Source of the DNA: Tautonia plasticadhaerens
GTDB taxonomy: Bacteria; Planctomycetota; Planctomycetia; Isosphaerales; Isosphaeraceae
Direction: 5' to 3'
Assembly: GCF_007752535.1 (NCBI RefSeq)
Contig: NZ_CP036426.1
Location: forward strand, 5,642,001-5,706,000
DNA: 64,000 bases
Notes under the pieces: model-generated
Databases searched by the model: none
What the model was told of the DNA's origin: nothing
The model's input: the letters and a program-made list of their open reading frames with translations, nothing else
Position numbers and translations under genes: made by a program
Shown: one piece after another, positions 1 through 64,000 of the stretch
Layout of the letters: every line of letters begins with the position of its first letter
How positions within the stretch are numbered: the first letter of the stretch is position 1

Positions 1-1476
1 CCAGAGCGCCCGCAGCCGCAGGACCTCGTCGGGCGACGCCTCGACCGAGCCCTGCAAGTCGTCGGCGATGGCGGAGAGGTCGAGACCGGCGTGAGCCCGC
101 TCCTGGAGGATCCGCCTCGCCTGCCGGGCGTACCAGGCGTTCGGGTGGCCGAGGAGTTCGACCAACCCCCGGTCGTCGACCGCCGAGACGTCGGGGACGG
201 CCGGCACCTCGGGATCGCCGAAGGAAATCTTGTAGATTCGGCCCGAGGAGCGGTGGACGCCGTCGTTCTCGTGGCACTCGCCGGTGTCGGACCAGTCGGC
301 GACGAAGACCGACCCGTCGTGGCCCGAGACCAGCTCGACGCCCCGGAACCAGGGGTCGGACCAGCGGACCGGATCCGGCAGGTGGCGGGCCGCGTAGGTG
401 GCGCCGAAGCGTTCGAGACGGTCCCGGTTGATCCGACGGCCGTGGAAATTCAGCGCGAGGACGTCACCGCGATACTCCTCGGGCCAGTCGTCCCCCTGGT
501 AGATCAGCATGCCGGAATGGGCGTGCCCGCCCCCGGCCCGGTCGGTGGTGTCGGAGACCCCCCCCTCGCGGATGAAGTCCCACGACTCCCGGGTATCCCA
601 GTGCACGTGGTCGGCGGTCTGTCCCATCAGGGCATACAGGTGGGGGTTGGCGTGCTCGCCGTACATCCGCTCGTAATAGGAACCGGGGATGGCGTGCCAG
701 AGGTGGGGGATGACGGTATTGATGAAGAAGAGCTGGCCGCGCTCGTCCCAGTCCATGCCCCACGGGTTGGTGGTGCCCCGGGAGACGACCTCGAAGACCT
801 TCCGGGTGGGGTGATAGCGCCAGACGCCGCAGTTCATGGCGACCCGGTCGGACTCGGCCGCGCCCGGGGGGCCGACGAGCGAGGTGGCCTGGATGCCGTG
901 CCGGCCATAGAGCCAGCCGTCCGGGCCCCATCGGAGCCCGTTGACGAGGTTGTGGCGGATCGTGTCGGCATCCCAGCCGTCGAGCACCACGACCGGCTCG
1001 CCGTCGGGGCGGTCGTCGCCGTCCCGGTCGGGGATGAAGAGCAGGTACGGGGCGCAGAGGGCCCAGACGCCGCCGAAGCCGACCTCCACGCTGGAGAGCC
1101 GGACACCCCGGTCCCAGAAGACCGTCCGGCGATCGAATCGCCCGTCGCGGTCGAGGTCGTCGAGGATCAGGATCCGGTCTCGCAGGTCGGTGTCGAAATT
1201 CCGCTCGTGCTCGGCGTAGGTGTAGTTCTCGGCGACCCAGAGCCGTCCCCTGGGGTCGGTCGCCAGGGCGATCGGCTGCCGGACGTCGGGCTCGGCGGCG
1301 AAGAGGGTCGCCCGGAACCCTTCGGGGAGGCGCATCCCCTCCAGGGCCTCGGCGGCGGAGGGCAGCCCGGCCCCGGGGTCCTGCGAGTCATAGGGTTCGG
1401 GGAACTCCTGCGCAGGAGAGGACGGCCCGAGGGCCAGGATCGCCAGGGCGACCGGGAGCCGGACGGATCGGGTCAT
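1..1476 (-). CDS. PVC-type membrane-bound dehydrogenase-like exported protein (partial, C-terminus off the left edge)
   Basis: The frame stays open for 492 codons from the ATG at 1476 to the window edge. The first ~22 residues form a signal peptide (basic MTR, then a Leu/Ala core ending SSPAQ), so the product is probably exported. Residues ~38-400 look like the six-bladed propeller of the planctomycete 'membrane-bound dehydrogenase' family, related to sugar dehydrogenases. Family-like phrases are WVAENYTY near residue 75, NGLRWGPDGWLYGRHG, GMDWDERGQLFF and ADWSDTGECHENDG. The last visible part starts a helical segment (HPNAWYARQARRIL), as expected before HEAT repeats. Members often end with a c-type haem CxxCH domain, which would lie outside the window. 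The substrate cannot be told. The family assignment is solid; enzymatic activity is inferred. Confidence 0.85.
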   Translation of the reverse strand, partial: MTRSVRLPVALAILALGPSSPAQEFPEPYDSQDPGAGLPSAAEALEGMRLPEGFRATLFAAEPDVRQPIALATDPRGRLWVAENYTYAEHERNFDTDLRDRILILDDLDRDGRFDRRTVFWDRGVRLSSVEVGFGGVWALCAPYLLFIPDRDGDDRPDGEPVVVLDGWDADTIRHNLVNGLRWGPDGWLYGRHGIQATSLVGPPGAAESDRVAMNCGVWRYHPTRKVFEVVSRGTTNPWGMDWDERGQLFFINTVIPHLWHAIPGSYYERMYGEHANPHLYALMGQTADHVHWDTRESWDFIREGGVSDTTDRAGGGHAHSGMLIYQGDDWPEEYRGDVLALNFHGRRINRDRLERFGATYAARHLPDPVRWSDPWFRGVELVSGHDGSVFVADWSDTGECHENDGVHRSSGRIYKISFGDPEVPAVPDVSAVDDRGLVELLGHPNAWYARQARRILQERAHAGLDLSAIADDLQGSVEASPDEVLRLRALW

Positions 1477-1670
1477 GATCGGCGATGCCTCTTCGCCGAG
1501 GCGTAGGCGCGGAACGATCGACCGACGATCGATCGGGGGTGGGTCGCGGGCCTCGCTCGGTCGGGGTCGATGGGGCGTCCGCGGCGGATCGCGGTTCGAC
1601 TCCGGTTTAACCGATGCGGATGGCGAGGATCAAGTCCCGGTCGCCTCCGGGCGCGCTTCGGCCGAAGGAT

Positions 1671-1877
1671 TCAGCATTCCGGCCGGGGCGCCATGCTCGA
1701 CCGGCCCGTGGCCTTCGAGGCGTCCCTGCTCGGTAGCCCGGAATCCAGGAGGTCCGACAGGCAAGGCCGGAGGGCCTTCGCCTCGACCAGCGTCAGCTCG
1801 GGGGCGCTGAGACGCTCCATCAGATTCCGGAGCTGCTCGACGCGATCGGGATGTTCACCAGGGCTACCCATGACCAT
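1671..1877 (-). CDS. Small hypothetical protein (68 aa)
   Basis: I do not recognise this protein. From the ATG at 1877 it reads 68 residues, with an amphipathic helical stretch (VEQLRNLMERLSAPELTLVE) followed by ALRPCLSDLLDSGL and a disordered tail. The Leu/Glu/Arg heptad-like pattern and GC-rich third positions suggest a real small gene. A purine-rich GGAAGG lies just 5' of the ATG and a GGAGG about 16 nt upstream. An in-frame ATG at 1943 would add 22 residues that look less protein-like. It is isolated, with gene-free stretches on both sides. It could still be chance. Confidence 0.45.
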   Translation of the reverse strand: MVMGSPGEHPDRVEQLRNLMERLSAPELTLVEAKALRPCLSDLLDSGLPSRDASKATGRSSMAPRPEC

Positions 1878-2298
1878 GCGACCTTCCGATCGTCCTCCGG
1901 AGTGTGATTTGGGGCGCAGGGCGTTCATCGGGGATGAAAACATTGGACTGCCAACGAAAACCGGATGCCAAAACCGCGAACCGGGTTCACGGAAACCGGG
2001 ATCGACCGGGTGAATCGCCGGTTCTTGCTGGAAAAACGCGGGTTGCGGCGGTCGAGATTTCTCGGACCGCGACCCCAGGATTGAAAGAACGAGAAATCGT
2101 CCCTGTCAAATTGCCACCGGGATGCATCCCCTGCCTAGGAATCGGGCAGTCTCGGGTTGATCCCGATGAGGCGAGGATTCGGGAGGCAACGATCGCCCGG
2201 TGGCATGAGCCACGGAACCCGATTGGGGAGCCAACTACCCTCGAGGGCGAGCGAATCTGCTCACGCGGCTTCGACTCGGGGTCCGGGGAACCCATCAA
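1878..2298. other. Gene-free stretch, lower GC than its surroundings
   Basis: About 420 bp between two minus-strand genes. Open frames here lack protein-like composition. I see no convincing promoter, terminator or RNA gene. It presumably holds the upstream signals of the small gene to its left and the 3' region of the membrane protein to its right. Confidence 0.5.
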
Positions 2299-2784
2299 TC
2301 ACGACCAATCGTCCCGCGCCGCAGGTTTCGCCTGGGAGGGCCGACCGGGGTAATGATCAAAGTAGGCGCGAACATCATCTCGGTTCATCACCATGATGAG
2401 GCCAATAGCATAGATTAAGCGAATCCAGGCCCCGCCGTCAATCCCGGCGGTGAAGGCGAGATCGACCAAGTCGAGCACCACGGTCGTCCAGGCCCAGGCC
2501 AGGTGGAGCGGGCGGCCCCCCGGGTCGCCCCCCCAGGTCTTCCAGCCGGCGGCGAAGAGCAGGACGCTGAGGATCGATTGCAGCACCAGGACGAGGATGA
2601 CTAGCGCGGCGACCAGGGAACCGAGGGCGCCCACCACCGGCCCGAGCAGCCATCCCGCCACCCCGGCGATGGCCGCGACCGCGGCGATGACCGCGATCCA
2701 GACGACATTGAGGAAGGAGAGGAGGATGCTGGACAGGGCGACGGCGTTGAGGATGCCCGGTCGCCTGGCGGTGGAGTCGCTCAT
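2299..2784 (-). CDS. Small integral membrane protein, unknown function (161 aa)
   Basis: No family recognised with confidence. The start MSDSTARRPGILNAV is followed by long hydrophobic segments: ~12-35, ~37-75 (Ala/Val/Leu-rich, probably two passes), ~95-115 and ~122-136. That gives four or five membrane helices and a hydrophilic tail ending in DDWS. It could be a small sensor or an accessory membrane protein. It lies 33 nt downstream of the epimerase gene on the same strand, so it is probably the last gene of a ruvX-epimerase-membrane protein operon. Confidence 0.75.
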   Translation of the reverse strand: MSDSTARRPGILNAVALSSILLSFLNVVWIAVIAAVAAIAGVAGWLLGPVVGALGSLVAALVILVLVLQSILSVLLFAAGWKTWGGDPGGRPLHLAWAWTTVVLDLVDLAFTAGIDGGAWIRLIYAIGLIMVMNRDDVRAYFDHYPGRPSQAKPAARDDWS

Positions 2785-2817
2785 GGTATTGCCCTGGTCG
2801 TTCGCGTCGAGGATCCG

Positions 2818-3708
2818 TCAGGCCCCGGATGGCCCGTCTCGCTCGCGCCGTTCCGCGGCCAGGGCGGCGGGGAGCCCGGTCGAGACGTCGGGGTAGGCGA
2901 GGGTCAGGCCCAGTTCCCGCTTCATCCGTCGATTGGAAACGCGCTTGTTCGAGTCCCCCCGGACCGGTCCCCGGCCCGGGGGGGTCGTGAATCGGGGCTC
3001 GGGGCCGCCGAGGAGCGTCGCCAACTCGGCGTAGAATTCGGCGCGGGTGACGGGCCGGTCGTCGCTGACGAGGTAGAGCGGGCCGGGCTTCGCGACGCGC
3101 AATGCGGCGACCGCCGCGGAGGCGGCGTCGTCGACGTGGACGAGATTCAGGTAGGCCTCGGGATCCGAGGGGATCGGCTCGCCGGCGAGGATGGCGTCGC
3201 GCCGCATCACGCGGCCCGGGCCGTAGAGGCCGGAGAACCGCAGGATCGAGGCCGGGTAGGTGTACTCCTGGGAAAACTCCCGGAGCGCGGCCTCGGCCTG
3301 GAGGCAGGCCCGGCCGGACTCGGTCCCCGGGTCGGGGGCGGCCTCCTCGTCGATCCATCCGCCCCCGTGATCGCCGTAGACGCCGGTCGAGCTGGCGTAG
3401 ACGAGCCGCCGTGCCCGGTTGGCCAGCCGGCCGAGCGCGTGGCGGAGGCCGTCGACGTAGACGTGCCCGATGGGCACACCTGACCCCCGGTCATAGCCGA
3501 CGCAGTAGAACGCCCGATCGACCGAGGGGAGGCCAGAGAGGGAGTCGCGGTCGAGCACGTCGGCGAGGATCGGCTCGATCCCCTCGGCGGCCAGGGCCTC
3601 GGCCCGGGCCCGGGAGCGGGTGGTCCCGAAGACGCGATGCCCGTCCTCCCGCAACCGCCGGGCGACCCTGACGCCGAGATAGCCGCAGCCGATGATCAGG
3701 GTGCTCAC
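2818..3708 (-). CDS. NAD(P)-dependent epimerase/dehydratase family protein (YeeZ-like atypical SDR)
   Basis: A Rossmann-fold protein of 296 aa. I chose the GTG at 3708 because the dinucleotide-binding strand (STLIIGCGYLGVRVARRL) begins directly after it, and because this GTG overlaps the ruvX stop codon as GTGA, a typical coupled start. The longer open frame upstream reads as the antisense/shifted shadow of ruvX. GCGYLG near residues 8-13 is the nucleotide-binding motif. YASSTGVYG near 105 corresponds to the SDR Ser/Tyr region, but the usual Tyr-x3-Lys is not evident, as in atypical SDRs. A later segment resembles substrate-binding loops (LYGPGRVMRRD). The substrate is probably a nucleotide sugar or similar, but that is inference. 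Confidence 0.85.
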   Translation of the reverse strand: MSTLIIGCGYLGVRVARRLREDGHRVFGTTRSRARAEALAAEGIEPILADVLDRDSLSGLPSVDRAFYCVGYDRGSGVPIGHVYVDGLRHALGRLANRARRLVYASSTGVYGDHGGGWIDEEAAPDPGTESGRACLQAEAALREFSQEYTYPASILRFSGLYGPGRVMRRDAILAGEPIPSDPEAYLNLVHVDDAASAAVAALRVAKPGPLYLVSDDRPVTRAEFYAELATLLGGPEPRFTTPPGRGPVRGDSNKRVSNRRMKRELGLTLAYPDVSTGLPAALAAERRERDGPSGA

Positions 3709-4190
3709 GAGACGTCGCCCTCCTCGGAGGCCTGCCCCGGGTCGTCGAGCGGCGAGGCGGGGGGATCGGCCTCGGGGCAACCGGCGTCGAGATACGCCTG
3801 GAGCAAGAGTTGTGCCGCGACCATGTCCCGCAGGGACCGCCTCCGGCTCGCCTTCAGGCCGCCCGACCGGAGCAATTCCTCGGCCTCGACCGTCGTATAC
3901 CGCTCGTCGACGAACCAAACCGGCACGCCCGTCTGGGAGGAGAGCCACGCTCCCCACGCCCGGGCGAGCCTCGCCGACGGGCCCTCGTCCCCGTGGCCGA
4001 GCAGCGGGAGGCCGATGACGATGCGGTCGACCCGATACTCCTCGACCATCGCCCGGAAATAACCGGAATCGGCCCGATCGGCCCGGCGTTCGTACACCTC
4101 GACCGGGGAGGCGATGCGACGATCGGGGTCGCTCACCGCCACGCCGACGCGACGCAGGCCGAAGTCGAGTCCGAGGATCCGGTTCATCAC
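3705..4190 (-). CDS. ruvX: RuvX/YqgF family Holliday-junction resolvase-like RNase H-fold protein
   Basis: 161 aa, the normal family size. It starts MMNRILGLDFGLRRVGVAVSD, with the first catalytic Asp (LGLDFG) of the RNase H fold. IVIGLPL, then VDERYTT (conserved DER) and RDMVAAQLLLQAYL (last acidic residue in the terminal helix) complete the YqgF motifs. Family members act in 16S rRNA 5'-end processing and have been proposed as alternative junction resolvases. The gene overlaps the epimerase start by 4 nt, and the upstream 160 bp contain no other minus-strand gene, so it probably leads the operon. Confidence 0.9.
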   Translation of the reverse strand: MMNRILGLDFGLRRVGVAVSDPDRRIASPVEVYERRADRADSGYFRAMVEEYRVDRIVIGLPLLGHGDEGPSARLARAWGAWLSSQTGVPVWFVDERYTTVEAEELLRSGGLKASRRRSLRDMVAAQLLLQAYLDAGCPEADPPASPLDDPGQASEEGDVS

Positions 4191-4623
4191 GGCGATTCTA
4201 AAGCAGGAGGGCCCGCAGCGGAACTGGCACTCCCCCGGGCCTCGTCCGGTCGAATCACGAGCACTCCCGGCCGACCGTCGGGTCGATCGGTCCGAGATGC
4301 GTCGTCCCCGCGAAGACCGCGGAGCCGCTAGACGTCCTCGACGCCATCCCTAACATTCTCCTGCCGGGAGAAGCTCGGCGAGGGGGTCGTAGTCCCCTGC
4401 CCGATCCGGCTGCCCGATGGCCGGCCCGTGGTCGTCGTCGAGGTTCTCCGCAACCCGATCGGCGTCGACTGGTCGCGCCGGGCCTCGCTCGACCTGTGGA
4501 TCGGCCCGGGATCCGGGACGGTCCGGCTCGTCCCCCTGGAGTTTCCCCGCCGGCGACGGGCGATCCGGGGGTCCCGGATCGACCCATCCCGAGGACCCGG
4601 ACCGCGAGGGAGGAACCCCCGAA
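4191..4623. other. Divergent intergenic region with an unexplained coding-like segment
   Basis: The region separates ruvX (minus) from a plus-strand membrane protein gene. In one plus frame, about 4370-4560 reads with strongly GC-biased third positions and a protein-like sequence (EGVVVPCPIRLPDG, then VVVVEVLRNPIGVDW and TVRLVPLEFP). There is no ATG in frame, and the frame runs into the next gene in the wrong phase. It may be a gene fragment or a small gene with an unusual start. See the findings. Confidence 0.4.
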
Positions 4624-5496
4624 ATGCCCGACCCCCAGGACGATCGCCCCATCGCCGACGCCTCGGCCTTCTTCGACGACCGCGATCATCAGGGCCCCGA
4701 CCCCGAGCCCTCCGCCGGGCCGGAGCCCGACCCGGGCGGCTACGATCTCGCCGATCACGGGCCGCCCCCGGGTCCTTCCCCGGTCGAGGAGGCGCCGGCC
4801 TCGCTCCCTCCCGAAGTCCCGATGCCGACTGAGGCCCCGCCGTCGGCCCCCCGACCGCACCCGGCCCGGAAACCGAAGGTGGAGTTGTCGCCGGCGACGG
4901 TCGACCAGCCCTGGAGCCGGATGGCCGAGTGGGGGCCGACGCTCGCCCCGATCGGCCTGGCCCTGCTGGCGACGGCCGCGTTGGCGTACCTCTCCCTGTC
5001 GCTCGGGGGCTGGGCGGCCTCGATCGCGACCGCCTTCATCGGCCTCGGGATCGCGGTGCTCCTGGCGTATCCGATCGCGATCACCCTGGAACGGCCCGTC
5101 CGGATGACGCCCGAGCATGCGATCCGCGACTACTATGCGGCGCTCTCGCACCACGTCCCGCATTATCGCCGCATGTGGCTCTTGCTCAGCTCGGCCGGCC
5201 GTACCGGGGCGGGCTTCGGCTCGTTCCCGGCCTTCCGGGAGTACTGGGCCGGCCTCGTCTCGGGGCTGAAGGCCGGCGAGGTCGGCAGGTTGACGCCGTT
5301 GAGCGTCCGGATCGAGGACTTCAAGGCGGACAAGAGCGCGGGTCTGGAGGCGATCGAGGCGTCGTACTCGATCGCCGTCTTCCTCCGGGGTCGGGAGGCG
5401 GACGGGCCCCTGCACTCGGCCCGGGCCGAGACGACCCTCTCCCGGGGTCCCGACCGGATGTGGTACCTCGACGACGGCCGATTGCCCGGACGATGA
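4624..5496 (+). CDS. Hypothetical membrane protein with Pro-rich N-terminus (290 aa)
   Basis: I placed the start at the ATG at 4624 because GAGGGAGGAA lies just upstream; the open frame extends further 5' but that part is low-complexity. Residues 1-~95 are acidic and proline-rich and probably disordered. Two hydrophobic helices follow at ~102-125 and ~130-155 (GLALLATAALAYLSLSLGG and ATAFIGLGIAVLLAY). The last ~130 residues form a soluble domain with DYYAALSHHVPHYRRMW and WYLDDGRLPGR, which recalls NTF2-like folds but is not firmly assigned. No function can be given. It converges on the ABC permease with a gap of ~36 nt. Confidence 0.75.
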   Translation: MPDPQDDRPIADASAFFDDRDHQGPDPEPSAGPEPDPGGYDLADHGPPPGPSPVEEAPASLPPEVPMPTEAPPSAPRPHPARKPKVELSPATVDQPWSRMAEWGPTLAPIGLALLATAALAYLSLSLGGWAASIATAFIGLGIAVLLAYPIAITLERPVRMTPEHAIRDYYAALSHHVPHYRRMWLLLSSAGRTGAGFGSFPAFREYWAGLVSGLKAGEVGRLTPLSVRIEDFKADKSAGLEAIEASYSIAVFLRGREADGPLHSARAETTLSRGPDRMWYLDDGRLPGR

Positions 5497-5532
5497 CCGG
5501 CGGCCGGGCGGGCGGTGAGACCTCCCGTCGGG

Positions 5533-7200
5533 TCAGATCGTCATCCCCGCCTTCCACCAGCGGAGGCGGAAGGCGATGTATGTCAACACGTTCAGCACGA
5601 GGATCAAGACCGGGGTGATCGCCAGGAACGCCGCCCAGATCGGCACGCGGATGCCGGTCGAAGCGGGCAAGTCCAGCGACGTGGAGCCGAGGAAGCTCGG
5701 GACGTAGGGCTTGCCGTCGTCGGACGAAGGGATCGGGATGCTGAAGGCGGCCGCGAACGGGCTGGTGACCGTCAGCGAGGCGAGCCGCTCCTCCGGCAGC
5801 GTCGTGTAACCCTGGAGGTACCAGACTAGGCCGACCGGGCCGATGAACAGGACGAGCAGGACGAGATAGGTCATCACCATCGCCACCGGCGTCCTCCGGC
5901 TCAGCGCCGAGCAGAGGAGCCCGATCGACGAGGTCATCAGGCAGGTCGCCGCGATCAGGGTGAGGAAGATGAGCAGCGTCCACCACCGGTCCCGCAGCTC
6001 CGGGATCAGGACGTAGGCCAGCAGCAGCTGCTCGGTCAGCAGGAAGGTCAGGACCGTCGACACCCGGGCCGAGGCCAGCAGCTTGGCGATGACGATCGTC
6101 CCCGGCTGTAGCAACGTCGTCAGCAGCAGTCCGAGCGTCTTTCGCTCGCGCTCCTGGGTGATGCTGCCGGAGGAGAAGACCGGGCCGACGAGCAGGTTGA
6201 ACATGAGGACGTAGCCGACGTAGTAGCCCGCCAACTCCGGCCTGAGGAAGAGCAGGTAGGCCATCAGCGGGATCGACAGGAACATGCTCACCTGGATGAC
6301 CAGGCGGAGCATCAGGGTCCCCTGGCTGAAGATCTCGCTGCGGAGCTCCTTGTCGAGCACGGGATTGGTGCCGTCGGGCATCAGGTCGGTGCGCTTGGCC
6401 GGGGCGAAGAGCATGTCGGGGAAGAGATCGCGGTCGATCACCACCCCGACGGCGTACTTCATCTCCTCCTCCTCGTCGACCACCTCCTTCCCCTCGCTCC
6501 CCACGTCGGGGGGGAACAGCAGCCGGCGGTTGATCATCAGGCCGACGATCACCCAGATGGCGAGGCACCAGGGGGGCAGCACGGCGATCGAGACGAAATC
6601 CCGCAAGATCACGTCGTCGGTCTGCGTCACCGTCACCGTGACCAGCGCCAGCGGGAGGATCACGAGGTAACTCACCACCAGGGCCGAGCTGGTCCGCCCG
6701 AAGAAGCTGGAGCAGGCGACGCTGATCAGGCCGAAGGTCCCCGCCGCCAGGATCAGGACGAGATACGCCCGGGTGATCTCCGACAGCAGGATGCCGCCCA
6801 GCAGGAAGCAGAGGATCATCAGCGGCAGGCTGGAGATGATCAGCAGCACCAGGTAGGTCAGCGAGCTGAGCAGCTTGCCGACGAGGATCGTCGACGGCTC
6901 CAGGGGGCTCGCCAGCAGCATCTCGTAGGTCTTCCGCTCCTTCTCCCCGGAAATGCTGCCGGAGGCGAAGGTGGGGGCGACCAGCGCGACGAGGAAGAAT
7001 TGCCCAAGGAAGAAGAGGTTGAAGAGGCGCTGGGAGACGCCTGGACCCACCTGGTTGGTCGCCTCCGACCCCGCCGGCCAGGCGAAGTAGACGACCACGC
7101 CGAGGAAGGCGACGTAGGCGAGTTGCAGCAGGAACGACCGAGAGGAGCGGAGGTTGACCAGCAGCTCTCGGGTGAGGACGGGGTTGTCTCGGAAGATCAT
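5533..7200 (-). CDS. ABC-2 type transporter permease (two ABC-2 halves, 555 aa)
   Basis: An integral membrane subunit of an ABC exporter. It begins MIFRDNPVLTRELLVNLRSS, the typical opening of planctomycete ABC-2 permeases. It contains two similar halves, each with six or so membrane helices. The paired family phrases SGSISGEKERKTYEMLLASPL (about residues 80-100) and SGSITQERERKTLGLLLTTL (about residues 345-365) are the conserved coupling segment in each half. An acidic cytosolic loop (VVDEEEEM) separates the halves. It lies 43 nt after the ATPase gene on the same strand, which together with the upstream exported protein suggests one export or gliding-type module. The substrate is unknown. 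Confidence 0.9.
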   Translation of the reverse strand: MIFRDNPVLTRELLVNLRSSRSFLLQLAYVAFLGVVVYFAWPAGSEATNQVGPGVSQRLFNLFFLGQFFLVALVAPTFASGSISGEKERKTYEMLLASPLEPSTILVGKLLSSLTYLVLLIISSLPLMILCFLLGGILLSEITRAYLVLILAAGTFGLISVACSSFFGRTSSALVVSYLVILPLALVTVTVTQTDDVILRDFVSIAVLPPWCLAIWVIVGLMINRRLLFPPDVGSEGKEVVDEEEEMKYAVGVVIDRDLFPDMLFAPAKRTDLMPDGTNPVLDKELRSEIFSQGTLMLRLVIQVSMFLSIPLMAYLLFLRPELAGYYVGYVLMFNLLVGPVFSSGSITQERERKTLGLLLTTLLQPGTIVIAKLLASARVSTVLTFLLTEQLLLAYVLIPELRDRWWTLLIFLTLIAATCLMTSSIGLLCSALSRRTPVAMVMTYLVLLVLFIGPVGLVWYLQGYTTLPEERLASLTVTSPFAAAFSIPIPSSDDGKPYVPSFLGSTSLDLPASTGIRVPIWAAFLAITPVLILVLNVLTYIAFRLRWWKAGMTI

Positions 7201-7243
7201 GGGTCGAGGCTCGCCTCGCGCGCTCGATTGGCTTCGATCTCGG

Positions 7244-8173
7244 TCAGTTGACGATGCCCTTGGTGACCGTCATGAACACCTCGTCGAGGGTCATCTCGAC
7301 CTCGGAGAAGGACTGGACCCCCACCCCGGAGCCGACCAGGTGCTGGAGCAGCCTGGCCATCTCGGTGTCGCCGCCGTCGACCTCGGCCGTCAGGGTGTGG
7401 TCGTAGCTGGTGATGTCCCGGACCTTGCTGTCGGCCCGGAGGATCGCCTCGGCCTGCGCGAGATCCGGGTCGGTCACCCGGATCTGGAGGCGGCGGTGCG
7501 ACCGCAGGGTCCGCTGGATCTCCTGGACGCTGCCCGCCGCCAGCAGCTTGCCGCGTTCGATGATGCCGATCGAGGTGACGAAGTCGGCCAGCTCGGGCAG
7601 GATGTGGCTGGAGACGAGGATCGTCTTGCCCATCGACCGCAGCTCGGACAGCAGCGCCTTCATCTCGGCCCGGGCGCGGGGGTCGAGCCCGGAGGCCGGC
7701 TCGTCGAGGATCAGGACCGGCGGGTCGTGCACCAGCGTCTTGGCCAGGCATAGCCGCTGCTTCATGCCCTTGGAGAGGCCGTTGACGTAGTCGTCCCGCT
7801 TGTGGGTCAGGTCGAGCAGCTCCAGGACCTCGGCGATGATCTTCTTGCGGGAACCCCGGGGGATCTTGTAGGCGACGGCGAAGAAATCCAGGAACTCCCA
7901 GACCTTCATGCCGTCATAGACGCCGAAGTCGTCGGGCATGAAGCCGATCAGCTTGCGGACGGCCATCGGGTCGTCGACGACCGAGTGCCCGGCGATGTAG
8001 CCCTCGCCGGAGCTGGGCCTCAGCAGGGTGGCGAGGAAGCGGATCGTCGTGCTCTTGCCGGCGCCGTTGGGGCCGATGAAGCCGAAGATCTCGCCCTCCC
8101 CGATGGTGAAGCTGAGGTCGTCGACGGCCACGAAGTCGCCGTAACGCTTCGTGAAGTTCCGCACCTCGATCAT
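7244..8173 (-). CDS. ABC transporter ATP-binding protein (309 aa)
   Basis: Starts at the ATG at 8173 (MIEVRNFTKRYGDFVAVDDL), which overlaps the stop of the upstream gene as ATGA, indicating translational coupling. The longer open frame upstream is a shadow of that gene. Walker A is GPNGAGKST (about residues 37-45), the signature is NGLSKGMKQRL, Walker B is VLILDEPASGLD, and the switch His is in SSHILPE. The C-terminal ~90 residues form the extra domain typical of CcmA/NatA-like ABC-2 ATPases. It energises the adjacent two-half permease. Confidence 0.93.
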   Translation of the reverse strand: MIEVRNFTKRYGDFVAVDDLSFTIGEGEIFGFIGPNGAGKSTTIRFLATLLRPSSGEGYIAGHSVVDDPMAVRKLIGFMPDDFGVYDGMKVWEFLDFFAVAYKIPRGSRKKIIAEVLELLDLTHKRDDYVNGLSKGMKQRLCLAKTLVHDPPVLILDEPASGLDPRARAEMKALLSELRSMGKTILVSSHILPELADFVTSIGIIERGKLLAAGSVQEIQRTLRSHRRLQIRVTDPDLAQAEAILRADSKVRDITSYDHTLTAEVDGGDTEMARLLQHLVGSGVGVQSFSEVEMTLDEVFMTVTKGIVN

Positions 8174-10776
8174 GGCCGGTCTGGCTCCCGGGAGTCCTGC
8201 TCGGGGTCGATCGCGCCGAAGGCGTCCGATGCGACGGAGGTGTAGATCGGCAAGTCCGGCGGCGGGGGGGGGGCGTATCGCAGGTGGGTGACGACCAGGG
8301 TGAACCCCCGGTGGCGGTCGACGCCCGGATTCAGCTCCTGGCCCGGCATCGGCCCGGCCGCCCAGGCCACGAGCCTCAGCTCGCCGGCGTCCTCGGGCTT
8401 CCCCCAGTTGTAGGAGCAGAGCGGATCGAGGAAGTCGTCCAGGGCGGCCCAGTCGGGCCGATCGGGGGAGCCGACGGGCTGATATTCGGAGAACGACGCA
8501 TCCGAGGCGGGCAGCGGGACGCGCCCGCCGGGCGCGATGGTGCCGATCGGCGTGTAGCGGTTCTCCCCGCCCTGTCCGCCGGTGGCCACGTCGACGAGGA
8601 CCGCGTCCCGCAGTTCCAGGGTCGTCTGGTTGACGATCGCCCGGGGGCCGTCGGCGGGGCTTTGCAGGGCGATCCCCCCCCGGAGGTCGATCATCTGCTC
8701 GGCCCGGAACATCGCCAGGCTCCGGGGCTCGACCCGGAAGTCGATCAGCTCGGGGCCCGGGGTCGACTGCCAGGTCGACTCGGTCACCTGTTCGCCCCGG
8801 ATCGTCAGGTTGGCGTTCAGGGGCAACGCGAGGGCCGACGGCTCGCCGGGGAACGAGATGGTGAAGTTCTGGCGGCCGGTCGAATAGAGCACCGAGAACC
8901 GGCTGAGGTGGCCCCTGGGGTAGCCGGGCTGGATCTCCAGCAGGTCGATTTCGTCGCAGGCCCGTTCGTATCCGGAGTCGATCGCCGCGGCGCGCTCCAC
9001 CGCCCCGGCGAAGCCGAAGGCCAGCAGCGGGACGACGACCCAGGCGAGTTCCCGGCGGCGGAACACGAACCGGCAGACGAGCCAGTTCAGGGGGACCAAG
9101 GCGGCGACGTACGCCACGATGATCCGGAGCACGAACGGGGCGCCGGGCACCTCGATGCCGGACGCCTCCACCAGCGTCGTGCGGGCCAGGGCGGGCAGCT
9201 TGGCCGAGTCGAGCCAGGCGGCGACCGGGGCCTCGGGGGTCTGCTCCAGCATCGGGTCGGCCACCGGGCCGGGGCCGAAGGGGTTGGCCGCCGTCGTCAT
9301 GGCCACGTCCACGCCCTCGATCGGGGCCGGGGGGACTGGCTCGAGGTCCCGGCCCAGCAGGCGGTACCAGCTCAGCTCGGGGCCCGAGAGCATGAAATTG
9401 TCGTTCGGGTCGAGCGGCCTCCAGCGGTCCTCGGGCCGTCGCAGGACGACCCGGCGGATGAACGTGTCGTTGCCGGCCCAACGCTGGAAGGCCGACTCCT
9501 TCGGGTCGATCCCCAGCATCAGGATGCGTCCCCGCCCGACCCGGCGTTCGGCGCCGAAACGCCGGCCCTGGTCGTCGGTGATCCACTGGACGTCGTCGGC
9601 CAGGGGGGAGAGGCCCGTCAGCTGCATCGGGCGATCGGGGGGCAGGTCGATCGGCTCGGGGGGGGCGTATCGCGAGCCGAGGCGGTCGTTGATCGCCCCC
9701 CGTCGCGCCTGCATCGGGTTCGAGTAATCGGCCGACGGGCTGGCCAGGCGATCCGCCTTCCAGATCGGCGGCAGGTAGAGGGAGGCCAGGCCCTTGAGGT
9801 CCGATTCGCCGAGCGTGAGGTTCTCCCCCGAGGGCTCGGCCGGCAGGTACGGGGCGAGGAAGCTCTCGACGTTGACCAGCGGCTGAAGCGGGGCGCCGGC
9901 CCCCCCGGCGATGACGAGCTGGCCCCCCCAGTGCAGCCAGTCGATCATCGCCCGCTGCTGCCCGGCGTCCAGGTCGTTCGGGTCGAAGCCGTCCCAGATG
10001 ACGTGGCTGATGGTCGTCCAGGTCAACGGGTGGGACGAGAGATTCGGCCGGTTCGCCTCCTGGGGGACGACCAGCCGGTAATAGGTCCGGCGGTCGACGA
10101 GCTGCTGGTCGGCCATGTCGGTCGTCGCCGGCACCAGGGCCTGGTAGCGCTTCCAGTAGTCGTAGATCAGCGGGTCGTCGGACAGGACGACGACCAGCAT
10201 CTGGTGGGCGGGCATCGGCAGCAGCGGGGCCTGGGTCGAGTCGTCCGGCCGGAGCGCGCCGGGGCGGACGAGCTCGATGTCCAGCGCCTTGGTCTCCATC
10301 GGCAGGAAGGCGGGCCAGCTCAGCCGCATCGGCTCACCCTCGACGAGCCGGGCGTCCCTGCGGAAGACGACGGATCGCGGCATGTCCCTGAGGGCGACCG
10401 GGGCGGTCCGGAGCCTGCCCTCGTAGTCGAACAGGTTGGCCTGCAGCTCCTGGGTCAGCGAGGCCCAGTGGTTCGGCTTCACGAAGGTCAGCACGTCGAA
10501 CGGGGCGACCTGGGTCCGGTAGAACTCGAAGGGCGGCTTGAGGGCGTCCCCCTCCCGCTCGGCCTTCGCGTCCGGGTCGGTCAATTCCCGGAACCGTCGG
10601 GTCGCCTCGCTCTCGACCTCGGCGGATTCGCCCTCGAGGCCCATGTCCTGGGCCCGGACGTGGGCCGAGGCCAGCGCGACGGCGCCGACGACGAACCCCG
10701 CCACGATCATCCGTCCCAGCGCCTCGGTCGTCCCTGTCACGATCGCCCCCCCGGCGAGCCGCCAAGCCTTCGACAT
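8170..10776 (-). CDS. Exported/membrane-anchored protein of an ABC export module (868 aa)
   Basis: No named family can be given with certainty. Residues ~22-42 (RMIVAGFVVGAVALASAHVRA) are a signal peptide or anchor with AQD at the likely cleavage point. A long periplasmic part follows with alpha/beta-like stretches (MLVVVLSDDPLIYDYW, DWLHWGGQLVIAGGAG), reminiscent of glutamine-amidotransferase-like folds found in proteins next to ABC-2 exporters. Two membrane helices near residues 550-600 (IIVAYVAALVPLNWLVC and LAWVVVPLLAFGFAGAV) are followed by another large extracytoplasmic domain. It is the first gene of the three-gene module and overlaps the ATPase start by 4 nt, so it is probably a partner of the exporter. 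Confidence 0.8.
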   Translation of the reverse strand: MSKAWRLAGGAIVTGTTEALGRMIVAGFVVGAVALASAHVRAQDMGLEGESAEVESEATRRFRELTDPDAKAEREGDALKPPFEFYRTQVAPFDVLTFVKPNHWASLTQELQANLFDYEGRLRTAPVALRDMPRSVVFRRDARLVEGEPMRLSWPAFLPMETKALDIELVRPGALRPDDSTQAPLLPMPAHQMLVVVLSDDPLIYDYWKRYQALVPATTDMADQQLVDRRTYYRLVVPQEANRPNLSSHPLTWTTISHVIWDGFDPNDLDAGQQRAMIDWLHWGGQLVIAGGAGAPLQPLVNVESFLAPYLPAEPSGENLTLGESDLKGLASLYLPPIWKADRLASPSADYSNPMQARRGAINDRLGSRYAPPEPIDLPPDRPMQLTGLSPLADDVQWITDDQGRRFGAERRVGRGRILMLGIDPKESAFQRWAGNDTFIRRVVLRRPEDRWRPLDPNDNFMLSGPELSWYRLLGRDLEPVPPAPIEGVDVAMTTAANPFGPGPVADPMLEQTPEAPVAAWLDSAKLPALARTTLVEASGIEVPGAPFVLRIIVAYVAALVPLNWLVCRFVFRRRELAWVVVPLLAFGFAGAVERAAAIDSGYERACDEIDLLEIQPGYPRGHLSRFSVLYSTGRQNFTISFPGEPSALALPLNANLTIRGEQVTESTWQSTPGPELIDFRVEPRSLAMFRAEQMIDLRGGIALQSPADGPRAIVNQTTLELRDAVLVDVATGGQGGENRYTPIGTIAPGGRVPLPASDASFSEYQPVGSPDRPDWAALDDFLDPLCSYNWGKPEDAGELRLVAWAAGPMPGQELNPGVDRHRGFTLVVTHLRYAPPPPPDLPIYTSVASDAFGAIDPEQDSREPDRP

Positions 10777-10881
10777 CCGTCAGGCTCCCACTCTACCCGG
10801 GGGTTGATCGTGCCGGAAGGGGCCGAGCCCCGGCGGCCCGAATCGATCGGGAACGCCCGACGGGAGGGGGCGGGGGCCGCC

Positions 10882-11961
10882 TCAGAGCAGCCCCCCATAA
10901 CCCGCCTCGCCGAGCCCTTCGACCATCGCCTTGAGCCGGTCGAGCTGGTCCTTGCGGGCGACCAGGGTCGCGCCGCCCGACTGGACGATGACCAGGCCCT
11001 CGACCCCCAGCGCGGCGATGAGCTTCCCCTCGTCGCTCACGATGATGCAGTCGGAGGTCCCCGGGGCGAGCACCGGGCCCTGGGTGGAGTTCCCCCGCTC
11101 GTCGGGGGGGACGAGGGCCGTCAATGCCCGCCAGTCGCCGACGTCGTTCCAGGAATAGGGGACCTCGAGCACCCGGACGTTCTCGGCCTGCTCCATGACC
11201 GCCTTGTCGATCGGGATCTTCTCCATCGACGGGTACTCGCGCTCGAGGGCCTCCCGGAACCCGGGGGTGCCGAGCGTGCCCGAGACCCGGCCGATCGCCT
11301 CGGCGAGGGCGGGGCGATGCCGGGCCAGCGCGTCGAGGACCGCCCCCGCCCGCCAGATGAAGATCCCGGCGTTCCAGACGAAGCGTCCGGTCTCCAGGAA
11401 TCGCTCGGCGGTGTCGCGGTCGGGCTTCTCCCGGAATCGCTCGACCCGGTAGGCGGAGATCCCCCCGGGGCGGCCGACCAGCTCGGCCCGCTCGATGTAG
11501 CCGTAGCCCGTCTCGGGCCGGTCCGGGGTGATGCCGAAGGTCACGAAGGCGGTGGGGTCGTCCTCGACGAGCTCCGAGGCGGCCCGGACCGACGCGAGGA
11601 AGGCGTCGACCGGCTCGATCACGTGGTCGGCCGGCAGGACGACCATCGTCGCTTCGGGATCCCGGGCGGCGACCAGCGCCGCGGCCAGGCCGACGCAGGC
11701 GGCGGTGTCCCGGGGGCAGGGCTCGCCGACCACCTGCTCGGCCGGCAGCTCCGGGAGCTGGGCCCGGGTGGCCTCTGCCTGGTCGGCGCCGGTGATGACC
11801 CAGGTCCGATCGGGGGGGATCAGGGGGGAGACCCGGGCGAGGGTCTGCTGGATCATCGTCGCGTCGCCGTGGAGGCGGAGCAACTGCTTGGGCCGGTCGC
11901 GGCGGCTCTTGGGCCAGAAACGGGTGCCGCTGCCGCCGGCCATGATCACGGCGTGGAGCAC
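10882..11961 (-). CDS. manC: Mannose-1-phosphate guanylyltransferase
   Basis: 359 aa, the length of the monofunctional enzyme. It makes GDP-mannose from mannose-1-phosphate and GTP in the cytoplasm, for polysaccharide or LPS synthesis. The nucleotidyltransferase signature GGSGTRFWPKSR with PKQLL follows the start (MLHAVIMAGG). VLPADHVI carries the metal-binding Asp, and GYGYIE, FREKPD and WNAGIFIWRAG are classic family motifs. The isomerase domain of bifunctional ManC is absent. It lies ~100 nt upstream of the exported protein gene and ~100 nt downstream of the hybrid kinase. Specificity for mannose is assigned by family, not proved. Confidence 0.9.
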   Translation of the reverse strand: MLHAVIMAGGSGTRFWPKSRRDRPKQLLRLHGDATMIQQTLARVSPLIPPDRTWVITGADQAEATRAQLPELPAEQVVGEPCPRDTAACVGLAAALVAARDPEATMVVLPADHVIEPVDAFLASVRAASELVEDDPTAFVTFGITPDRPETGYGYIERAELVGRPGGISAYRVERFREKPDRDTAERFLETGRFVWNAGIFIWRAGAVLDALARHRPALAEAIGRVSGTLGTPGFREALEREYPSMEKIPIDKAVMEQAENVRVLEVPYSWNDVGDWRALTALVPPDERGNSTQGPVLAPGTSDCIIVSDEGKLIAALGVEGLVIVQSGGATLVARKDQLDRLKAMVEGLGEAGYGGLL

Positions 11962-12062
11962 GGGGGGCCTCCTACCCGTCGTCGACCTTCGGCCGACGGT
12001 CCGGTCACTGGGCTTCGGGGGGATCCGACGGGCCGGCCGGTCGAGACGGGCCGGGTGGGGCC

Positions 12063-14105
12063 TTACTGGACCGTGTCGCCCGGGTCGGTGTCAAGGGAGG
12101 GCCGCCCGCCCCGGACGTGCGCCTGGATCGTCCCGCGGAGGACCTCCCAGTCGATCGGCTTGACCATCCGGCCGTCGAAGAGCCCCTCCTCGGCCGGGTC
12201 GGACTCCTCCGAGGCGGTCAGCGCCAGGATCGGCATCCGGAAGCCCCGGGCGCGGAGTTGCCGGGCCGCCTCCGGGCCGTCCATGCCGGTCATCCGCACG
12301 TCCAGCAGGACCAGGTCGAAGGGCCGGCCGTCGTCCCGGGCCCGCCCGGCCTCCTCGAGCACTCGTCGGCCGTCGTCGACGTCGACGACCTCGATCCCCG
12401 AGCGGCGGAGCCGGAGCGTCAGGGCCCGGCGGAGGTCGTGGTTGTCGTCGGCCAGCAGCAGCCGGGGCCGGGCGGGGGCGGCAGGGGAAGCGAGGGCGGG
12501 GGCCTTCGACGCCGCCCCCGGCACGGTCGCCGGGGGCTTCGGGGGGGGATCGGGCCGGGGGGGGGCGGGCTCGAGCGTCGACCATTCGGCCGAGTCGAAT
12601 CCCGAGTCCGGTGGCTTCTCCTGGCGATGGGCCGTGCCGAGGGGCCCGGTCGGCAGGCTCAGGCTGAACCGGCTCCCCCGGCCCGGTTCGCTCTGCACGG
12701 CGATCCGGCCGCCGAGCAGGCCGGCCATCCGCTGGCTCAGGGCCAGGCCGAGGCCGGCCCCGTCGGCCCCGACCGCGGACCCCCGGTAGAACGGCTCGAA
12801 GAGCCGGGCGATCACGTCGGGGCCCATCCCGACTCCCGTGTCCCTCACGTCGACCACCAGCAACGGCCGGTCGGTGGAGGACTCGTCCAGCGACGCCTCG
12901 ACCCGGACCGAGCCGACCTGGGTGAACTTGATGGCGTTGCTGACCAGGTTGATGAGGATCTGTCGGAGACGCAGGGCATCGGTCCGGATCGTCGGCGGGA
13001 TCGGGGTGCGGTATTCCAGCGACAGCACCAGCCCCCGGGCCCGGGCCTGGGCGGCGAGCAGGTCGACGACCTGGGCCAGCAGTTCCCCGACCTGGCACTC
13101 GGCCAGGTCGATCCGCATCGTCCCGGACTCCAGGCGAGCCAGGTCGAGCAGGTCGTTGAGCAGCCGGATCAGGTATCGGGCGTTGCGGCGGACCGTCCGC
13201 AGGGCGTCCAGCCGGCTGAATCCTTCCGGGGGGGGCGTCGGCTGCGTCTCGGCCCTGATGAGGTGCTCGGCGTATTCGAGGATCGCGGCCAGCGGGGTGC
13301 GCAGCTCGTGGCCGAGGTCCCGGAGCAGCTCGCTCTTGGCCCGGCTCGCCAGCTCGGTGCGCTCCATCGCCCGGCGGAGTGCGGTCAGCCGCTTGGTCTC
13401 GGTCACGTCCCGGCCGACGAGGTAGATGAGGCCGTCGGCGAGCACGGCGTTCACCGCCAGCCAGCGGTGGCTGCCGTCCCGGTGCCTCAGGCGGAGCTCC
13501 AGCCCGTTGAGTTCCCGGCCGGAGCGGAGCGAGGCGAACGCGGCCTCGGCGGCCGGGCGGTCGTCGTGATGGACCACGTCGATCGCCGAGGTCGCGACCA
13601 GCTCATCGGGCCGGAATCCGAGGCTGGCCTCCCACGACGGGTTGAGTCGGGTGAACCGGGGGGCGTCCGGGTCGGGCCGGACGATGGCGAAGAGGTCGGG
13701 CGCCATCCGGAAGAAGCGGTCGAGCGCCTCCTGGGCCCGCTTGCGATCGGAGATGTCCCGCGCGACGACCAGGCCGAGCGGGTCGGGCCGGGTGTGGATC
13801 CGGCTGACGGTGACGTTGACCGGGATCGGCGTGCCGACCGCCCGGTTCAGCGAGAGGCCCTCCCGGGAGTGGTAGAACCAGCTGATCTGGTAGGCCTCGA
13901 TCAACTGGTCGATCACGCCGGGCTCGACGCCGCGGAACAGATCCCAGACCTTCATCTGGAGCAGCGGCTTGCGGTCGAAGCCGGAGAGCCGAAGGGCGGC
14001 CGGGTTGGCATCGATGACCCGGTGGTCGCGCGGGTCGAAGATGAAGAGGGCATCGTTCGACTCGCGGAACAGGCAGCGGGCGATCTCCTCGTGGCGATCC
14101 GACAT
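12063..14105 (-). CDS. Hybrid sensor histidine kinase (PAS-PAS-HisKA-HATPase-REC)
   Basis: 680 aa with no membrane helices, so probably a cytosolic sensor. Two PAS domains (about 10-125 and 130-245; DALFIFDPRDHRVIDANPAA in the first) precede the dimerisation helix with H266 in LGHELRTPLAAI. The ATPase domain has the N box NLVSNAIKF, the G boxes DTGVGMG and GLGLAL. A Pro/Ala-rich linker leads to a C-terminal receiver with acidic pair LLADD, phospho-acceptor D602 in LLDVRMTG, and the conserved LTAS. It begins at the ATG at 14105 (MSDRHEEIAR). No cognate response regulator is adjacent, so the output is unknown. The sensed signal cannot be inferred. Confidence 0.93.
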   Translation of the reverse strand: MSDRHEEIARCLFRESNDALFIFDPRDHRVIDANPAALRLSGFDRKPLLQMKVWDLFRGVEPGVIDQLIEAYQISWFYHSREGLSLNRAVGTPIPVNVTVSRIHTRPDPLGLVVARDISDRKRAQEALDRFFRMAPDLFAIVRPDPDAPRFTRLNPSWEASLGFRPDELVATSAIDVVHHDDRPAAEAAFASLRSGRELNGLELRLRHRDGSHRWLAVNAVLADGLIYLVGRDVTETKRLTALRRAMERTELASRAKSELLRDLGHELRTPLAAILEYAEHLIRAETQPTPPPEGFSRLDALRTVRRNARYLIRLLNDLLDLARLESGTMRIDLAECQVGELLAQVVDLLAAQARARGLVLSLEYRTPIPPTIRTDALRLRQILINLVSNAIKFTQVGSVRVEASLDESSTDRPLLVVDVRDTGVGMGPDVIARLFEPFYRGSAVGADGAGLGLALSQRMAGLLGGRIAVQSEPGRGSRFSLSLPTGPLGTAHRQEKPPDSGFDSAEWSTLEPAPPRPDPPPKPPATVPGAASKAPALASPAAPARPRLLLADDNHDLRRALTLRLRRSGIEVVDVDDGRRVLEEAGRARDDGRPFDLVLLDVRMTGMDGPEAARQLRARGFRMPILALTASEESDPAEEGLFDGRMVKPIDWEVLRGTIQAHVRGGRPSLDTDPGDTVQ

Positions 14106-14204
14106 GGTGCCCCTTCGCGAGCGAAATCGGCCCGGCGACTCCGCCGGGCGGCTGGACCGGGGGCGCCCCGTGGCCCCCAGATTGGATCAGTCCGCGTCCG
14201 AAAT

Positions 14205-14852
14205 TCAAGGGCCGTCGGCGGCCGAGGGTGCGGGCGTGCCCGACCGCTCGGCGTCGCCCGGCCCGTCGTGGCACACGCGAAAACCGAGGGTGAAGTACGG
14301 AAAGACCTTATGGCTCCCGGCGGTCGACCGGCACGGAGACACGCTCTCCATGGTATCCCAGGAGCCCCCCCGGTCCACCCATCGATCTCCGCCTTTCGGC
14401 CCCGACGGGTCGATTTTAGATCCGGCCCCTCCCTCGTCCCCGGGAGAGGCGTCGTACCAGCCGGAGCAGGGCCCCCTGGCGTCCCCGTGCAAGTCGTGGA
14501 GCCCCCAGGGGATCGGCCTCCCGGTGCCGACCGGCCGCATCAGCCGGCGGAGGTCCCATCCCTCGACGTATCCCGTCACGAGATCGGGCCGCCCCTCGAC
14601 CTCCCCGGAGTCGTGAATCGCGGGGACGTTGGGGTGGGAAATCCGGGCCATCGGCTCCGCCTCCCTCCGGAACCGGGTGATCCCGGGGCCGGGATCAGTG
14701 TCCGCCTCCGCGGAGAGGAACGTGATCGCCACCGGCCTGCCGAGTCGGACCTGCCGCGCGAGCACGACCAACCCCATCCCCCCCCGGCTGAGGGGCCTGA
14801 GGATCTCGTAGCCCGGCACGGACGGCGTGCACGAGGAGGGCGAGCCCGACAT
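14205..14852 (-). pseudogene. Remnant of a Ser/Thr protein kinase / formylglycine-generating-enzyme fusion with an in-frame internal deletion
   Basis: The open frame (215 codons from the ATG at 14852) joins two unrelated ends. Residues ~12-110 match the N-lobe of Pkn-type kinases: GYEILRPLSRGGMG, FRREAEPMARISHPNVPAIH and YVEGWDLRRLM. Residues ~118-205 match the C-terminal end of FGE/SUMF1 domains: WGLHDLHGD, CSGWYD, RWVDRGGSWD and LGFRVCH. The kinase C-lobe, with its catalytic loop and DFG, and the FGE N-terminal part are missing, and the junction falls near RPVGTGRPIP. The beta-3 lysine is lost (VAITF where VALKM is usual) and the glycine loop is altered. Planctomycetes often encode full kinase-FGE fusions, so this is best read as an inactivated copy that kept its frame. 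No ribosome-binding site is seen upstream. Confidence 0.75.
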
Positions 14853-15148
14853 AGGAGGACCCTCGATCGCTCGGGAAGGGTCCCGCACCATCGCGGCAAA
14901 CCCCGGGATGCACGGACGCCGACCGACCCGGGGGACGGGAGTGTCCGACTTTCTAGGGACTCGACGAAGGAGACACCCCGGGCCCGCGACCATCAATCCG
15001 GGCACGAGGCGCCGCCTCCCTGGACGGACCCCTCCATACTCCCAGGTTTCGATTCATCCTACAATCATCATGCCCAGCGAGCAAGGAAGAACACGCGTTT
15101 ATTTAGGGAATTGCTCGCGCGGGGGTGAATCGATGAGACGCATCCGGC
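14853..15148. other. Gene-free stretch upstream of the kinase/FGE relic
   Basis: About 300 bp with a lower-GC patch near 15050-15115. The kinase-relic frame is open to 15005, but the translated extension is not protein-like. It probably contains decayed upstream sequence of the relic and the 3' region of the uridylyltransferase gene. No clear regulatory signal. Confidence 0.4.
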
Positions 15149-16600
15149 TCAGCCGGTGTCCCTCGGCCCGAGGTAGATCGGCCGGTCGACGGTGAGTCCC
15201 GGGTCGACCTTCTGCCTGAGCTCGGCGGCGTCCAGGGCCAACAGCGGGCTGATCTCGATCCCGAAGGGGACCGTGCCGTCGGCCCTCCGCAAGACCCGGG
15301 CCCCGGACTGCTCCAGCCAGCCGCCGAACAGGTCGCTCAGCCGTTGCCGGACGGTGGCCGGGGAGTCGGGGCCGGTCGCGTTCTTCAGCGGCTCGAACTC
15401 GAACGCCCGCTCGGTCTCGACGATCGACCAGCGATCGGCCAGCGGCAGCGCATCGAAGATGAACGTCTCGAACTTCACCGCATTCGGCGCGGCGGGGTCC
15501 ACCTGCGCACCCGACTCGTCGAGGAACGGCACCTTCTTCAGCGCCCGGTGGAACGGCAGCCGCCCCCCCCCCGAGGCGAGCCGCTCCAGGAAGCCCCGGT
15601 CGAAGCAGTGGATAGCGATGCTCCCCGCCCAGAGTTCCAGGCTGCCGTCGGGCTCCCGGCGCTCGGCCAGCTCGGCCGGCAGGTCGGAGTACTCGATCAC
15701 CTGGGCCCGGCCGTCGACCGTCACCACCACCCCCACCTTCTCCTCCGGACGCTGCTTCTCGACGACCTTGAAGGAGATCTCCGCGTCGGCGAGCAGGTGC
15801 AGGCCGAGGTAGGCCGGGTCGCAGATCTGGGCCAGGGGGTTGTCGACCTGGAAGTAATAGATCGTCCGGACGCCCCGGGTTGCCATGTCGTCGAGGCAGC
15901 TCGGGCCACCCCCGTCGGCCGGGGAGGCCAGCGCGGCGATGGTGCCGCCATGGCCGTCGGGGCTCAGGGCCAGGCGGTCCTTCCCGGCCAGCAGCAGCTT
16001 GCCCATGGAGGCGTCGACGGCGGGCATCTGCCCCTGGACGAACAGCCGGACGTGCTCGAGGCCGAATTGGTCGTGCCGGTCGAGGAATTCGGTCGTGGCC
16101 CGATGGTTCTCGGGGCTCGTCATGATGTAGAGCGGCACCGGGGCGCCGTACCGTCGCCCCAACGCCCGCAGCTTCTCGGCGTGCAGCTGGAAGAGGCTGG
16201 CGCCGGAGACGGGACCGATCGGGTAGGTCCCCTTCGGGCCGTCGAAGCCGAGGCGGGTCCCCTGCCCCCCCGCGACGAGGACGGCGGCCACCTCCCCGGC
16301 GGCCAGGGCGGCCTCCCCCCGCTCGGCGGCGTGCCGCCGGGCGACGCGTTCGGCGTCGGTCTGGGGCACCCGACGGACGTCGACCGGGCCGACCCGGGAG
16401 GGCTCGATCGGATGTGGCGCCTCGTCGACGGTGCCGACGACCAGGCGGTCGACCAGCTCGCCGAGGCGGCCCAGGTCGAGCCGGCCGAGTTGCCCGGACA
16501 GCCGGGCCCGGCCGTCGGAGTCGAGGTCGTCCCAGAATCGGAGGACATGGTCCTGACCGTGTCGGGCCAGGTGGTCGACCAGCTCGGGGTCGGCGGGCAT
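15149..16600 (-). CDS. UDPGP type-1 family nucleotidyltransferase (UDP-sugar pyrophosphorylase)
   Basis: 483 aa, in the range of eukaryote-like UDP-N-acetylglucosamine/UDP-glucose pyrophosphorylases, which are common in planctomycetes. These enzymes make UDP-sugars from UTP and a sugar-1-phosphate. VLVAGGQGTRLGFDGPKGTY near residue 110 is the nucleotide-binding loop. IMTSPENH, GHGGTIAAL, YFQVDNPLAQICDP and VVVTVDGRAQVIEYSDLP match the family core. GlcNAc versus Glc specificity cannot be decided from sequence alone. It begins MPADPELVDHLARHG at 16600 and is ~90 nt downstream of the metallo-hydrolase gene on the same strand. Confidence 0.9.
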   Translation of the reverse strand: MPADPELVDHLARHGQDHVLRFWDDLDSDGRARLSGQLGRLDLGRLGELVDRLVVGTVDEAPHPIEPSRVGPVDVRRVPQTDAERVARRHAAERGEAALAAGEVAAVLVAGGQGTRLGFDGPKGTYPIGPVSGASLFQLHAEKLRALGRRYGAPVPLYIMTSPENHRATTEFLDRHDQFGLEHVRLFVQGQMPAVDASMGKLLLAGKDRLALSPDGHGGTIAALASPADGGGPSCLDDMATRGVRTIYYFQVDNPLAQICDPAYLGLHLLADAEISFKVVEKQRPEEKVGVVVTVDGRAQVIEYSDLPAELAERREPDGSLELWAGSIAIHCFDRGFLERLASGGGRLPFHRALKKVPFLDESGAQVDPAAPNAVKFETFIFDALPLADRWSIVETERAFEFEPLKNATGPDSPATVRQRLSDLFGGWLEQSGARVLRRADGTVPFGIEISPLLALDAAELRQKVDPGLTVDRPIYLGPRDTG

Positions 16601-16690
16601 CTCGGGGCGGCTCCTGGGGCGGGGAATCGAGGCGAGGGGGCCGGCACTCGTCGGCGAGGGCAGCGGCTCCCGGGATCCGGGAGGTCGGGC

Positions 16691-17503
16691 TCAGAAGTCG
16701 ATGGCAAGGCCATCGTAGGCCAGCGAGACGCCCTCGGGCAAGCGTCCCTCGGCCGGGCCGTGGTCGTAGGAGTGCGAAAGGTGCGTCAGGTACGCGCGAC
16801 GCGGCCGCAATCGGTCGATCGCCTCGAGCGCCTCGTCGAGGCAGAAATGGGTGGGATGGGGTTCGGGCCTCAGCGCGTCGAGGATCAGGGCGTCGAGCCC
16901 CTCCAGCGCCGCCCAGCTCTCGTCCGGGATCCGGGAGACGTCGGTGCAATAGGCCAGCCCGCCGATCCGGAACCCGAGCACCCGGAACCTGCCGTGGTCC
17001 AGGCGGATCGGCAGGATCTGCTGGCCGAGGGCCTCGAACGGCTCCATCGGGCCGATCCGGCGGAACTCGATCTGGGGGACGCCGCCGCCGGGGATCCGCC
17101 TGGCCCGCTCGTCGAAGGCGTAGGGGAAGGCGCGTCGGATGGCCTGCTCGACCTCGTCCTCGCAGTAGATCGGCACCGGGCCGCCGGTCAGCCGGGGGAA
17201 GAGCCGGGCGTCGTCGAGGCCGAAGAGGTGGTCGGCGTGGGCATGGGTGTAGAGGATCGCGTGGGCCCCCCGGATCCCCTCCCGGAGCAGTTGCAGGCGT
17301 AGCTCCGGGGTGGTGTCGATCAGCAGGTCCCCCCCGGGGAGGCGGACCAGCACGCTCGGCCGGGTCCGGGCGTTCCTCGGGTCGTCGGATCGGCACACGG
17401 GGCAGTCGCAGCCCAGGACCGGGACGCCGGTCGACGTCCCGCTGCCCAGCACGATCAGTCGGCGGCCGGCGGGTTCGGCCGCCGGGGGGTCGGGTTCCTC
17501 CAC
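16691..17503 (-). CDS. PhnP-like MBL-fold metallo-hydrolase
   Basis: 270 aa. LGSGTSTGVPVLGCDCPVC (about residues 19-37) is the distinctive opening of PhnP-like phosphodiesterases. H87, H89, D91 and H92 in THAHADHLFGLDD form the metal-binding HxHxDH motif, and later His residues (LTHLSHSYDH) complete the site. Family members hydrolyse cyclic or linear phosphodiesters, but the substrate here is unknown and no phosphonate genes are nearby. It is divergent from secA across ~245 bp and is probably co-transcribed with the downstream UDPGP gene. Confidence 0.88.
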   Translation of the reverse strand: MEEPDPPAAEPAGRRLIVLGSGTSTGVPVLGCDCPVCRSDDPRNARTRPSVLVRLPGGDLLIDTTPELRLQLLREGIRGAHAILYTHAHADHLFGLDDARLFPRLTGGPVPIYCEDEVEQAIRRAFPYAFDERARRIPGGGVPQIEFRRIGPMEPFEALGQQILPIRLDHGRFRVLGFRIGGLAYCTDVSRIPDESWAALEGLDALILDALRPEPHPTHFCLDEALEAIDRLRPRRAYLTHLSHSYDHGPAEGRLPEGVSLAYDGLAIDF

Positions 17504-17651
17504 GCGATCGCGACTCCTCGATGCGGTCGTCCGGGTCCGGATTCCAGGCTCGCGTGCGTATTGTAGCGACGGGCCCCCCGCCCGGCGACCCCCACTGCGA
17601 GGCGTGCGTCGCCGGGCGTCCTATAGTCCCAGGAGGCCGCCCGGCCGGCGC

Positions 17652-17680
17652 TTGACCGGGGCGGTCGTTTTCAATAAAAT
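17652..17680 (+). promoter_or_regulatory. Near-consensus sigma70-type promoter for secA
   Basis: TTGACC (17652-17657) and TAAAAT (17675-17680) are separated by exactly 17 bp, each matching 5 of 6 consensus bases, inside an unusually AT-rich patch. Transcription would start near 17687, leaving a leader of about 60 nt before the secA ATG at 17749. Seen directly; activity is inferred. Confidence 0.75.
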
Positions 17681-17748
17681 TTGTTCACCATTGAAGTTAG
17701 AGCGTCGACACCTTTTCTTCCCTTCACCGCGGGAGGCGGTCACCGGTC

Positions 17749-21387
<3,639 letters not shown>

Positions 21388-21400
21388 GGCTCCTCCCCAC

Positions 21401-21435
21401 GGCCCGGCGGACCGTCTTCTCCGGTTCGTCGGGCC
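21401..21435 (+). terminator. Hairpin after secA, no T-run
   Basis: GGCCCGGCGGACCG pairs with CGGTTCGTCGGGCC over 14 positions if two G-U pairs are allowed, with a 7-nt loop. It starts 14 nt after the secA stop. There is no following T-tract, so it may stabilise the 3' end rather than terminate. Confidence 0.4.
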
Positions 21436-21669
21436 GAAGCGGCGATCGGGAAACGACTTCCTGCCGGTTCGACTCGGCCCCGAGGCCCAACCTGACCGTC
21501 AAAACCGCCACAACCAGGGCGGTGGCATTGCGGTTGCGTATTGACCGGTCGAACGGGTCGCGTGGCGAGCCCAGGAGGGCGCCGCGCCCGGATCGGACCG
21601 GCCTGGTCCGACCCGCACTCGGTCCGATCGCCCGGGATGGGCGACGCGAGGTCAGGAAAGGAAGCCTTG

Positions 21670-23034
21670 ATGCCCAACCTACTCGACGTGGCCTACCTCG
21701 GGTTGCTGCTCGCCGCATCCCCCGTGCTTTTCGCCCGCGCCTGGCGGCGGAGCAAGTCCCGGCAGGGATTGATGGACAAGCTGCGGGGCCGGGTCCCCCG
21801 GCGGATCGGCGACGCCCCCTGCCTCTGGCTGCACGCGGTGAGCGTCGGCGAGGTGCTCCTGCTCCGTCCCCTGGTGGCCGAACTCCAGCGTCGTCGGCCG
21901 GACTGGGACGTGGTCGTCTCCACCACCACGTCGACCGGGCTGGAGGTCGCCCGGCGGACCTTCCCCGAGTTGGTGACCTTCTACGCCCCCCTCGACTTCT
22001 CCTGGGCGGTCCGCCGGGCGCTCGAGCGGATCCGGCCGACGGCCCTGGTGCTGGTCGAGACCGAACTCTGGCCGAATCTGATCCGGGCTGCCTCGGCCCG
22101 AGGGGCCCGGGTCGCCGTCATCAACGGCCGCCTGGGCCGTCGGAGCCATCGCGGCTACCGACGATTCCGGGCGCTCCTGGCCCCCACGCTCCGCCGGCTC
22201 GATGCCGTCGCGGCCCAGTCGCAGGAGTCGGCCGACCGGTTCCTGGACCTCGGGGTTCCCGCCGACCGGCTCTCAGTGACCGGCTCGATCAAGTATGACG
22301 GCCTGGAGTCGGACCGGGGCGTGCCCAAGGTCCGGGAGGCCCGTCGGGCCCTCGGCCTGGAGGGGGCCTCGGGGCCGATCTTCGTCGCCGGCAGCACGAT
22401 GGACGGGGAGGAGTCGGCCGCCCTGCAGGCCTACCAGCGGGCGAAGGTCGATCACCCGGGCCTGCGGCTCGTGATCGTCCCCCGGCACCCCGAGCGGGGC
22501 GCCGAGTTGGCCCGGATGATCGAGGGCCGGGGCGAGGTCGTCTGGCGCCGGGGCGTCGAGGATCGGCCACCGGGCGGCCGGGAAGATGGCCGGCAGGCGG
22601 TCCTGCTGATCGACACCGTCGGCGAGCTGTCGAGCATCTGGGGCCTGGCCGACGTGGCCTTCGTCGGGGGCAGCCTCTATCCGGGCCGAGGGGGGCAGAA
22701 CGTGATGGAGCCCTCGGCCTTCGGCGCCTCGGTCCTCTTCGGGCCCCACACGAGTAACTTCCGGGAGGCGGTCGAGGGGCTGCTGGGGCGGGACGCCGCC
22801 CGGGTCGTCCGGTCGGCGACCGAGCTGGGAGACGCCCTCCAGCTCGAGCTGGCCGACCGGGACTCCTCGAGGGCCCGGGGCGCCTCGGCCCGGCGATTCG
22901 TCCTGGCGCAGCGCGGCGCCACCGAGCGGACCCTGGCCGCCCTCGACCGCCTGGTCGGCCGGCGAGGACGCCCGGATCGGGTTGCCAATCCCCCGCACCG
23001 ATCCGCCTCCCGGGCCGCCTCCTCGGCCGCCTGA
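21670..23034 (+). CDS. waaA: 3-deoxy-D-manno-octulosonic acid (Kdo) transferase
   Basis: 454 aa. It transfers Kdo from CMP-Kdo to lipid A precursor at the inner membrane. I chose the ATG at 21670, preceded by AGGAAAGG; the start is an N-terminal membrane anchor (MPNLLDVAYLGLLLAASPVLFARA). CLWLHAVSVGEV, VVVSTTTSTG, VLVETELWPNLI, VINGRLGRRSHRGY, QSQESADRF, VTGSIKYD and the C-terminal FVGGSLYPGRGGQNVMEPSAFG are all classic KdtA motifs. It implies that this organism makes a Kdo-containing lipid A, consistent with a Gram-negative envelope in planctomycetes. Confidence 0.95.
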   Translation: MPNLLDVAYLGLLLAASPVLFARAWRRSKSRQGLMDKLRGRVPRRIGDAPCLWLHAVSVGEVLLLRPLVAELQRRRPDWDVVVSTTTSTGLEVARRTFPELVTFYAPLDFSWAVRRALERIRPTALVLVETELWPNLIRAASARGARVAVINGRLGRRSHRGYRRFRALLAPTLRRLDAVAAQSQESADRFLDLGVPADRLSVTGSIKYDGLESDRGVPKVREARRALGLEGASGPIFVAGSTMDGEESAALQAYQRAKVDHPGLRLVIVPRHPERGAELARMIEGRGEVVWRRGVEDRPPGGREDGRQAVLLIDTVGELSSIWGLADVAFVGGSLYPGRGGQNVMEPSAFGASVLFGPHTSNFREAVEGLLGRDAARVVRSATELGDALQLELADRDSSRARGASARRFVLAQRGATERTLAALDRLVGRRGRPDRVANPPHRSASRAASSAA

Positions 23035-23241
23035 TCGGTCGGGAAGACGCCTTGATCGGCGGCGAGGCTTCCGTCAGACTGGCGCCACGTCGGGCGTCCC
23101 GTCCCTCCAACTTGCCCGGCCCCCCGGCCCGATCGCCGGGCCTCGCCGGGCCCCGGGTCGGCCTTCGGGGCGGACGATCCCCGGACGCCACCGACGTCGT
23201 CGAGCTTGAGACCGAGATCGATTCCGAATAAGGAGTGTGCC

Positions 23242-23649
23242 ATGAGCAGCGGCGAAGGAGCCGGACCCGAGAAAGAAGGCCAGCCCTCCCAGCAGGCCGT
23301 GACGACCGAGGTCGTCGTCGACGACACCAGCACCGTGCCGTCGTACTCGAATTTCTGCCGGGTCACGGCCACCCCCGAGGAGGTGATCCTCGATTTCGGC
23401 CTCAATCCACAGCCGTTCGCGCAGGGTCGCCAGGAGGTCAAGGCCAACCAGCGACTGGTCATGAACTTCTTCACGGCCAAGCGGCTGCTCACGGCGCTGG
23501 GGATGACGATCCAGCGGCACGAGGCGACCTTCGGCTCGGTCGAGCTGGACGTCCGTCGCCGGGCCGGTGCCTTCCAGGCCCAGACCCAGCGGCCCGGATC
23601 CGCCGGGCCCCAGGGGGTCGTCGGCTCGCCCGGCCCCGCCTCGGAATGA
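23242..23649 (+). CDS. DUF3467 domain protein (135 aa)
   Basis: Start at the ATG at 23242, seven bases after AGGAG. The core (SNFCRVTATPEEVILDFGLN, then VKANQRLVMNFFTAKRLL and LGMTIQRHEATFG) matches the DUF3467 family of small beta-rich bacterial proteins of unknown function. Both termini are low-complexity and probably disordered. It is followed by a strong intrinsic terminator, so it is the last gene of its transcript. Confidence 0.85.
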   Translation: MSSGEGAGPEKEGQPSQQAVTTEVVVDDTSTVPSYSNFCRVTATPEEVILDFGLNPQPFAQGRQEVKANQRLVMNFFTAKRLLTALGMTIQRHEATFGSVELDVRRRAGAFQAQTQRPGSAGPQGVVGSPGPASE

Positions 23650-24018
23650 TCGGCTCCCCCTGAGCCGCCCCCGACCGATGAATCCGCCGAGACGCCGTTG
23701 CGGCCCGACCCGATCGGGCCGCAACGGCGTTTCTTCGTTCCCGCCCCCGGGGCGGGCCTATGGGGTCCGGCGACGCGGCGGAGGGGACCCGGTTTGGCCC
23801 CGAGACTCGGGTTGACTCATGACGCAAAGGCCGTTCGTCCGATCAAAACGATGAGCTTGGTTGAGCGGCCTGCGCCCGCTGATCGCGCCGGGGGACGGAC
23901 CCGCGGCGCGGTCCGCGAATTCGCTGCGATGCGGGCGCCCTTCGCGCCGATACCGAGGAACGCCGGGCGTTTCGGCCTCGGTCCAGGACGGTCGAGTCAG
24001 CCCTAAGGAGAGAACCGA
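23650..24018. other. Intergenic region with terminator and upstream region of the surface-protein gene
   Basis: After the terminator at 23692-23737, ~280 bp lead to the next gene. A TTGACT hexamer (23812-23817) has no convincing -10 partner at 17 bp. GGAGAG before the ATG at 24019 is a good ribosome-binding site. No small gene is evident. Confidence 0.5.
23692..23737 (+). terminator. Rho-independent terminator after the DUF3467 gene
   Basis: A perfect 17-bp stem: ACGCCGTTGCGGCCCGA (23692-23708) pairs with TCGGGCCGCAACGGCGT (23714-23730) across a 5-nt loop. TTCTTCGTT follows. Confidence 0.88.
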
Positions 24019-27000
24019 ATGTCCCAGCCCAATCGCTCGCGGGCGCGGGCCCAGCAGGCTCGGCAACGTCACCGCTTGCACATCGAGCCGATCGAGAAGC
24101 TGGAGCAGAAACAGCTGCTCGCCCCGTACCTGCCGACCACCGCCCGGGTCGCGACCTTCGACCCCCTCGACGATCAGCCCGACAACGAGAACTTCGGCTT
24201 CATCTCGGTCGACGAGGGTGCCGCCCTCGCGACCAGCGCCGCCCCGTTCGTCTCGGTCGCCCAGTTGACGCCGAACTCCAGCTTCGGCGGCAACATCGTC
24301 CGCATCGAGGCCGGGCCCGGTGGCGACTTCGGCAAGGCCGTCTACGCGATCACCCGGGGGATCAACACCGCCGACCAGACCGGGGGCCGCCCCGGGGTGA
24401 TCTTCCGGGTCGACCCGGCGACCGGCGAGTCGGACGTCTTCTTCGACCTCAACACGGTGCTCGAGCAGGTCGCCCCGGGCACCTCCCAGGGCAACTCGGC
24501 CGGGTCGCAGACCGGGCTGGTCAACTGGTACGACATCACCTTCGACGCCGAAGGCGTCTTCGACGGCGTGCCGTCGATGTTCGTCTCCTCCGTCGATCGC
24601 TCCAACCCGCTGAAGAACGCCGTCTATCGGATCGCCCCGGACGGGACCTTCCTCGGCCTGTTCGTCGCCATGACCGAGGGGGCCGACCAGGACGACCTGG
24701 TGCGGCGTCCCAGCGCCCTGCTGGTGCCCCCCGCGCAGCAGCAGGACTTCCTGAAGGGCCTGTTCGTCGGCACGGGCTCCAACGCCCCTGACTTCGGAGT
24801 CGCCCTCTTTTTCGACGCCAACCAGGTGCAAGGGGCCCAGCAGATCGCGGCCGGCCCGCTCCCCCAGGGGGTCTCCACGACCAACCTGACCCTCGGGCCC
24901 CAGGTCGGGCTGACCTCGGCCAACACGGATTACATCTCTCGGGTCTACGCCGCCTTCACCGACTTCGGCCAGCCCGGGATCGACGGCTTCGACAACGCCG
25001 TCCCCGGCCTGAGCGGCCTTCAGGGGATCGGCGGCGAGCTGCTGATCCAGAACAACTCCGGGGTGGGATTCGCGGGGACCAACGTCGCCTCCCAGGGCTT
25101 CGTGATCGGGCCGCAGCCGGAGGAGCTCGTCGAGCTCGCCGGCAGCCAGGCCGACGCGACGAACCCCTCGGGCATCGACCGCCTCTCGGCGGTCGACACG
25201 CCGTTCCGGAGGTTCCAGGACGTCGCGTTCGACCAATACGGCTACTTCTCCTACGGGACGACGGTGACCGAGGTCGCCGGCGCCCAGCCGACGATCGTCC
25301 CCCCGATCTACGCCGGCAGCCTGTTCGTCTCCGACCTCGCCTCGGGACTGGCCGTCCCGGTGGACATCCCCGACGTGGACGGCGGCCCCGAGGGGACGGT
25401 CGTGCTCCCCGTCCAGGGGGCGGGCGGGGGCGGCGTCCAGGTCAACCTGGACACGCTGAACCTGGAATTCGACCTGCCCGACAGCAACCTCGGCGGCCGG
25501 ATCATCCGGGTCCTTCCCGACGGCACGGTGACGGCCTTCGCCGAGGGCTTCAACACCTCCGGCCTGTATGACGCGGGCAGCTTCGTCGAGTCGAGCCTGA
25601 GCATCACCTTCTCGGCCGACGGCACCACGCTCTACGCCGCCGACAACGACGGCATCTGGCAGTTCAAGTCGGTCCTGAGCCTCGCCGGCTCGACCTCGGG
25701 CAGCCTCGTCGGCCTGAACGACCTGAGGAGCCGGGGCGTCCCTTTCCAGGGCGAGGGGACGGCGGTGGCCGTGGTCGGCTCCGGCATCGACGCGTCCACC
25801 CCCCAGTTCCGGGGCCGGGTCGGCACCGGGATCAACATCTTCAACGACGCCCCCGGCAACGACGACCTGCTCTTCGACGACAACGATCCCGCCTCCCTGA
25901 GCGACGTCGGCGGCACGAAGCTGGCCGGCGTGGTCGCCCAGTTCGTGCCCCAGGCGACCCTGGTGCCGGTCAACGTGCTCGACCCCCTGAGCACCACGAC
26001 CACGCCCCAGGCCCTCTTCAACGCGATGCGATACGTCGCCGACAACCCCTTCGCCAATGATCCGGTCCGTCGCGGGCAGGTCGACCGCGTCGTCACCTCG
26101 CTGCTCGGCGTCTCGTCGCTGGAGGGGTACGAGACGGAGGCCCAGGCCTTCCGCACCGGCGCCCGGCAGCTGATCCTCGCGTACAAGAACCAGGCCCAGC
26201 GCCTGCTTCATCGCGGGATCACGCCGATCGCCCCGTCGGGCCAGCTGAGCGACCCGACCACCGGCCTGGGAGACGTCCAGGGGATGGGCCTGCCGTCGAT
26301 CCTCAATGAGGTCGTCTCGGTCGCCGGGTCCTACTCGTTCCCGTTCCGGACGGGCCCGACCTCCAGCCCGCTCGACCCGTCCCCCGGGCCGGCCGGCCGC
26401 CTCTTCCCTCCGGCGATCCTCACCGCCGGGGCCGGCGACGCCCAGGACCTGTCCCTCTTCGACCCGATCATCCCGGCCGGCTCGCTGGTCATCCAGGACC
26501 AGCTGCTGCCCTCGACGAATCGGTCGTACACGACCGACTTCGCCGCCCCGGCCCTCGACGTGCCGACCTTCCGCCAGACCTTCCAGGGGGACGGCCTGGT
26601 CCGGAACGTCTTCACCGAGGCCGGCACCGACCTCTCGGCGGCCATGGTGACCGGCTCGTTCACCCTGCTCGCCTCGGCCCTGAACTACTACAGCGGCCTG
26701 TCGGTGGGCGGTGCGACGGTCGACCCGTACCTGGCCCTCCCCGTCGGCGCCCAATCCCTCGACTACGGCCCGGGGGTCCTCCGGAACCTGGAGGCCTACG
26801 CCAACCCGCACGGGATCAACTCGATCCTCCAGTGGACCGCCGTCCCCATCGAGGACGTCGACACCCCGTTCGACGGCGGGATCGCCCCGCCGCTGTCGAA
26901 GGCCTACCCGGCCAACGAGCGGCAGTTCTCCCGGATCGACGTGGGGAACGCGGTGGCCGCGGTCGAGGGCTCGATCGCCCTGTCGTACCTGTTCAACAGC

Positions 27001-28068
27001 GGCACGATCGGCCTGATCGACTCCAACAAAAATGGCTTCATCACCGCCCAGGAGATCGAGAGCTTCGTCCAGAACTCCGACACCACCGGCCTGGAGGAGG
27101 CCGGGGCCATGGCCCGCCTGCTCGGCGGTACGGCCCGGGTGAACGGCGAGAACCCGGTCGAGGCGGGCCGGAACTTCATCACCAACGTCGTCGGCGGGCC
27201 GGCGGCCCCCACCGGCCTGACCTCCCAGGGCGAGCAGCCCGACCAGTTCGACGTCCTGCAACGCCGGTTCAACTTCTTCGACTATGCCGCCGACGGCAAG
27301 CTCGACGGGGTCGTCTCGGTCCAGCAGTACGAGGTCCTCGCCCACACGCTGCTGCCGCCGCCCGACTCCTCGGTCATCAATGACCGGCAGCGGGCCTCGG
27401 CCAACGGCTTCCTCCTCGACGGGACCCCGGCCCGCAACTGGGCCGACCTGCAGCGGCTCCTGCCCACCTACGTCTTCGTCCCGAACGGCCTGGCCTCGAA
27501 GTACCGGAATTACTCCCCGAGGCAGTTCGGCAGCCTCCGCAGCCTCAATCCCGAGCAGCCCAACTTCGGCGTCAACCTCTCGACCCTGCCGATCACCGCG
27601 GCTGCGGGCGGCGGCGGCGGCGGCGGAGTCGGCGGCGGCGGCGGCGGCGGAGTCGGCGGTGGCGGGGCCGGTGGCGGCGACGCCGGCGGCGGCGGGGCCG
27701 GCGGCGGCGGGGCCGGCGGCGGCGGGACCGGCGGCGGCGGCATCGGCGGCGGCGGGGCCGGCGGCGGCGGCATGGGCGGCGGCATAGGCAATGCCACGGG
27801 AGGGGGGACGGACACCGGCGGCGGCCAGTCGACCGCCGGGAACACGACCCGGCTCGGCTCGCTCCTCTCCTCGGTCTCCGGCCTCAATCCCGGCGCCCTC
27901 CAGGTTGGGCAGCCCCGCTTGACCCAGTCCCAGGCCGACGGCGGCCCGGCGATCGGCAACGACCCGAGGGCCGTCCGGGCCCTCGAGACCCTGCTTTCCA
28001 GCGGAGGGGCCAGGGCGAATCGGGTCAACGCGATCGTCGAGGATCTCCTGGGCCCCCAGGACTCCTGA
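24019..28068 (+). CDS. Large surface/exported protein with degenerate subtilisin-like domain, EF-hand and polyglycine tract (1349 aa)
   Basis: The N-terminus is strongly basic and then reads HIEPIEKLEQKQLLAPYLP, close to the 'LE.R.LLA' pattern of many planctomycete exported proteins. Residues ~40-560 are beta-rich with propeller-like phrases (GGRIIRVLPDGTVTAFAEG, FSADGTTLYAADNDG). Residues ~575-890 follow the subtilase fold order: AVAVVGSGIDAS (Asp591 kept), GGTKLAGVVAQFVPQATLVP, RGITPIAPSGQL and GTDLSAAMVTGS. However, the catalytic His position is Gly631 and the catalytic Ser position is Asp871, so it should be proteolytically dead. An EF-hand loop lies at 1001-1012 (DSNKNGFITAQE), with a weaker second one near 1100. 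Residues ~1196-1258 are almost pure glycine. Function unknown; probably Ca2+-binding and extracellular. Confidence 0.85.
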   Translation: MSQPNRSRARAQQARQRHRLHIEPIEKLEQKQLLAPYLPTTARVATFDPLDDQPDNENFGFISVDEGAALATSAAPFVSVAQLTPNSSFGGNIVRIEAGPGGDFGKAVYAITRGINTADQTGGRPGVIFRVDPATGESDVFFDLNTVLEQVAPGTSQGNSAGSQTGLVNWYDITFDAEGVFDGVPSMFVSSVDRSNPLKNAVYRIAPDGTFLGLFVAMTEGADQDDLVRRPSALLVPPAQQQDFLKGLFVGTGSNAPDFGVALFFDANQVQGAQQIAAGPLPQGVSTTNLTLGPQVGLTSANTDYISRVYAAFTDFGQPGIDGFDNAVPGLSGLQGIGGELLIQNNSGVGFAGTNVASQGFVIGPQPEELVELAGSQADATNPSGIDRLSAVDTPFRRFQDVAFDQYGYFSYGTTVTEVAGAQPTIVPPIYAGSLFVSDLASGLAVPVDIPDVDGGPEGTVVLPVQGAGGGGVQVNLDTLNLEFDLPDSNLGGRIIRVLPDGTVTAFAEGFNTSGLYDAGSFVESSLSITFSADGTTLYAADNDGIWQFKSVLSLAGSTSGSLVGLNDLRSRGVPFQGEGTAVAVVGSGIDASTPQFRGRVGTGINIFNDAPGNDDLLFDDNDPASLSDVGGTKLAGVVAQFVPQATLVPVNVLDPLSTTTTPQALFNAMRYVADNPFANDPVRRGQVDRVVTSLLGVSSLEGYETEAQAFRTGARQLILAYKNQAQRLLHRGITPIAPSGQLSDPTTGLGDVQGMGLPSILNEVVSVAGSYSFPFRTGPTSSPLDPSPGPAGRLFPPAILTAGAGDAQDLSLFDPIIPAGSLVIQDQLLPSTNRSYTTDFAAPALDVPTFRQTFQGDGLVRNVFTEAGTDLSAAMVTGSFTLLASALNYYSGLSVGGATVDPYLALPVGAQSLDYGPGVLRNLEAYANPHGINSILQWTAVPIEDVDTPFDGGIAPPLSKAYPANERQFSRIDVGNAVAAVEGSIALSYLFNSGTIGLIDSNKNGFITAQEIESFVQNSDTTGLEEAGAMARLLGGTARVNGENPVEAGRNFITNVVGGPAAPTGLTSQGEQPDQFDVLQRRFNFFDYAADGKLDGVVSVQQYEVLAHTLLPPPDSSVINDRQRASANGFLLDGTPARNWADLQRLLPTYVFVPNGLASKYRNYSPRQFGSLRSLNPEQPNFGVNLSTLPITAAAGGGGGGGVGGGGGGGVGGGGAGGGDAGGGGAGGGGAGGGGTGGGGIGGGGAGGGGMGGGIGNATGGGTDTGGGQSTAGNTTRLGSLLSSVSGLNPGALQVGQPRLTQSQADGGPAIGNDPRAVRALETLLSSGGARANRVNAIVEDLLGPQDS
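27604..27795 (+). repeat. GGC-rich repeat encoding a polyglycine tract
   Basis: About 190 bp of GGCGGCGGC-type sequence encoding runs such as GGGGGGGV and GGGGAGGGG inside the surface protein. It is likely prone to slippage and length change between strains. Confidence 0.9.
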
Positions 28069-28129
28069 CCCGTCTCGACCCGTCCCGGGCCCGACCGCCT
28101 CCCGGGCGGGGCCCCCCGGCAACCATTCA

Positions 28130-28168
28130 GGGCCGACCCGGCGATCCGCCGGGTCGGCCCGCTTCATT
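28130..28168 (+). terminator. Intrinsic terminator after the surface-protein gene
   Basis: GGGCCGACCCGGCG (28130-28143) pairs perfectly with CGCCGGGTCGGCCC (28147-28160) over 14 bp with a 3-nt loop, then GCTTCATT. It lies ~60 nt after the stop. Confidence 0.75.
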
Positions 28169-28325
28169 GGGAAGACCCGCGTCCGGAGCCGAGTCGCGCC
28201 GGGCCTCGGCCGCCCGCAGCCGGCCTCCCCGTCCCGCTCCCCCTCAATCTCGACCGACGGCTCTGGTAGACTCGGACCCCTCCCGGGCCATCCGAGTGGA
28301 ATGCGACGTCAGGGCCGGAGCCGCC

Positions 28326-29549
28326 ATGCCGATCTCCTTCGAGTGCGAACGCTGCCGCCGACGGTATCAGGTCGATGACGCCCTCGCCGGGACGCAGGTC
28401 CGATGCAAGGACTGTCGGCAGCCGATCCGGATCCCGGGGGGCGACGAGAGCCCCTCTACCCAACATGGCGGTCCCGAGGTCCCCGGTGACGAGACGCCGG
28501 CGACCGGGCCGGCCCTCCGAGGCCCCGGCGTCGAGGAGTGGGCCGTGGCCTCGGAGGCCCGGCCCGAGGAGGAGGGACCGGGCGGAGGCCCGTCGAGTCC
28601 CCAGGTTTCCGAGTGGGCCGACCGCGTCCGGGGGCAGATCGACAAGGTCTACGTCGGCCAGCGATCCCTCGTCCGGGGCGTGCTGCTCGCGCTGCTGGCC
28701 GGGGGCCACGTGCTGATCGAGAGCGTCCCGGGGCTGGGGAAGACGCTGCTGGTCCGGGTGCTCGGCCGGGTACTCGGCTGCGACTTCAACCGGATTCAGT
28801 TTACTCCCGACCTGATGCCGTCGGACATCACCGGGACGTCCATCTTCGAGGAGCACACCGGCGCCTTCCGCTTCCGCCCCGGCCCGGTCTTCACCCAGCT
28901 CTTGCTGGCCGATGAGATCAATCGCTCCCCGGCCAAGACCCACGCTGCCTTGCTGGAAATCATGCAGGAGGCGCGGGTCACGGTCGACGGCCGGGCCCAC
29001 GTGTTACCCCCTCCCTTCCTCGTCATGGCCACGCAGAACCCGATCGAGTCGGAGGGGACCTACAACCTGCCCGAGGCGCAGCTCGACCGCTTCCTGTTCA
29101 AGCTGGTGGCCGACTACCCCTCGGCCCGGGAGGAGACGGACATCCTCCGCCTGCACACCGGGGGCCGCAGCCCCGAGACCATCCTCGAAGACCGGGTGGC
29201 CACGGTGACCGACCCCGGCGAGGTCCTCCGCATGCAGCGCCGCTGCGGCGAGGTCCTGGCCGACGACCGCCTGCTCGACTACATCGCCGCCGTCGTCCGG
29301 CGGACCCGGGAATGGCCCTCGTTCTCGATCGGCGCGTCGCCCCGGGCCGGGGTGGCGATCCTCCTCGGGGCCCGGGCCTCCGCCGCGCTGGAGGGCCGAG
29401 ACTACGTCGTGCCCGATGACGTGATCGAGGTCGCCCTCCCCGCCCTCCGCCACCGGGTCATCCTCACGCCCGAGGCCGAGATCGAGGGGAGGAAGATCGA
29501 CGACCTCCTGGGCGAGCTGATCCGAACGGTCGAGGTCCCCAGGAAGTAG
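28326..29549 (+). CDS. MoxR-family AAA+ ATPase with N-terminal zinc ribbon (407 aa)
   Basis: I chose the ATG at 28326 because a CxxC zinc ribbon starts at once: MPISFECERCRRRYQVDD, then VRCKDCRQPIRIP. A ~60-residue acidic linker follows. From about residue 95 it is a MoxR ATPase: Walker A ESVPGLGKTLL, the MPSDITGT motif, Walker B LLLADEINRSPAKTHAALLE, sensor ATQNPIESEGTYNLPEAQLDRF, and the C-terminal lid. MoxR proteins act as chaperones with DUF58/VWA partners, but none is adjacent here. The fused ribbon is like the MJ0042-type finger and may bind a protein partner. It converges on uvrA with a 12-bp gap. Confidence 0.88.
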   Translation: MPISFECERCRRRYQVDDALAGTQVRCKDCRQPIRIPGGDESPSTQHGGPEVPGDETPATGPALRGPGVEEWAVASEARPEEEGPGGGPSSPQVSEWADRVRGQIDKVYVGQRSLVRGVLLALLAGGHVLIESVPGLGKTLLVRVLGRVLGCDFNRIQFTPDLMPSDITGTSIFEEHTGAFRFRPGPVFTQLLLADEINRSPAKTHAALLEIMQEARVTVDGRAHVLPPPFLVMATQNPIESEGTYNLPEAQLDRFLFKLVADYPSAREETDILRLHTGGRSPETILEDRVATVTDPGEVLRMQRRCGEVLADDRLLDYIAAVVRRTREWPSFSIGASPRAGVAILLGARASAALEGRDYVVPDDVIEVALPALRHRVILTPEAEIEGRKIDDLLGELIRTVEVPRK

Positions 29550-29561
29550 CGTATCGGGGGC

Positions 29562-32500
29562 TCATCGCCGGGCCGACCCGCCCAGCAGCGTCCGCATCCG
29601 GGCCTTGGAGTCGGCCCAGGGGTCGGCCGATCCCTTCCCGAGATAGGCGTCGGCCAGGCCCCGGATCAGGGCCTCGAACTCGGGCGTGCAAAGCTCCTCC
29701 GCGGAGTGGGCCGCGAGGACGACCTCGCCGTAGTCGGGGGAGGCGAACCCGAGCGAGACCCGGGGCAGGTCGCTGAGGACCGGGGTCGGCAGCCGATCGA
29801 ACGGCTCCAGGCCGAGCGACTCCTGGATCCGGGAGGGGGCGTATCCGGCACCCGACGGCACGCGGAATCGGAGCGTGAGGACCCACTCATGCCCGGTGCT
29901 CGCCTCCAGGAACGGGGGGGCCCCGTCCATCGAGGCCGGCCCCGGCACCCGGACGAGCGTCCGCTTCGACCAGTCCGGCCCCGGGAATCCGCCGACCTCG
30001 GCGATCCGGTCGATCGCGAACTCCAGGACCCGGCCGTCCCACCGGGCGGCCTTGCCCGTCCGGGTGAGCCGGTCCCGGGTGTGCCATCGGCGGCCGTCGG
30101 ATTCCCAGGGAGGGGCGACGGCCTCGGACTCGCCCAGCGTCTCGGCTGCCTTCCTCGCCTCGTCCAATTCCCGACGGGCGGCGGCGACCGGGTCGAACCT
30201 CGGCCGATCGGCGACCGGCCCGGCGTCGAGCACCGGGCCGAGGACCGCCCCCGTGAGGCTCCGCTTCGAGGAGGCGATCACCTCGGGGGGGCCGATCGAG
30301 ACGACCGAGCCCCCCGCCTCCCCCGCCTCGGGCCCGATGTCGACGACCCAGTCGGCGGTCTTGATCACGTCGAGGTTGTGCTCGATGATCACCACCGTGT
30401 TCCCCAGATCCGAGAGCCGGTGGATCACGTCGAGCAGCTTCCGGACGTCGTCGGCGTGCAGGCCGGTCGTCGGCTCGTCGAGCACGTAGAGCGTCCGGCC
30501 GGTCTGGGGCCGCGACAGCTCGGCGGCGAGCTTGATCCGCTGCGCCTCCCCCCCGGAGAGCGTCGGCGCCGCCTGGCCGAGCGGCACGTAGCCGAGGCCG
30601 ACGTCGTGCAGCGTCTGCAGGACCCGGCGGAGCTTCGGCACGGCCGCGAACAGCTCCAGCGCCGAGTCCACCTTCATCTCCAGCACGTCGGCGATCGACT
30701 TGCCCCGGTAGGTGACGGCTAGGGTCTCGGCCGTGTACCGCTTGCCCCCGCAGGAGTCGCAGCTCACCCACACGTCGGGCAGGAAGTGCATCTCGATCCG
30801 CTTCTGCCCGGCCCCCTCGCAGGCCTCGCAGCGGCCGCCGGGGACGTTGAAGCTGAACCGGCCGGGCCCGTAGCCCCGGATCTTCGACTCGGGGAGCCGG
30901 GCGAACAGGTCTCGCATCAGGTCGAAGGCGCCGGTATACGTGGCGGGGGTCGAGTTCGGCGTCCCGCCGATCGGCGTCTGGTCCACGCCGATGACCTTGT
31001 CGAGCCGATCGAGCCCCTCGATCGCGTCATGTCGCCCCGGCGACACCTGGGCCCGGTGCAGGTGCTGGGCGCATGCCTTCATCAGGATGTCTTCGACGAG
31101 CGAACTCTTCCCCGAGCCGCTGACGCCGGTGACGACCGTCACCGCGCCGATCGGGAACGCCACGTCGACCCCCTTGAGGTTGTGCTGGCGGGCGTTGCGG
31201 ATGACCAGGCTCGGGCCGTCGCACGGCCTCCGGTTCGAGGGGACGGGGATGCCGAGCTTCCCCCCGAGGTAGCGCCCGGTCAGCGACTTCGTCGACCGCC
31301 TGACCTTCGACGGCGGGCCCGAGGCCGTCACCCGGCCGCCGTCGTCCCCGGATCCGGGGCCGAAGTCGACGAGGTGGTCGGCGGCCTCGATCACCTCCCG
31401 GTCGTGCTCGACCAGGACGAGCGTGTTGCCCAGATCCCGGAGGTGCGTCAACGCCCCGAGCAACCTGGCGTTGTCCCTCGGGTGCAGGCCGATCGTCGGC
31501 TCGTCGAGCACGTAGAGCACGCCGGTCAGGCCGCTGCCGATCTGGCTGGCCAGCCGGATCCGCTGGCTCTCGCCGCCGGAGAGGGTGGGGGCCGATCGGG
31601 AGAGGGAGAGGTAGTCGAGCCCCACGTCGACGAGGAACTTCAGGCGGTCCCGGATCTCCCGGATGAGGTCCCCGGCGATGTGCCGCTCGTCCCCCGAGAG
31701 CTTGAGCCCCTTGAAGAAGGCGTGGGTCCGGCCGAGCGGCCAGTTGCCCACCTGGTCGATCGTGAAGTCCTTGAAGCGGACCGCCGCCGCGTCGTCGCGG
31801 AGCCGCCCGCCCATGCAGGTCGAGCAGGAGGCCTCGGCGACCATCCCCCGCAGCTTGGCGCGGTAGAGGTAGGACAGCCGCCCCGCCTCCTCCAGGGCCG
31901 GGAAGAGGCCCTTGTACTGGAACCGGAAGCCGGGCGAGTCGGCCGAGGCCGGTACGTCGAACCAGGTCGGGCCGGAGCCGTGGAGGATCATCCGGCGGTG
32001 CCGGGCCTCCAGGTCGTCGAAGGGGGCGTCGAGGTCGATGCCGAGCCCGGCCGCCAGCGCGTCGATCGTCCGGGCGAACATCGGGTTCTCGTCGAACGAC
32101 GGCCAGGCGACGACGGCCCCGCCCCGGAGGCTCTTGCGGCCGTCGGGGATCAACGCGGCCGGGTCGGCGCCGTGCTGGACGCCGAGCCCCTCGCACGACG
32201 GGCACCAGCCGAGGGGGCTGTTGAAGGAGAAGTGGTGCGGCGAGAGCTCCTCGAAGCTCCGGCCGCAGCCGTCGCAGGAGCGGTGCTGGCTGAACCGCCG
32301 TACCGGCCACCGGGACTCGTCCTCCTCGTCGCCGGCCCTCGCGACGTGGATCACGCCCCGGCCCAGGTCGAGGGCCGACTCGACCGCGTCGGCCAGCCGG
32401 GAACGGGTCGACCGGCGGACGATCGCGCGGTCGACGACCACCTCGACCCGGTGCGACTCCCGTCGGTTGAGCGTCGGCGGGTCGTCCAGGCTGTGGGAGA

Positions 32501-35500
32501 CGCCGTCGACCCGGACGCGGGCGAAGCCGGATCCGCGGAGGTCGTCCCAGAGCAGGGCGTAGTCGTCCCCCTCCTTGCGGTCGACCGGGGCCATGATGAA
32601 GATCCGGGTCCCCTCGGGGTGGTGGAGGATCTTCTCGACGATCTCGTCGGAGGTCTGCGTGCCGACCGGGGTGCCGCAACCCGGGCAGTGCATGTGCCCG
32701 AGCCGGGCGTAGAGGATGCGCAGGTAGTCGTGTATCTCGGTGACGGTGCCGACGGTCGACCTCGGGCTCTTGCTCGTGGTCTTCTGCTCGATGCTGATGG
32801 CCGGGGAGAGGCCGGTGACGCGCTCGACCTTCGGCTTCTGCAACGGTGAGAGGAACTGTCGGGCGTAGCTGGAGAGGCTCTCGACGTAGCGCCGCTGCCC
32901 CTCGGCGTAGAGGGTGTCCATCGCCAGGGAGCTCTTGCCCGAGCCGCTCGGGCCGCTGCAGACGGTCATCCGGTTGCGGGGGATCCGGACGTCGATCCCC
33001 TTGAGGTTGTGCTGCGAGGCCCCCTCGATCGAGATCTCCTTCAGTTCGGCCGCCGACCGGCCCCGGCCCCCCTTGCCCCTCGGCTTGCCGTTCTTCGAGG
33101 GGGATGGCAGCCCGGGGACCCCGGCCAGGATCCGGGAGAGCGACCGCCCGGTGTGGCTCTCGGGGACGGCGGCCACGTCCTCCGGCGTCCCCTGGGCCAC
33201 GATCGTCCCGCCTCCGGAGCCGCCTTCCGGGCCGAGGTCGATGACCCAATCGGCGGTCTTGATCACGTCGAGGTTGTGCTCGATGACCACCACCGTGTTC
33301 CCCTGCTCGACGAAACCTTGCAGGACGTCGAGCAGGCGGCGGATGTCCTCGAAATGCAGGCCGGTCGTCGGCTCGTCGAGCACGTAGAGCGTCTTGCCCG
33401 TCCCCTTCTTCACCAGCTCCCGGGCGAGCTTGATCCGCTGCGCCTCGCCCCCGGAGAGCGTGGGGGAAGGCTGGCCGAGCTTCAGGTAATCGAGGCCGAC
33501 GTCGTGCAGGGTCCGCAGCATCGCCCCGATCTTCGGGACGTTGGCGAAGTGCTCCAGCGCCTCTTGGACGTCCATTTCCAGCACGTCGCTGATGCTCTTG
33601 CCCTTGAACCGGCAGTGCAAGGTCTCCCGGTTGAACCGCCTCCCCTCGCAGACCGGGCAGGTGACCCAGACGTCGGCGAGGAAGTCCATCTCCAGCTTGT
33701 TCGAGCCGTTCCCCTCGCACGCCTCGCAGCGGCCGCCGGGGACGTTGAAGCTGAACCGGCCGGGCTTGTAGCCCCGGGTCTTGGCGTCGGGCAGCTTCGT
33801 GTAGAGGTCCCGGATCTCGTCGAACAGCTTGATATAAGTCGACGCGTTGGAGCGGGGGGTCCGGCCGATGGGGGACTGGTCGATGTCGATGATCTTGTCG
33901 AGGTGCTCGATCCCCTCGATCCGGTCGTGCAGGCCGGGCTCGGTGTTCGCGCCGTTGAGGTCGCGGGCGAGCGAGTCCCGGAGGATGTCGCCGACCAGAG
34001 AGCTTTTCCCCGACCCCGAGACGCCCGTCACGCAGACGAACCGGCCGATCGGGAGGTCGACGTCCACCCCCTTCAGGTTGTTCTGGCGGGCGCCGACGAC
34101 CCGCAGGGCCCGATCCGACGGCCCCCTCCTCCGCTCGGGCACGGCGATCGACTTCCGCCCCGAGAGGTACTGCCCCGTCACGCTCCGGGGGTTCCCCGAG
34201 ACCGAGGCCAGATCCCCCCGGGCCACGACCTGGCCGCCCTTGACCCCCGGGCCGGGGCCGAAGTCGACGATGAGGTCGGCGGCCCGCATCGTGTCCTCGT
34301 CGTGCTCGACGACGACGACGGTGTTGCCGATGTCCCGGAGCCGCTCGAGGGTGGCGATCAGCCGCTCGTTGTCCCGGGGGTGGAGGCCGATCGACGGCTC
34401 GTCCAGGATGTAGAGCACCCCGACGAGCCCCGCGCCGACCTGGCTGGCCAGCCGGATCCGCTGGGCCTCTCCCCCGGAGAGGGTCGGGGCCGATCGGTCG
34501 AGCGTCAGGTAATCGAGCCCCACGTCGGTCAGGAACCGGAGCCGGCCCCGGATCTCCTTGAGCAACTCCTCGGCGATGGTCCGGGAGAGGGGGTCCAGGG
34601 GGCCGGGGAGGCCCTCCCCTCCTCCTTCCCCCTGCCCGGCCAGGGCGTCGAACCACCGGCAGAGGGAGCCCAGATCCATCGACTCCAGCCCGGGGAGGGA
34701 TCGATCGCCGACGAGCACCGATCGGGCCCGGGCGTTGAGCCGGGCGCCGGAGCACTCGGGGCAGGTCAGGCTCCTCATGTAGGGTTCCAGGGCGGCGCGA
34801 TGCGGGCCGCCCTGGCTGCCCCGGTACTTCTCCAGCAGCTCCGTGGCGATGCCCGCCCAAGTCCCGGCGTGCGACCAGTGCCTCCCCCGGTTCCGCCAGC
34901 GGTAGACGATCACCCGGTCGCCGGTGCCGGAGAGCCAGGCGTGTCGATGCTCCGGGGTCAGCCCCTCCCAGGGGGTTTTGAGCAGCGTGCCCGCCTTCAG
35001 GCCGTCGGCGGCCTCGACGTTGGCGGCGAAGCCCTCGTACAGGTGGCGCCTCCACTTCCCCAGCTTCTTCACCGGCCCGATCGGGGCGATCGCCCCGTCC
35101 CAGACCGATCGGGCCGGGTCGGGCACGAGCAGGGCCGGGTCGAAATCGTGGCGGACGCCCAGCCCGTCGCACGACGCGCACATCCCCTGCGGGCTGTTGA
35201 AGCTGAACAGTTGAGGGCTCGGCGCGTCGAAGCCAATGCCGCAGGAGGCGCAGGCGTAGCGGGACGAGAGGACGAGATCCGTTTGATCCTCCGCCGCGGC
35301 GATCACCGTCTCGTCCCCCAGCCGCAACGCCGCCTCGACCGCTTCCCCCAGCCGGGATCGGCTCGACGGGCCGAGCTTGACGCGGTCGATGACGACCTCC
35401 ACGTCGTGCTTGACCTGGCGGTCGAGGCTCGGGGGGTCGGACAGGGTGACGAGCCGGCCGTCGACCCGGGCCCGGACGTACCCCGCCCGGGAGAGCTCGG

Positions 35501-36005
35501 CGAAGCGGTCGCGGTGCTCCCCCTTCTGGCCCCGGACCACCGGGGCGAGCACCATCAGGTTCGTCCCGGGGGGGAGCTCCAGCAGCCGGGCGACGATCTG
35601 CTCCCTCGTCTGGGCCGCCACCGGCCGGCCGCAGGAGGGGCAGTGCTGCCGCCCCACCCTCGCGAAGAGGACGCGGAGGTGGTCGTGGATCTCCGTGATC
35701 GTGCCGACGGTGCTCCGGGGGTTCCGGCCGCCGGTCTTCTGCTGGATCGAGATCGAGGGGCTCAGGCCGTCGATCCGGTCGACGTCGGGCTTGGGGAGCT
35801 GGCCGAGGAACTGCCGGGCGTAGCTGGAGAGGCTTTCGACGTAGCGCCGCTGCCCCTCCGCATACAGCGTGTCGAAGGCCAGGGAGCTCTTGCCCGACCC
35901 CGAGACGCCCGTGAAGCAGATCAAGCAACCCCGGGGCAGCTCCAGCGACACGTCGCGGAGATTGTGCTCTCGGGCACCCCGGATCACGATGTCGGAGCTG
36001 GCCAT
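29562..36005 (-). CDS. uvrA: Tandem double-length excinuclease ABC subunit A (2147 aa)
   Basis: UvrA recognises bulky DNA lesions in nucleotide excision repair; a normal protein is ~950 aa. This one contains two full UvrA units in one chain. The start at 36005 (MASSDIVIRGAREHNL) has AGGAGGGG upstream. Unit 1 (about 1-960) has Walker A GVSGSGKSS near 33 and again near 650; unit 2 (about 985-1840) has GPSGSGKSS near 1015 and GVSGSGKSS near 1630. All four have TLSGGEAQRI or TLSGGESQRI signatures and DEP Walker B motifs. Zinc modules (CASCG...CASCDG, CEACEG...CPVCEG, CDGCG...CPSCEG, CEACEG...CDSCGG) are intact in both units. A basic linker (GKGGRGRS) joins them. About 300 extra residues at the C-terminus match nothing I recognise. 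Such double UvrAs occur in some planctomycetes and other bacteria. Confidence 0.95.
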   Translation of the reverse strand: MASSDIVIRGAREHNLRDVSLELPRGCLICFTGVSGSGKSSLAFDTLYAEGQRRYVESLSSYARQFLGQLPKPDVDRIDGLSPSISIQQKTGGRNPRSTVGTITEIHDHLRVLFARVGRQHCPSCGRPVAAQTREQIVARLLELPPGTNLMVLAPVVRGQKGEHRDRFAELSRAGYVRARVDGRLVTLSDPPSLDRQVKHDVEVVIDRVKLGPSSRSRLGEAVEAALRLGDETVIAAAEDQTDLVLSSRYACASCGIGFDAPSPQLFSFNSPQGMCASCDGLGVRHDFDPALLVPDPARSVWDGAIAPIGPVKKLGKWRRHLYEGFAANVEAADGLKAGTLLKTPWEGLTPEHRHAWLSGTGDRVIVYRWRNRGRHWSHAGTWAGIATELLEKYRGSQGGPHRAALEPYMRSLTCPECSGARLNARARSVLVGDRSLPGLESMDLGSLCRWFDALAGQGEGGGEGLPGPLDPLSRTIAEELLKEIRGRLRFLTDVGLDYLTLDRSAPTLSGGEAQRIRLASQVGAGLVGVLYILDEPSIGLHPRDNERLIATLERLRDIGNTVVVVEHDEDTMRAADLIVDFGPGPGVKGGQVVARGDLASVSGNPRSVTGQYLSGRKSIAVPERRRGPSDRALRVVGARQNNLKGVDVDLPIGRFVCVTGVSGSGKSSLVGDILRDSLARDLNGANTEPGLHDRIEGIEHLDKIIDIDQSPIGRTPRSNASTYIKLFDEIRDLYTKLPDAKTRGYKPGRFSFNVPGGRCEACEGNGSNKLEMDFLADVWVTCPVCEGRRFNRETLHCRFKGKSISDVLEMDVQEALEHFANVPKIGAMLRTLHDVGLDYLKLGQPSPTLSGGEAQRIKLARELVKKGTGKTLYVLDEPTTGLHFEDIRRLLDVLQGFVEQGNTVVVIEHNLDVIKTADWVIDLGPEGGSGGGTIVAQGTPEDVAAVPESHTGRSLSRILAGVPGLPSPSKNGKPRGKGGRGRSAAELKEISIEGASQHNLKGIDVRIPRNRMTVCSGPSGSGKSSLAMDTLYAEGQRRYVESLSSYARQFLSPLQKPKVERVTGLSPAISIEQKTTSKSPRSTVGTVTEIHDYLRILYARLGHMHCPGCGTPVGTQTSDEIVEKILHHPEGTRIFIMAPVDRKEGDDYALLWDDLRGSGFARVRVDGVSHSLDDPPTLNRRESHRVEVVVDRAIVRRSTRSRLADAVESALDLGRGVIHVARAGDEEDESRWPVRRFSQHRSCDGCGRSFEELSPHHFSFNSPLGWCPSCEGLGVQHGADPAALIPDGRKSLRGGAVVAWPSFDENPMFARTIDALAAGLGIDLDAPFDDLEARHRRMILHGSGPTWFDVPASADSPGFRFQYKGLFPALEEAGRLSYLYRAKLRGMVAEASCSTCMGGRLRDDAAAVRFKDFTIDQVGNWPLGRTHAFFKGLKLSGDERHIAGDLIREIRDRLKFLVDVGLDYLSLSRSAPTLSGGESQRIRLASQIGSGLTGVLYVLDEPTIGLHPRDNARLLGALTHLRDLGNTLVLVEHDREVIEAADHLVDFGPGSGDDGGRVTASGPPSKVRRSTKSLTGRYLGGKLGIPVPSNRRPCDGPSLVIRNARQHNLKGVDVAFPIGAVTVVTGVSGSGKSSLVEDILMKACAQHLHRAQVSPGRHDAIEGLDRLDKVIGVDQTPIGGTPNSTPATYTGAFDLMRDLFARLPESKIRGYGPGRFSFNVPGGRCEACEGAGQKRIEMHFLPDVWVSCDSCGGKRYTAETLAVTYRGKSIADVLEMKVDSALELFAAVPKLRRVLQTLHDVGLGYVPLGQAAPTLSGGEAQRIKLAAELSRPQTGRTLYVLDEPTTGLHADDVRKLLDVIHRLSDLGNTVVIIEHNLDVIKTADWVVDIGPEAGEAGGSVVSIGPPEVIASSKRSLTGAVLGPVLDAGPVADRPRFDPVAAARRELDEARKAAETLGESEAVAPPWESDGRRWHTRDRLTRTGKAARWDGRVLEFAIDRIAEVGGFPGPDWSKRTLVRVPGPASMDGAPPFLEASTGHEWVLTLRFRVPSGAGYAPSRIQESLGLEPFDRLPTPVLSDLPRVSLGFASPDYGEVVLAAHSAEELCTPEFEALIRGLADAYLGKGSADPWADSKARMRTLLGGSARR

Positions 36006-36317
36006 CCCTGCGCGTCCCCTCCTGGTCGGCCGTTCCCTGGGTCGACCGGATTCGACCGATCGTCGCACCAATCTACCGCCGCCGAGAACGCCTGTCCAGG
36101 ATCGAGCCGATCGACTCGCCGGGCCCGAGTTCACGTGATGATGGGTGTGGGCATCATTGTGGGGATTCCGGGCAACGCGACGGGGCTCCTCATCGCCGGA
36201 GGGTCGGATCGCGTCCTAAGGTTCACTGGGGTGGGGGCCGCTCGGCTGCCGGGTCGGGGGGATCCGGCGAATCGCGAGGGCGGCAGTGCTCGGGGTCCGC
36301 TGTCTTCGGCGGTCGAC
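36006..36317. other. Divergent intergenic region between uvrA and the diguanylate cyclase gene
   Basis: About 310 bp that should carry both promoters. I see no sigma70 pair near consensus and no SOS box of the E. coli or B. subtilis type. The cyclase frame is open upstream of its chosen start, but the extension is not protein-like. Confidence 0.5.
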
Positions 36318-37343
36318 ATGCCATCGATGAAGCTCCTCGTCGCCGAAGATGATCCGTTCAGCGCGACGCTGCTCGTCGACGCGTTGCGTCGCATCGGGTA
36401 CCAGGTCAAGGTGGTGGCCGACGGGCTGGAGGCGGAGCGGACGCTGCTCGGCGACCCGGGGATCCGCCTGGTGGTCTCCGACTGGGTGATGCCGGGCATC
36501 GACGGCCCGGAGCTCTGCCGGAGGATGCGCTCCCGGCTCTGCCCGCTCTACACCTATTTCATCCTGATCACCGCCCGGACCGGCCTCGACTCCCGGCTGG
36601 AGGGGTATCGGGCCGGCGTCGACGATTTCCTCTGCAAGCCGCTGAACCTCGACGAGCTGCTCGCCCGGGTCGAGATCGCCAGGCGGATCCTGGAGATGCA
36701 GGAGGAGCTGGTCCGCCGGTCGGCCGAGCTGGAGGCGTTGAAGCAGGAGCTGGAGCTGCGTAACGCCCGGCTGGCCGACATGGCGATCACCGACGCCCTG
36801 ACCGGCCTCCGCAACCGTCGGCATTTCCACCGGCTCTACGAGTCGAACTTCCTGATCGCCTCGGAGACCGGCCGGCGGCTGACGGTCATCCTCCTCGATG
36901 TGGATAACTTCAAGCGCTACAACGACACCTACGGCCACCCGGCCGGGGACGAGGTCCTGGTCGGGGTCGCGGACGAGCTCCGGCGCAACGTCCGGGACCG
37001 CGACCTGATCGCCCGGTATGGCGGGGAGGAGTTCGTCGTCCTGCTCCCCCAGGGGGGGACGATGGAGGGCATCGCCCTGGCCGACCGGCTCCGGCGCTGC
37101 ATCGCCGATCGGGAGTGGCCCAATGCGCCGATCACGGCGAGCTTCGGCGTGGCCACGCTCAATCCGTCGACCCCGAACCCGACGGCCCTCCTCGACCTGG
37201 CCGATCGCGCACTCTACGCCTCGAAGCAGGGCGGGAGGAATCGCCTGACCCACGCCCGGGCGCTTGGCCCCCGGGTGACCCCGTTCCCGCCCCCCCCTTC
37301 GCCCGCCCCGGGGGACGGGATCCCGGCGGCCGGGGCCGGCTGA
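36318..37343 (+). CDS. Response-regulator diguanylate cyclase (REC-GGDEF, 341 aa)
   Basis: Synthesises cyclic di-GMP from GTP under phosphorylation control. The receiver domain (about 4-125) has the acidic pair EDD at 10-12, phospho-acceptor D55 in VVSDWVMPG and the conserved Lys in CKPLN. A coiled-coil linker (RRSAELEALKQELELRNARL) leads to the GGDEF domain: DALTGLRNRRHF, LLDVDNFKRYND, and the active loop YGGEEF. An RxxD inhibitory site (RDRD) lies five residues before the loop, so product feedback is expected. A Pro-rich tail ends the protein. MPSMKLL at 36318 or MKLL at 36327 are both possible starts. No partner kinase is adjacent. Confidence 0.93.
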   Translation: MPSMKLLVAEDDPFSATLLVDALRRIGYQVKVVADGLEAERTLLGDPGIRLVVSDWVMPGIDGPELCRRMRSRLCPLYTYFILITARTGLDSRLEGYRAGVDDFLCKPLNLDELLARVEIARRILEMQEELVRRSAELEALKQELELRNARLADMAITDALTGLRNRRHFHRLYESNFLIASETGRRLTVILLDVDNFKRYNDTYGHPAGDEVLVGVADELRRNVRDRDLIARYGGEEFVVLLPQGGTMEGIALADRLRRCIADREWPNAPITASFGVATLNPSTPNPTALLDLADRALYASKQGGRNRLTHARALGPRVTPFPPPPSPAPGDGIPAAGAG

Positions 37344-37649
37344 GGCGGTCGGAGCGGGCCCAGGTCGGTCGCCGGGGGACGGCGATCGCCGCATCGGGCC
37401 CGGCGTTGACGGATCGGCCCGGGACGATCGGGCGCGCGGTCCCGCCCCGATCTGCCGGGGCGGCGAGGCCCGGGGGCGATTCCCGGGATCCGACCCGACC
37501 GCCGTCCCCCCCTCGACGGGGGGCCGGGTCGTTGCCCGGGATGGCCTGGTCGACTAAGGTCGAGGGCTGCGCCGGACCCGTTGCGAGCGGGGCCGGCCCC
37601 GTCACCCCGAACGCCACGCCGCGACACCCCCGTTGCACCGGAATCGACC
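37344..37649. other. Gene-free stretch between cyclase and lactonase genes
   Basis: About 306 bp of GC-rich sequence. Frames here are extensions or shadows of the neighbours. No hairpin with a T-run, and no recognisable promoter. Confidence 0.5.
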
Positions 37650-38705
37650 ATGAGACCGACCCGACGTATTGCAAGGGCGTCCGCCGCCCTGACGATCGCC
37701 CTGCTCTGCTCGCCGGTCGGCCGGCAGGCCCCGGCCCAGGAGGCATCGACCGTGCCCTACCCCGCCCTGGGTTCGATCGAGGTCAAGGACGACCGGCTCC
37801 GCGACGTGATCCCCGAGGGGGAGCCGCTCCGGATCCTCGCCTCGGGCTTCGAGTGGTCCGAGGGCCCCGTCTGGTGGGGAGAGAAGGGGGCGCTGCTGTT
37901 CTCGGACATCCCGAGGAACACCGTGTTCCTCTGGACCGAGGCCGGGGGCATCCAGACCTACCTCAAGCCCAGCGGCTACACCGGCTCGGCCGCGTTCACC
38001 GGCCAGGAGCCCGGCTCCAACGGCCTGCTCTTCGGCCCCGACGGCCGGCTGATCCTCTGCCAGCACGGCGACCGCCGGGTCTCCCGGCTGGGGGAGGACG
38101 GCTCGTTCGAGACCCTCGCCGACGCGTACGACGGGAAGCGACTCAACAGCCCCAACGACGCCGTCCTGAAGTCCGACGGCTCTCTCTACTTCACCGACCC
38201 CCCCTACGGCCTGCCCGGGAACGTCGACGACCCCGAGAAGGAGCTCGACTTCCAGGGCGTCTATCGCCTCTCCCCCGACGGCGAGCTGACGCTTCTGACG
38301 GAGGAGATGAGCCGGCCCAACGGCATCGGCTTCTCCCCCGACGAGAAGACGCTCTACGTCGCCAACTCCGACCCCGAGCGTGCCATCTGGATGGCCTTCC
38401 CGGTGAACGAGGACGGCACCCTCGGCGAGGGGAAGGCCTTCGCCGACGTGACCGATCGCGTCGGCAAGCTCAAGGGACTGCCGGACGGACTGGCCGTCTC
38501 CCGGGACGGGACGATCTTCGCCACCGGCCCGGGGGGTGTCCTGGTCTTCTCCCCCGACGGCACCGAACTCGGCGCGATCCTGACCGGGGAGGCGACGGCC
38601 AACTGCACCCTCGGCGGCGAGGACGGCTCGACCCTCTTCGTCACCGCCGACATGTACCTCTGCCGGATCCCCACCAAGGTGACCCGGATCGGCGGGGGCG
38701 AGTGA
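37650..38705 (+). CDS. SMP-30/gluconolactonase/LRE family exported protein (351 aa)
   Basis: A signal peptide (MRPTRRIARASAALTIALLCSPVG, ending PAQEAS) indicates export, and it fixes the start at 37650. The rest is a six-bladed propeller of the gluconolactonase family with the metal-site residues in place: FEWSEGPVWW (Glu), RLNSPNDAVLKSDGSLYFTD (Asn), NGIGFSPDEKTLYVAN and LPDGLAVSRDG (Asp). Members hydrolyse sugar lactones. The exact substrate is unknown; downstream carbohydrate genes fit a sugar-acid role, but that is inference. Confidence 0.9.
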   Translation: MRPTRRIARASAALTIALLCSPVGRQAPAQEASTVPYPALGSIEVKDDRLRDVIPEGEPLRILASGFEWSEGPVWWGEKGALLFSDIPRNTVFLWTEAGGIQTYLKPSGYTGSAAFTGQEPGSNGLLFGPDGRLILCQHGDRRVSRLGEDGSFETLADAYDGKRLNSPNDAVLKSDGSLYFTDPPYGLPGNVDDPEKELDFQGVYRLSPDGELTLLTEEMSRPNGIGFSPDEKTLYVANSDPERAIWMAFPVNEDGTLGEGKAFADVTDRVGKLKGLPDGLAVSRDGTIFATGPGGVLVFSPDGTELGAILTGEATANCTLGGEDGSTLFVTADMYLCRIPTKVTRIGGGE

Positions 38706-38889
38706 GGGACGCCCGTCCCCGGTCCCCGGATCCCCTCGAATGGCCGAAGCCGGCCATCCGGGGGCCCCGGACCGCGTCGGCCGCGATTGGCGCGATCGGG
38801 CCCCCCGGATATGCTCGGGCCATCCGGCGGGACCCGACGCCTCGAAGCCAGGGCCCCCCCTCCCGAACACTCCGGAGCGGAACGCCCCC

Positions 38890-39492
38890 ATGCTCGCTGC
38901 CAACCTCGGAGCCAGGGACTATCTCGATCGGGTCTGCGAGGAAATCCGGCGGATCGACGTGCCCCAGCTGGAGAACGTCGCCGGGCTGATCGAGCAAGCC
39001 TACCGGGACGACCGCCTCGTCTTCGTGATCGGCAATGGCGGCTCGGCGGCCAATGCCTCGCACCTCTGCGAGGACCTCAACAAGTGCACCCTCCGCGACT
39101 TCGAGCGGCAGAAGCGCCTGAAGGTGCTCAGCCTCACCGACAACACCGCCGGCATCATGGCCTGGGCCAATGACGAGGGCTACGACCGGGTCTTCATCGA
39201 GCAATTGAAGACCTACGGCGCCGAGGGCGACCTCGTCCTCGCCATCTCCGGGTCGGGCAACAGCCCGAACGTCCTCCGGGCGGTCGAGTGGGCGAACGCC
39301 AACGGCCTGACGACCGTCGGCATCACCGGCTACTCGGGGGGCACGCTCCGCGAACTGGCCCATCACAGCCTGCACTGCCCGGTCGACGACATGGGGACCG
39401 CCGAGTCGCTGCACATGGTCGCCTTCCACTGGCTGATCGGCGACCTCTACCGCCGCATCTCCGGCCCGGTGGCCGCCGGCCAGCCCGCCTGA
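38890..39492 (+). CDS. gmhA: SIS-domain phosphoheptose isomerase (GmhA-like)
   Basis: 200 aa, the usual GmhA length. GmhA converts sedoheptulose-7-phosphate to D-glycero-D-manno-heptose-7-phosphate for LPS heptose. FVIGNGGSAANASHLCEDL carries the sugar-phosphate loop and active-site Glu, LAISGSGNSPNVLRAVEWAN is the second phosphate loop, and DMGTAESLHMVAFHWLIGDL holds the C-terminal His. The start at 38890 leaves a fold-complete N-terminal helix. No hldE or gmhB is in the window, so a related SIS isomerase role remains possible. A ROK kinase follows after 54 nt. Confidence 0.85.
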   Translation: MLAANLGARDYLDRVCEEIRRIDVPQLENVAGLIEQAYRDDRLVFVIGNGGSAANASHLCEDLNKCTLRDFERQKRLKVLSLTDNTAGIMAWANDEGYDRVFIEQLKTYGAEGDLVLAISGSGNSPNVLRAVEWANANGLTTVGITGYSGGTLRELAHHSLHCPVDDMGTAESLHMVAFHWLIGDLYRRISGPVAAGQPA

Positions 39493-39546
39493 GCCGCCCC
39501 TCGATCGATCGACCGGACGTCCGAACGATTCGGGGGACGCGATCCC

Positions 39547-40545
39547 ATGGCCAAGCCCCTCCTGCTCGGGGTCGAGATCGGCGGGACCAAGCTCCAGGTC
39601 GGCCTGGGGCACGGCGACGGCTCGATCACCCAGCTCCGTCGGGCCTCGATCCGGGCCGACGCCGGGGCTTCGGCCATCCTGGAGCAGGTCGTCGAGGAGG
39701 CCGATCGCGCCTGCTGGTCTCTCGACCTGAGGAGGGAGGACATCGAGGCCGTCGGCGTCGGCTTCGGCGGCCCGGTCGACGCCGAGCGGGGCCGGACGAC
39801 CACCTCGCACCACGTCCCCGGCTGGGACGGCTTCCCCCTGGCCGACTGGTGCCGCACGACCTTCGCCGTCGAGTCGGCCGCCGTCGAGAACGACGCCGAC
39901 ACGGCCGGGCTCGGCGAGGCCCGATTCGGCGCGGGCAAGGGGAAGGATCCCCTGCTCTACGTGACGATCGGTAGTGGTGTCGGCGGGGGCCTGATCCTCG
40001 GCGGCCGGATCCATCGGGGCGTCGGGCTCGGCGCGGCCGAGGTCGGCCACCTCTGGGTGACGCCCCCGGGCGACTCCGGCGAGGGGGGCCGGACCGTCGA
40101 GCAGTCCAGCTCCGGCTGGTCGATCGGCCTGGAGGCACGCCGGGCCCTCTCCGATCGACGTCCCGACTCCGAGACGCTCGCCGACCTCGTCGACGGCGAC
40201 CCCGACCAGGTCACCGCCGAGGTCGTCGCCATGGCCGCCGGGCTGGGAGACGCCGCCTCGAAGGCGATCCTCGACCAGGCCGCACGGGCGCTCGCCGCCG
40301 GGCTGGCCCACGCCGTCACGCTGATCGGCCCCAGCCGGATCATCCTGGGAGGCGGCGTCTCCCTGATCGGCGAGGGCCTCTGGTTCGGGCCGATCCGGAG
40401 GAGACTCGACCGGCTCGCCTTCCCGCCCTTCCGGGGCTCGTTCGACCTCGTCCCCGCCGCCCTCGGCGAGTCGGTGGTCGTCCACGGGGCCCTCGCACTC
40501 GCCCGGGACGCCTGGACGGCCTCCCGGCAACCCGGCCGGGGTTAG
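39547..40545 (+). CDS. ROK family sugar kinase-like protein lacking the zinc-binding cysteines (332 aa)
   Basis: The opening LLGVEIGGTKLQVGLGHGDG is the ATP phosphate-1 motif of ROK proteins, and ENDADTAGLGEARFG carries the catalytic Asp. TIGSGVGGGLILGG and the GH of VGHLWV are also present. Where ROK kinases normally carry a CxCGxxGC zinc motif, this protein has GDSGEGGRTVEQSSSGW, without any cysteine. IILGGGVSLIGEGLW closes the second ATP motif. No DNA-binding domain is present, so a kinase rather than a repressor is likely. The sugar is unknown. It is grouped with gmhA and an acid-sugar dehydratase, ~30 nt before the latter. Confidence 0.87.
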   Translation: MAKPLLLGVEIGGTKLQVGLGHGDGSITQLRRASIRADAGASAILEQVVEEADRACWSLDLRREDIEAVGVGFGGPVDAERGRTTTSHHVPGWDGFPLADWCRTTFAVESAAVENDADTAGLGEARFGAGKGKDPLLYVTIGSGVGGGLILGGRIHRGVGLGAAEVGHLWVTPPGDSGEGGRTVEQSSSGWSIGLEARRALSDRRPDSETLADLVDGDPDQVTAEVVAMAAGLGDAASKAILDQAARALAAGLAHAVTLIGPSRIILGGGVSLIGEGLWFGPIRRRLDRLAFPPFRGSFDLVPAALGESVVVHGALALARDAWTASRQPGRG

Positions 40546-40574
40546 GTCGCCGACAGGCCCGGAGGAACCGGCCC

Positions 40575-41768
40575 ATGCGGATCGTCGAATCGGAAGTCCT
40601 CGTCCTCGGCACCCCCTGGCGCAACCTGACCTTCCTGAAGCTGACGTCCGACGACGGCCTCGTCGGGCTCGGCGAGGCCCGGCTCACCAATCGGACCGAG
40701 GCGCTGCTCGCCTACCTCGACGCGGTCCGGGACCGCTACGTCCTCGGCATCGACCCCTTCGACACCGAGAAGCTCGTCCGGACGATGGTCCACGGCGACC
40801 AGGGCCGGGCCGGCGAGATCGTCGCCACGGCGATCGCCCTCGTCGAGATGGCCTGCTGGGACCTGAAGGGGAAGGCACTGGGCCAGCCCGTCTACCGCCT
40901 GCTCGGCGGGGCCGTCCGGGACGCGATCCCGGCCTACGCCAACGGCTGGTATCGCGTCGAACGCACCCCGGACGCCTTCGCCGAGGCGGCGCTCCGCGTC
41001 GTCTCGAAGGGCTATCGCGCCCTGAAATTCGACCCCTTCGGTACCCTGCACGGCCCCCCGACCCGGTCCGAGCTGACCGAGGTCGTCCGGCTCTGCGAGG
41101 CGGTCCGGGCGGCCGTCGGGCCCGAGGTCGAGATCTTCCTCGACATGCACAGCCGGTTCGGCGTCGCCGACGCGATCCGGGTCGTCCGGGCCCTGGAGCG
41201 GGTCGACCTCGGATGGGTCGAGGAGCCCGTCGACCCGCTCGACGCCGAGGGGCACCGCCGGGTCTCCTCGGCGGTGGGGGTCCCCGTGGCGACCGGAGAG
41301 CGGCTCTACCACCGCTCCGAATTCCTCCCCTTCCTCGAGCGCCGGGCCTGCGCCATCCTCCAGCCGGACCTGACCCATTGCTGCGGCATCGGCGAGGCCA
41401 GGGCGATCGCCGGGATGTCCGAGGCGTTCGGCCTGCTCGTGGCGCCCCACAACGTCGCCGGCCCGGTCGCCATGGCCGCCAACCTGCACCTCGCCGCGAC
41501 CCTGCCGAACCTCCGGATCATGGAAACCTTCAACGACTTCGAGGCCGACGCCCCCTTGCCCTCCGGACGGGCCGGCAACCCGGTCCTCGGGGCGGCCTCG
41601 GGTTGCCCGGGCGTCGTCGACGGCGCATTCCCCCTCCCCCAGGGCCCCGGCTGGGGCGTCACCCTCGACGAGGAGGTCATCCGATCGTTCCCCTTCCGCC
41701 CGGGGCACTTCGACATCTTCGCCCCGCACTGGCACAGGAGGCGTGCCCTCGGCCCGGTCGGGTCCTGA
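40575..41768 (+). CDS. Mandelate racemase/muconate lactonizing enzyme family protein (acid-sugar dehydratase-like)
   Basis: 397 aa, enolase superfamily. The capping domain is at 1-125. The barrel carries the KxD acid/base (ALKFDPFG), metal ligands Asp in IFLDMHSRF, Glu in WVEEPVDP and Glu in ATGERLY, and the His base in APHNVAGPV. The D-x-H arrangement at the first ligand matches galactonate/mannonate-type dehydratases rather than racemases. The reaction would be dehydration of an aldonate to a 2-keto-3-deoxy sugar acid. It follows the ROK gene closely, and an SMP-30 lactonase is upstream, so a small sugar-acid route is plausible. The exact substrate is inference. Confidence 0.9.
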   Translation: MRIVESEVLVLGTPWRNLTFLKLTSDDGLVGLGEARLTNRTEALLAYLDAVRDRYVLGIDPFDTEKLVRTMVHGDQGRAGEIVATAIALVEMACWDLKGKALGQPVYRLLGGAVRDAIPAYANGWYRVERTPDAFAEAALRVVSKGYRALKFDPFGTLHGPPTRSELTEVVRLCEAVRAAVGPEVEIFLDMHSRFGVADAIRVVRALERVDLGWVEEPVDPLDAEGHRRVSSAVGVPVATGERLYHRSEFLPFLERRACAILQPDLTHCCGIGEARAIAGMSEAFGLLVAPHNVAGPVAMAANLHLAATLPNLRIMETFNDFEADAPLPSGRAGNPVLGAASGCPGVVDGAFPLPQGPGWGVTLDEEVIRSFPFRPGHFDIFAPHWHRRRALGPVGS

Positions 41769-42360
41769 TCCTGCCCCGTTACGGGCTCCAATGCCCGGCC
41801 TTTGGGCAGGCTCCGGGGCGGTCCGCGGGCGAGCGTCGGAGCAGGAGCCATTCCCCTGCCGCCTAGAATGGAGGAGGCATCGAATCCGCTCGACATCGGA
41901 CGGGGCCGACCGGGCCCGGTGTTTCCGGATTAACTCGTGTTCTCGATCCGGGTTAAGGTCGGAATACCCCTTGACGAACTTTTCGGAAGGTCGGGGTGTC
42001 ACTCACTTGACCGGATGGGGTACCATCAACACGGGGATTGATTGCATGCGATGCTCGTCGATTTTCCCGATGCCGGTCCCCGGTTTGCTTAAGCCTCTCG
42101 ACGGGACGCGACCCCGCGTCCCGGGCCTCGGGTGATCGACCTGATCGGAGGACAGCGACCCGGACGCCGAGGGGGGATCGACCGCGGGAAACCCGCGGCG
42201 AACCCGGCCGAACGCGACCGCCCGGACCGATGACGAGGAGCAGAATCGGGCCGGGCAAGACTCTCCGGGGTTTTCCATCGTTTACATTATCAGTGTGGGG
42301 CGTCACTCGACGCCGCTACTGGCCAGGGATGGTCCTCATCACCGCAGGGGGGACTCGCCG
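41769..42360. other. Long gene-free region with two hairpins
   Basis: About 590 bp, less GC-rich than its neighbours. Right after the dehydratase stop, CCTGCCC (41769) and GGGCAGG (41803) can pair around an inner CCCG/CGGG hairpin, a possible weak terminator. A second perfect 9-bp hairpin (42102-42123, CGGGACGCG with CGCGTCCCG) stands alone upstream of the small gene at 42361. Two TTGAC hexamers (41971, 42007) lack good -10 partners. No tRNA or convincing gene. Confidence 0.5.
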
Positions 42361-42609
42361 ATGATCTCGACGAAGAAGTTGACCGACGTCCAGCTCTGGC
42401 AGCGCAACCTCGCCTCGTTGATCCGGTCGGGGTTGTTTACCAGGGCGGGCCTCGGCGAGTCGAACGGCCTGCGCACCATCGTCGGCGTCTACGGCGACGG
42501 GTCCACCTCGGCACCGCTGGCCAAATACGCCGACGCCCGACGCGCGGAGGACGCCCTGGAACTGGTGCAGCGCCTCGTGGAGGCGGGCCAATCCGCCGAG
42601 GTCAACTGA
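42361..42609 (+). CDS. Small hypothetical protein (82 aa)
   Basis: Not recognised. The ATG at 42361 is preceded by AGGGGGG at a suitable distance. The product reads MISTKKLTDVQLWQRNLASL, then RSGLFTRAGLGESNG, TIVGVYGDGS and a helical C-terminus (RRAEDALELVQRLVEAGQ). No signal peptide or membrane segment. The balanced composition and the strong terminator directly after it support a real monocistronic gene. Confidence 0.7.
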   Translation: MISTKKLTDVQLWQRNLASLIRSGLFTRAGLGESNGLRTIVGVYGDGSTSAPLAKYADARRAEDALELVQRLVEAGQSAEVN

Positions 42610-42675
42610 GCCCGGCCGGCCCGACCCGGGCCGGGTCATGACCTCGGCGTCCGTCGTCGGCCGCACGCAACCCCT

Positions 42676-42718
42676 GAAACGCCCGCCCGGCCCTCACCTC
42701 GGCCGGCGCGGGCGTTTC
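42676..42718. terminator. Terminator hairpin shared by convergent genes
   Basis: GAAACGCCCGCCCGGCC (42676-42692) pairs with GGCCGGCGCGGGCGTTTC (42701-42718), with one bulged base and an 8-nt loop. It would serve the small plus-strand gene. The stop codon of the minus-strand metalloprotease (42694) lies at the hairpin's loop boundary, so its last codons are part of the stem. Confidence 0.65.
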
Positions 42719-43878
42719 CCGTTTCCGGGCCCTGCGGCCCCCCGGAGCGGGATGCTCGGCCCCCGGGGCCGGTCCGAGGGCGAAACTGCCCAGCCGATCT
42801 CGACCGCCGTCATCGGCTCGACGTGCAGACGGGAGAGGGATTCGAGCCCTAGCACCATCACGTCTCGCTCGCTGACGGTCCCCCGGGGGAAGGTCGAGAG
42901 CGAGACGCCGTACTTGTCCTCGGCGCCGAACAGGTGCATCAGCTCGTGGACGAAGGTGATCGGGTCCGCGAACGGGGGGACGGCCAGCGGGGCCTCGAAG
43001 TCCTCCTCCCGGGCGTAGCAGGCGGCCACGGCCACGCCGGGGATGCCCGTCGCGTCGCTCGGCAGGGCGATCGACTTGCCCGCCCGGCGGACGTGCAGCA
43101 GCCAGACGACTTGGTCGGCCTCGATCCGGCGGCCGATCCTCCCGAGCAGGTCGACCGGGTCGGCGAAGCCGAGCGCCCCCGCGGTCCGGCCGAGGATGCC
43201 GAGGATCCGGGCCTCGGCGTCCGGGTCGGGCAGGCCGACGCCCCCCCACTCGTCGGGCCGGAAGATGGCGACCTCGCGGTCGGCGTCCGGCTCGACCCCG
43301 GAGAAATAGGTGTCGGCCAGGTCGACGTTCACCGGCACCTGCCAGCGGATCGCCTCGCGCTCGATCCAGGCCCCGGCCCGCCGCAACGCCCGGTGCGCCT
43401 TGAGGATCTCGTCGTCCGACCAGGGCGTGCCGTCCCGGCCGAGGAAGACCGACACGAGCGCCACCTTGCCCAGCAGCGGGGGGAAGCGTCGGCCCCAGAT
43501 CCGGAAGCTCCGGAAGGGCACCTCGCCCGGGCCCGGTTCCAGCGCGAGGAACCTCCGGAATTCGGGGCCGGCCCCGCCCGACTCGGCGACCACCCCGTTG
43601 ATCGCCACGACCCCCACCTCGCCATCCGCGGGCCGGTCGTCCCTCGGCCGTGCCGGGGGAGTTCGGTCCGGGGCCTCGTCGGCCCGATCCTCCTCGACCG
43701 GCGGCCGGGCGGCCCCGATCCTCACCCACAGGACCGCGGCCCCCAGGAGGACCAGGGCCGCCACCGAGGCCGCCCCCCACCGGCCGATCCCGGACGCCAG
43801 GAGTAGCCCCCCGGCCGCCGAGGCCGCGATCGCGCCCAAACCCCACCGGGCCCATCTCCCCCGTCGAGACCGAGCCAT
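42694..43878 (-). CDS. Membrane-anchored zincin-type metalloprotease-like protein (394 aa)
   Basis: I chose the ATG at 43878 (MARSRRGRWARWGL) because two hydrophobic helices follow (about 13-30 and 32-50); the longer open frame upstream is not protein-like. After a Pro/Asp-rich linker the protein has an alpha/beta domain and, near residue 335, FVHELMHLFGAEDKYG. This is an extended HExxH-x-x-G-x-x-D zinc motif as in metzincin-like peptidases. KYGVSLSTFP and RDVMVLGLESL follow where a Met-turn would lie. It was not matched to a named family. Likely an extracytoplasmic peptidase tethered to the membrane. Confidence 0.8.
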   Translation of the reverse strand: MARSRRGRWARWGLGAIAASAAGGLLLASGIGRWGAASVAALVLLGAAVLWVRIGAARPPVEEDRADEAPDRTPPARPRDDRPADGEVGVVAINGVVAESGGAGPEFRRFLALEPGPGEVPFRSFRIWGRRFPPLLGKVALVSVFLGRDGTPWSDDEILKAHRALRRAGAWIEREAIRWQVPVNVDLADTYFSGVEPDADREVAIFRPDEWGGVGLPDPDAEARILGILGRTAGALGFADPVDLLGRIGRRIEADQVVWLLHVRRAGKSIALPSDATGIPGVAVAACYAREEDFEAPLAVPPFADPITFVHELMHLFGAEDKYGVSLSTFPRGTVSERDVMVLGLESLSRLHVEPMTAVEIGWAVSPSDRPRGPSIPLRGAAGPGNGKRPRRPR

Positions 43879-44182
43879 CGTCCGCTCCACCCATCCGAGC
43901 AGGGCCCGCCCGTTTGCCTCCCCCGCTGATGCCGATCTTACCCGGGAGGAGGGCCGAGGGCGTCGGTCCCGATCCGTCCTCCCCGTTTCCACGACCCGTG
44001 GCGCGGGTCGACGGGTCGACGCCCGGCTCCTGCTGCCCTTGTCCCGAGGTATTCGGCCCGATAGAGTAATCGTTTCGATTCCGTCCGGTTTCGGGCTCGC
44101 GATCGACGCTGGCGTCCGAATGGTCCCGACCCGACACGCCGGCTCGACCCGATGCCGGCCGTTGAGGAGCGTGAACGCCGAG
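43879..44182. other. Divergent intergenic region between metalloprotease and arginine decarboxylase genes
   Basis: About 300 bp. It holds the candidate promoter at 44039-44067 for the arginine decarboxylase. A weak GAGGAGC lies shortly before the decarboxylase start. No further gene seen. Confidence 0.5.
44039..44067 (+). promoter_or_regulatory. Candidate sigma70-like promoter for the polyamine genes
   Basis: TTGTCC (44039-44044) and TAGAGT (44062-44067) are 17 bp apart, each matching 4 of 6 consensus bases. A start near 44074 would give a leader of ~110 nt. Moderate support only. Confidence 0.4.
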
Positions 44183-44728
44183 ATGTACGTCCCCAAGAAG
44201 CTGTTCTTCACCAAGGGTGTCGGGGTCCATCGCGAGAAGTTGTCCAGCTTCGAGCTGGCCTTGCGAGACGCCCGGATCGCCTACTACAACCTCGTCCGCG
44301 TGTCGAGCATCTTCCCGCCGAATTGCGAGGAAATCTCGATCGAGGAGGGGCTCGAACATCTCCAGCCCGGCCAGATCGTCCATTGCGTGATGAGCGAGTG
44401 CGCCACGGCCGAGCCGAACCGCCTGTGCGCCGCCAGCGTCGGCGTGGCGATCCCGCGGGACCGCAACCGCTTCGGCTACCTCTCGGAGCACCACGCCTTC
44501 GGCCAGAGCGAGCAGGTGGCCTCGGACTATGCCGAGGACCTCGCCGCCGAGATGCTCGCCACCGTGCTCGGCGTCGAGTTCGACCCGGACAGCTCGTGGG
44601 ACGAGAAGCGGGAGATCTGGAAGATCGCCGACGTGATCTACCAGACCAAGGAGGTCACCGCGACCTCCGTCGGGCACGCCCGGGGGCACTGGACCACCGT
44701 CGTCGCCGCGGCGATCCTGCTGCCCTGA
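44183..44728 (+). CDS. Pyruvoyl-dependent arginine decarboxylase
   Basis: 181 aa. The enzyme converts arginine to agmatine, using a pyruvoyl group made by self-cleavage of the proenzyme. [18 protein letters not shown] carries the conserved Ser-Ser cleavage pair (S41-S42 from the ATG at 44183), so S42 would become the pyruvoyl group of the alpha chain. [17 protein letters not shown] and [20 protein letters not shown] are further family segments, and the C-terminus ([17 protein letters not shown]) matches the archaeal/chlamydial type. An in-frame GTG at 44171 is an alternative start. The next gene is a deoxyhypusine-synthase homologue 68 nt downstream, which points to polyamine synthesis. Confidence 0.93.
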
Positions 44729-44796
44729 GCCCCGGCGTCGGGCGGGCACGTCCCCGCCCGGCGACCCTGGACTCGCGCCCTCCCCACCGACCCGGG

Positions 44797-46011
44797 ATGC
44801 CCATGGCCGCCGACGACTTCCTCCACCGCATCAGCCGACACCGGATCGCCCCCCCCCCGGTCACCGGCGACGTCTCGGCCGCCGACCTCGTCGACGGGGC
44901 GATGCTCAGCTACAACGGCGGCCGGCTCCGGGAGCTCTGCCAGGTCTTCGCCCGCAAGATGCTGGAGCCCGACTGCACCGTCGGCCTGACGATCTCCGGC
45001 GCCCTCACGCCCGCCGGCCTCGGCATGAGCTGCCTGATCCCGCTGCTCAAGGCCGGGTTCGTCGACTGGATCGTCTCCACTGGGGCGAACCTCTACCACG
45101 ACACCCACTACGCCCTGGACCTGCCGCTGCACCAGAGCCTCCCCGGGCTGGACGACTTCAAGCTCCGGGAGCACGACATCATCCGCATCTACGACATCGT
45201 CTTCGACTACAAGACGCTGCTCGACACCGACGCGTTCTACCGGGAACTGCTCGTCAGCGACGCCTTCTCCCGGTCGATGAGCACCGCCGAGTTCCACTTC
45301 GAGGTCGGCAAGTACCTGCACGCCCGGTCGTCGACCCTCGGCGGCACCCCCGGCAACAGCCTGCTGGCCGCCGCCTTCGAGGCCGGCGTGCCGATCTACA
45401 CCTCCAGCCCCGGCGACAGCTCCATCGGCATGAACGCCGCCGAACGCTCCCTGGCCGGGTCCGGGCTCCAGCTCGACACGCTCAAGGACGTGAACGAGAC
45501 AGCCGCGATCGTCTACGACGCGAAACGGAGCGGCGGAACCTCCGGCGTCCTGATCCTCGGCGGCGGCAGCCCGAAGAACTTCATCCTCCAGACCGAGCCC
45601 CAGATCCAGGAGGTCCTCGGCCTGGAGGAGTCCGGCCACGACTTCTTCCTCCAGATCACCGACGCCCGGGCCGACACCGGCGGCCTCTCCGGCGCCACCC
45701 CCCACGAGGCGATGACCTGGGGCAAGGTCGACCCCGACCGCCTGCCCGACGCCGTCGTCTGCTACACCGACAGCACCATCGCCCTCCCGCTGCTGACCGC
45801 CTACGCCCTCGACCGCCGGGAGCCGAGGCCGCTCAAGCGGCTCTTCGACCGCCGGGAGGCGATGTACGACCAGATCAAGGCCGCTTACCTCGAACGGGTC
45901 TCCAGCGGCCTGCCGACCGGCCTGGCCGCCCGGGAGAAGCAGAAGGCCAGGGGCCAGGACCAGCCCTCCCGTGACCCGAGCCACCCCGATACGGTCGATC
46001 GCGCCCGATGA
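44797..46011 (+). CDS. Deoxyhypusine synthase family protein (probable polyamine/homospermidine-type synthase)
   Basis: 404 aa. Eukaryotic deoxyhypusine synthase moves an aminobutyl group from spermidine to eIF5A with NAD; bacteria lack eIF5A, and their homologues have been linked to homospermidine formation. Conserved segments include [58 protein letters not shown] and the catalytic-lysine motif [15 protein letters not shown] (K310). Starts at 44797 and 44803 are both possible; neither has a strong ribosome-binding site. The neighbouring arginine decarboxylase suggests that the substrate is derived from agmatine, or that agmatine feeds the donor. The 3' end overlaps the Sua5 gene by 41 nt. 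Confidence 0.9.
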
Positions 46012-47017
46012 CCCGGACGACCCCGGCCTGATCGAGGCCGCCGCGATCCTCCGGGCCGGCGGCCTGGTCGCCTTCCCCACCGAGACCGTCTACGGCCTCG
46101 GCGCCGACGCGACCGACCCGGCGGCCGTCTCCCGGATCTTCGCCGCCAAGGGTCGTCCGCCGACCAACCCGCTGATCGCCCACGCCGACGGGATCGACCT
46201 CGCCCGGCGTTGCGTCGCCGACTGGCCCGAGTCGGCCGACTCGCTCGCCCGACGCTTCTGGCCGGGCCCGCTGACCCTGGTCCTGCCCCGATCGGCGATG
46301 ATCCCGGACGTGGTCACCGGCGGCGGGGAGACGGTCGGTGTCCGGGTCCCGGGGGGGGCCGCGGCCCGGTCCCTGATCGCCCGGGTCGGCCGCCCCCTGG
46401 CGGCGCCCAGCGCGAACCGATCGACCGGCATCTCCCCCACCCGGGCCGAGCACGTCTCGCGGGACCTCGACGGCCGGATCGACCTGATCCTCGACGCCGG
46501 GCCGACCGACGTCGGGCTCGAATCGACGGTGCTCGACCTCACGGCCGACCCTCCCCGCATCCTCCGCCCCGGCCCGATCGAGGCGGGGGCGATCTCGGAT
46601 CTCCTCGGCCGGCCCGTCCGGTCGGGGGCGGGCGACGCCCCGCCCCCGACCAGACGGGCCGCATCGAGTCCCGGCCTGATGGCCGTCCACTACGCACCCA
46701 GGACGAGGGCCGTCCGCGTGGAGCCCGGGGAGGCGGTCCCCGAACTGCCCCCGGCCGATCGCCTGGCGATCCTGGTCGTCGGGGGGGATCGGCCGCCGAT
46801 GGCCGGGCTCGACGCCGGGCTCCGGGTCGACCTGCCCGAGCCGGTCGGGGCCGCGAGGGACCTCTACGACGCGCTCCATCGCTGCGACTCGTCGCACTCG
46901 ACTCTGATCCTGGTCGGGATGCCCCCCGACCTGCCGGCCTGGGCCGCGATCCGCGACCGGCTCCGGCGGGCGACCTCCCCGGCCGAACCGGGACCGTCGG
47001 CGCGGCATCAATCTTGA
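45971..47017 (+). CDS. L-threonylcarbamoyladenylate synthase (Sua5-type)
   Basis: 348 aa, with both the YrdC domain and the C-terminal Sua5 domain. It makes threonylcarbamoyl-AMP for the t6A37 modification of ANN-decoding tRNAs. [49 protein letters not shown] and [15 protein letters not shown] are the ATP/threonine/bicarbonate site motifs. [13 protein letters not shown] marks the linker between the domains. The start at 45971 overlaps the DHS-like gene, so expression is probably coupled to it. Confidence 0.94.
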
Positions 47018-47076
47018 AGCGGAGGAGGACGGGCGGGGACGCGATCGGGCCGGAGGCCCTCGATGGGGGACGACCC

Positions 47077-47322
47077 ATGAGTCGGCAGGACGAAAAGCGG
47101 CAGCTCCGGGAGACCAAGCGGGAGCTGAAGCGGGCGGGCCGCAAGAAGGCCCGGGCCAGGGCCCGGCACCTGCTGGAGACGGCCCCCGAGGACGCCCACC
47201 TCGCCGAGGACGACTACGGGCGATATACCACCGCCCACCTCAACGGGATGGACCGGGACGCGACACGGAGGCCCCGTCCCGACGACCGGGAACCGCCGCA
47301 ACCCGATCGATCAGATCCTTGA
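47077..47322 (+). CDS. Small highly charged hypothetical protein (81 aa)
   Basis: Start at the ATG at 47077. The N-terminal half is Lys/Arg/Glu-rich and helical (RQLRETKRELKRAGRKKARA, then RARHLLETAPEDAHLAEDDY). The C-terminal half is disordered. Composition resembles small nucleic-acid- or ribosome-associated proteins, but no family is recognised. Its last 83 nt overlap the 3' end of the convergent hydrolase gene, so the tail of one of the two may be mis-set. It may be co-transcribed with Sua5. Confidence 0.55.
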   Translation: MSRQDEKRQLRETKRELKRAGRKKARARARHLLETAPEDAHLAEDDYGRYTTAHLNGMDRDATRRPRPDDREPPQPDRSDP

Positions 47323-48208
47323 CTTCCTCCCCGACCCGGGACCGGCCGACCAGGAAGAAGTCATTGTGGTCCGAGGGGACGCGGAAGCTCGACACCGGCC
47401 CCCCGGCCGCTTCGGCGAGCCGGTCCGACATCGAGGCCGGGACGAAGGCATCCCCCGTCCCGTGGCCGATGAGCGTCGGGCAGGTCACCAGGCGGATCTT
47501 CCGGAGGTTGTCGAATCGGTGCTTCAAGAGCAGGCCGACCCCGGGGATCGGGTAGAAGATCCGGACCATGTCCGCCATGCTCGAGAACGAGCAGAAGACG
47601 GCCAGCCCCGCCATCGGCTCGCGGTGCGCCAGGTCGATCGCCACGGCGCCGCCGAGCGACCAACCAGCGGCGATGATCCGGGTCGGGTCGACGTCGGATC
47701 GGGCCCGCAGGTGGGCCAGGGCCGCATCGGCGGTGGCGTAGCAGCCCCGCTCGCCGGCCTCCCCCCCGCTGAGGCCGTAGCCCAGGTATTCGGCGATCAT
47801 CACGTTGGCCCCCAGGCGTCGGAAGGCCTCGAACTCGCCGGTGCAGTGGGCGAGGCAGTCGCCGTTGCCGTAGAAGTAGAGGATCGTCGGCCGGCTCGGG
47901 GCGTCGGGCCTCGGGTCACCGTCGGGGGTCAGGGCGGGGCCGAACAGGGCGACGACCCGCCCCCCCGGATTCGCCTCCAGCTCGACGAGTTCGGCCCCCG
48001 GGCCAGCCCGGACCGAGGCCGTCGCGGCCCCCTGGGAGGACTGACCGGGGAAGATCATCTGCGACTGCATGGTCGAGAGCACGAGGATGAACCCCAGGTA
48101 GACCGCCCCGGCCATCCGGATCGGCCGGCTCAATCCGTTCAGCACTCGGGCCCAGAGCGGTCGGACGCGGCCCCGGTCGGGGCGGGAGGCTCGGACCTGC
48201 TCCTGCAC
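47240..48208 (-). CDS. Alpha/beta hydrolase, membrane-anchored (322 aa)
   Basis: GTG start at 48208. An uncleaved-looking hydrophobic segment near residues 30-50 (MAGAVYLGFILVLSTMQSQ) anchors the protein. The fold motifs are ILYFYGNGDCLAH (oxyanion region), the nucleophile elbow GWSLGGAVAIDLA (GxSxG Ser), GTGDAFVP (acid) and SDHNDFFL (His), so the triad is complete. It resembles the BEM46/YfhR-like group of serine hydrolases, whose substrates are mostly unknown. The last residues (PGRRDGASVSRPG) overlap the convergent small gene. Confidence 0.87.
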   Translation of the reverse strand: MQEQVRASRPDRGRVRPLWARVLNGLSRPIRMAGAVYLGFILVLSTMQSQMIFPGQSSQGAATASVRAGPGAELVELEANPGGRVVALFGPALTPDGDPRPDAPSRPTILYFYGNGDCLAHCTGEFEAFRRLGANVMIAEYLGYGLSGGEAGERGCYATADAALAHLRARSDVDPTRIIAAGWSLGGAVAIDLAHREPMAGLAVFCSFSSMADMVRIFYPIPGVGLLLKHRFDNLRKIRLVTCPTLIGHGTGDAFVPASMSDRLAEAAGGPVSSFRVPSDHNDFFLVGRSRVGEEVKDLIDRVAAVPGRRDGASVSRPGPSR

Positions 48209-48519
48209 GGCGGATCCCTCGGCTCGAGGCGGGGCGGAAGCGATTCAGACTGACAATGATATACGGGTTCGCCCCGATCGTCCCGCACCGGGGGGCACCC
48301 GGGCCGATCCCGCCGATCGGACTTGAGCGCCGTCCCGAACCGGCCGGCCGGCCGTCCGGTCCCCTCGGCGGGATCGGCCCGGGCGGCCCCATCGAGGGAC
48401 TGCCGGGGAGGCCCGACCCGGCGGGCTGCCGCGAGGGCCCGAAGCCGACGCGAAAACCCCCGCCCCCTCGCGATGTGGAGGGGACGGGGGTCGGTGGTCG
48501 TCGCCAGGGTTACGCTCGA
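48209..48519. other. Gene-free stretch containing the spoVG terminator
   Basis: About 310 bp between spoVG and the hydrolase gene, both minus strand. It holds the terminator at 48453-48490. The rest is GC-rich without a convincing frame; the hydrolase promoter should lie near 48240-48300, where ATGATATACG (48256-48265, plus strand) is the only AT-rich element. Confidence 0.5.
48453..48490 (-). terminator. Intrinsic terminator of the ispE-spoVG unit
   Basis: On the minus strand CCCCCGTCCCCTC (48490-48478) pairs with GAGGGGGCGGGGG (48469-48457) over 13 positions with one G-U pair and an 8-nt loop. TTTT follows directly. It lies 29 nt after the spoVG stop. Confidence 0.85.
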
Positions 48520-49161
48520 TCAGAGGCCGGAGCCGAACTCGGCGTCGCGATCGGCCGGGGCGTTCTGGGGACGGCCCTCGGACCGGGGGGCGACGTGCGG
48601 GCCACGGAGGACCGACTGCCCGCCCCGGGCGTGCTGGGTGTGGCTCCTCAGCGGGCCCCGACGCAGCGGCGGGCCCTGGGCCGAGGCCCCGGCCGGGCTC
48701 GAGGCCTCGTAGGGGTTGGCCGGGACCGTGTCGAAGTCCTCGTCGAAGTCGTCGTACCGGCAGGTGTAGCCCGGCATCTTCGAGCGCTCCAGCTCCTCGG
48801 CATAGTTGGCGAGCACGGAGGCCTGGATCTTCTCCCGGCAGGCCGAGTTGATCGGGTGGGCGATGTCGGCGTGCAGCTTGGCGCGGCCGTCGGCGTCGCG
48901 GAGCGCCCGGTTCTCGTCCAGTCGGGCGCCGCACTGGTTGCAGAACCGGGAGCGCAGGTGGTTCTTGGTGCCGCAGTGGTGGCAGCGGTCCGTCAGCTTG
49001 CGGGACGGCATGGCCACGAAGAAGCCCTTGGCCCCCTCGATGATCTTCAGGTCACGGATGACGAACATGTCGTCGAACGTGATGCTGCAGAAGGCCTGAA
49101 GCCGCTCGTTGCTGCCGGAGTTGTCCTCCATGAGCTTGATGCGCACTTCGGTGATTTCCAC
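48520..49161 (-). CDS. spoVG: SpoVG family protein with an inserted zinc ribbon (213 aa)
   Basis: GTG start at 49161 with AAAGGAG eight bases upstream, overlapping the ispE stop. Residues 1-57 are the first half of SpoVG (EITEVRIKL, FCSITFDDMFVIRDLKIIEG, FFVAMPSRK). Residues 97-125 are the second half (ADIAHPINSACREKIQASVL). Ordinary SpoVG, ~95 aa, has only a few residues between these. Here ~35 residues are inserted with a CxxC-x10-CxxC ribbon (C60, C63, C74, C77; CHHCGTKN and CNQCGARL). The last ~85 residues are a disordered tail. SpoVG proteins bind nucleic acids and regulate envelope or developmental genes in Firmicutes; the role here is unknown. The ispE-spoVG order resembles that of Bacillus. 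Confidence 0.9.
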   Translation of the reverse strand: MEITEVRIKLMEDNSGSNERLQAFCSITFDDMFVIRDLKIIEGAKGFFVAMPSRKLTDRCHHCGTKNHLRSRFCNQCGARLDENRALRDADGRAKLHADIAHPINSACREKIQASVLANYAEELERSKMPGYTCRYDDFDEDFDTVPANPYEASSPAGASAQGPPLRRGPLRSHTQHARGGQSVLRGPHVAPRSEGRPQNAPADRDAEFGSGL

Positions 49162-49173
49162 GGCCGTACTCCT

Positions 49174-50103
49174 TTACGCGGGGTGGGTATCTGGCTCAGG
49201 GACCGCACATCGGACGACCCGGATCGTCCCGATCCCGAGGTCGCCGAGCCGGCTGGCGGCGTCGGACGCCGCCTGGCGGTCGCGTGCGAGGCCGAAGTAG
49301 GCCGAGCCGCTGCCGCTCATCAGGTGTCCGTCAAGTGACGGAGTCAGGTCGATCAGGGCCGATCGGACCCGGCCCAGCGCCGGTTGGATCCGCTCGGCCA
49401 CGGGTTGGAGCCGGTTGTGGAGGCATCGCCCCAACCGGGCCGGGTCGCCGCTGAGGAACGCGTCGACGGCCGGCCCGATCGGCACGGGCCGATCCGGCGG
49501 GGTCAGCCCGGCGTAGACGTCCGGCGTGCGGACCCCCACGCTCGGGCAGACGAGGACCGCGTGGAATTCGGGCGGGGATGATTCCGGATGAGAGTCCAGG
49601 GGCTCCACGCGTTCGCCCCGGCCCCGGCAGACGGCCGCCGGGGCGTCGAGGAAGAAACTCACGTCGCTGCCGATCAGGCCGGCCAGCTCCCGGAGCCGGC
49701 CGGGCGGGGTGTCCAGCCCCCAGAGGCGATCCAGGGCGACCAGCGTCGCCGCCGCGTCGCTCGACCCGCCCCCCAGGCCCGCCTGCGACGGGATCGACTT
49801 CTCCAGCCGGATCCGGGCGCCGAGCGTCGGGGAGCGATCCGGACCGGCCTCCAGCCTGAGCCGCTCGGCCGCCTTCACCACGAGGTTCCCCGGGCCCGTC
49901 GGCAGCCCCGGGTCGTCGCACTCCAGCGCGATCCGACCCGAGTCGTCGGCGAGGAAGGAGAGCCGGTCGTGGAGATCGATGGCGACCATCAACGTCTCAA
50001 GTTCGTGGTAGCCGTCCGGGCGCCTGCCCAGGACCTCCAGGAAGAGATTCAGCTTCGCCGGCGCGAGGACCTGCACGCCTCCGGCGATCGGACGGATGAC
50101 CAT
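49174..50103 (-). CDS. ispE: 4-diphosphocytidyl-2-C-methyl-D-erythritol kinase
   Basis: 309 aa, a GHMP kinase of the MEP isoprenoid pathway. It phosphorylates CDP-methylerythritol at the 2-hydroxyl. I chose the ATG at 50103, since APAKLNLFLEVLGRRPDGYHE begins about 16 residues in; the upstream extension is low-complexity. SIPSQAGLGGGSSDAAATL is the ATP-binding GHMP loop, GSDVSFFL the substrate-site Asp segment, and LMSGSGSAYFGL the C-terminal GHMP motif. It is followed 12 nt later by spoVG, whose ribosome-binding site overlaps the ispE stop. Confidence 0.95.
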   Translation of the reverse strand: MVIRPIAGGVQVLAPAKLNLFLEVLGRRPDGYHELETLMVAIDLHDRLSFLADDSGRIALECDDPGLPTGPGNLVVKAAERLRLEAGPDRSPTLGARIRLEKSIPSQAGLGGGSSDAAATLVALDRLWGLDTPPGRLRELAGLIGSDVSFFLDAPAAVCRGRGERVEPLDSHPESSPPEFHAVLVCPSVGVRTPDVYAGLTPPDRPVPIGPAVDAFLSGDPARLGRCLHNRLQPVAERIQPALGRVRSALIDLTPSLDGHLMSGSGSAYFGLARDRQAASDAASRLGDLGIGTIRVVRCAVPEPDTHPA

Positions 50104-50440
50104 CGGGCCATACCCCGGGTGATGACCCCCCGGCGGAGGGCCGTCGGGGGGCTTGGCTTCGGGATCGTCTCGAAGGCCCCGTCGAGATCCGGCTCGACCG
50201 GGGCGGCCCCCGCGGGTTCGCCCGGCTGCCCCAGGCATCGCCAGAGGACCGCCCGATTTTCCGCCGCGTCGGGCCCCGGCGACTCGCGTCGACCGGCGGT
50301 CCCGTCTCGTTCGGCGGCCGTTCTATAACGATCCCCAGAACCCCGCAATATAGAAAAAGTACAATCTCGGATTCGTGATCCGGCAGGCGACGGCAATTTT
50401 TCCAAAGTCGTCGTCCGGGGGGATCACGAGGGTGGTACCG
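50104..50440. other. Intergenic region upstream of ispE with an AT-rich core
   Basis: About 337 bp. The stretch 50320-50400 is markedly AT-rich for this genome (TATAAC, ATATAGAAAAAG, CAATTTTTCC) and probably holds the ispE promoter on the minus strand. No hexamer pair with good spacing could be fixed. No gene is seen. Confidence 0.5.
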
Positions 50441-50959
50441 TCACTTCCCCGGGCCTGCGAGGCGATCGGCCTGGCGTCGGACCCGGTCCGCCTCCTGCCG
50501 CCGGCTCATCCCCTCGTAGCACGACGCAAGCCCTTCGGCCGCCTCGAAAAAGGGCTTGTTGCCGGGCAGCTTCCTCGGCAACCTGACCTCGACCGATTTG
50601 GGAAGGGCGCGCTCGACCAGCTCGAAGGCGTAGCCGAAGTGCCCCCGAGCGAGGTTGTAATCCTTGTCCGCCTCCAAGGCGATTTTCCCGAGGGCGACGT
50701 GGATCCAGAGGTTGTCGCCGCACCCTTCCAGGGCGAATCGCAGGGCATCCCGGGCCCCTTCGGGGTCCCCGGCCTTCCAGAGTTCCATCCCCTCCTCGTA
50801 GTCGGCCCGACGCTGGAGGACGCATCGGGGGTGAACCAGCTCGTAATCCGAGGAGCCGGGGATCTGGCTCAGGCCGATCTTCGCCTGGCGGCTGCCGGGC
50901 CGATCGGGCTCGCCGCCGGGGATCGGCGTCCCGTCTCCGTTGCGTCGGTGCTGAGTCAT
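50441..50959 (-). CDS. TPR-like hypothetical protein (172 aa)
   Basis: I chose the ATG at 50959 because GAGGAGG lies nine bases upstream; another ATG at 50968 touches that motif. The N-terminus is disordered. From about residue 45 the helices pair in a TPR-like way: YEEGMELWKAGDPEGARDAL, then DNLWIHVALGKIALEADKDY and FFEAAEGLASCYEGMSR. No catalytic motif or membrane segment. Probably a protein-interaction module. It is divergent from htpG across ~270 bp. Confidence 0.75.
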   Translation of the reverse strand: MTQHRRNGDGTPIPGGEPDRPGSRQAKIGLSQIPGSSDYELVHPRCVLQRRADYEEGMELWKAGDPEGARDALRFALEGCGDNLWIHVALGKIALEADKDYNLARGHFGYAFELVERALPKSVEVRLPRKLPGNKPFFEAAEGLASCYEGMSRRQEADRVRRQADRLAGPGK

Positions 50960-51145
50960 CTGCGGCATCCTCCTCGGGATCCGGACCCGACCTGGGGTGC
51001 AAAGGGATGTCCCGTATCGTACGCCGGGACGCCCCCCGACGACAGGGACCGCCCGGGCCTCGCCTGTCATTCTGGCAGGGGGTCGATCCCGGGTCGATCT
51101 CCGTAAGACCTTGCTTGAAAATCACTTCAGCGATTTATTGAGTTC

Positions 51146-51160
51146 TGGCACGGGTCCTGC
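51146..51160 (+). promoter_or_regulatory. Candidate sigma54 (-24/-12) promoter for htpG
   Basis: TGGCACGGGTCCTGC matches the TGGCACG-N4-TTGC consensus at every position but one, with the invariant GG and GC at the correct spacing. Transcription would start near 51172, giving a ~56-nt leader. A weaker sigma70-like pair (TTGCTT 51111, TTTATT 51134) lies just upstream. No CIRCE element is present. Confidence 0.55.
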
Positions 51161-51227
51161 CCTGCGTTGGCGCCTGAGGCGCCGAGCGATCGGCCACCGT
51201 CGGGGACTTCGAGGGGGACATCGGGCC

Positions 51228-53108
51228 ATGTCGACGTCGATCCGGGAGCCCGAGCAGTTCGCGTTCCGGGCCGAGATCACCCAACTGCTCCACTTGCTCG
51301 CCCATTCGCTCTACCAGAGCCGGGAGATCGCGCTCCGGGAGCTGATCTCCAACGCCTCCGACGCGCTGGACAAGATGCGGTACGTCGCCCTGACCGAGGA
51401 GGGCTACCGCGACCAGGCCGAGGGGCTGGGCATCCGGCTCGAAGGCCGGGACGACACCCGGGACCTGGTCGTCCGGGACAACGGCGTCGGCATGACCCGG
51501 GAGGAGCTGGTCGAGAACCTCGGGACGATCGCCCGGAGCGGGTCCCTGGAGTTCCTGAAGAACCTGGGAGAGTCCAAGGCGGATCTCTCGCTGATCGGCC
51601 AGTTCGGGGTCGGCTTCTACTCCGCCTTCATGCTGGCCGACCACGTGACCGTCCGGACCCGGAGCTACCGGGAGGGTCAGGGCCACGAGTGGCGTTCGGA
51701 CGGCACCGGGCAATTCGAGATCCGGGCGATCGACAAGGAGGACCGCGGCACCGAGGTGATCCTCCACCTCAAGGACGACCTCCGGGATCTGACCAAGGAC
51801 TACCGGATCAAGGGGGTGGTCCGCACCTATTCCCGGTTCATCCCGCACCCGATCCGCGTCGGCGACGAGGTCGTCAACGACGTGAGGCCGATCTGGGTCG
51901 AGCCCAAGGGCCAGGTCGGCGACGAGCAGCACGCGCAGTTCTACCAGCACCTCGCGCACCGGGCCGACGAGGCCCCGCTCTGGCACCTGCACCTGGCCGT
52001 CGATTCGCCGATCCAGTTCCGGGCCGTGCTGTATTGCCCCCGGACCAACGTCGAGCGCCTCGGCTTCGGCCGGTCCGAGCACGGCCTGAACCTGCTGGCC
52101 CGCCGCGTCCTGGTCCGGGACGACTGCCGGGACCTGCTGCCGGAGTACCTCCGGTTCCTCTACGGATTGGTCGACAGCGAGGACCTGCCGCTGAACGTCT
52201 CCCGGGAGACGTTGCAGGACAACACCGTCATCCGCCGGATCCGGGGCGCGCTGACCAAATCCGTCTTCGACCGCCTGGAGAAGCTCTCGGCCGACGATGC
52301 CGAGGCCTTCCGCACCTTCTACGACCAGTTCGGCCCGATCTTGAAGGAAGGGGTGGTGTCCGAGGCCGAGCATCGGGACCGGATCGCCCCGCTGCTCCGG
52401 TTCGCCTCCTCCCGGGACGAGTCGGGCAAGGAGACGACCTCGTTGAAGGAGTACGCCTCCCGCTGCCAGGAGGGCCAGAAGGCGATCTACTACCTGGGCG
52501 GCCCGGATCTGGCCTCGGTCCGCAAGTGCCCCAACCTCGAGATCTTCCGGCGCCGGGGGATCGAGGTCCTGTACCTCACCGACCCGATCGACGAGTTCGT
52601 GATGGCCTCGCTCGGCACCTTCGGGGGGAAGGAGCTGCGGTCGATCGACTCCGGGGACCTCGAACTCCCCGGCCCCGAGATCGAGACCCCGTCCGCCGAG
52701 GCCGGCGGCTCCGGCTTCTCCCGGGTCCTGGAGCTGTTCCGGGCCGCCCTGGGGGACCGCGTGGCCGAGGTCCGGGAGTCGAAGCGGCTCACCGACAGCC
52801 CCTGCTGCCTGGTCAACGCCTCGGGGGGGTTGAGCACCCAGATGCAACGCATCCTCCGCCAGGCCAACCGGGACTTCCCCGCCATCGGCCGGGTCCTGGA
52901 AGTGAACCCCGACGCCGCGCTCATCAAGCGGCTCGCCGAACTCTCGGCCAACCCGGCGAACGACCCGTTCGTCTCCTCCTGCGGCGTCCAGCTCTGGTCC
53001 AACGCGATGGCGATCGAGGGGACGCTCGCCGACCCCGAGGAGATGGTCGCCCGGGTCCAGGACCTGATGGAGCAGGCGGCGGCCGGCAAGTCGGCGATCA
53101 TCCGGTGA
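51228..53108 (+). CDS. htpG: Molecular chaperone HtpG (Hsp90)
   Basis: 626 aa, the usual bacterial Hsp90 length. Start at 51228 (MSTSIREPEQFAFRAEI), with GAGGGGG ~11 nt upstream. The GHKL ATPase domain has ELISNASDALDKMRY, VVRDNGVGMTREEL, LGTIARSGS and GQFGVGFYSAFM. The middle domain has the catalytic-loop Arg in LPLNVSRETLQDN, and the C-terminal dimerisation domain is complete (NPDAALIKRLAEL). Cytosolic homodimeric chaperone. It appears to be transcribed alone, since a hairpin follows the stop. Confidence 0.97.
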   Translation: MSTSIREPEQFAFRAEITQLLHLLAHSLYQSREIALRELISNASDALDKMRYVALTEEGYRDQAEGLGIRLEGRDDTRDLVVRDNGVGMTREELVENLGTIARSGSLEFLKNLGESKADLSLIGQFGVGFYSAFMLADHVTVRTRSYREGQGHEWRSDGTGQFEIRAIDKEDRGTEVILHLKDDLRDLTKDYRIKGVVRTYSRFIPHPIRVGDEVVNDVRPIWVEPKGQVGDEQHAQFYQHLAHRADEAPLWHLHLAVDSPIQFRAVLYCPRTNVERLGFGRSEHGLNLLARRVLVRDDCRDLLPEYLRFLYGLVDSEDLPLNVSRETLQDNTVIRRIRGALTKSVFDRLEKLSADDAEAFRTFYDQFGPILKEGVVSEAEHRDRIAPLLRFASSRDESGKETTSLKEYASRCQEGQKAIYYLGGPDLASVRKCPNLEIFRRRGIEVLYLTDPIDEFVMASLGTFGGKELRSIDSGDLELPGPEIETPSAEAGGSGFSRVLELFRAALGDRVAEVRESKRLTDSPCCLVNASGGLSTQMQRILRQANRDFPAIGRVLEVNPDAALIKRLAELSANPANDPFVSSCGVQLWSNAMAIEGTLADPEEMVARVQDLMEQAAAGKSAIIR

Positions 53109-53123
53109 ATGGGACGGGCGGCG

Positions 53124-53150
53124 TCCCCCCGGCCTGATTCGCCGGGGGGA
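53124..53150 (+). terminator. Hairpin after htpG
   Basis: TCCCCCCGGC (53124-53133) pairs with GCCGGGGGGA (53141-53150) over 10 bp with a 7-nt loop, 16 nt after the htpG stop. No T-run follows, so termination efficiency is uncertain. Confidence 0.45.
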
Positions 53151-53283
53151 GTCGCCGGGAAACCTCGACTCCCCCGGGGTCCTGCCCCTCGCCTATGATT
53201 GGGTTCGTGGCGACGCTTCGGCCGGATCGGGGACGATTCGCACCCCGATCGGGGCCGGGCGAGGCATCGGGGACGAGTCGAGG

Positions 53284-53625
53284 ATGAACCGGGTCTTCCT
53301 GCTGATCGTCGGGCTGACGGCGAGCAACGTCTTCATGACGATCGCCTGGTACGGGCACCTGAAGCATTTCAAGGGCCGCCCCTGGCTGATCGCCGCGCTG
53401 GTGAGCTGGCTGATCGCCTTCTTCGAGTACCTGATCCAGGTCCCGAGCAACCGGGTCGGCCACGAGGTCCTGAACGTCGGCCAGCTGAAGATCATCCAGG
53501 AGGTGATCACCCTCAGCGTCTTCGTGCCCTTCGCCCTGTTCTACCTCGGCGAGCCGATCCGCCTGAATTACCTCTGGGCGGGATTCTGCCTGCTGGGCGC
53601 CGTCTATTTCATCTTCCGGGCCTGA
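53284..53625 (+). CDS. DUF486/DMT-family small membrane protein (113 aa)
   Basis: Four membrane helices: about 5-23 (LLIVGLTASNVFMTIAWYG), 33-50, 72-90 (VITLSVFVPFALFYL) and 95-112. The signature FFEYLIQVPSNRVGHEV is typical of DUF486 proteins, a branch of the drug/metabolite transporter fold. Transport substrate unknown. It precedes a lipase-like gene by 46 nt on the same strand. Confidence 0.9.
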   Translation: MNRVFLLIVGLTASNVFMTIAWYGHLKHFKGRPWLIAALVSWLIAFFEYLIQVPSNRVGHEVLNVGQLKIIQEVITLSVFVPFALFYLGEPIRLNYLWAGFCLLGAVYFIFRA

Positions 53626-53671
53626 CCCCGGGCCGAGGGCCCCGCCGGTCGACCACGCAGGACCCCGCGCC

Positions 53672-54949
53672 ATGCCGCTGCTGACGCTCCTGATCGCCGC
53701 CGCCCTCCCGATCGGCCCGACCGGGGACGATCGGGCGACCCTCCGGGTGAGCGTGCCGCTGGACGACTCGGGAGAGGTCGACCTGTCGGGCCTCGTCTCG
53801 GCGCTCGCCCGGGAGGCCGGCATCGGCGACCCGTTCGGCGCCGACCCGGGCCGGCCTCGGGGGCCCATGCTTCCCGTCTCGGGCCTGGCGGGTTCGCTCA
53901 CCCGGACGCTCCTGGAGGAGACGCTCGGCCCGGGCCTCTCCATCGAGGTCGGAGATGGGTCGATGGCGGTGATCGTGACGGGGGACGAGGCGGAGCTGGG
54001 CGGGAAGATCGGCTCCCTGACCGCCCGGACCCGGGCGGCCCTGGAGCGCCAGCCCCGGACCGGGTTCTTCGTCCGGCCCTCTTACCATGCGAACGACCCG
54101 ACCCGGCCGACGGTCTGCCTCGTCCACGGCATCAACTCGCACTCCGGCTCCTTCGTCCACCTGATCCCGGTGCTGGAGCGGGCCGGATACGGCGTGGTCG
54201 TCTACGACTACCCGTTCAACCGGGATCTCGACGAGACGGCCCCCGCCTTCGTCGAGGCCTGGCTCGCGTTCCGGGCCGAGTCCGGCGACCGGCTCCCCTG
54301 GGCCATCCTCTCGCACTCGATGGGGGCCCTGCTGGCCCGGACCTACGTGGAAGGGGAGTCGTATCGGGGGGACGTGGCCGCCATGATCCTCATCGGCCCC
54401 CCGAACCGGGGGTCGGCGCTGGCCAGGGGCCAGGGGGTCCTCCAGTGGATCGACGGCCTCAAGGCGACCAGGGACGACCGGGGACGAGCCCTCGCCTCGA
54501 TCGGCGACGGCATCGGCGAGGCGGCCGAGGACCTGGAGCCGGGCAGCGCCTTCCTCGAGCGATTGGGGGCGTCGGGGCCCCGGGAGGGGGTGCCCTACTA
54601 CATCCTCGCCGGCGACGTCGGCTTCCTCTCGGCCCGGGCCAGGGAGCGGATCGAGTCGCAATACGCCCTCGTCGGGCGACGGGCGGGGCTGCTCGGCGGG
54701 CTCGCAGGGATGCTCGTCGGCGACCTGCCCGAGGTGCTCGACGTGCTGGCCGACGGCACCGGGGACGGCGCGGTGGCCGTCTCCTCGACCCTGCTCGACG
54801 GCGCCGCCGAGCACGTCGTCCTCCACGTCAACCACGTCGAGCTGATCCGGGGCCCCCTGTTCTTCCCCAACCCCGGGCCGGTCGCGTGCGCCCCGATCGT
54901 CCTCCGGTGGCTGGGAGAAGTCTTCGACGAGGGCCCGGCGCAACGCTGA
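53672..54949 (+). CDS. Exported lipase-like alpha/beta hydrolase (425 aa)
   Basis: The first ~15 residues (MPLLTLLIAAALPIG) form a short signal peptide. A ~120-residue N-terminal region of unknown fold precedes the hydrolase core. VCLVHGINSHSGSFVHLIP is the oxyanion region, ILSHSMGALLARTYV the nucleophile elbow (Ser in SHSMG) and VNHVELIRG the probable catalytic His. IGPPNRGSALARGQG is reminiscent of bacterial lipases and PGAP1-like esterases. Substrate unknown, probably an ester or acyl lipid outside the cytoplasm. Confidence 0.85.
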   Translation: MPLLTLLIAAALPIGPTGDDRATLRVSVPLDDSGEVDLSGLVSALAREAGIGDPFGADPGRPRGPMLPVSGLAGSLTRTLLEETLGPGLSIEVGDGSMAVIVTGDEAELGGKIGSLTARTRAALERQPRTGFFVRPSYHANDPTRPTVCLVHGINSHSGSFVHLIPVLERAGYGVVVYDYPFNRDLDETAPAFVEAWLAFRAESGDRLPWAILSHSMGALLARTYVEGESYRGDVAAMILIGPPNRGSALARGQGVLQWIDGLKATRDDRGRALASIGDGIGEAAEDLEPGSAFLERLGASGPREGVPYYILAGDVGFLSARARERIESQYALVGRRAGLLGGLAGMLVGDLPEVLDVLADGTGDGAVAVSSTLLDGAAEHVVLHVNHVELIRGPLFFPNPGPVACAPIVLRWLGEVFDEGPAQR

Positions 54950-54999
54950 TCGCCGCGCCGGGCCCTCCTCGAATCGGTCGGACGGGGGGGCCGCCCCGG

Positions 55000-56931
55000 T
55001 CAATCCCCGGGGGGGACGCGGGCCTCGGCCGGTTCCCCAGGAGGGCCCGCCTCGGAGGCCTTGCGGGCCTCCTCCCGCTTCCAACGCTCGACCGCCTTGT
55101 TGAAGTTCCGGGCGATGAACAGGAAGGCGAACGTCACCGGGATCATGACCGCCGCCTCCAGGGCGAAGTACACCCAGGCCGGCATCGTCGGGTAGAGCGG
55201 GGTGATCCCCAGGTTGATCATGTTCCCGAGGTAGACCGTCAGCAGGAAGCACCCGGTCACGAACCCCTTCATCGTCGCCGGGGCCGCCGCGAAGGCCAGC
55301 TCCAGGCCGACGACAGAGATGCACAGCTCGGCGACCGTGACGATCACATACGCGAACACCTGCCAGAGCACCGAGGGCTTCGGCAGCGGCGCGATCTCGG
55401 GGTACTTCGCCTCCAGGGCGGCCAGGATCTCCGGCCCGTCGATCTCCGGCCGGACGACGTTCGGATATCGGGCCCGCAGGGCCTCCTCGACCCCCGACGC
55501 CCCGCCCCCGGCGAAGGCGATCCGATCGGCCTCCTGCGGGAAGGGAAGTCCGGCCACCTCATCCGTCGATTGGGCCGACGCGACCCGGCCCTCTGGGTCC
55601 CCCCCGGTCGCCCGGATCTGGGCCTCAATCTTCGCCCGGGCGTCGGCGTCCAGCGCCACGAAGTCGTAGCCGTCGGCGGCGTAGTTGGCGTAGATGCCCT
55701 CGGGAGAGAGCGGCAACTGGGGGACGAAGACCACCTTCGAGGGGTCGCTGATCTCCAGGCCCGCCACGTCGGCCACCGTGTCGATCCGGCTCATCCCCCC
55801 CGGGCCCGACTCGGCGATCGTCCGGACCTCGGGCGTGGCCTCGTCGTCGATCAGGACGAAGTGGTACCCGTCGTCGGCCAGCTCGTGCAGGGTCCGGTTC
55901 GCCAGGAAGGCCGGGACGGCCATGATCGCCATGCTCAGCCCGGTGCAGACGAAGCCGACGGTCATCTTGTCCGTCGCCCGCAGCGGCATCCCGGCCGAGG
56001 CGAAGGCGCGCCAGGTCAGGGTCACGATCGGCAGCAGGGCCAGCACGAAGACCGGGTTGAACCCCTGCACGCCGTCCGGGGCGATGGCGAACCCGAAGAT
56101 GTCCAGGTCCAGCAGGTCCCGGGCGAAGAGGGTCCAGGTGCTGGCCTGCTGGTCGAAGATGCTCCAGAAGAAGCAGATCACGAAGAAGAGGCCGAAGATC
56201 CGGCCCACGACCTCCCGCTTCTGGGCCCGCTCCTCCGGCGTCGACGGACGGCGCTCGATCACCTCCACCGCGTAGTACTTCTTCCCCATCGCGAAGAAGA
56301 TGAACGCCATCGCCATCAGGCCCGCCGGGAAGAGGAAGGCGATCGCGTAGCCGAATTCGTTGCGGAGCGCCGGCAGGGCGAAGGTGGAGATGGCCGAGCC
56401 GATGTTGATCGCCCCGTAGTAGATCGCGAAGGCGTCGCTGCGGAGCTGCTCCTGGCCCGGCCGCTTCTGGTCGTAGGTCAGCCCCATGAGCGTGGAGATG
56501 TTCGGCTTGATCACGCCGCTGCCCATCGCCAGCAGGGCCAGGGCGAAGATCAGGAAGGGGATCGTCTCCACGCCGAGGATGACGTGCCCCATGATGTAGG
56601 GGACCGAGAAGCCGACGATCGTCCAGTACTTGCCGAAGTAGTTGTCCGCGACGTAGCCGCCGATCAGGGGGAGGAAGTAGCAGGCGCCGATGAACAGGCT
56701 CATCCCGACCGCCGCGACCGAGTCCCCCAGGCCGAGCTGCGTGGACATGTACAGCAGCAGGATCGCCCGCATCCCGTAATACGAACTGCGTTCGGCCAGC
56801 TCCCCCCAGAAGATGAACCAGAACCCCCGGGGGTGCTGGGCCAAATATCCGAGGACGCCGCCCCCCGAGCCCTCGGCCCGATTGCCGTCGCCGTTCTCCG
56901 AGGCGGCGCCCGGGTACGATTCGTCGCTCAT
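55000..56931 (-). CDS. POT-family proton-dependent peptide transporter with a large insertion (643 aa)
   Basis: Imports di/tripeptides with protons across the inner membrane. WGELAERSSYYGMRAILLLY holds the ExxER-type proton-coupling motif of the first helix, and the POT signature lies in GSGVIKPNISTLMG and RSDAFAIYYGAINIGS. Twelve or more membrane helices are visible. A normal POT is ~480-520 aa. Here ~160 soluble residues (about 350-515, including DDGYHFVLIDDEA and YAADGYDFVALDADA) interrupt the helices. The insert's function is unknown. The gene converges on the lipase-like gene. Confidence 0.9.
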   Translation of the reverse strand: MSDESYPGAASENGDGNRAEGSGGGVLGYLAQHPRGFWFIFWGELAERSSYYGMRAILLLYMSTQLGLGDSVAAVGMSLFIGACYFLPLIGGYVADNYFGKYWTIVGFSVPYIMGHVILGVETIPFLIFALALLAMGSGVIKPNISTLMGLTYDQKRPGQEQLRSDAFAIYYGAINIGSAISTFALPALRNEFGYAIAFLFPAGLMAMAFIFFAMGKKYYAVEVIERRPSTPEERAQKREVVGRIFGLFFVICFFWSIFDQQASTWTLFARDLLDLDIFGFAIAPDGVQGFNPVFVLALLPIVTLTWRAFASAGMPLRATDKMTVGFVCTGLSMAIMAVPAFLANRTLHELADDGYHFVLIDDEATPEVRTIAESGPGGMSRIDTVADVAGLEISDPSKVVFVPQLPLSPEGIYANYAADGYDFVALDADARAKIEAQIRATGGDPEGRVASAQSTDEVAGLPFPQEADRIAFAGGGASGVEEALRARYPNVVRPEIDGPEILAALEAKYPEIAPLPKPSVLWQVFAYVIVTVAELCISVVGLELAFAAAPATMKGFVTGCFLLTVYLGNMINLGITPLYPTMPAWVYFALEAAVMIPVTFAFLFIARNFNKAVERWKREEARKASEAGPPGEPAEARVPPGD

Positions 56932-57424
56932 CAGTCACCTCCGGTGGTCGCGGCGCCCGAGCGGTCGGCGTCGGCCGGGGCCCGGTCGTCGGGCCGGCTC
57001 GGGGGGGGGAACGGTGGTCGCTCGGGTCGGGGGACGGTCGCAGGAGGGCGGGGCCCTCGGGCGTCGGAACGGCCCGGAGAGGAGGGGGCCCGACCCCGGC
57101 GGGGAGGCCGGATCGACCGACCGGCGTATCCTCCCAGAAGCCCGATGTGATTGCCAGGTCGTCCCGTCCCCGCCGACCTACCGATGCCCGACAGCCGGGC
57201 CCTTACGCCGACTCCCGGCCTTCGAGTATCGTGCTCCCCTGGCCGACCCGACGACCGGCCCATTTCTCGTCACCAGGAATCGCCATTTCCTCGATACTTT
57301 AGCAAGGGTGTTGCTCCCGTCGCGTGCCGTCCCGCCCGCTCGCCGAGAAGTCCGGGGCCCGTCGGACGCGATCCGGTGCTCCCGCCCCCGAGGGAAACGG
57401 CATCCCCGATCGTCCCCCGGTCGA

Positions 57425-57544
57425 TTCCCCGAAACAAACCCGATCGAATGGCGAAACTTATTCTCGGAAAAAGGTTTGCGGAAAATGGCTCCGGCGCACC
57501 GGAGGCGCACCCAAGGCGCACGGGGGGCGCACCGGCTGCGCACG
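57425..57544. repeat. Repeat block A: TTCCCCGAAACAAAC plus five 11-bp GGCGCACC units
   Basis: The 15-bp element is at 57425-57439. GGCGCACC-like units begin at 57493, 57504, 57515, 57526 and 57537, exactly 11 bp apart (the third and fifth are variants). One helical turn separates each copy, so all would face the same side of the DNA. Confidence 0.8.
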
Positions 57545-57693
57545 CCGGTGTCCCCGGGCGCGTTGCGTCATCCCCCCTCCCCCATCCGGCAGGATCGGGT
57601 GCGCCCCGGTTCGGGGAGGGGCTGGGCCCCGTCGCCCCGCCCCCGACCCCCGATCGTCGCCCGCAACCTGATCGCCCGGGGGGGACAGGGCAT

Positions 57694-57802
57694 TTCCCCG
57701 AAACAAACGGGGTGAATCGACCAAACCCGAGTTAATTCCAGGAGTTCCGCCGTGGGAGGTTGGCGCACCCGGGCGCACCGGGAGGCGCACCCGAGGCGCA
57801 CC
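57694..57802. repeat. Repeat block B: TTCCCCGAAACAAAC plus four ~11-bp GGCGCACC units
   Basis: An identical 15-bp element at 57694-57708 is followed by GGCGCACC at 57762, 57772, 57784 and 57795 (spacing 10, 12, 11). The array ends 17 nt before the S9 peptidase ATG, in its leader. The order of elements is the same as in block A ~270 bp upstream, although the spacers between them differ. Confidence 0.8.
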
Positions 57803-57819
57803 GAGAGGCCCTGAGCACC

Positions 57820-59955
57820 ATGACCCGTCTCGTCCCGCTGCTGCTGATCGCCGCCCTAGCCTTCACCGGCCGACTCTTCGCCGCCGGTCGGCCGATGACC
57901 GTCGACGACCTGCTGGCGGTCAAGACCGTGTCCGACCCCCAGGTCTCCCCCGACGGCACCCGGGTGGTGTACGTCGTCTCGGAGATCGATCGGGAGTCGA
58001 GCAAGTCGAACAGCGACCTCTGGCTCGTCCCGGTCTCCGGGGGCGAGCCGAAGCGGCTGACGACGGCGAAGGAGTCCGACTCCCACCCCCGATGGAGCCC
58101 CGACGGCTCGTCGATCGCCTTCCTCTCCTCCCGGGGGGGCTCCGCCCAGGTCTGGCTCCTGCCGATGGACGGCGGCGAGGCCCGGCAGCTCACGACCTTG
58201 CCGATCGACGTCGACGGCCCGATCTGGTCCCCCACCGGCGAGCACCTCGCCGTCGTCGCCCGGGTCTACCCCGGGATGAGCCCCGAGGAGACGGCGAAGA
58301 AGGACAAGGAACAGGCCGAGGCCAAGACGCAGGTCAAGGCGTATGACAACCTGATGGTCCGCCACTGGTCCTCGTGGGACGACGCCAAGCGGAGCCACCC
58401 TTTCGTGGTCGACGCGAAGACCGGGGAGGCCCGCGACCTGACCCCGGACCTCCCCGTCAACGTCCCCCCCCAGCCCTTCGGCGGCTCGTCGGATTACAGC
58501 TTCTCATCCGACGGCAAAACGCTCGCCTTCACCGCCGAGCCGCGCAAGGACCATCCCTGGTCGACCAACACCGACATCTGGCTCGTGTCGGTGGAGGGCG
58601 GCGAGCCGACGAACCTCACGGCCGACAACGAGGGGGCCGACGCCCAGCCGGCCTTCTCGCCCGACAGCTTCGCCCTCGCCTACCTCAGCCAGGCCCGAGG
58701 CGGGTTCGAGGCGGACCAGTGGGTGTTGAAGGCCATGTTCGACCCCGGCGGCGTGAGCCCCAGGGATGACAGCCGGGGTGACATCCGCCCGGGCTCGCCC
58801 CGCTTGCCCGACCCGATCCCGGTTACGAAGAGACTCGACCGTCCTGTCAACTCCTTCTCCTGGGTGGGCAACTGGGGGGGCAATGGGAAGCGCCCGTTCC
58901 TCGCGGTCATCGACGATGCCGGAAGCGTGTCGATCGCCGAGGTTGGCCTCAAGCCCATTACCGAGGGTAATATCATCTCCTGGGAGGGGGAAGCTCGCCG
59001 GATCGTGACCGGCCACGCCAACGGCTCGCCCCAGATGACCCCGGACGGCCAAACGATCGTCTTCACCCGGAGCGCCGCCCATAAACCGGCCGAGATCTAC
59101 AGGGTCCCCGCCGAGGGCGGCGAGCCGGTGCAACTGACCCGCCACAATGACGACCTCGTCGCGCAACTCGACCTGAGCCCCGCCGAGTCGTTCACCTTCT
59201 CCGGGGCTGACGGCGACGAGGTGCAGGGCTGGCTCGTCCGGCCCCCGGGATTCGACAGATCAAAGAAGTACCCGGTGCTGTTCTTGATCCATGGCGGCCC
59301 GCAGGGGTCGTGGCACGACTCCTGGCACGCCCGCTGGAACCTCGGCCTGTTCGCCGCACCCGGATACGCCGTGGTGGCGATCAACCCGAGGGGCTCCACC
59401 GGCTTCGGTCAGGAGTTCACCGACCAGATCAGCACCGACTGGAGCGGCCGGGTTTACGAGGACCTGATGAAGGGCCTCGACCACGCCCTCGCCACCTACC
59501 CCTTCCTCGACGCGGAGAAGCTCGCCGCGGCCGGCGGCTCCTATGGCGGCTACATGGTCAACTGGATCGCCGGCCACTCCGACCGCTTTTCGGCCCTCAT
59601 CTCCCACGCCGGCGTCTTCGACCTGCACAGCATGTACTTCACCACCGAGGAACTCTGGTTCCCCGAGTGGGAGTTCGGCGGCCCCCCCTGGACCAGCCCG
59701 GAGAACTATCAAGTCCACTCCCCCAGCAACTTCGTCGAGCACTTCGAGACGCCCACCCTGGTGATCCACGGCGCCCTCGACTTCCGGGTGCCCGACGCCC
59801 AGGGGCTCGGCATGTTTACCGCCTTGCAGCGACGGGGGGTGCCCAGCCGGTATGTCTTCTTCCCCGACGAGGGGCACTGGATCGCCAAGGTCGAGAACCG
59901 GGTCGTCTGGTGGGACGAGGTCCATTCCTGGCTGAAGCGCTACCTCGAACCCTGA
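57820..59955 (+). CDS. S9 family (prolyl oligopeptidase-like) exported serine peptidase (711 aa)
   Basis: I chose the ATG at 57820 because a signal peptide starts there (MTRLVPLLLIAALAFTGRLFAAG); a TTG at 57760 would only translate the DNA repeats. The N-terminal half is a seven-bladed-type propeller with PD40-like repeats: DPQVSPDGTRVVYVV, HPRWSPDGSSIAFLSSR and YSFSSDGKTLAFTAE. The catalytic domain has the Ser in AAGGSYGGYMVNW, the Asp in GALDFRVPDAQG and the His in FPDEGHWI. It resembles acylaminoacyl/dipeptidyl peptidases of the S9C group. Probably periplasmic peptide degradation, which would suit the nearby peptide transporter. Its last 16 nt overlap the convergent glycosyltransferase gene. 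Confidence 0.93.
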   Translation: MTRLVPLLLIAALAFTGRLFAAGRPMTVDDLLAVKTVSDPQVSPDGTRVVYVVSEIDRESSKSNSDLWLVPVSGGEPKRLTTAKESDSHPRWSPDGSSIAFLSSRGGSAQVWLLPMDGGEARQLTTLPIDVDGPIWSPTGEHLAVVARVYPGMSPEETAKKDKEQAEAKTQVKAYDNLMVRHWSSWDDAKRSHPFVVDAKTGEARDLTPDLPVNVPPQPFGGSSDYSFSSDGKTLAFTAEPRKDHPWSTNTDIWLVSVEGGEPTNLTADNEGADAQPAFSPDSFALAYLSQARGGFEADQWVLKAMFDPGGVSPRDDSRGDIRPGSPRLPDPIPVTKRLDRPVNSFSWVGNWGGNGKRPFLAVIDDAGSVSIAEVGLKPITEGNIISWEGEARRIVTGHANGSPQMTPDGQTIVFTRSAAHKPAEIYRVPAEGGEPVQLTRHNDDLVAQLDLSPAESFTFSGADGDEVQGWLVRPPGFDRSKKYPVLFLIHGGPQGSWHDSWHARWNLGLFAAPGYAVVAINPRGSTGFGQEFTDQISTDWSGRVYEDLMKGLDHALATYPFLDAEKLAAAGGSYGGYMVNWIAGHSDRFSALISHAGVFDLHSMYFTTEELWFPEWEFGGPPWTSPENYQVHSPSNFVEHFETPTLVIHGALDFRVPDAQGLGMFTALQRRGVPSRYVFFPDEGHWIAKVENRVVWWDEVHSWLKRYLEP

Positions 59956-61154
59956 ACCGCCTCGACGGCCGGGACGCCGGAGACGATCCCCTTGAGGTGC
60001 TCGATGCGACGCCCGAAGGTCTTCTCGAACGTGTGCTGCCTGGCGAAGTCGAGCGACCGTTTCCCGGCCTCGACGATCGCCGGGCGGTCCTCGTGCAGCT
60101 CGGCAATCTTCCGGGCGAGCGGCTCGGGGCGGTCCATCGGCGTCGACCAGCCGACCTCGGAGGTGGCCACGATCCCCTCGAAGGCCTCGTTGTCGTACCC
60201 GGCGATCGGCACCCCGCAGCTCATCGTCTCCAGGTACGTGCAGGACGGGTCCCCCTGCCGGTGGCAGCAGACGAAGAGGTCCGTATCCCGGGTGACGAAC
60301 GGGACCAGCTCCGACTTGAAGTCGAGGACGCCGAGCAGGCGCACCGAGTCCCCGAGGCCTTCGCGGTCGATCGCCTGGCGGATCTCCTCCTGTTGCTCGC
60401 CGCCCCCGCAGATCGACAGCTCGAAGGGGACGCCCAGCCGCGTCAGCTCCCGGGCGACCGGGACGAGGTGGTCGGCCCCCTTCATCGGGATCAGCCTGCC
60501 GGAGAAGACCAGCCTCAGGGGCTCTCCTGCCAGGCACGCCGAATGGCGGGCGGCCCGGTCCTGCTCGGGGGCGAGCATCTCCTCCCCGACCCGGGTGTCG
60601 AAGAACAGGAACGGCGAGGGGTTGATGTCCCGGTACGCCTCGAAGGTCGGCGTGCCGTTGCACTGGACCCCGTCGGCCAGGGCGATGGCGGCGCGCTGTT
60701 CCCGCTCCTGGGAGTACTGCCAGAGCGACCTCCTGAGGCGGAGCAGCGGGTTCCTCGTCGAGGCGTTCATGCCCTGGAGCCGGGTCTTCAGGGTGTACTC
60801 CGTGATGTACACGCAGCGTTTCCCCAGCTCCCGACAGGCCCGGGCCAGGTGGTTGGTCCGGTGCCCGACCCCGGCGAAGATCAGGTTGCCGTCCCGGAAA
60901 CACGGGGAGTCGCCGATCCGGTCGTAATCGGCCAGGTCCAGGCGGAAGGGGAGTTCCGAGGGGTGGACCTCGATGTTGTCCAGGTTATTGGTCGCCTCCG
61001 GGATTTCCTCCATGACGACCGAGACCGGGCCGTCCCAGGACTTCAGGTATTCCAGGGTGCCGTCGAGGAACTTCCGGGTCAGCACGACCCGGCTGCCGGG
61101 TGCCCGGGCGGCCTGGAGGTTCGGCAGGATGACCAGCATCGGAGAATCGCCCAT
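59940..61154 (-). CDS. Glycosyltransferase family 4 protein (404 aa)
   Basis: A GT-B fold sugar transferase. The start at 61154 (MGDSPMLVILPNLQ) or 61139 (MLVILPNLQ) is open; both lie before the first Rossmann strand. The C-terminal domain has the GT4 hallmarks LRLVFSGRLIPMKGADHL, LSICGGGEQQEEI, VRLLGVLDF and the E-x7-E motif in YLETMSCGVPIAGYDNEAFEG. Donor and acceptor cannot be deduced; probably envelope polysaccharide or glycan synthesis in the cytoplasm. It is divergent from fhs. Confidence 0.9.
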   Translation of the reverse strand: MGDSPMLVILPNLQAARAPGSRVVLTRKFLDGTLEYLKSWDGPVSVVMEEIPEATNNLDNIEVHPSELPFRLDLADYDRIGDSPCFRDGNLIFAGVGHRTNHLARACRELGKRCVYITEYTLKTRLQGMNASTRNPLLRLRRSLWQYSQEREQRAAIALADGVQCNGTPTFEAYRDINPSPFLFFDTRVGEEMLAPEQDRAARHSACLAGEPLRLVFSGRLIPMKGADHLVPVARELTRLGVPFELSICGGGEQQEEIRQAIDREGLGDSVRLLGVLDFKSELVPFVTRDTDLFVCCHRQGDPSCTYLETMSCGVPIAGYDNEAFEGIVATSEVGWSTPMDRPEPLARKIAELHEDRPAIVEAGKRSLDFARQHTFEKTFGRRIEHLKGIVSGVPAVEAVQGSR

Positions 61155-61347
61155 GGACCGCCCCGGATCGCACCTCGAAGCTTGCGTGCGACGCCCCGCC
61201 CGGGGGCGTCCGAACGGCTGGATTGTATCGGCCCCGCCGCCCCGTTGGTAATGTCTCTGCCGCCGGGGCCCGTCCCCGGCCCGATCGAGGATGATCCCCG
61301 GGTTCCTCGCCCGACCGCCCTCCATCCCCCGGACCCCGCACCGAACG

Positions 61348-63003
61348 ATGCCCACCGCTGACCCCGGCCTCCGACCGATCGCCGACGTCGCCCGAGACCT
61401 CGGGATCGACGAATCCGCCCTGGAACCCTACGGCCGGGACAAGGCCAAGGTCCGGCTCTCGGCCCTGGAATCGGCCAGCTCCCGGCGCCCCCCCGGCAAG
61501 CTGATCCTCGTCTCCGCCATCACCCCGACCCCCGCCGGAGAGGGCAAGACGACCACCTCGATCGGCATGGCCCAGGGGCTCCGCCGGATCGGCAAGGACG
61601 CCTGCCTGGCGCTCCGTCAGCCCTCGATGGGCCCGGTCTTCGGCCGCAAGGGCGGGGCGACCGGCGGCGGGGCGAGCACGGTCGAGCCGTCGAACGTCAT
61701 CAACCTCCAGTTCACCGGCGACTTCCACGCCATCACGGCCGCCCACAACCTGCTGGCCGCCGCGCTCGACAACCAGCTCCACTTCGGCCAGACCGCCATC
61801 GACCCCCGCCGATTGCTCTGGAAGCGGGCGATGGACATGAACGACCGCTCGCTGCGGCGGATCGTCGTCGGCTTGGGAGGCCCCGGGCAGGGCGTCCCCC
61901 GGGAAGCCGGCTTCGACATCACCGCCGCCAGCGAGGTGATGGCGATCCTCTGCCTGGCCGAGTCGTACCAGGACCTCCGGGCCCGGCTCGACCGCATCCT
62001 CGTTGGCTACGACCGGGAGGGCGGCCCGGTGCTCGCCTCCTCGGCCGGGGTCACCGGGGCGATGGTGGCGATCCTGAACGAGGCGTTGATGCCCAACCTC
62101 GTGCAGTCGGCCGAGGGGTCCCCCGCGTTCATCCACGGCGGGCCGTTCGCCAACATCGCCCACGGCTGCAACTCGGTGCTGGCGACCCGGATGGCCCTGG
62201 CCCACTCCGACTACGCCGTGACCGAGGCCGGCTTCGCCTTCGACCTGGGGGCCGAGAAGTTCTTCGACATCAAGTGCCGGTCCGCCGGCCTGAACCCGGC
62301 CGCCGTGGTCATCGTCGCCACCGTCCGGGCCCTGAAGATGCACGGCGGTGTCGGCCTCGACGAACTGACCCAGGCCGACCCTTCGGCCGTCGAGCGGGGG
62401 TTGGAGAACCTCGCCGCCCACCTCGACGCCGCCCGGCACTTCGGCAAGCCGGTCGTCGTTGCGATCAACCGTCGCAAGGAGGATACGGAGGGGGAGCTGG
62501 CCGTCATCCACGCCTTCTGCGAGGGGCTGCACGTCCCCTGCGCCACCGCCGACGTCTTCGGACACGGTGGCGCCGGGTCCACCGAGCTGGCCGAGATGGT
62601 CGTGGCCGCCGCCGACGGGCCGGAGACGCCCTATCGCCCCGTCTACGACCTCGACCTGACCCCCGAGGCTAAGATCGAGGCCATCGCCCGCTCGATCTAC
62701 GGGGCCGACGGGATCACCTTCACCGCCGGGGCCCAGGCCAAGCTCCGCAAGGCCGAAAGGCTCGGCTTCGGGGAGCTGCCGATCTGCATGGCGAAGACCC
62801 AGGACTCGCTCTCGGACAACCCGAAGCTCCGGGGCCGACCCCGGGGGTTCTCGATCACCGTCCGGGACGTCGAGATCGCCGCCGGTGCCGGGTTCCTCGT
62901 GGCCCTGACCGGCGAGATCGTCCGGATGCCCGGGCTCCCCCGCCATCCGGCCGCCGGCCGGATCGACGTCGACGCGGAGGGCACGATCACCGGCCTCTCC
63001 TGA
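61348..63003 (+). CDS. fhs: Formate--tetrahydrofolate ligase
   Basis: 551 aa, close to the usual ~555. It makes 10-formyl-THF from formate, THF and ATP in one-carbon metabolism. I chose the ATG at 61348 (MPTADPGLRPIADVARDLG), the normal N-terminus. AITPTPAGEGKTTTSIGMAQGL is the ATP-binding loop, and LRQPSMGPVFGRKGGATGGG, NLQFTGDFHAITAAHNLLAA and SGVTGAMVAI-like ASSAGVTGAMVAILNE are family signatures. EAGFAFDLGAEKFFDIKCR and the C-terminal GEIVRMPGLP are also typical. Monocistronic as far as visible. Confidence 0.97.
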   Translation: MPTADPGLRPIADVARDLGIDESALEPYGRDKAKVRLSALESASSRRPPGKLILVSAITPTPAGEGKTTTSIGMAQGLRRIGKDACLALRQPSMGPVFGRKGGATGGGASTVEPSNVINLQFTGDFHAITAAHNLLAAALDNQLHFGQTAIDPRRLLWKRAMDMNDRSLRRIVVGLGGPGQGVPREAGFDITAASEVMAILCLAESYQDLRARLDRILVGYDREGGPVLASSAGVTGAMVAILNEALMPNLVQSAEGSPAFIHGGPFANIAHGCNSVLATRMALAHSDYAVTEAGFAFDLGAEKFFDIKCRSAGLNPAAVVIVATVRALKMHGGVGLDELTQADPSAVERGLENLAAHLDAARHFGKPVVVAINRRKEDTEGELAVIHAFCEGLHVPCATADVFGHGGAGSTELAEMVVAAADGPETPYRPVYDLDLTPEAKIEAIARSIYGADGITFTAGAQAKLRKAERLGFGELPICMAKTQDSLSDNPKLRGRPRGFSITVRDVEIAAGAGFLVALTGEIVRMPGLPRHPAAGRIDVDAEGTITGLS

Positions 63004-63028
63004 CCCGGGCCCGGGCGGACCCGGCCGG

Positions 63029-64000
63029 TCAGCGCCGGGTGATCGTCATGATGGACGTGTCCATCGCCGAGGCGATCGCCCGGTCGAGCCTCATGAGCTT
63101 CTCCCCGGTCGCCCCGGTCTCCCGGTGGACGACCCGGCCCTCGCGGTCGAGGAGGATGAGGGTCGGGTAGTACCGGACCTCCATCGCCCCCGCGACCGGG
63201 CAGGAGCCGTCCCCGGGGGCGAGGAGGATCGGGAAGTTCAGCCCGAGCCGCCGGGACGTCCGGGCCACCGCCCTCGGCCCGCCTTCGCCTTGCCGCTCAT
63301 AGGCGATCGAGACGACCCGGAGCCGGTCGGGCCCGAACTGCCGCTGGAGCTCATCCAGGTGGGGCATGGCGGCGAGGCACGGGTCGCACCAGGTCCCCCA
63401 GAAGCAGAGCAGGGTGAACTCGGAGTCGGCGTCCCGGAGGCGGAAGGTCCGGCCCTGGAGGTCGGGCAGGGTGAAGTCGTCGAGCCTGGCCTGCTCGGCG
63501 TCGTAGGAGACGGCCGGCTCGACCACGGGGGCGTCCGCCGAATCCGCCCGACCTCGGCCGACCAGTCGCATCAGGCCGGAGGCCCACCCGCCGGCTTCGC
63601 CGGGGTCGTCGGTCATGCGGTCCCCGTCGGGATCCGTCCCGACGAGCCGGTCCGGGGGCGGGAGGTCCGACCACCGGAAGGAGCCCCTGGAGTCCGCCGG
63701 CGTCGGGGCCTCGGCCGCCGCCTCGGGGAGTTCGGAGCCCGAGATCGGGGCGTCTGTCGCCTCGGGCTCCAGAACGGGGAGCGGGGCGATCGAAAGCTTG
63801 GAGATCATCTCCGGCTCGGACACCGGCACGGGCTCGATCTCGACCGGATCTCCGTCCGAATCGGGTGAACTCGTCCCGGAATCGGGTTGACCCGGCAAGG
63901 AGGCGACCGGCGGATCCGGCGGGTTGGGGACCGACAGATCCGGAAGCTCGGCGACCGTCGGTCCCTCCACAAGCTGGTGGACGTCGGGCGGGGCCGACGC
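63029..64000 (-). CDS. TlpA-like thioredoxin-fold protein (partial, N-terminus off the right edge)
   Basis: The frame is open to base 64000, so the true start lies outside; a GTG at 63970 is possible but not needed. Within the window, the first ~175 residues are acidic, Pro/Ser-rich and disordered. A redoxin domain follows: LDDFTLPDLQGRTFRL, the redox-active site CFWGTWCDPCLAAMPHL (CxxC), VVSIAYERQGEGG and the cis-Pro strand RYYPTLILLDREGRV. TlpA-like proteins are membrane-tethered periplasmic thiol:disulfide oxidoreductases, often for cytochrome c maturation. The long linker suggests a domain held away from an anchor upstream. Confidence 0.87.
   Translation of the reverse strand, partial: ASAPPDVHQLVEGPTVAELPDLSVPNPPDPPVASLPGQPDSGTSSPDSDGDPVEIEPVPVSEPEMISKLSIAPLPVLEPEATDAPISGSELPEAAAEAPTPADSRGSFRWSDLPPPDRLVGTDPDGDRMTDDPGEAGGWASGLMRLVGRGRADSADAPVVEPAVSYDAEQARLDDFTLPDLQGRTFRLRDADSEFTLLCFWGTWCDPCLAAMPHLDELQRQFGPDRLRVVSIAYERQGEGGPRAVARTSRRLGLNFPILLAPGDGSCPVAGAMEVRYYPTLILLDREGRVVHRETGATGEKLMRLDRAIASAMDTSIMTITRR

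Follow-up and report, generated by a model that had tools for sequence, protein, structure and literature searches.

The closest described system pairs speY with the gene for a pyruvoyl arginine decarboxylase. SpeY, a homologue of deoxyhypusine synthase (DHS), is reported to make homospermidine from putrescine (PMC9992855), and arginine decarboxylase/speY pairs are known for enzymes derived from AdoMet decarboxylase (AdoMetDC), those of Gimesia maris included (PMC10407285). In these speDA-speY clusters, as that paper describes them, the decarboxylase gene lies directly upstream of speY, while aguA and aguB are elsewhere. CdmS of Thermus thermophilus (TTHA1570; NCBIfam model NF002699) is also a DHS homologue and likewise belongs to an agmatine-based homospermidine route.

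We analyzed a stretch of 64,000 nucleotides from Tautonia plasticadhaerens (C1:5642001-5706000 of the genome, termed “the window”), in which a pyruvoyl-dependent arginine decarboxylase (PvlArgDC) gene lies directly upstream of a speY-type gene. The layout resembles speDA-speY. However, the decarboxylase beside speY is here of the PF01862 family, which has a different fold from the AdoMetDC-derived enzymes according to PMC9992855, and no gene of the AdoMetDC family (PF02675) was found in the genome. Full-text searches, which covered few subscription papers, returned no published report of the PF01862 type beside speY. In the papers that these searches found with both “pyruvoyl-dependent arginine decarboxylase” and “homospermidine,” the former phrase occurred in reference lists only. 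That a PF01862-type decarboxylase beside speY is a variation on a known arrangement is well supported by gene content. The features of the pair are collected in Table 1.

Table 1. Features of the PvlArgDC-speY pair, in window positions
Feature	Position	Strand	Remarks
PvlArgDC gene (pyruvoyl-dependent arginine decarboxylase)	44183..44728	+	181 aa; predicted agmatine maker
Ser42 codon, PvlArgDC	44306..44308	+	Predicted self-cleavage serine; aligned to 1n2m and 2qqd
SpeY-type DHS homologue	44797..46011 (start 44797 or 44803)	+	Predicted homospermidine synthase
Lys309 (WGK) codon, SpeY-type protein	45724..45726	+	Predicted imine-forming catalytic lysine

A sequence-only reading of this DNA had described the two genes as neighbors on one strand, and their coordinates, adjacency, and shared plus strand were confirmed. 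Both candidate starts of speY are ATG codons, the one at 44803 being closer to the starts in relatives, and the gap between the genes is 68 or 74 bp depending on the start chosen. A simple consensus scan of positions 44000-46100 returned no terminator-like and no promoter-like sites. Downstream, a Sua5/TsaC-type threonylcarbamoyl-AMP synthase gene (45971-47017, plus strand; TIGR00057, 190.3 bits, cut-off 123.2) overlaps the end of the speY-type frame. Upstream, there is a divergent long open frame without a Pfam match (42694-44214, minus strand), whose translation contains an HELMH stretch that by eye resembles a zinc-protease motif.

The product of the first gene passed PF01862 (209.1 bits, cut-off 22.7, E = 4.6e-62) and TIGR00286 (125.6 bits, cut-off 106.95), in agreement with the identity first given to it. 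With NF009064, it scored narrowly below the cut-off (199.4 bits versus 207). By alignment, the protein has the processing serine pair of PF01862 enzymes (Ser41-Ser42), and this pair and Asn36 align with the matching positions of two solved structures, 1n2m and 2qqd; at one of these positions, each solved chain has Ala. We take the Ser42 position to be the self-cleavage serine that is turned into the pyruvoyl group. The window protein therefore shares its family and its serine context with the archaeal enzymes (1n2m and 2qqd), but it has 181 residues compared to their 165 to 166, comes from a bacterial host, and is encoded beside speY. Most of the 30 PvlArgDC copies that we read from Isosphaeraceae, the family of the host, have the N terminus MYVP(K)LFFTKG in common.

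The product of the second gene matched PF01916 (219.9 bits, E = 5.8e-65) and passed NF001980, “homospermidine biosynthesis protein” (555.8 bits, cut-off 450), which was the sole model passed among the NCBIfam models that it matched. The DHS models TIGR00321, NF002006, NF002630, NF002294, and NF003052 gave 75 to 208 bits against cut-offs of 304 to 434, and none was passed. With the caldomycin-synthase model NF002699, the score was 158 bits (cut-off 500), on which we rejected this identity for the window gene. Judged by these scores, the protein is a member of the already named homospermidine family NF001980 and not of the agmatine-coupling NF002699. We found no difference from SpeY homospermidine synthases, and the same activity is predicted; the placing of characterized SpeY enzymes in NF001980 rests on the name of the model.

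An AlphaFold2 model of the SpeY-type protein, built from a 30-row alignment, reached a pLDDT of 89.4 and a pTM of 0.88. Its top solved match was human DHS (6p4v_B; Z 32.5, rmsd 2.4), with 303 residues aligned at 23% identity. The catalytic lysine motif was said from the start to be kept, and Lys309 indeed aligns with the WGK of solved DHS and was invariant in both alignments A1 (11 rows) and A3 (30 rows). Met211 and Leu296 align with positions that are Asp in Brugia DHS. CdmS is also hydrophobic there, with Phe204 and Leu286 compared to Asp243 and Asp316 of human DHS (PMC10981699), and thus this pair of residues does not separate SpeY from CdmS and is no argument for putrescine.

Using two conserved peptides against named genomes, we found at least 586 encoded relatives and kept the best 80, whose titles include Planctomycetota, Gemmatimonadota, Verrucomicrobia, Acidobacteria, and others. 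Among the DHS-like genes that we compared was a divergent subgroup of five, comprising L040 (genome G016), L042 (the second such gene of G035), L043 (G040), and L044 (G052), all below every NCBIfam cut-off, and L041 (G030). The catalytic lysine is kept in all five.

The genome searched for the rest of the pathway measures 9.4 Mb (99.3% complete, 3.8% contamination). The top place for AguA (agmatine deiminase, PF04371) was C1:7508559-7509611 (E = 3.4e-113), and the candidate for AguB (N-carbamoylputrescine amidase, TIGR03381) was at C1:7513636-7514475 (about 287.6 to 287.9 bits; runner-up, 120 bits). Both were below the strict NCBIfam cut-offs (265 versus 381.8 bits for AguA and about 287.9 versus 410.25 bits for AguB), and thus their identities rest on their being the best candidates and on their proximity, 4 kb apart on one strand by genome coordinates. 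By coordinates, aguA and aguB are also close neighbors in many relatives. The two candidates are approximately 1.8 Mb from the PvlArgDC-speY pair, and two long opposite-strand frames lie between them (L038 5533-11500; G000:C1:7508532-7514499). We discounted a second PF04371 place (C1:6743259, 94.3 bits) as only distantly related, the AguA model giving 41.6 bits on the partial stretch scanned.

The window had been described as containing no agmatinase, agmatine deiminase, or aminopropyltransferase gene. This held, with no match to the arginase/agmatinase family PF00491 anywhere in the genome and with both PF04371 places and both PF01564 places outside the window. The two PF01564 (Spermine_synth) matches were partial (48.6 and 46.2 bits, above the Pfam cut-off of 22.9). 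Their coverage is 11-130 and 18-130 of 186, and the open frames that hold them are 876 and 2123 aa long; by eye, the matches look like parts of long membrane-like frames. The best score of the NspC model was 28 bits against a cut-off of 409, at the position where the only PF02784 gene of the genome lies. With this score and no PF02675 match, spermidine synthesis by SpeD/SpeE or by CASDH/CASDC was rejected, and the complete classical spermidine pathway that the sequence-only reading had named as evidence against itself was not found. On this gene content, agmatine can probably reach putrescine via AguA and AguB.

Taken together, we propose, with a probability of roughly 0.78, that the two genes provide the opening and closing dedicated steps in the synthesis of homospermidine, leading from arginine through agmatine, N-carbamoylputrescine, and putrescine to homospermidine. 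The proposal draws on protein families, gene complement, linkage, and a complementary distribution across genomes, from which we infer the chemistry, the order of steps, the product in the host species, and the history of the pair. PvlArgDC would cleave itself at Ser42 to form the pyruvoyl group and then convert arginine to agmatine, which AguA and AguB would take to N-carbamoylputrescine and on to putrescine. The SpeY-type enzyme would oxidize one putrescine with NAD and bind the aminobutyl group to Lys309 through an imine; transfer to a second putrescine and reduction would then give sym-homospermidine. The agmatine-based route and the DHS-type, NAD-dependent aminobutyl transfer to homospermidine suggested earlier are retained here. 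However, since the genome has AguA and AguB candidates, agmatine need not feed the DHS-like enzyme directly.

Isosphaera pallida, another species counted among the Isosphaeraceae (PMC5352709), is tabulated with sym-homospermidine only, the table giving no putrescine, spermidine, or cadaverine for it (PMC4334474). Such data vary, as Gemmata obscuriglobus is listed with homospermidine only in one source (PMC4334474), whereas spermidine is reported for it in another (PMC10817699).

We compared 59 genomes, comprising the window's own and 58 relatives, of which 37 belong to the Isosphaeraceae and 22 to other families. A DHS-like gene was found in 53 of the 59. PvlArgDC was found in 35, all of them Isosphaeraceae, and the 22 genomes from other families had none. 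Both genes were present in 34 of the 37 family genomes, the remaining three (G006, G012, and G034) being 77 to 85% complete. The linkage proposed earlier proved to be conserved, with the genes adjacent on the same strand in 29 of these 34 (119 to 976 bp between the matched stretches). Seven of the best 80 (of at least 586) named loci were family genomes again, and all seven had the pair. A Sua5-like relative was found in the same seven. When the neighbors in these best 80 loci were clustered, most clusters were frames overlapping the DHS-like gene, and the clear neighbors were PvlArgDC (10 loci) and the Sua5-like gene (7 loci). One metagenome bin titled “Isosphaera sp.” (L083) lacked PvlArgDC over its 7 kb, and its SpeY falls among the Gemmataceae, which speaks against either its own title or the presence of PvlArgDC throughout the family.

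The pair was also found once each under the contig titles Hydrogenedentota, Nitrospirae, and Acidobacteria, and the latter two contigs carry an agmatinase gene as well. In a phylum-wide sample, PvlArgDC occurred in 77 of 294 genomes. Within the short flanks of the 19 best phylum-wide loci (the window's excluded), an arginase-family gene was present in 5, one of which also had a DHS-like gene, and neither was present in 14. In L151 (G058; 475-2256), an AdoMet_dc-family gene lies directly upstream of the DHS-like gene on the same strand, resembling the Gimesia speDA-speY layout.

Where the two genes were not adjacent in the family, the DHS-like gene was of the CdmS type in G004 and G022, of another subtype in G016 (below every cut-off) and G030 (placed by alignment), and a fragment at a contig edge in G021. 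CdmS-type genes were seen in three family genomes, namely, L008 of G004 (NF002699, 576.9 bits, cut-off 500), L010 of G022 (by alignment and score class), and L009, the second DHS-like gene of G028 (602 bits). In G004 and G022, both near complete, the CdmS-type gene is accompanied by AguA and AguB, and PF00491 is absent. These two would be the clearest cases of a different order of steps, in which the DHS-like enzyme couples two agmatines to caldomycin and AguA and AguB, instead of a ureohydrolase, remove both guanidino groups. The window SpeY could match them. Thermus CdmS is reported to couple agmatine only (PMC10981699), the neighbor of speY is the decarboxylase and not aguA or aguB, and Met211 and Leu296 are closer to the CdmS residues than to the Asp pair of animal DHS. 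However, the window protein falls far short of the CdmS cut-off, and in an approximate by-eye mapping made without the Thermus sequence, it differs at two of four modeled CdmS guanidino contacts (Pro71 and Tyr137). Furthermore, the Thermus route ends with a ureohydrolase and not a deiminase (PMC10981699), while the host genome has no gene of the ureohydrolase family, and the reported substrate of SpeY is putrescine (PMC9992855). We therefore consider it unlikely that agmatine is coupled first in the Isosphaeraceae. Based on NF001980 membership and the presence of AguA and AguB candidates, the order in which putrescine is formed before coupling is favored.

Pyruvoyl arginine decarboxylases have roles in arginine/agmatine exchange or acid resistance in some other bacteria, and PvlArgDC could serve such a role here, its position beside speY being incidental. 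We regard this as very improbable, given that the pair is adjacent in 29 of 34 family genomes and that PvlArgDC is the only arginine decarboxylase candidate among the families searched, which included PF01862 and PF02784, the latter with the one gene at the weak NspC match. Hardly credible is modification of a protein lysine, e.g., on EF-P, as the eukaryotic relative acts on eIF5A; the fold and the catalytic lysine are common to DHS, but the DHS models listed above failed, a spermidine donor pathway was not found in the genome, and the gene is linked to an arginine decarboxylase.

The usual bacterial enzyme was sought as a further PF02784 gene of 117 to 144 bits in a frame of 607 to 747 aa, termed “SpeA-like” by family and length and not by a SpeA model. 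Second PF02784 matches of other kinds were left out (G009, G035, G028, and G007, with further ones in G048, G054, G057, and G058). A SpeA-like gene was found in 19 of the 22 genomes outside the family compared to 3 of the 37 inside it (G012, G017, and G031, the last with a frame of 465 aa). Among near-complete genomes, PvlArgDC was present in 22/22 and SpeA-like in 1/22 within the family, while outside it, the counts were 0/21 and 18/21. Thus, of these 43 genomes, 21 had PvlArgDC only, 18 had SpeA-like only, 1 had both (G017), and 3 had neither (G042, G046, and G058), a complementarity with a Fisher P value of 4e-8 when shared descent is ignored. AguA was found in all 22 near-complete family genomes (in G018 as a contig-edge fragment of 44 bits), and PF00491 was found in none of them, although it was present in the less clean G007, G011, and G028. 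A DHS-like gene and AguA occurred together in 39 of the 43. G042 and G046, which are from one genus, had no DHS-like, AguA, PvlArgDC, SpeA-like, PF00491, or AdoMetDC gene, suggesting that neither makes polyamines by these routes.

The PvlArgDC tree comprised 24 of the 30 family copies read, 19 copies from elsewhere in the phylum, and 3 from outside it. The family copies formed a single clade (99/97), joined by one Hydrogenedentota and one Nitrospirota copy (99/93); these two sit beside speY but came from the speY search and are thus a biased sample. The unlinked copies of G004, G022, and G030 grouped within the family clade, suggesting a loss of linkage in these genomes. A SpeY tree of 107 rows, made with a quick method, grouped the Isosphaeraceae with the Gemmataceae and one f6 row (SH-aLRT 97). 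The Hydrogenedentota pair was just outside this group (83); those of the Nitrospirota and Acidobacteriota were placed elsewhere. The Gemmataceae-like genomes (f3) had no PvlArgDC. With the pairs in separate places, the SpeY tree does not support a single common origin of PvlArgDC-SpeY pairs. The simplest reading is that speY was resident and PvlArgDC newly arrived, and that the same pairing was reached more than once. In an ancestor of the Isosphaeraceae, PvlArgDC would have displaced a PLP-type SpeA and ended up adjoining the resident speY. The usual bacterial enzyme seems to have given way to an archaeal-type decarboxylase across the family.

If the proposed pathway holds, homospermidine synthesis through SpeY draws on a third kind of arginine decarboxylase, unrelated to the others, and one bacterial family has exchanged its PLP arginine decarboxylase for a pyruvoyl one. 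With a CdmS-type enzyme taking the place of SpeY while the gene set is otherwise similar, the choice between putrescine-first and agmatine-first orders becomes directly testable. The pathway would also provide a gene-level account for the homospermidine-only pattern tabulated for Isosphaera.
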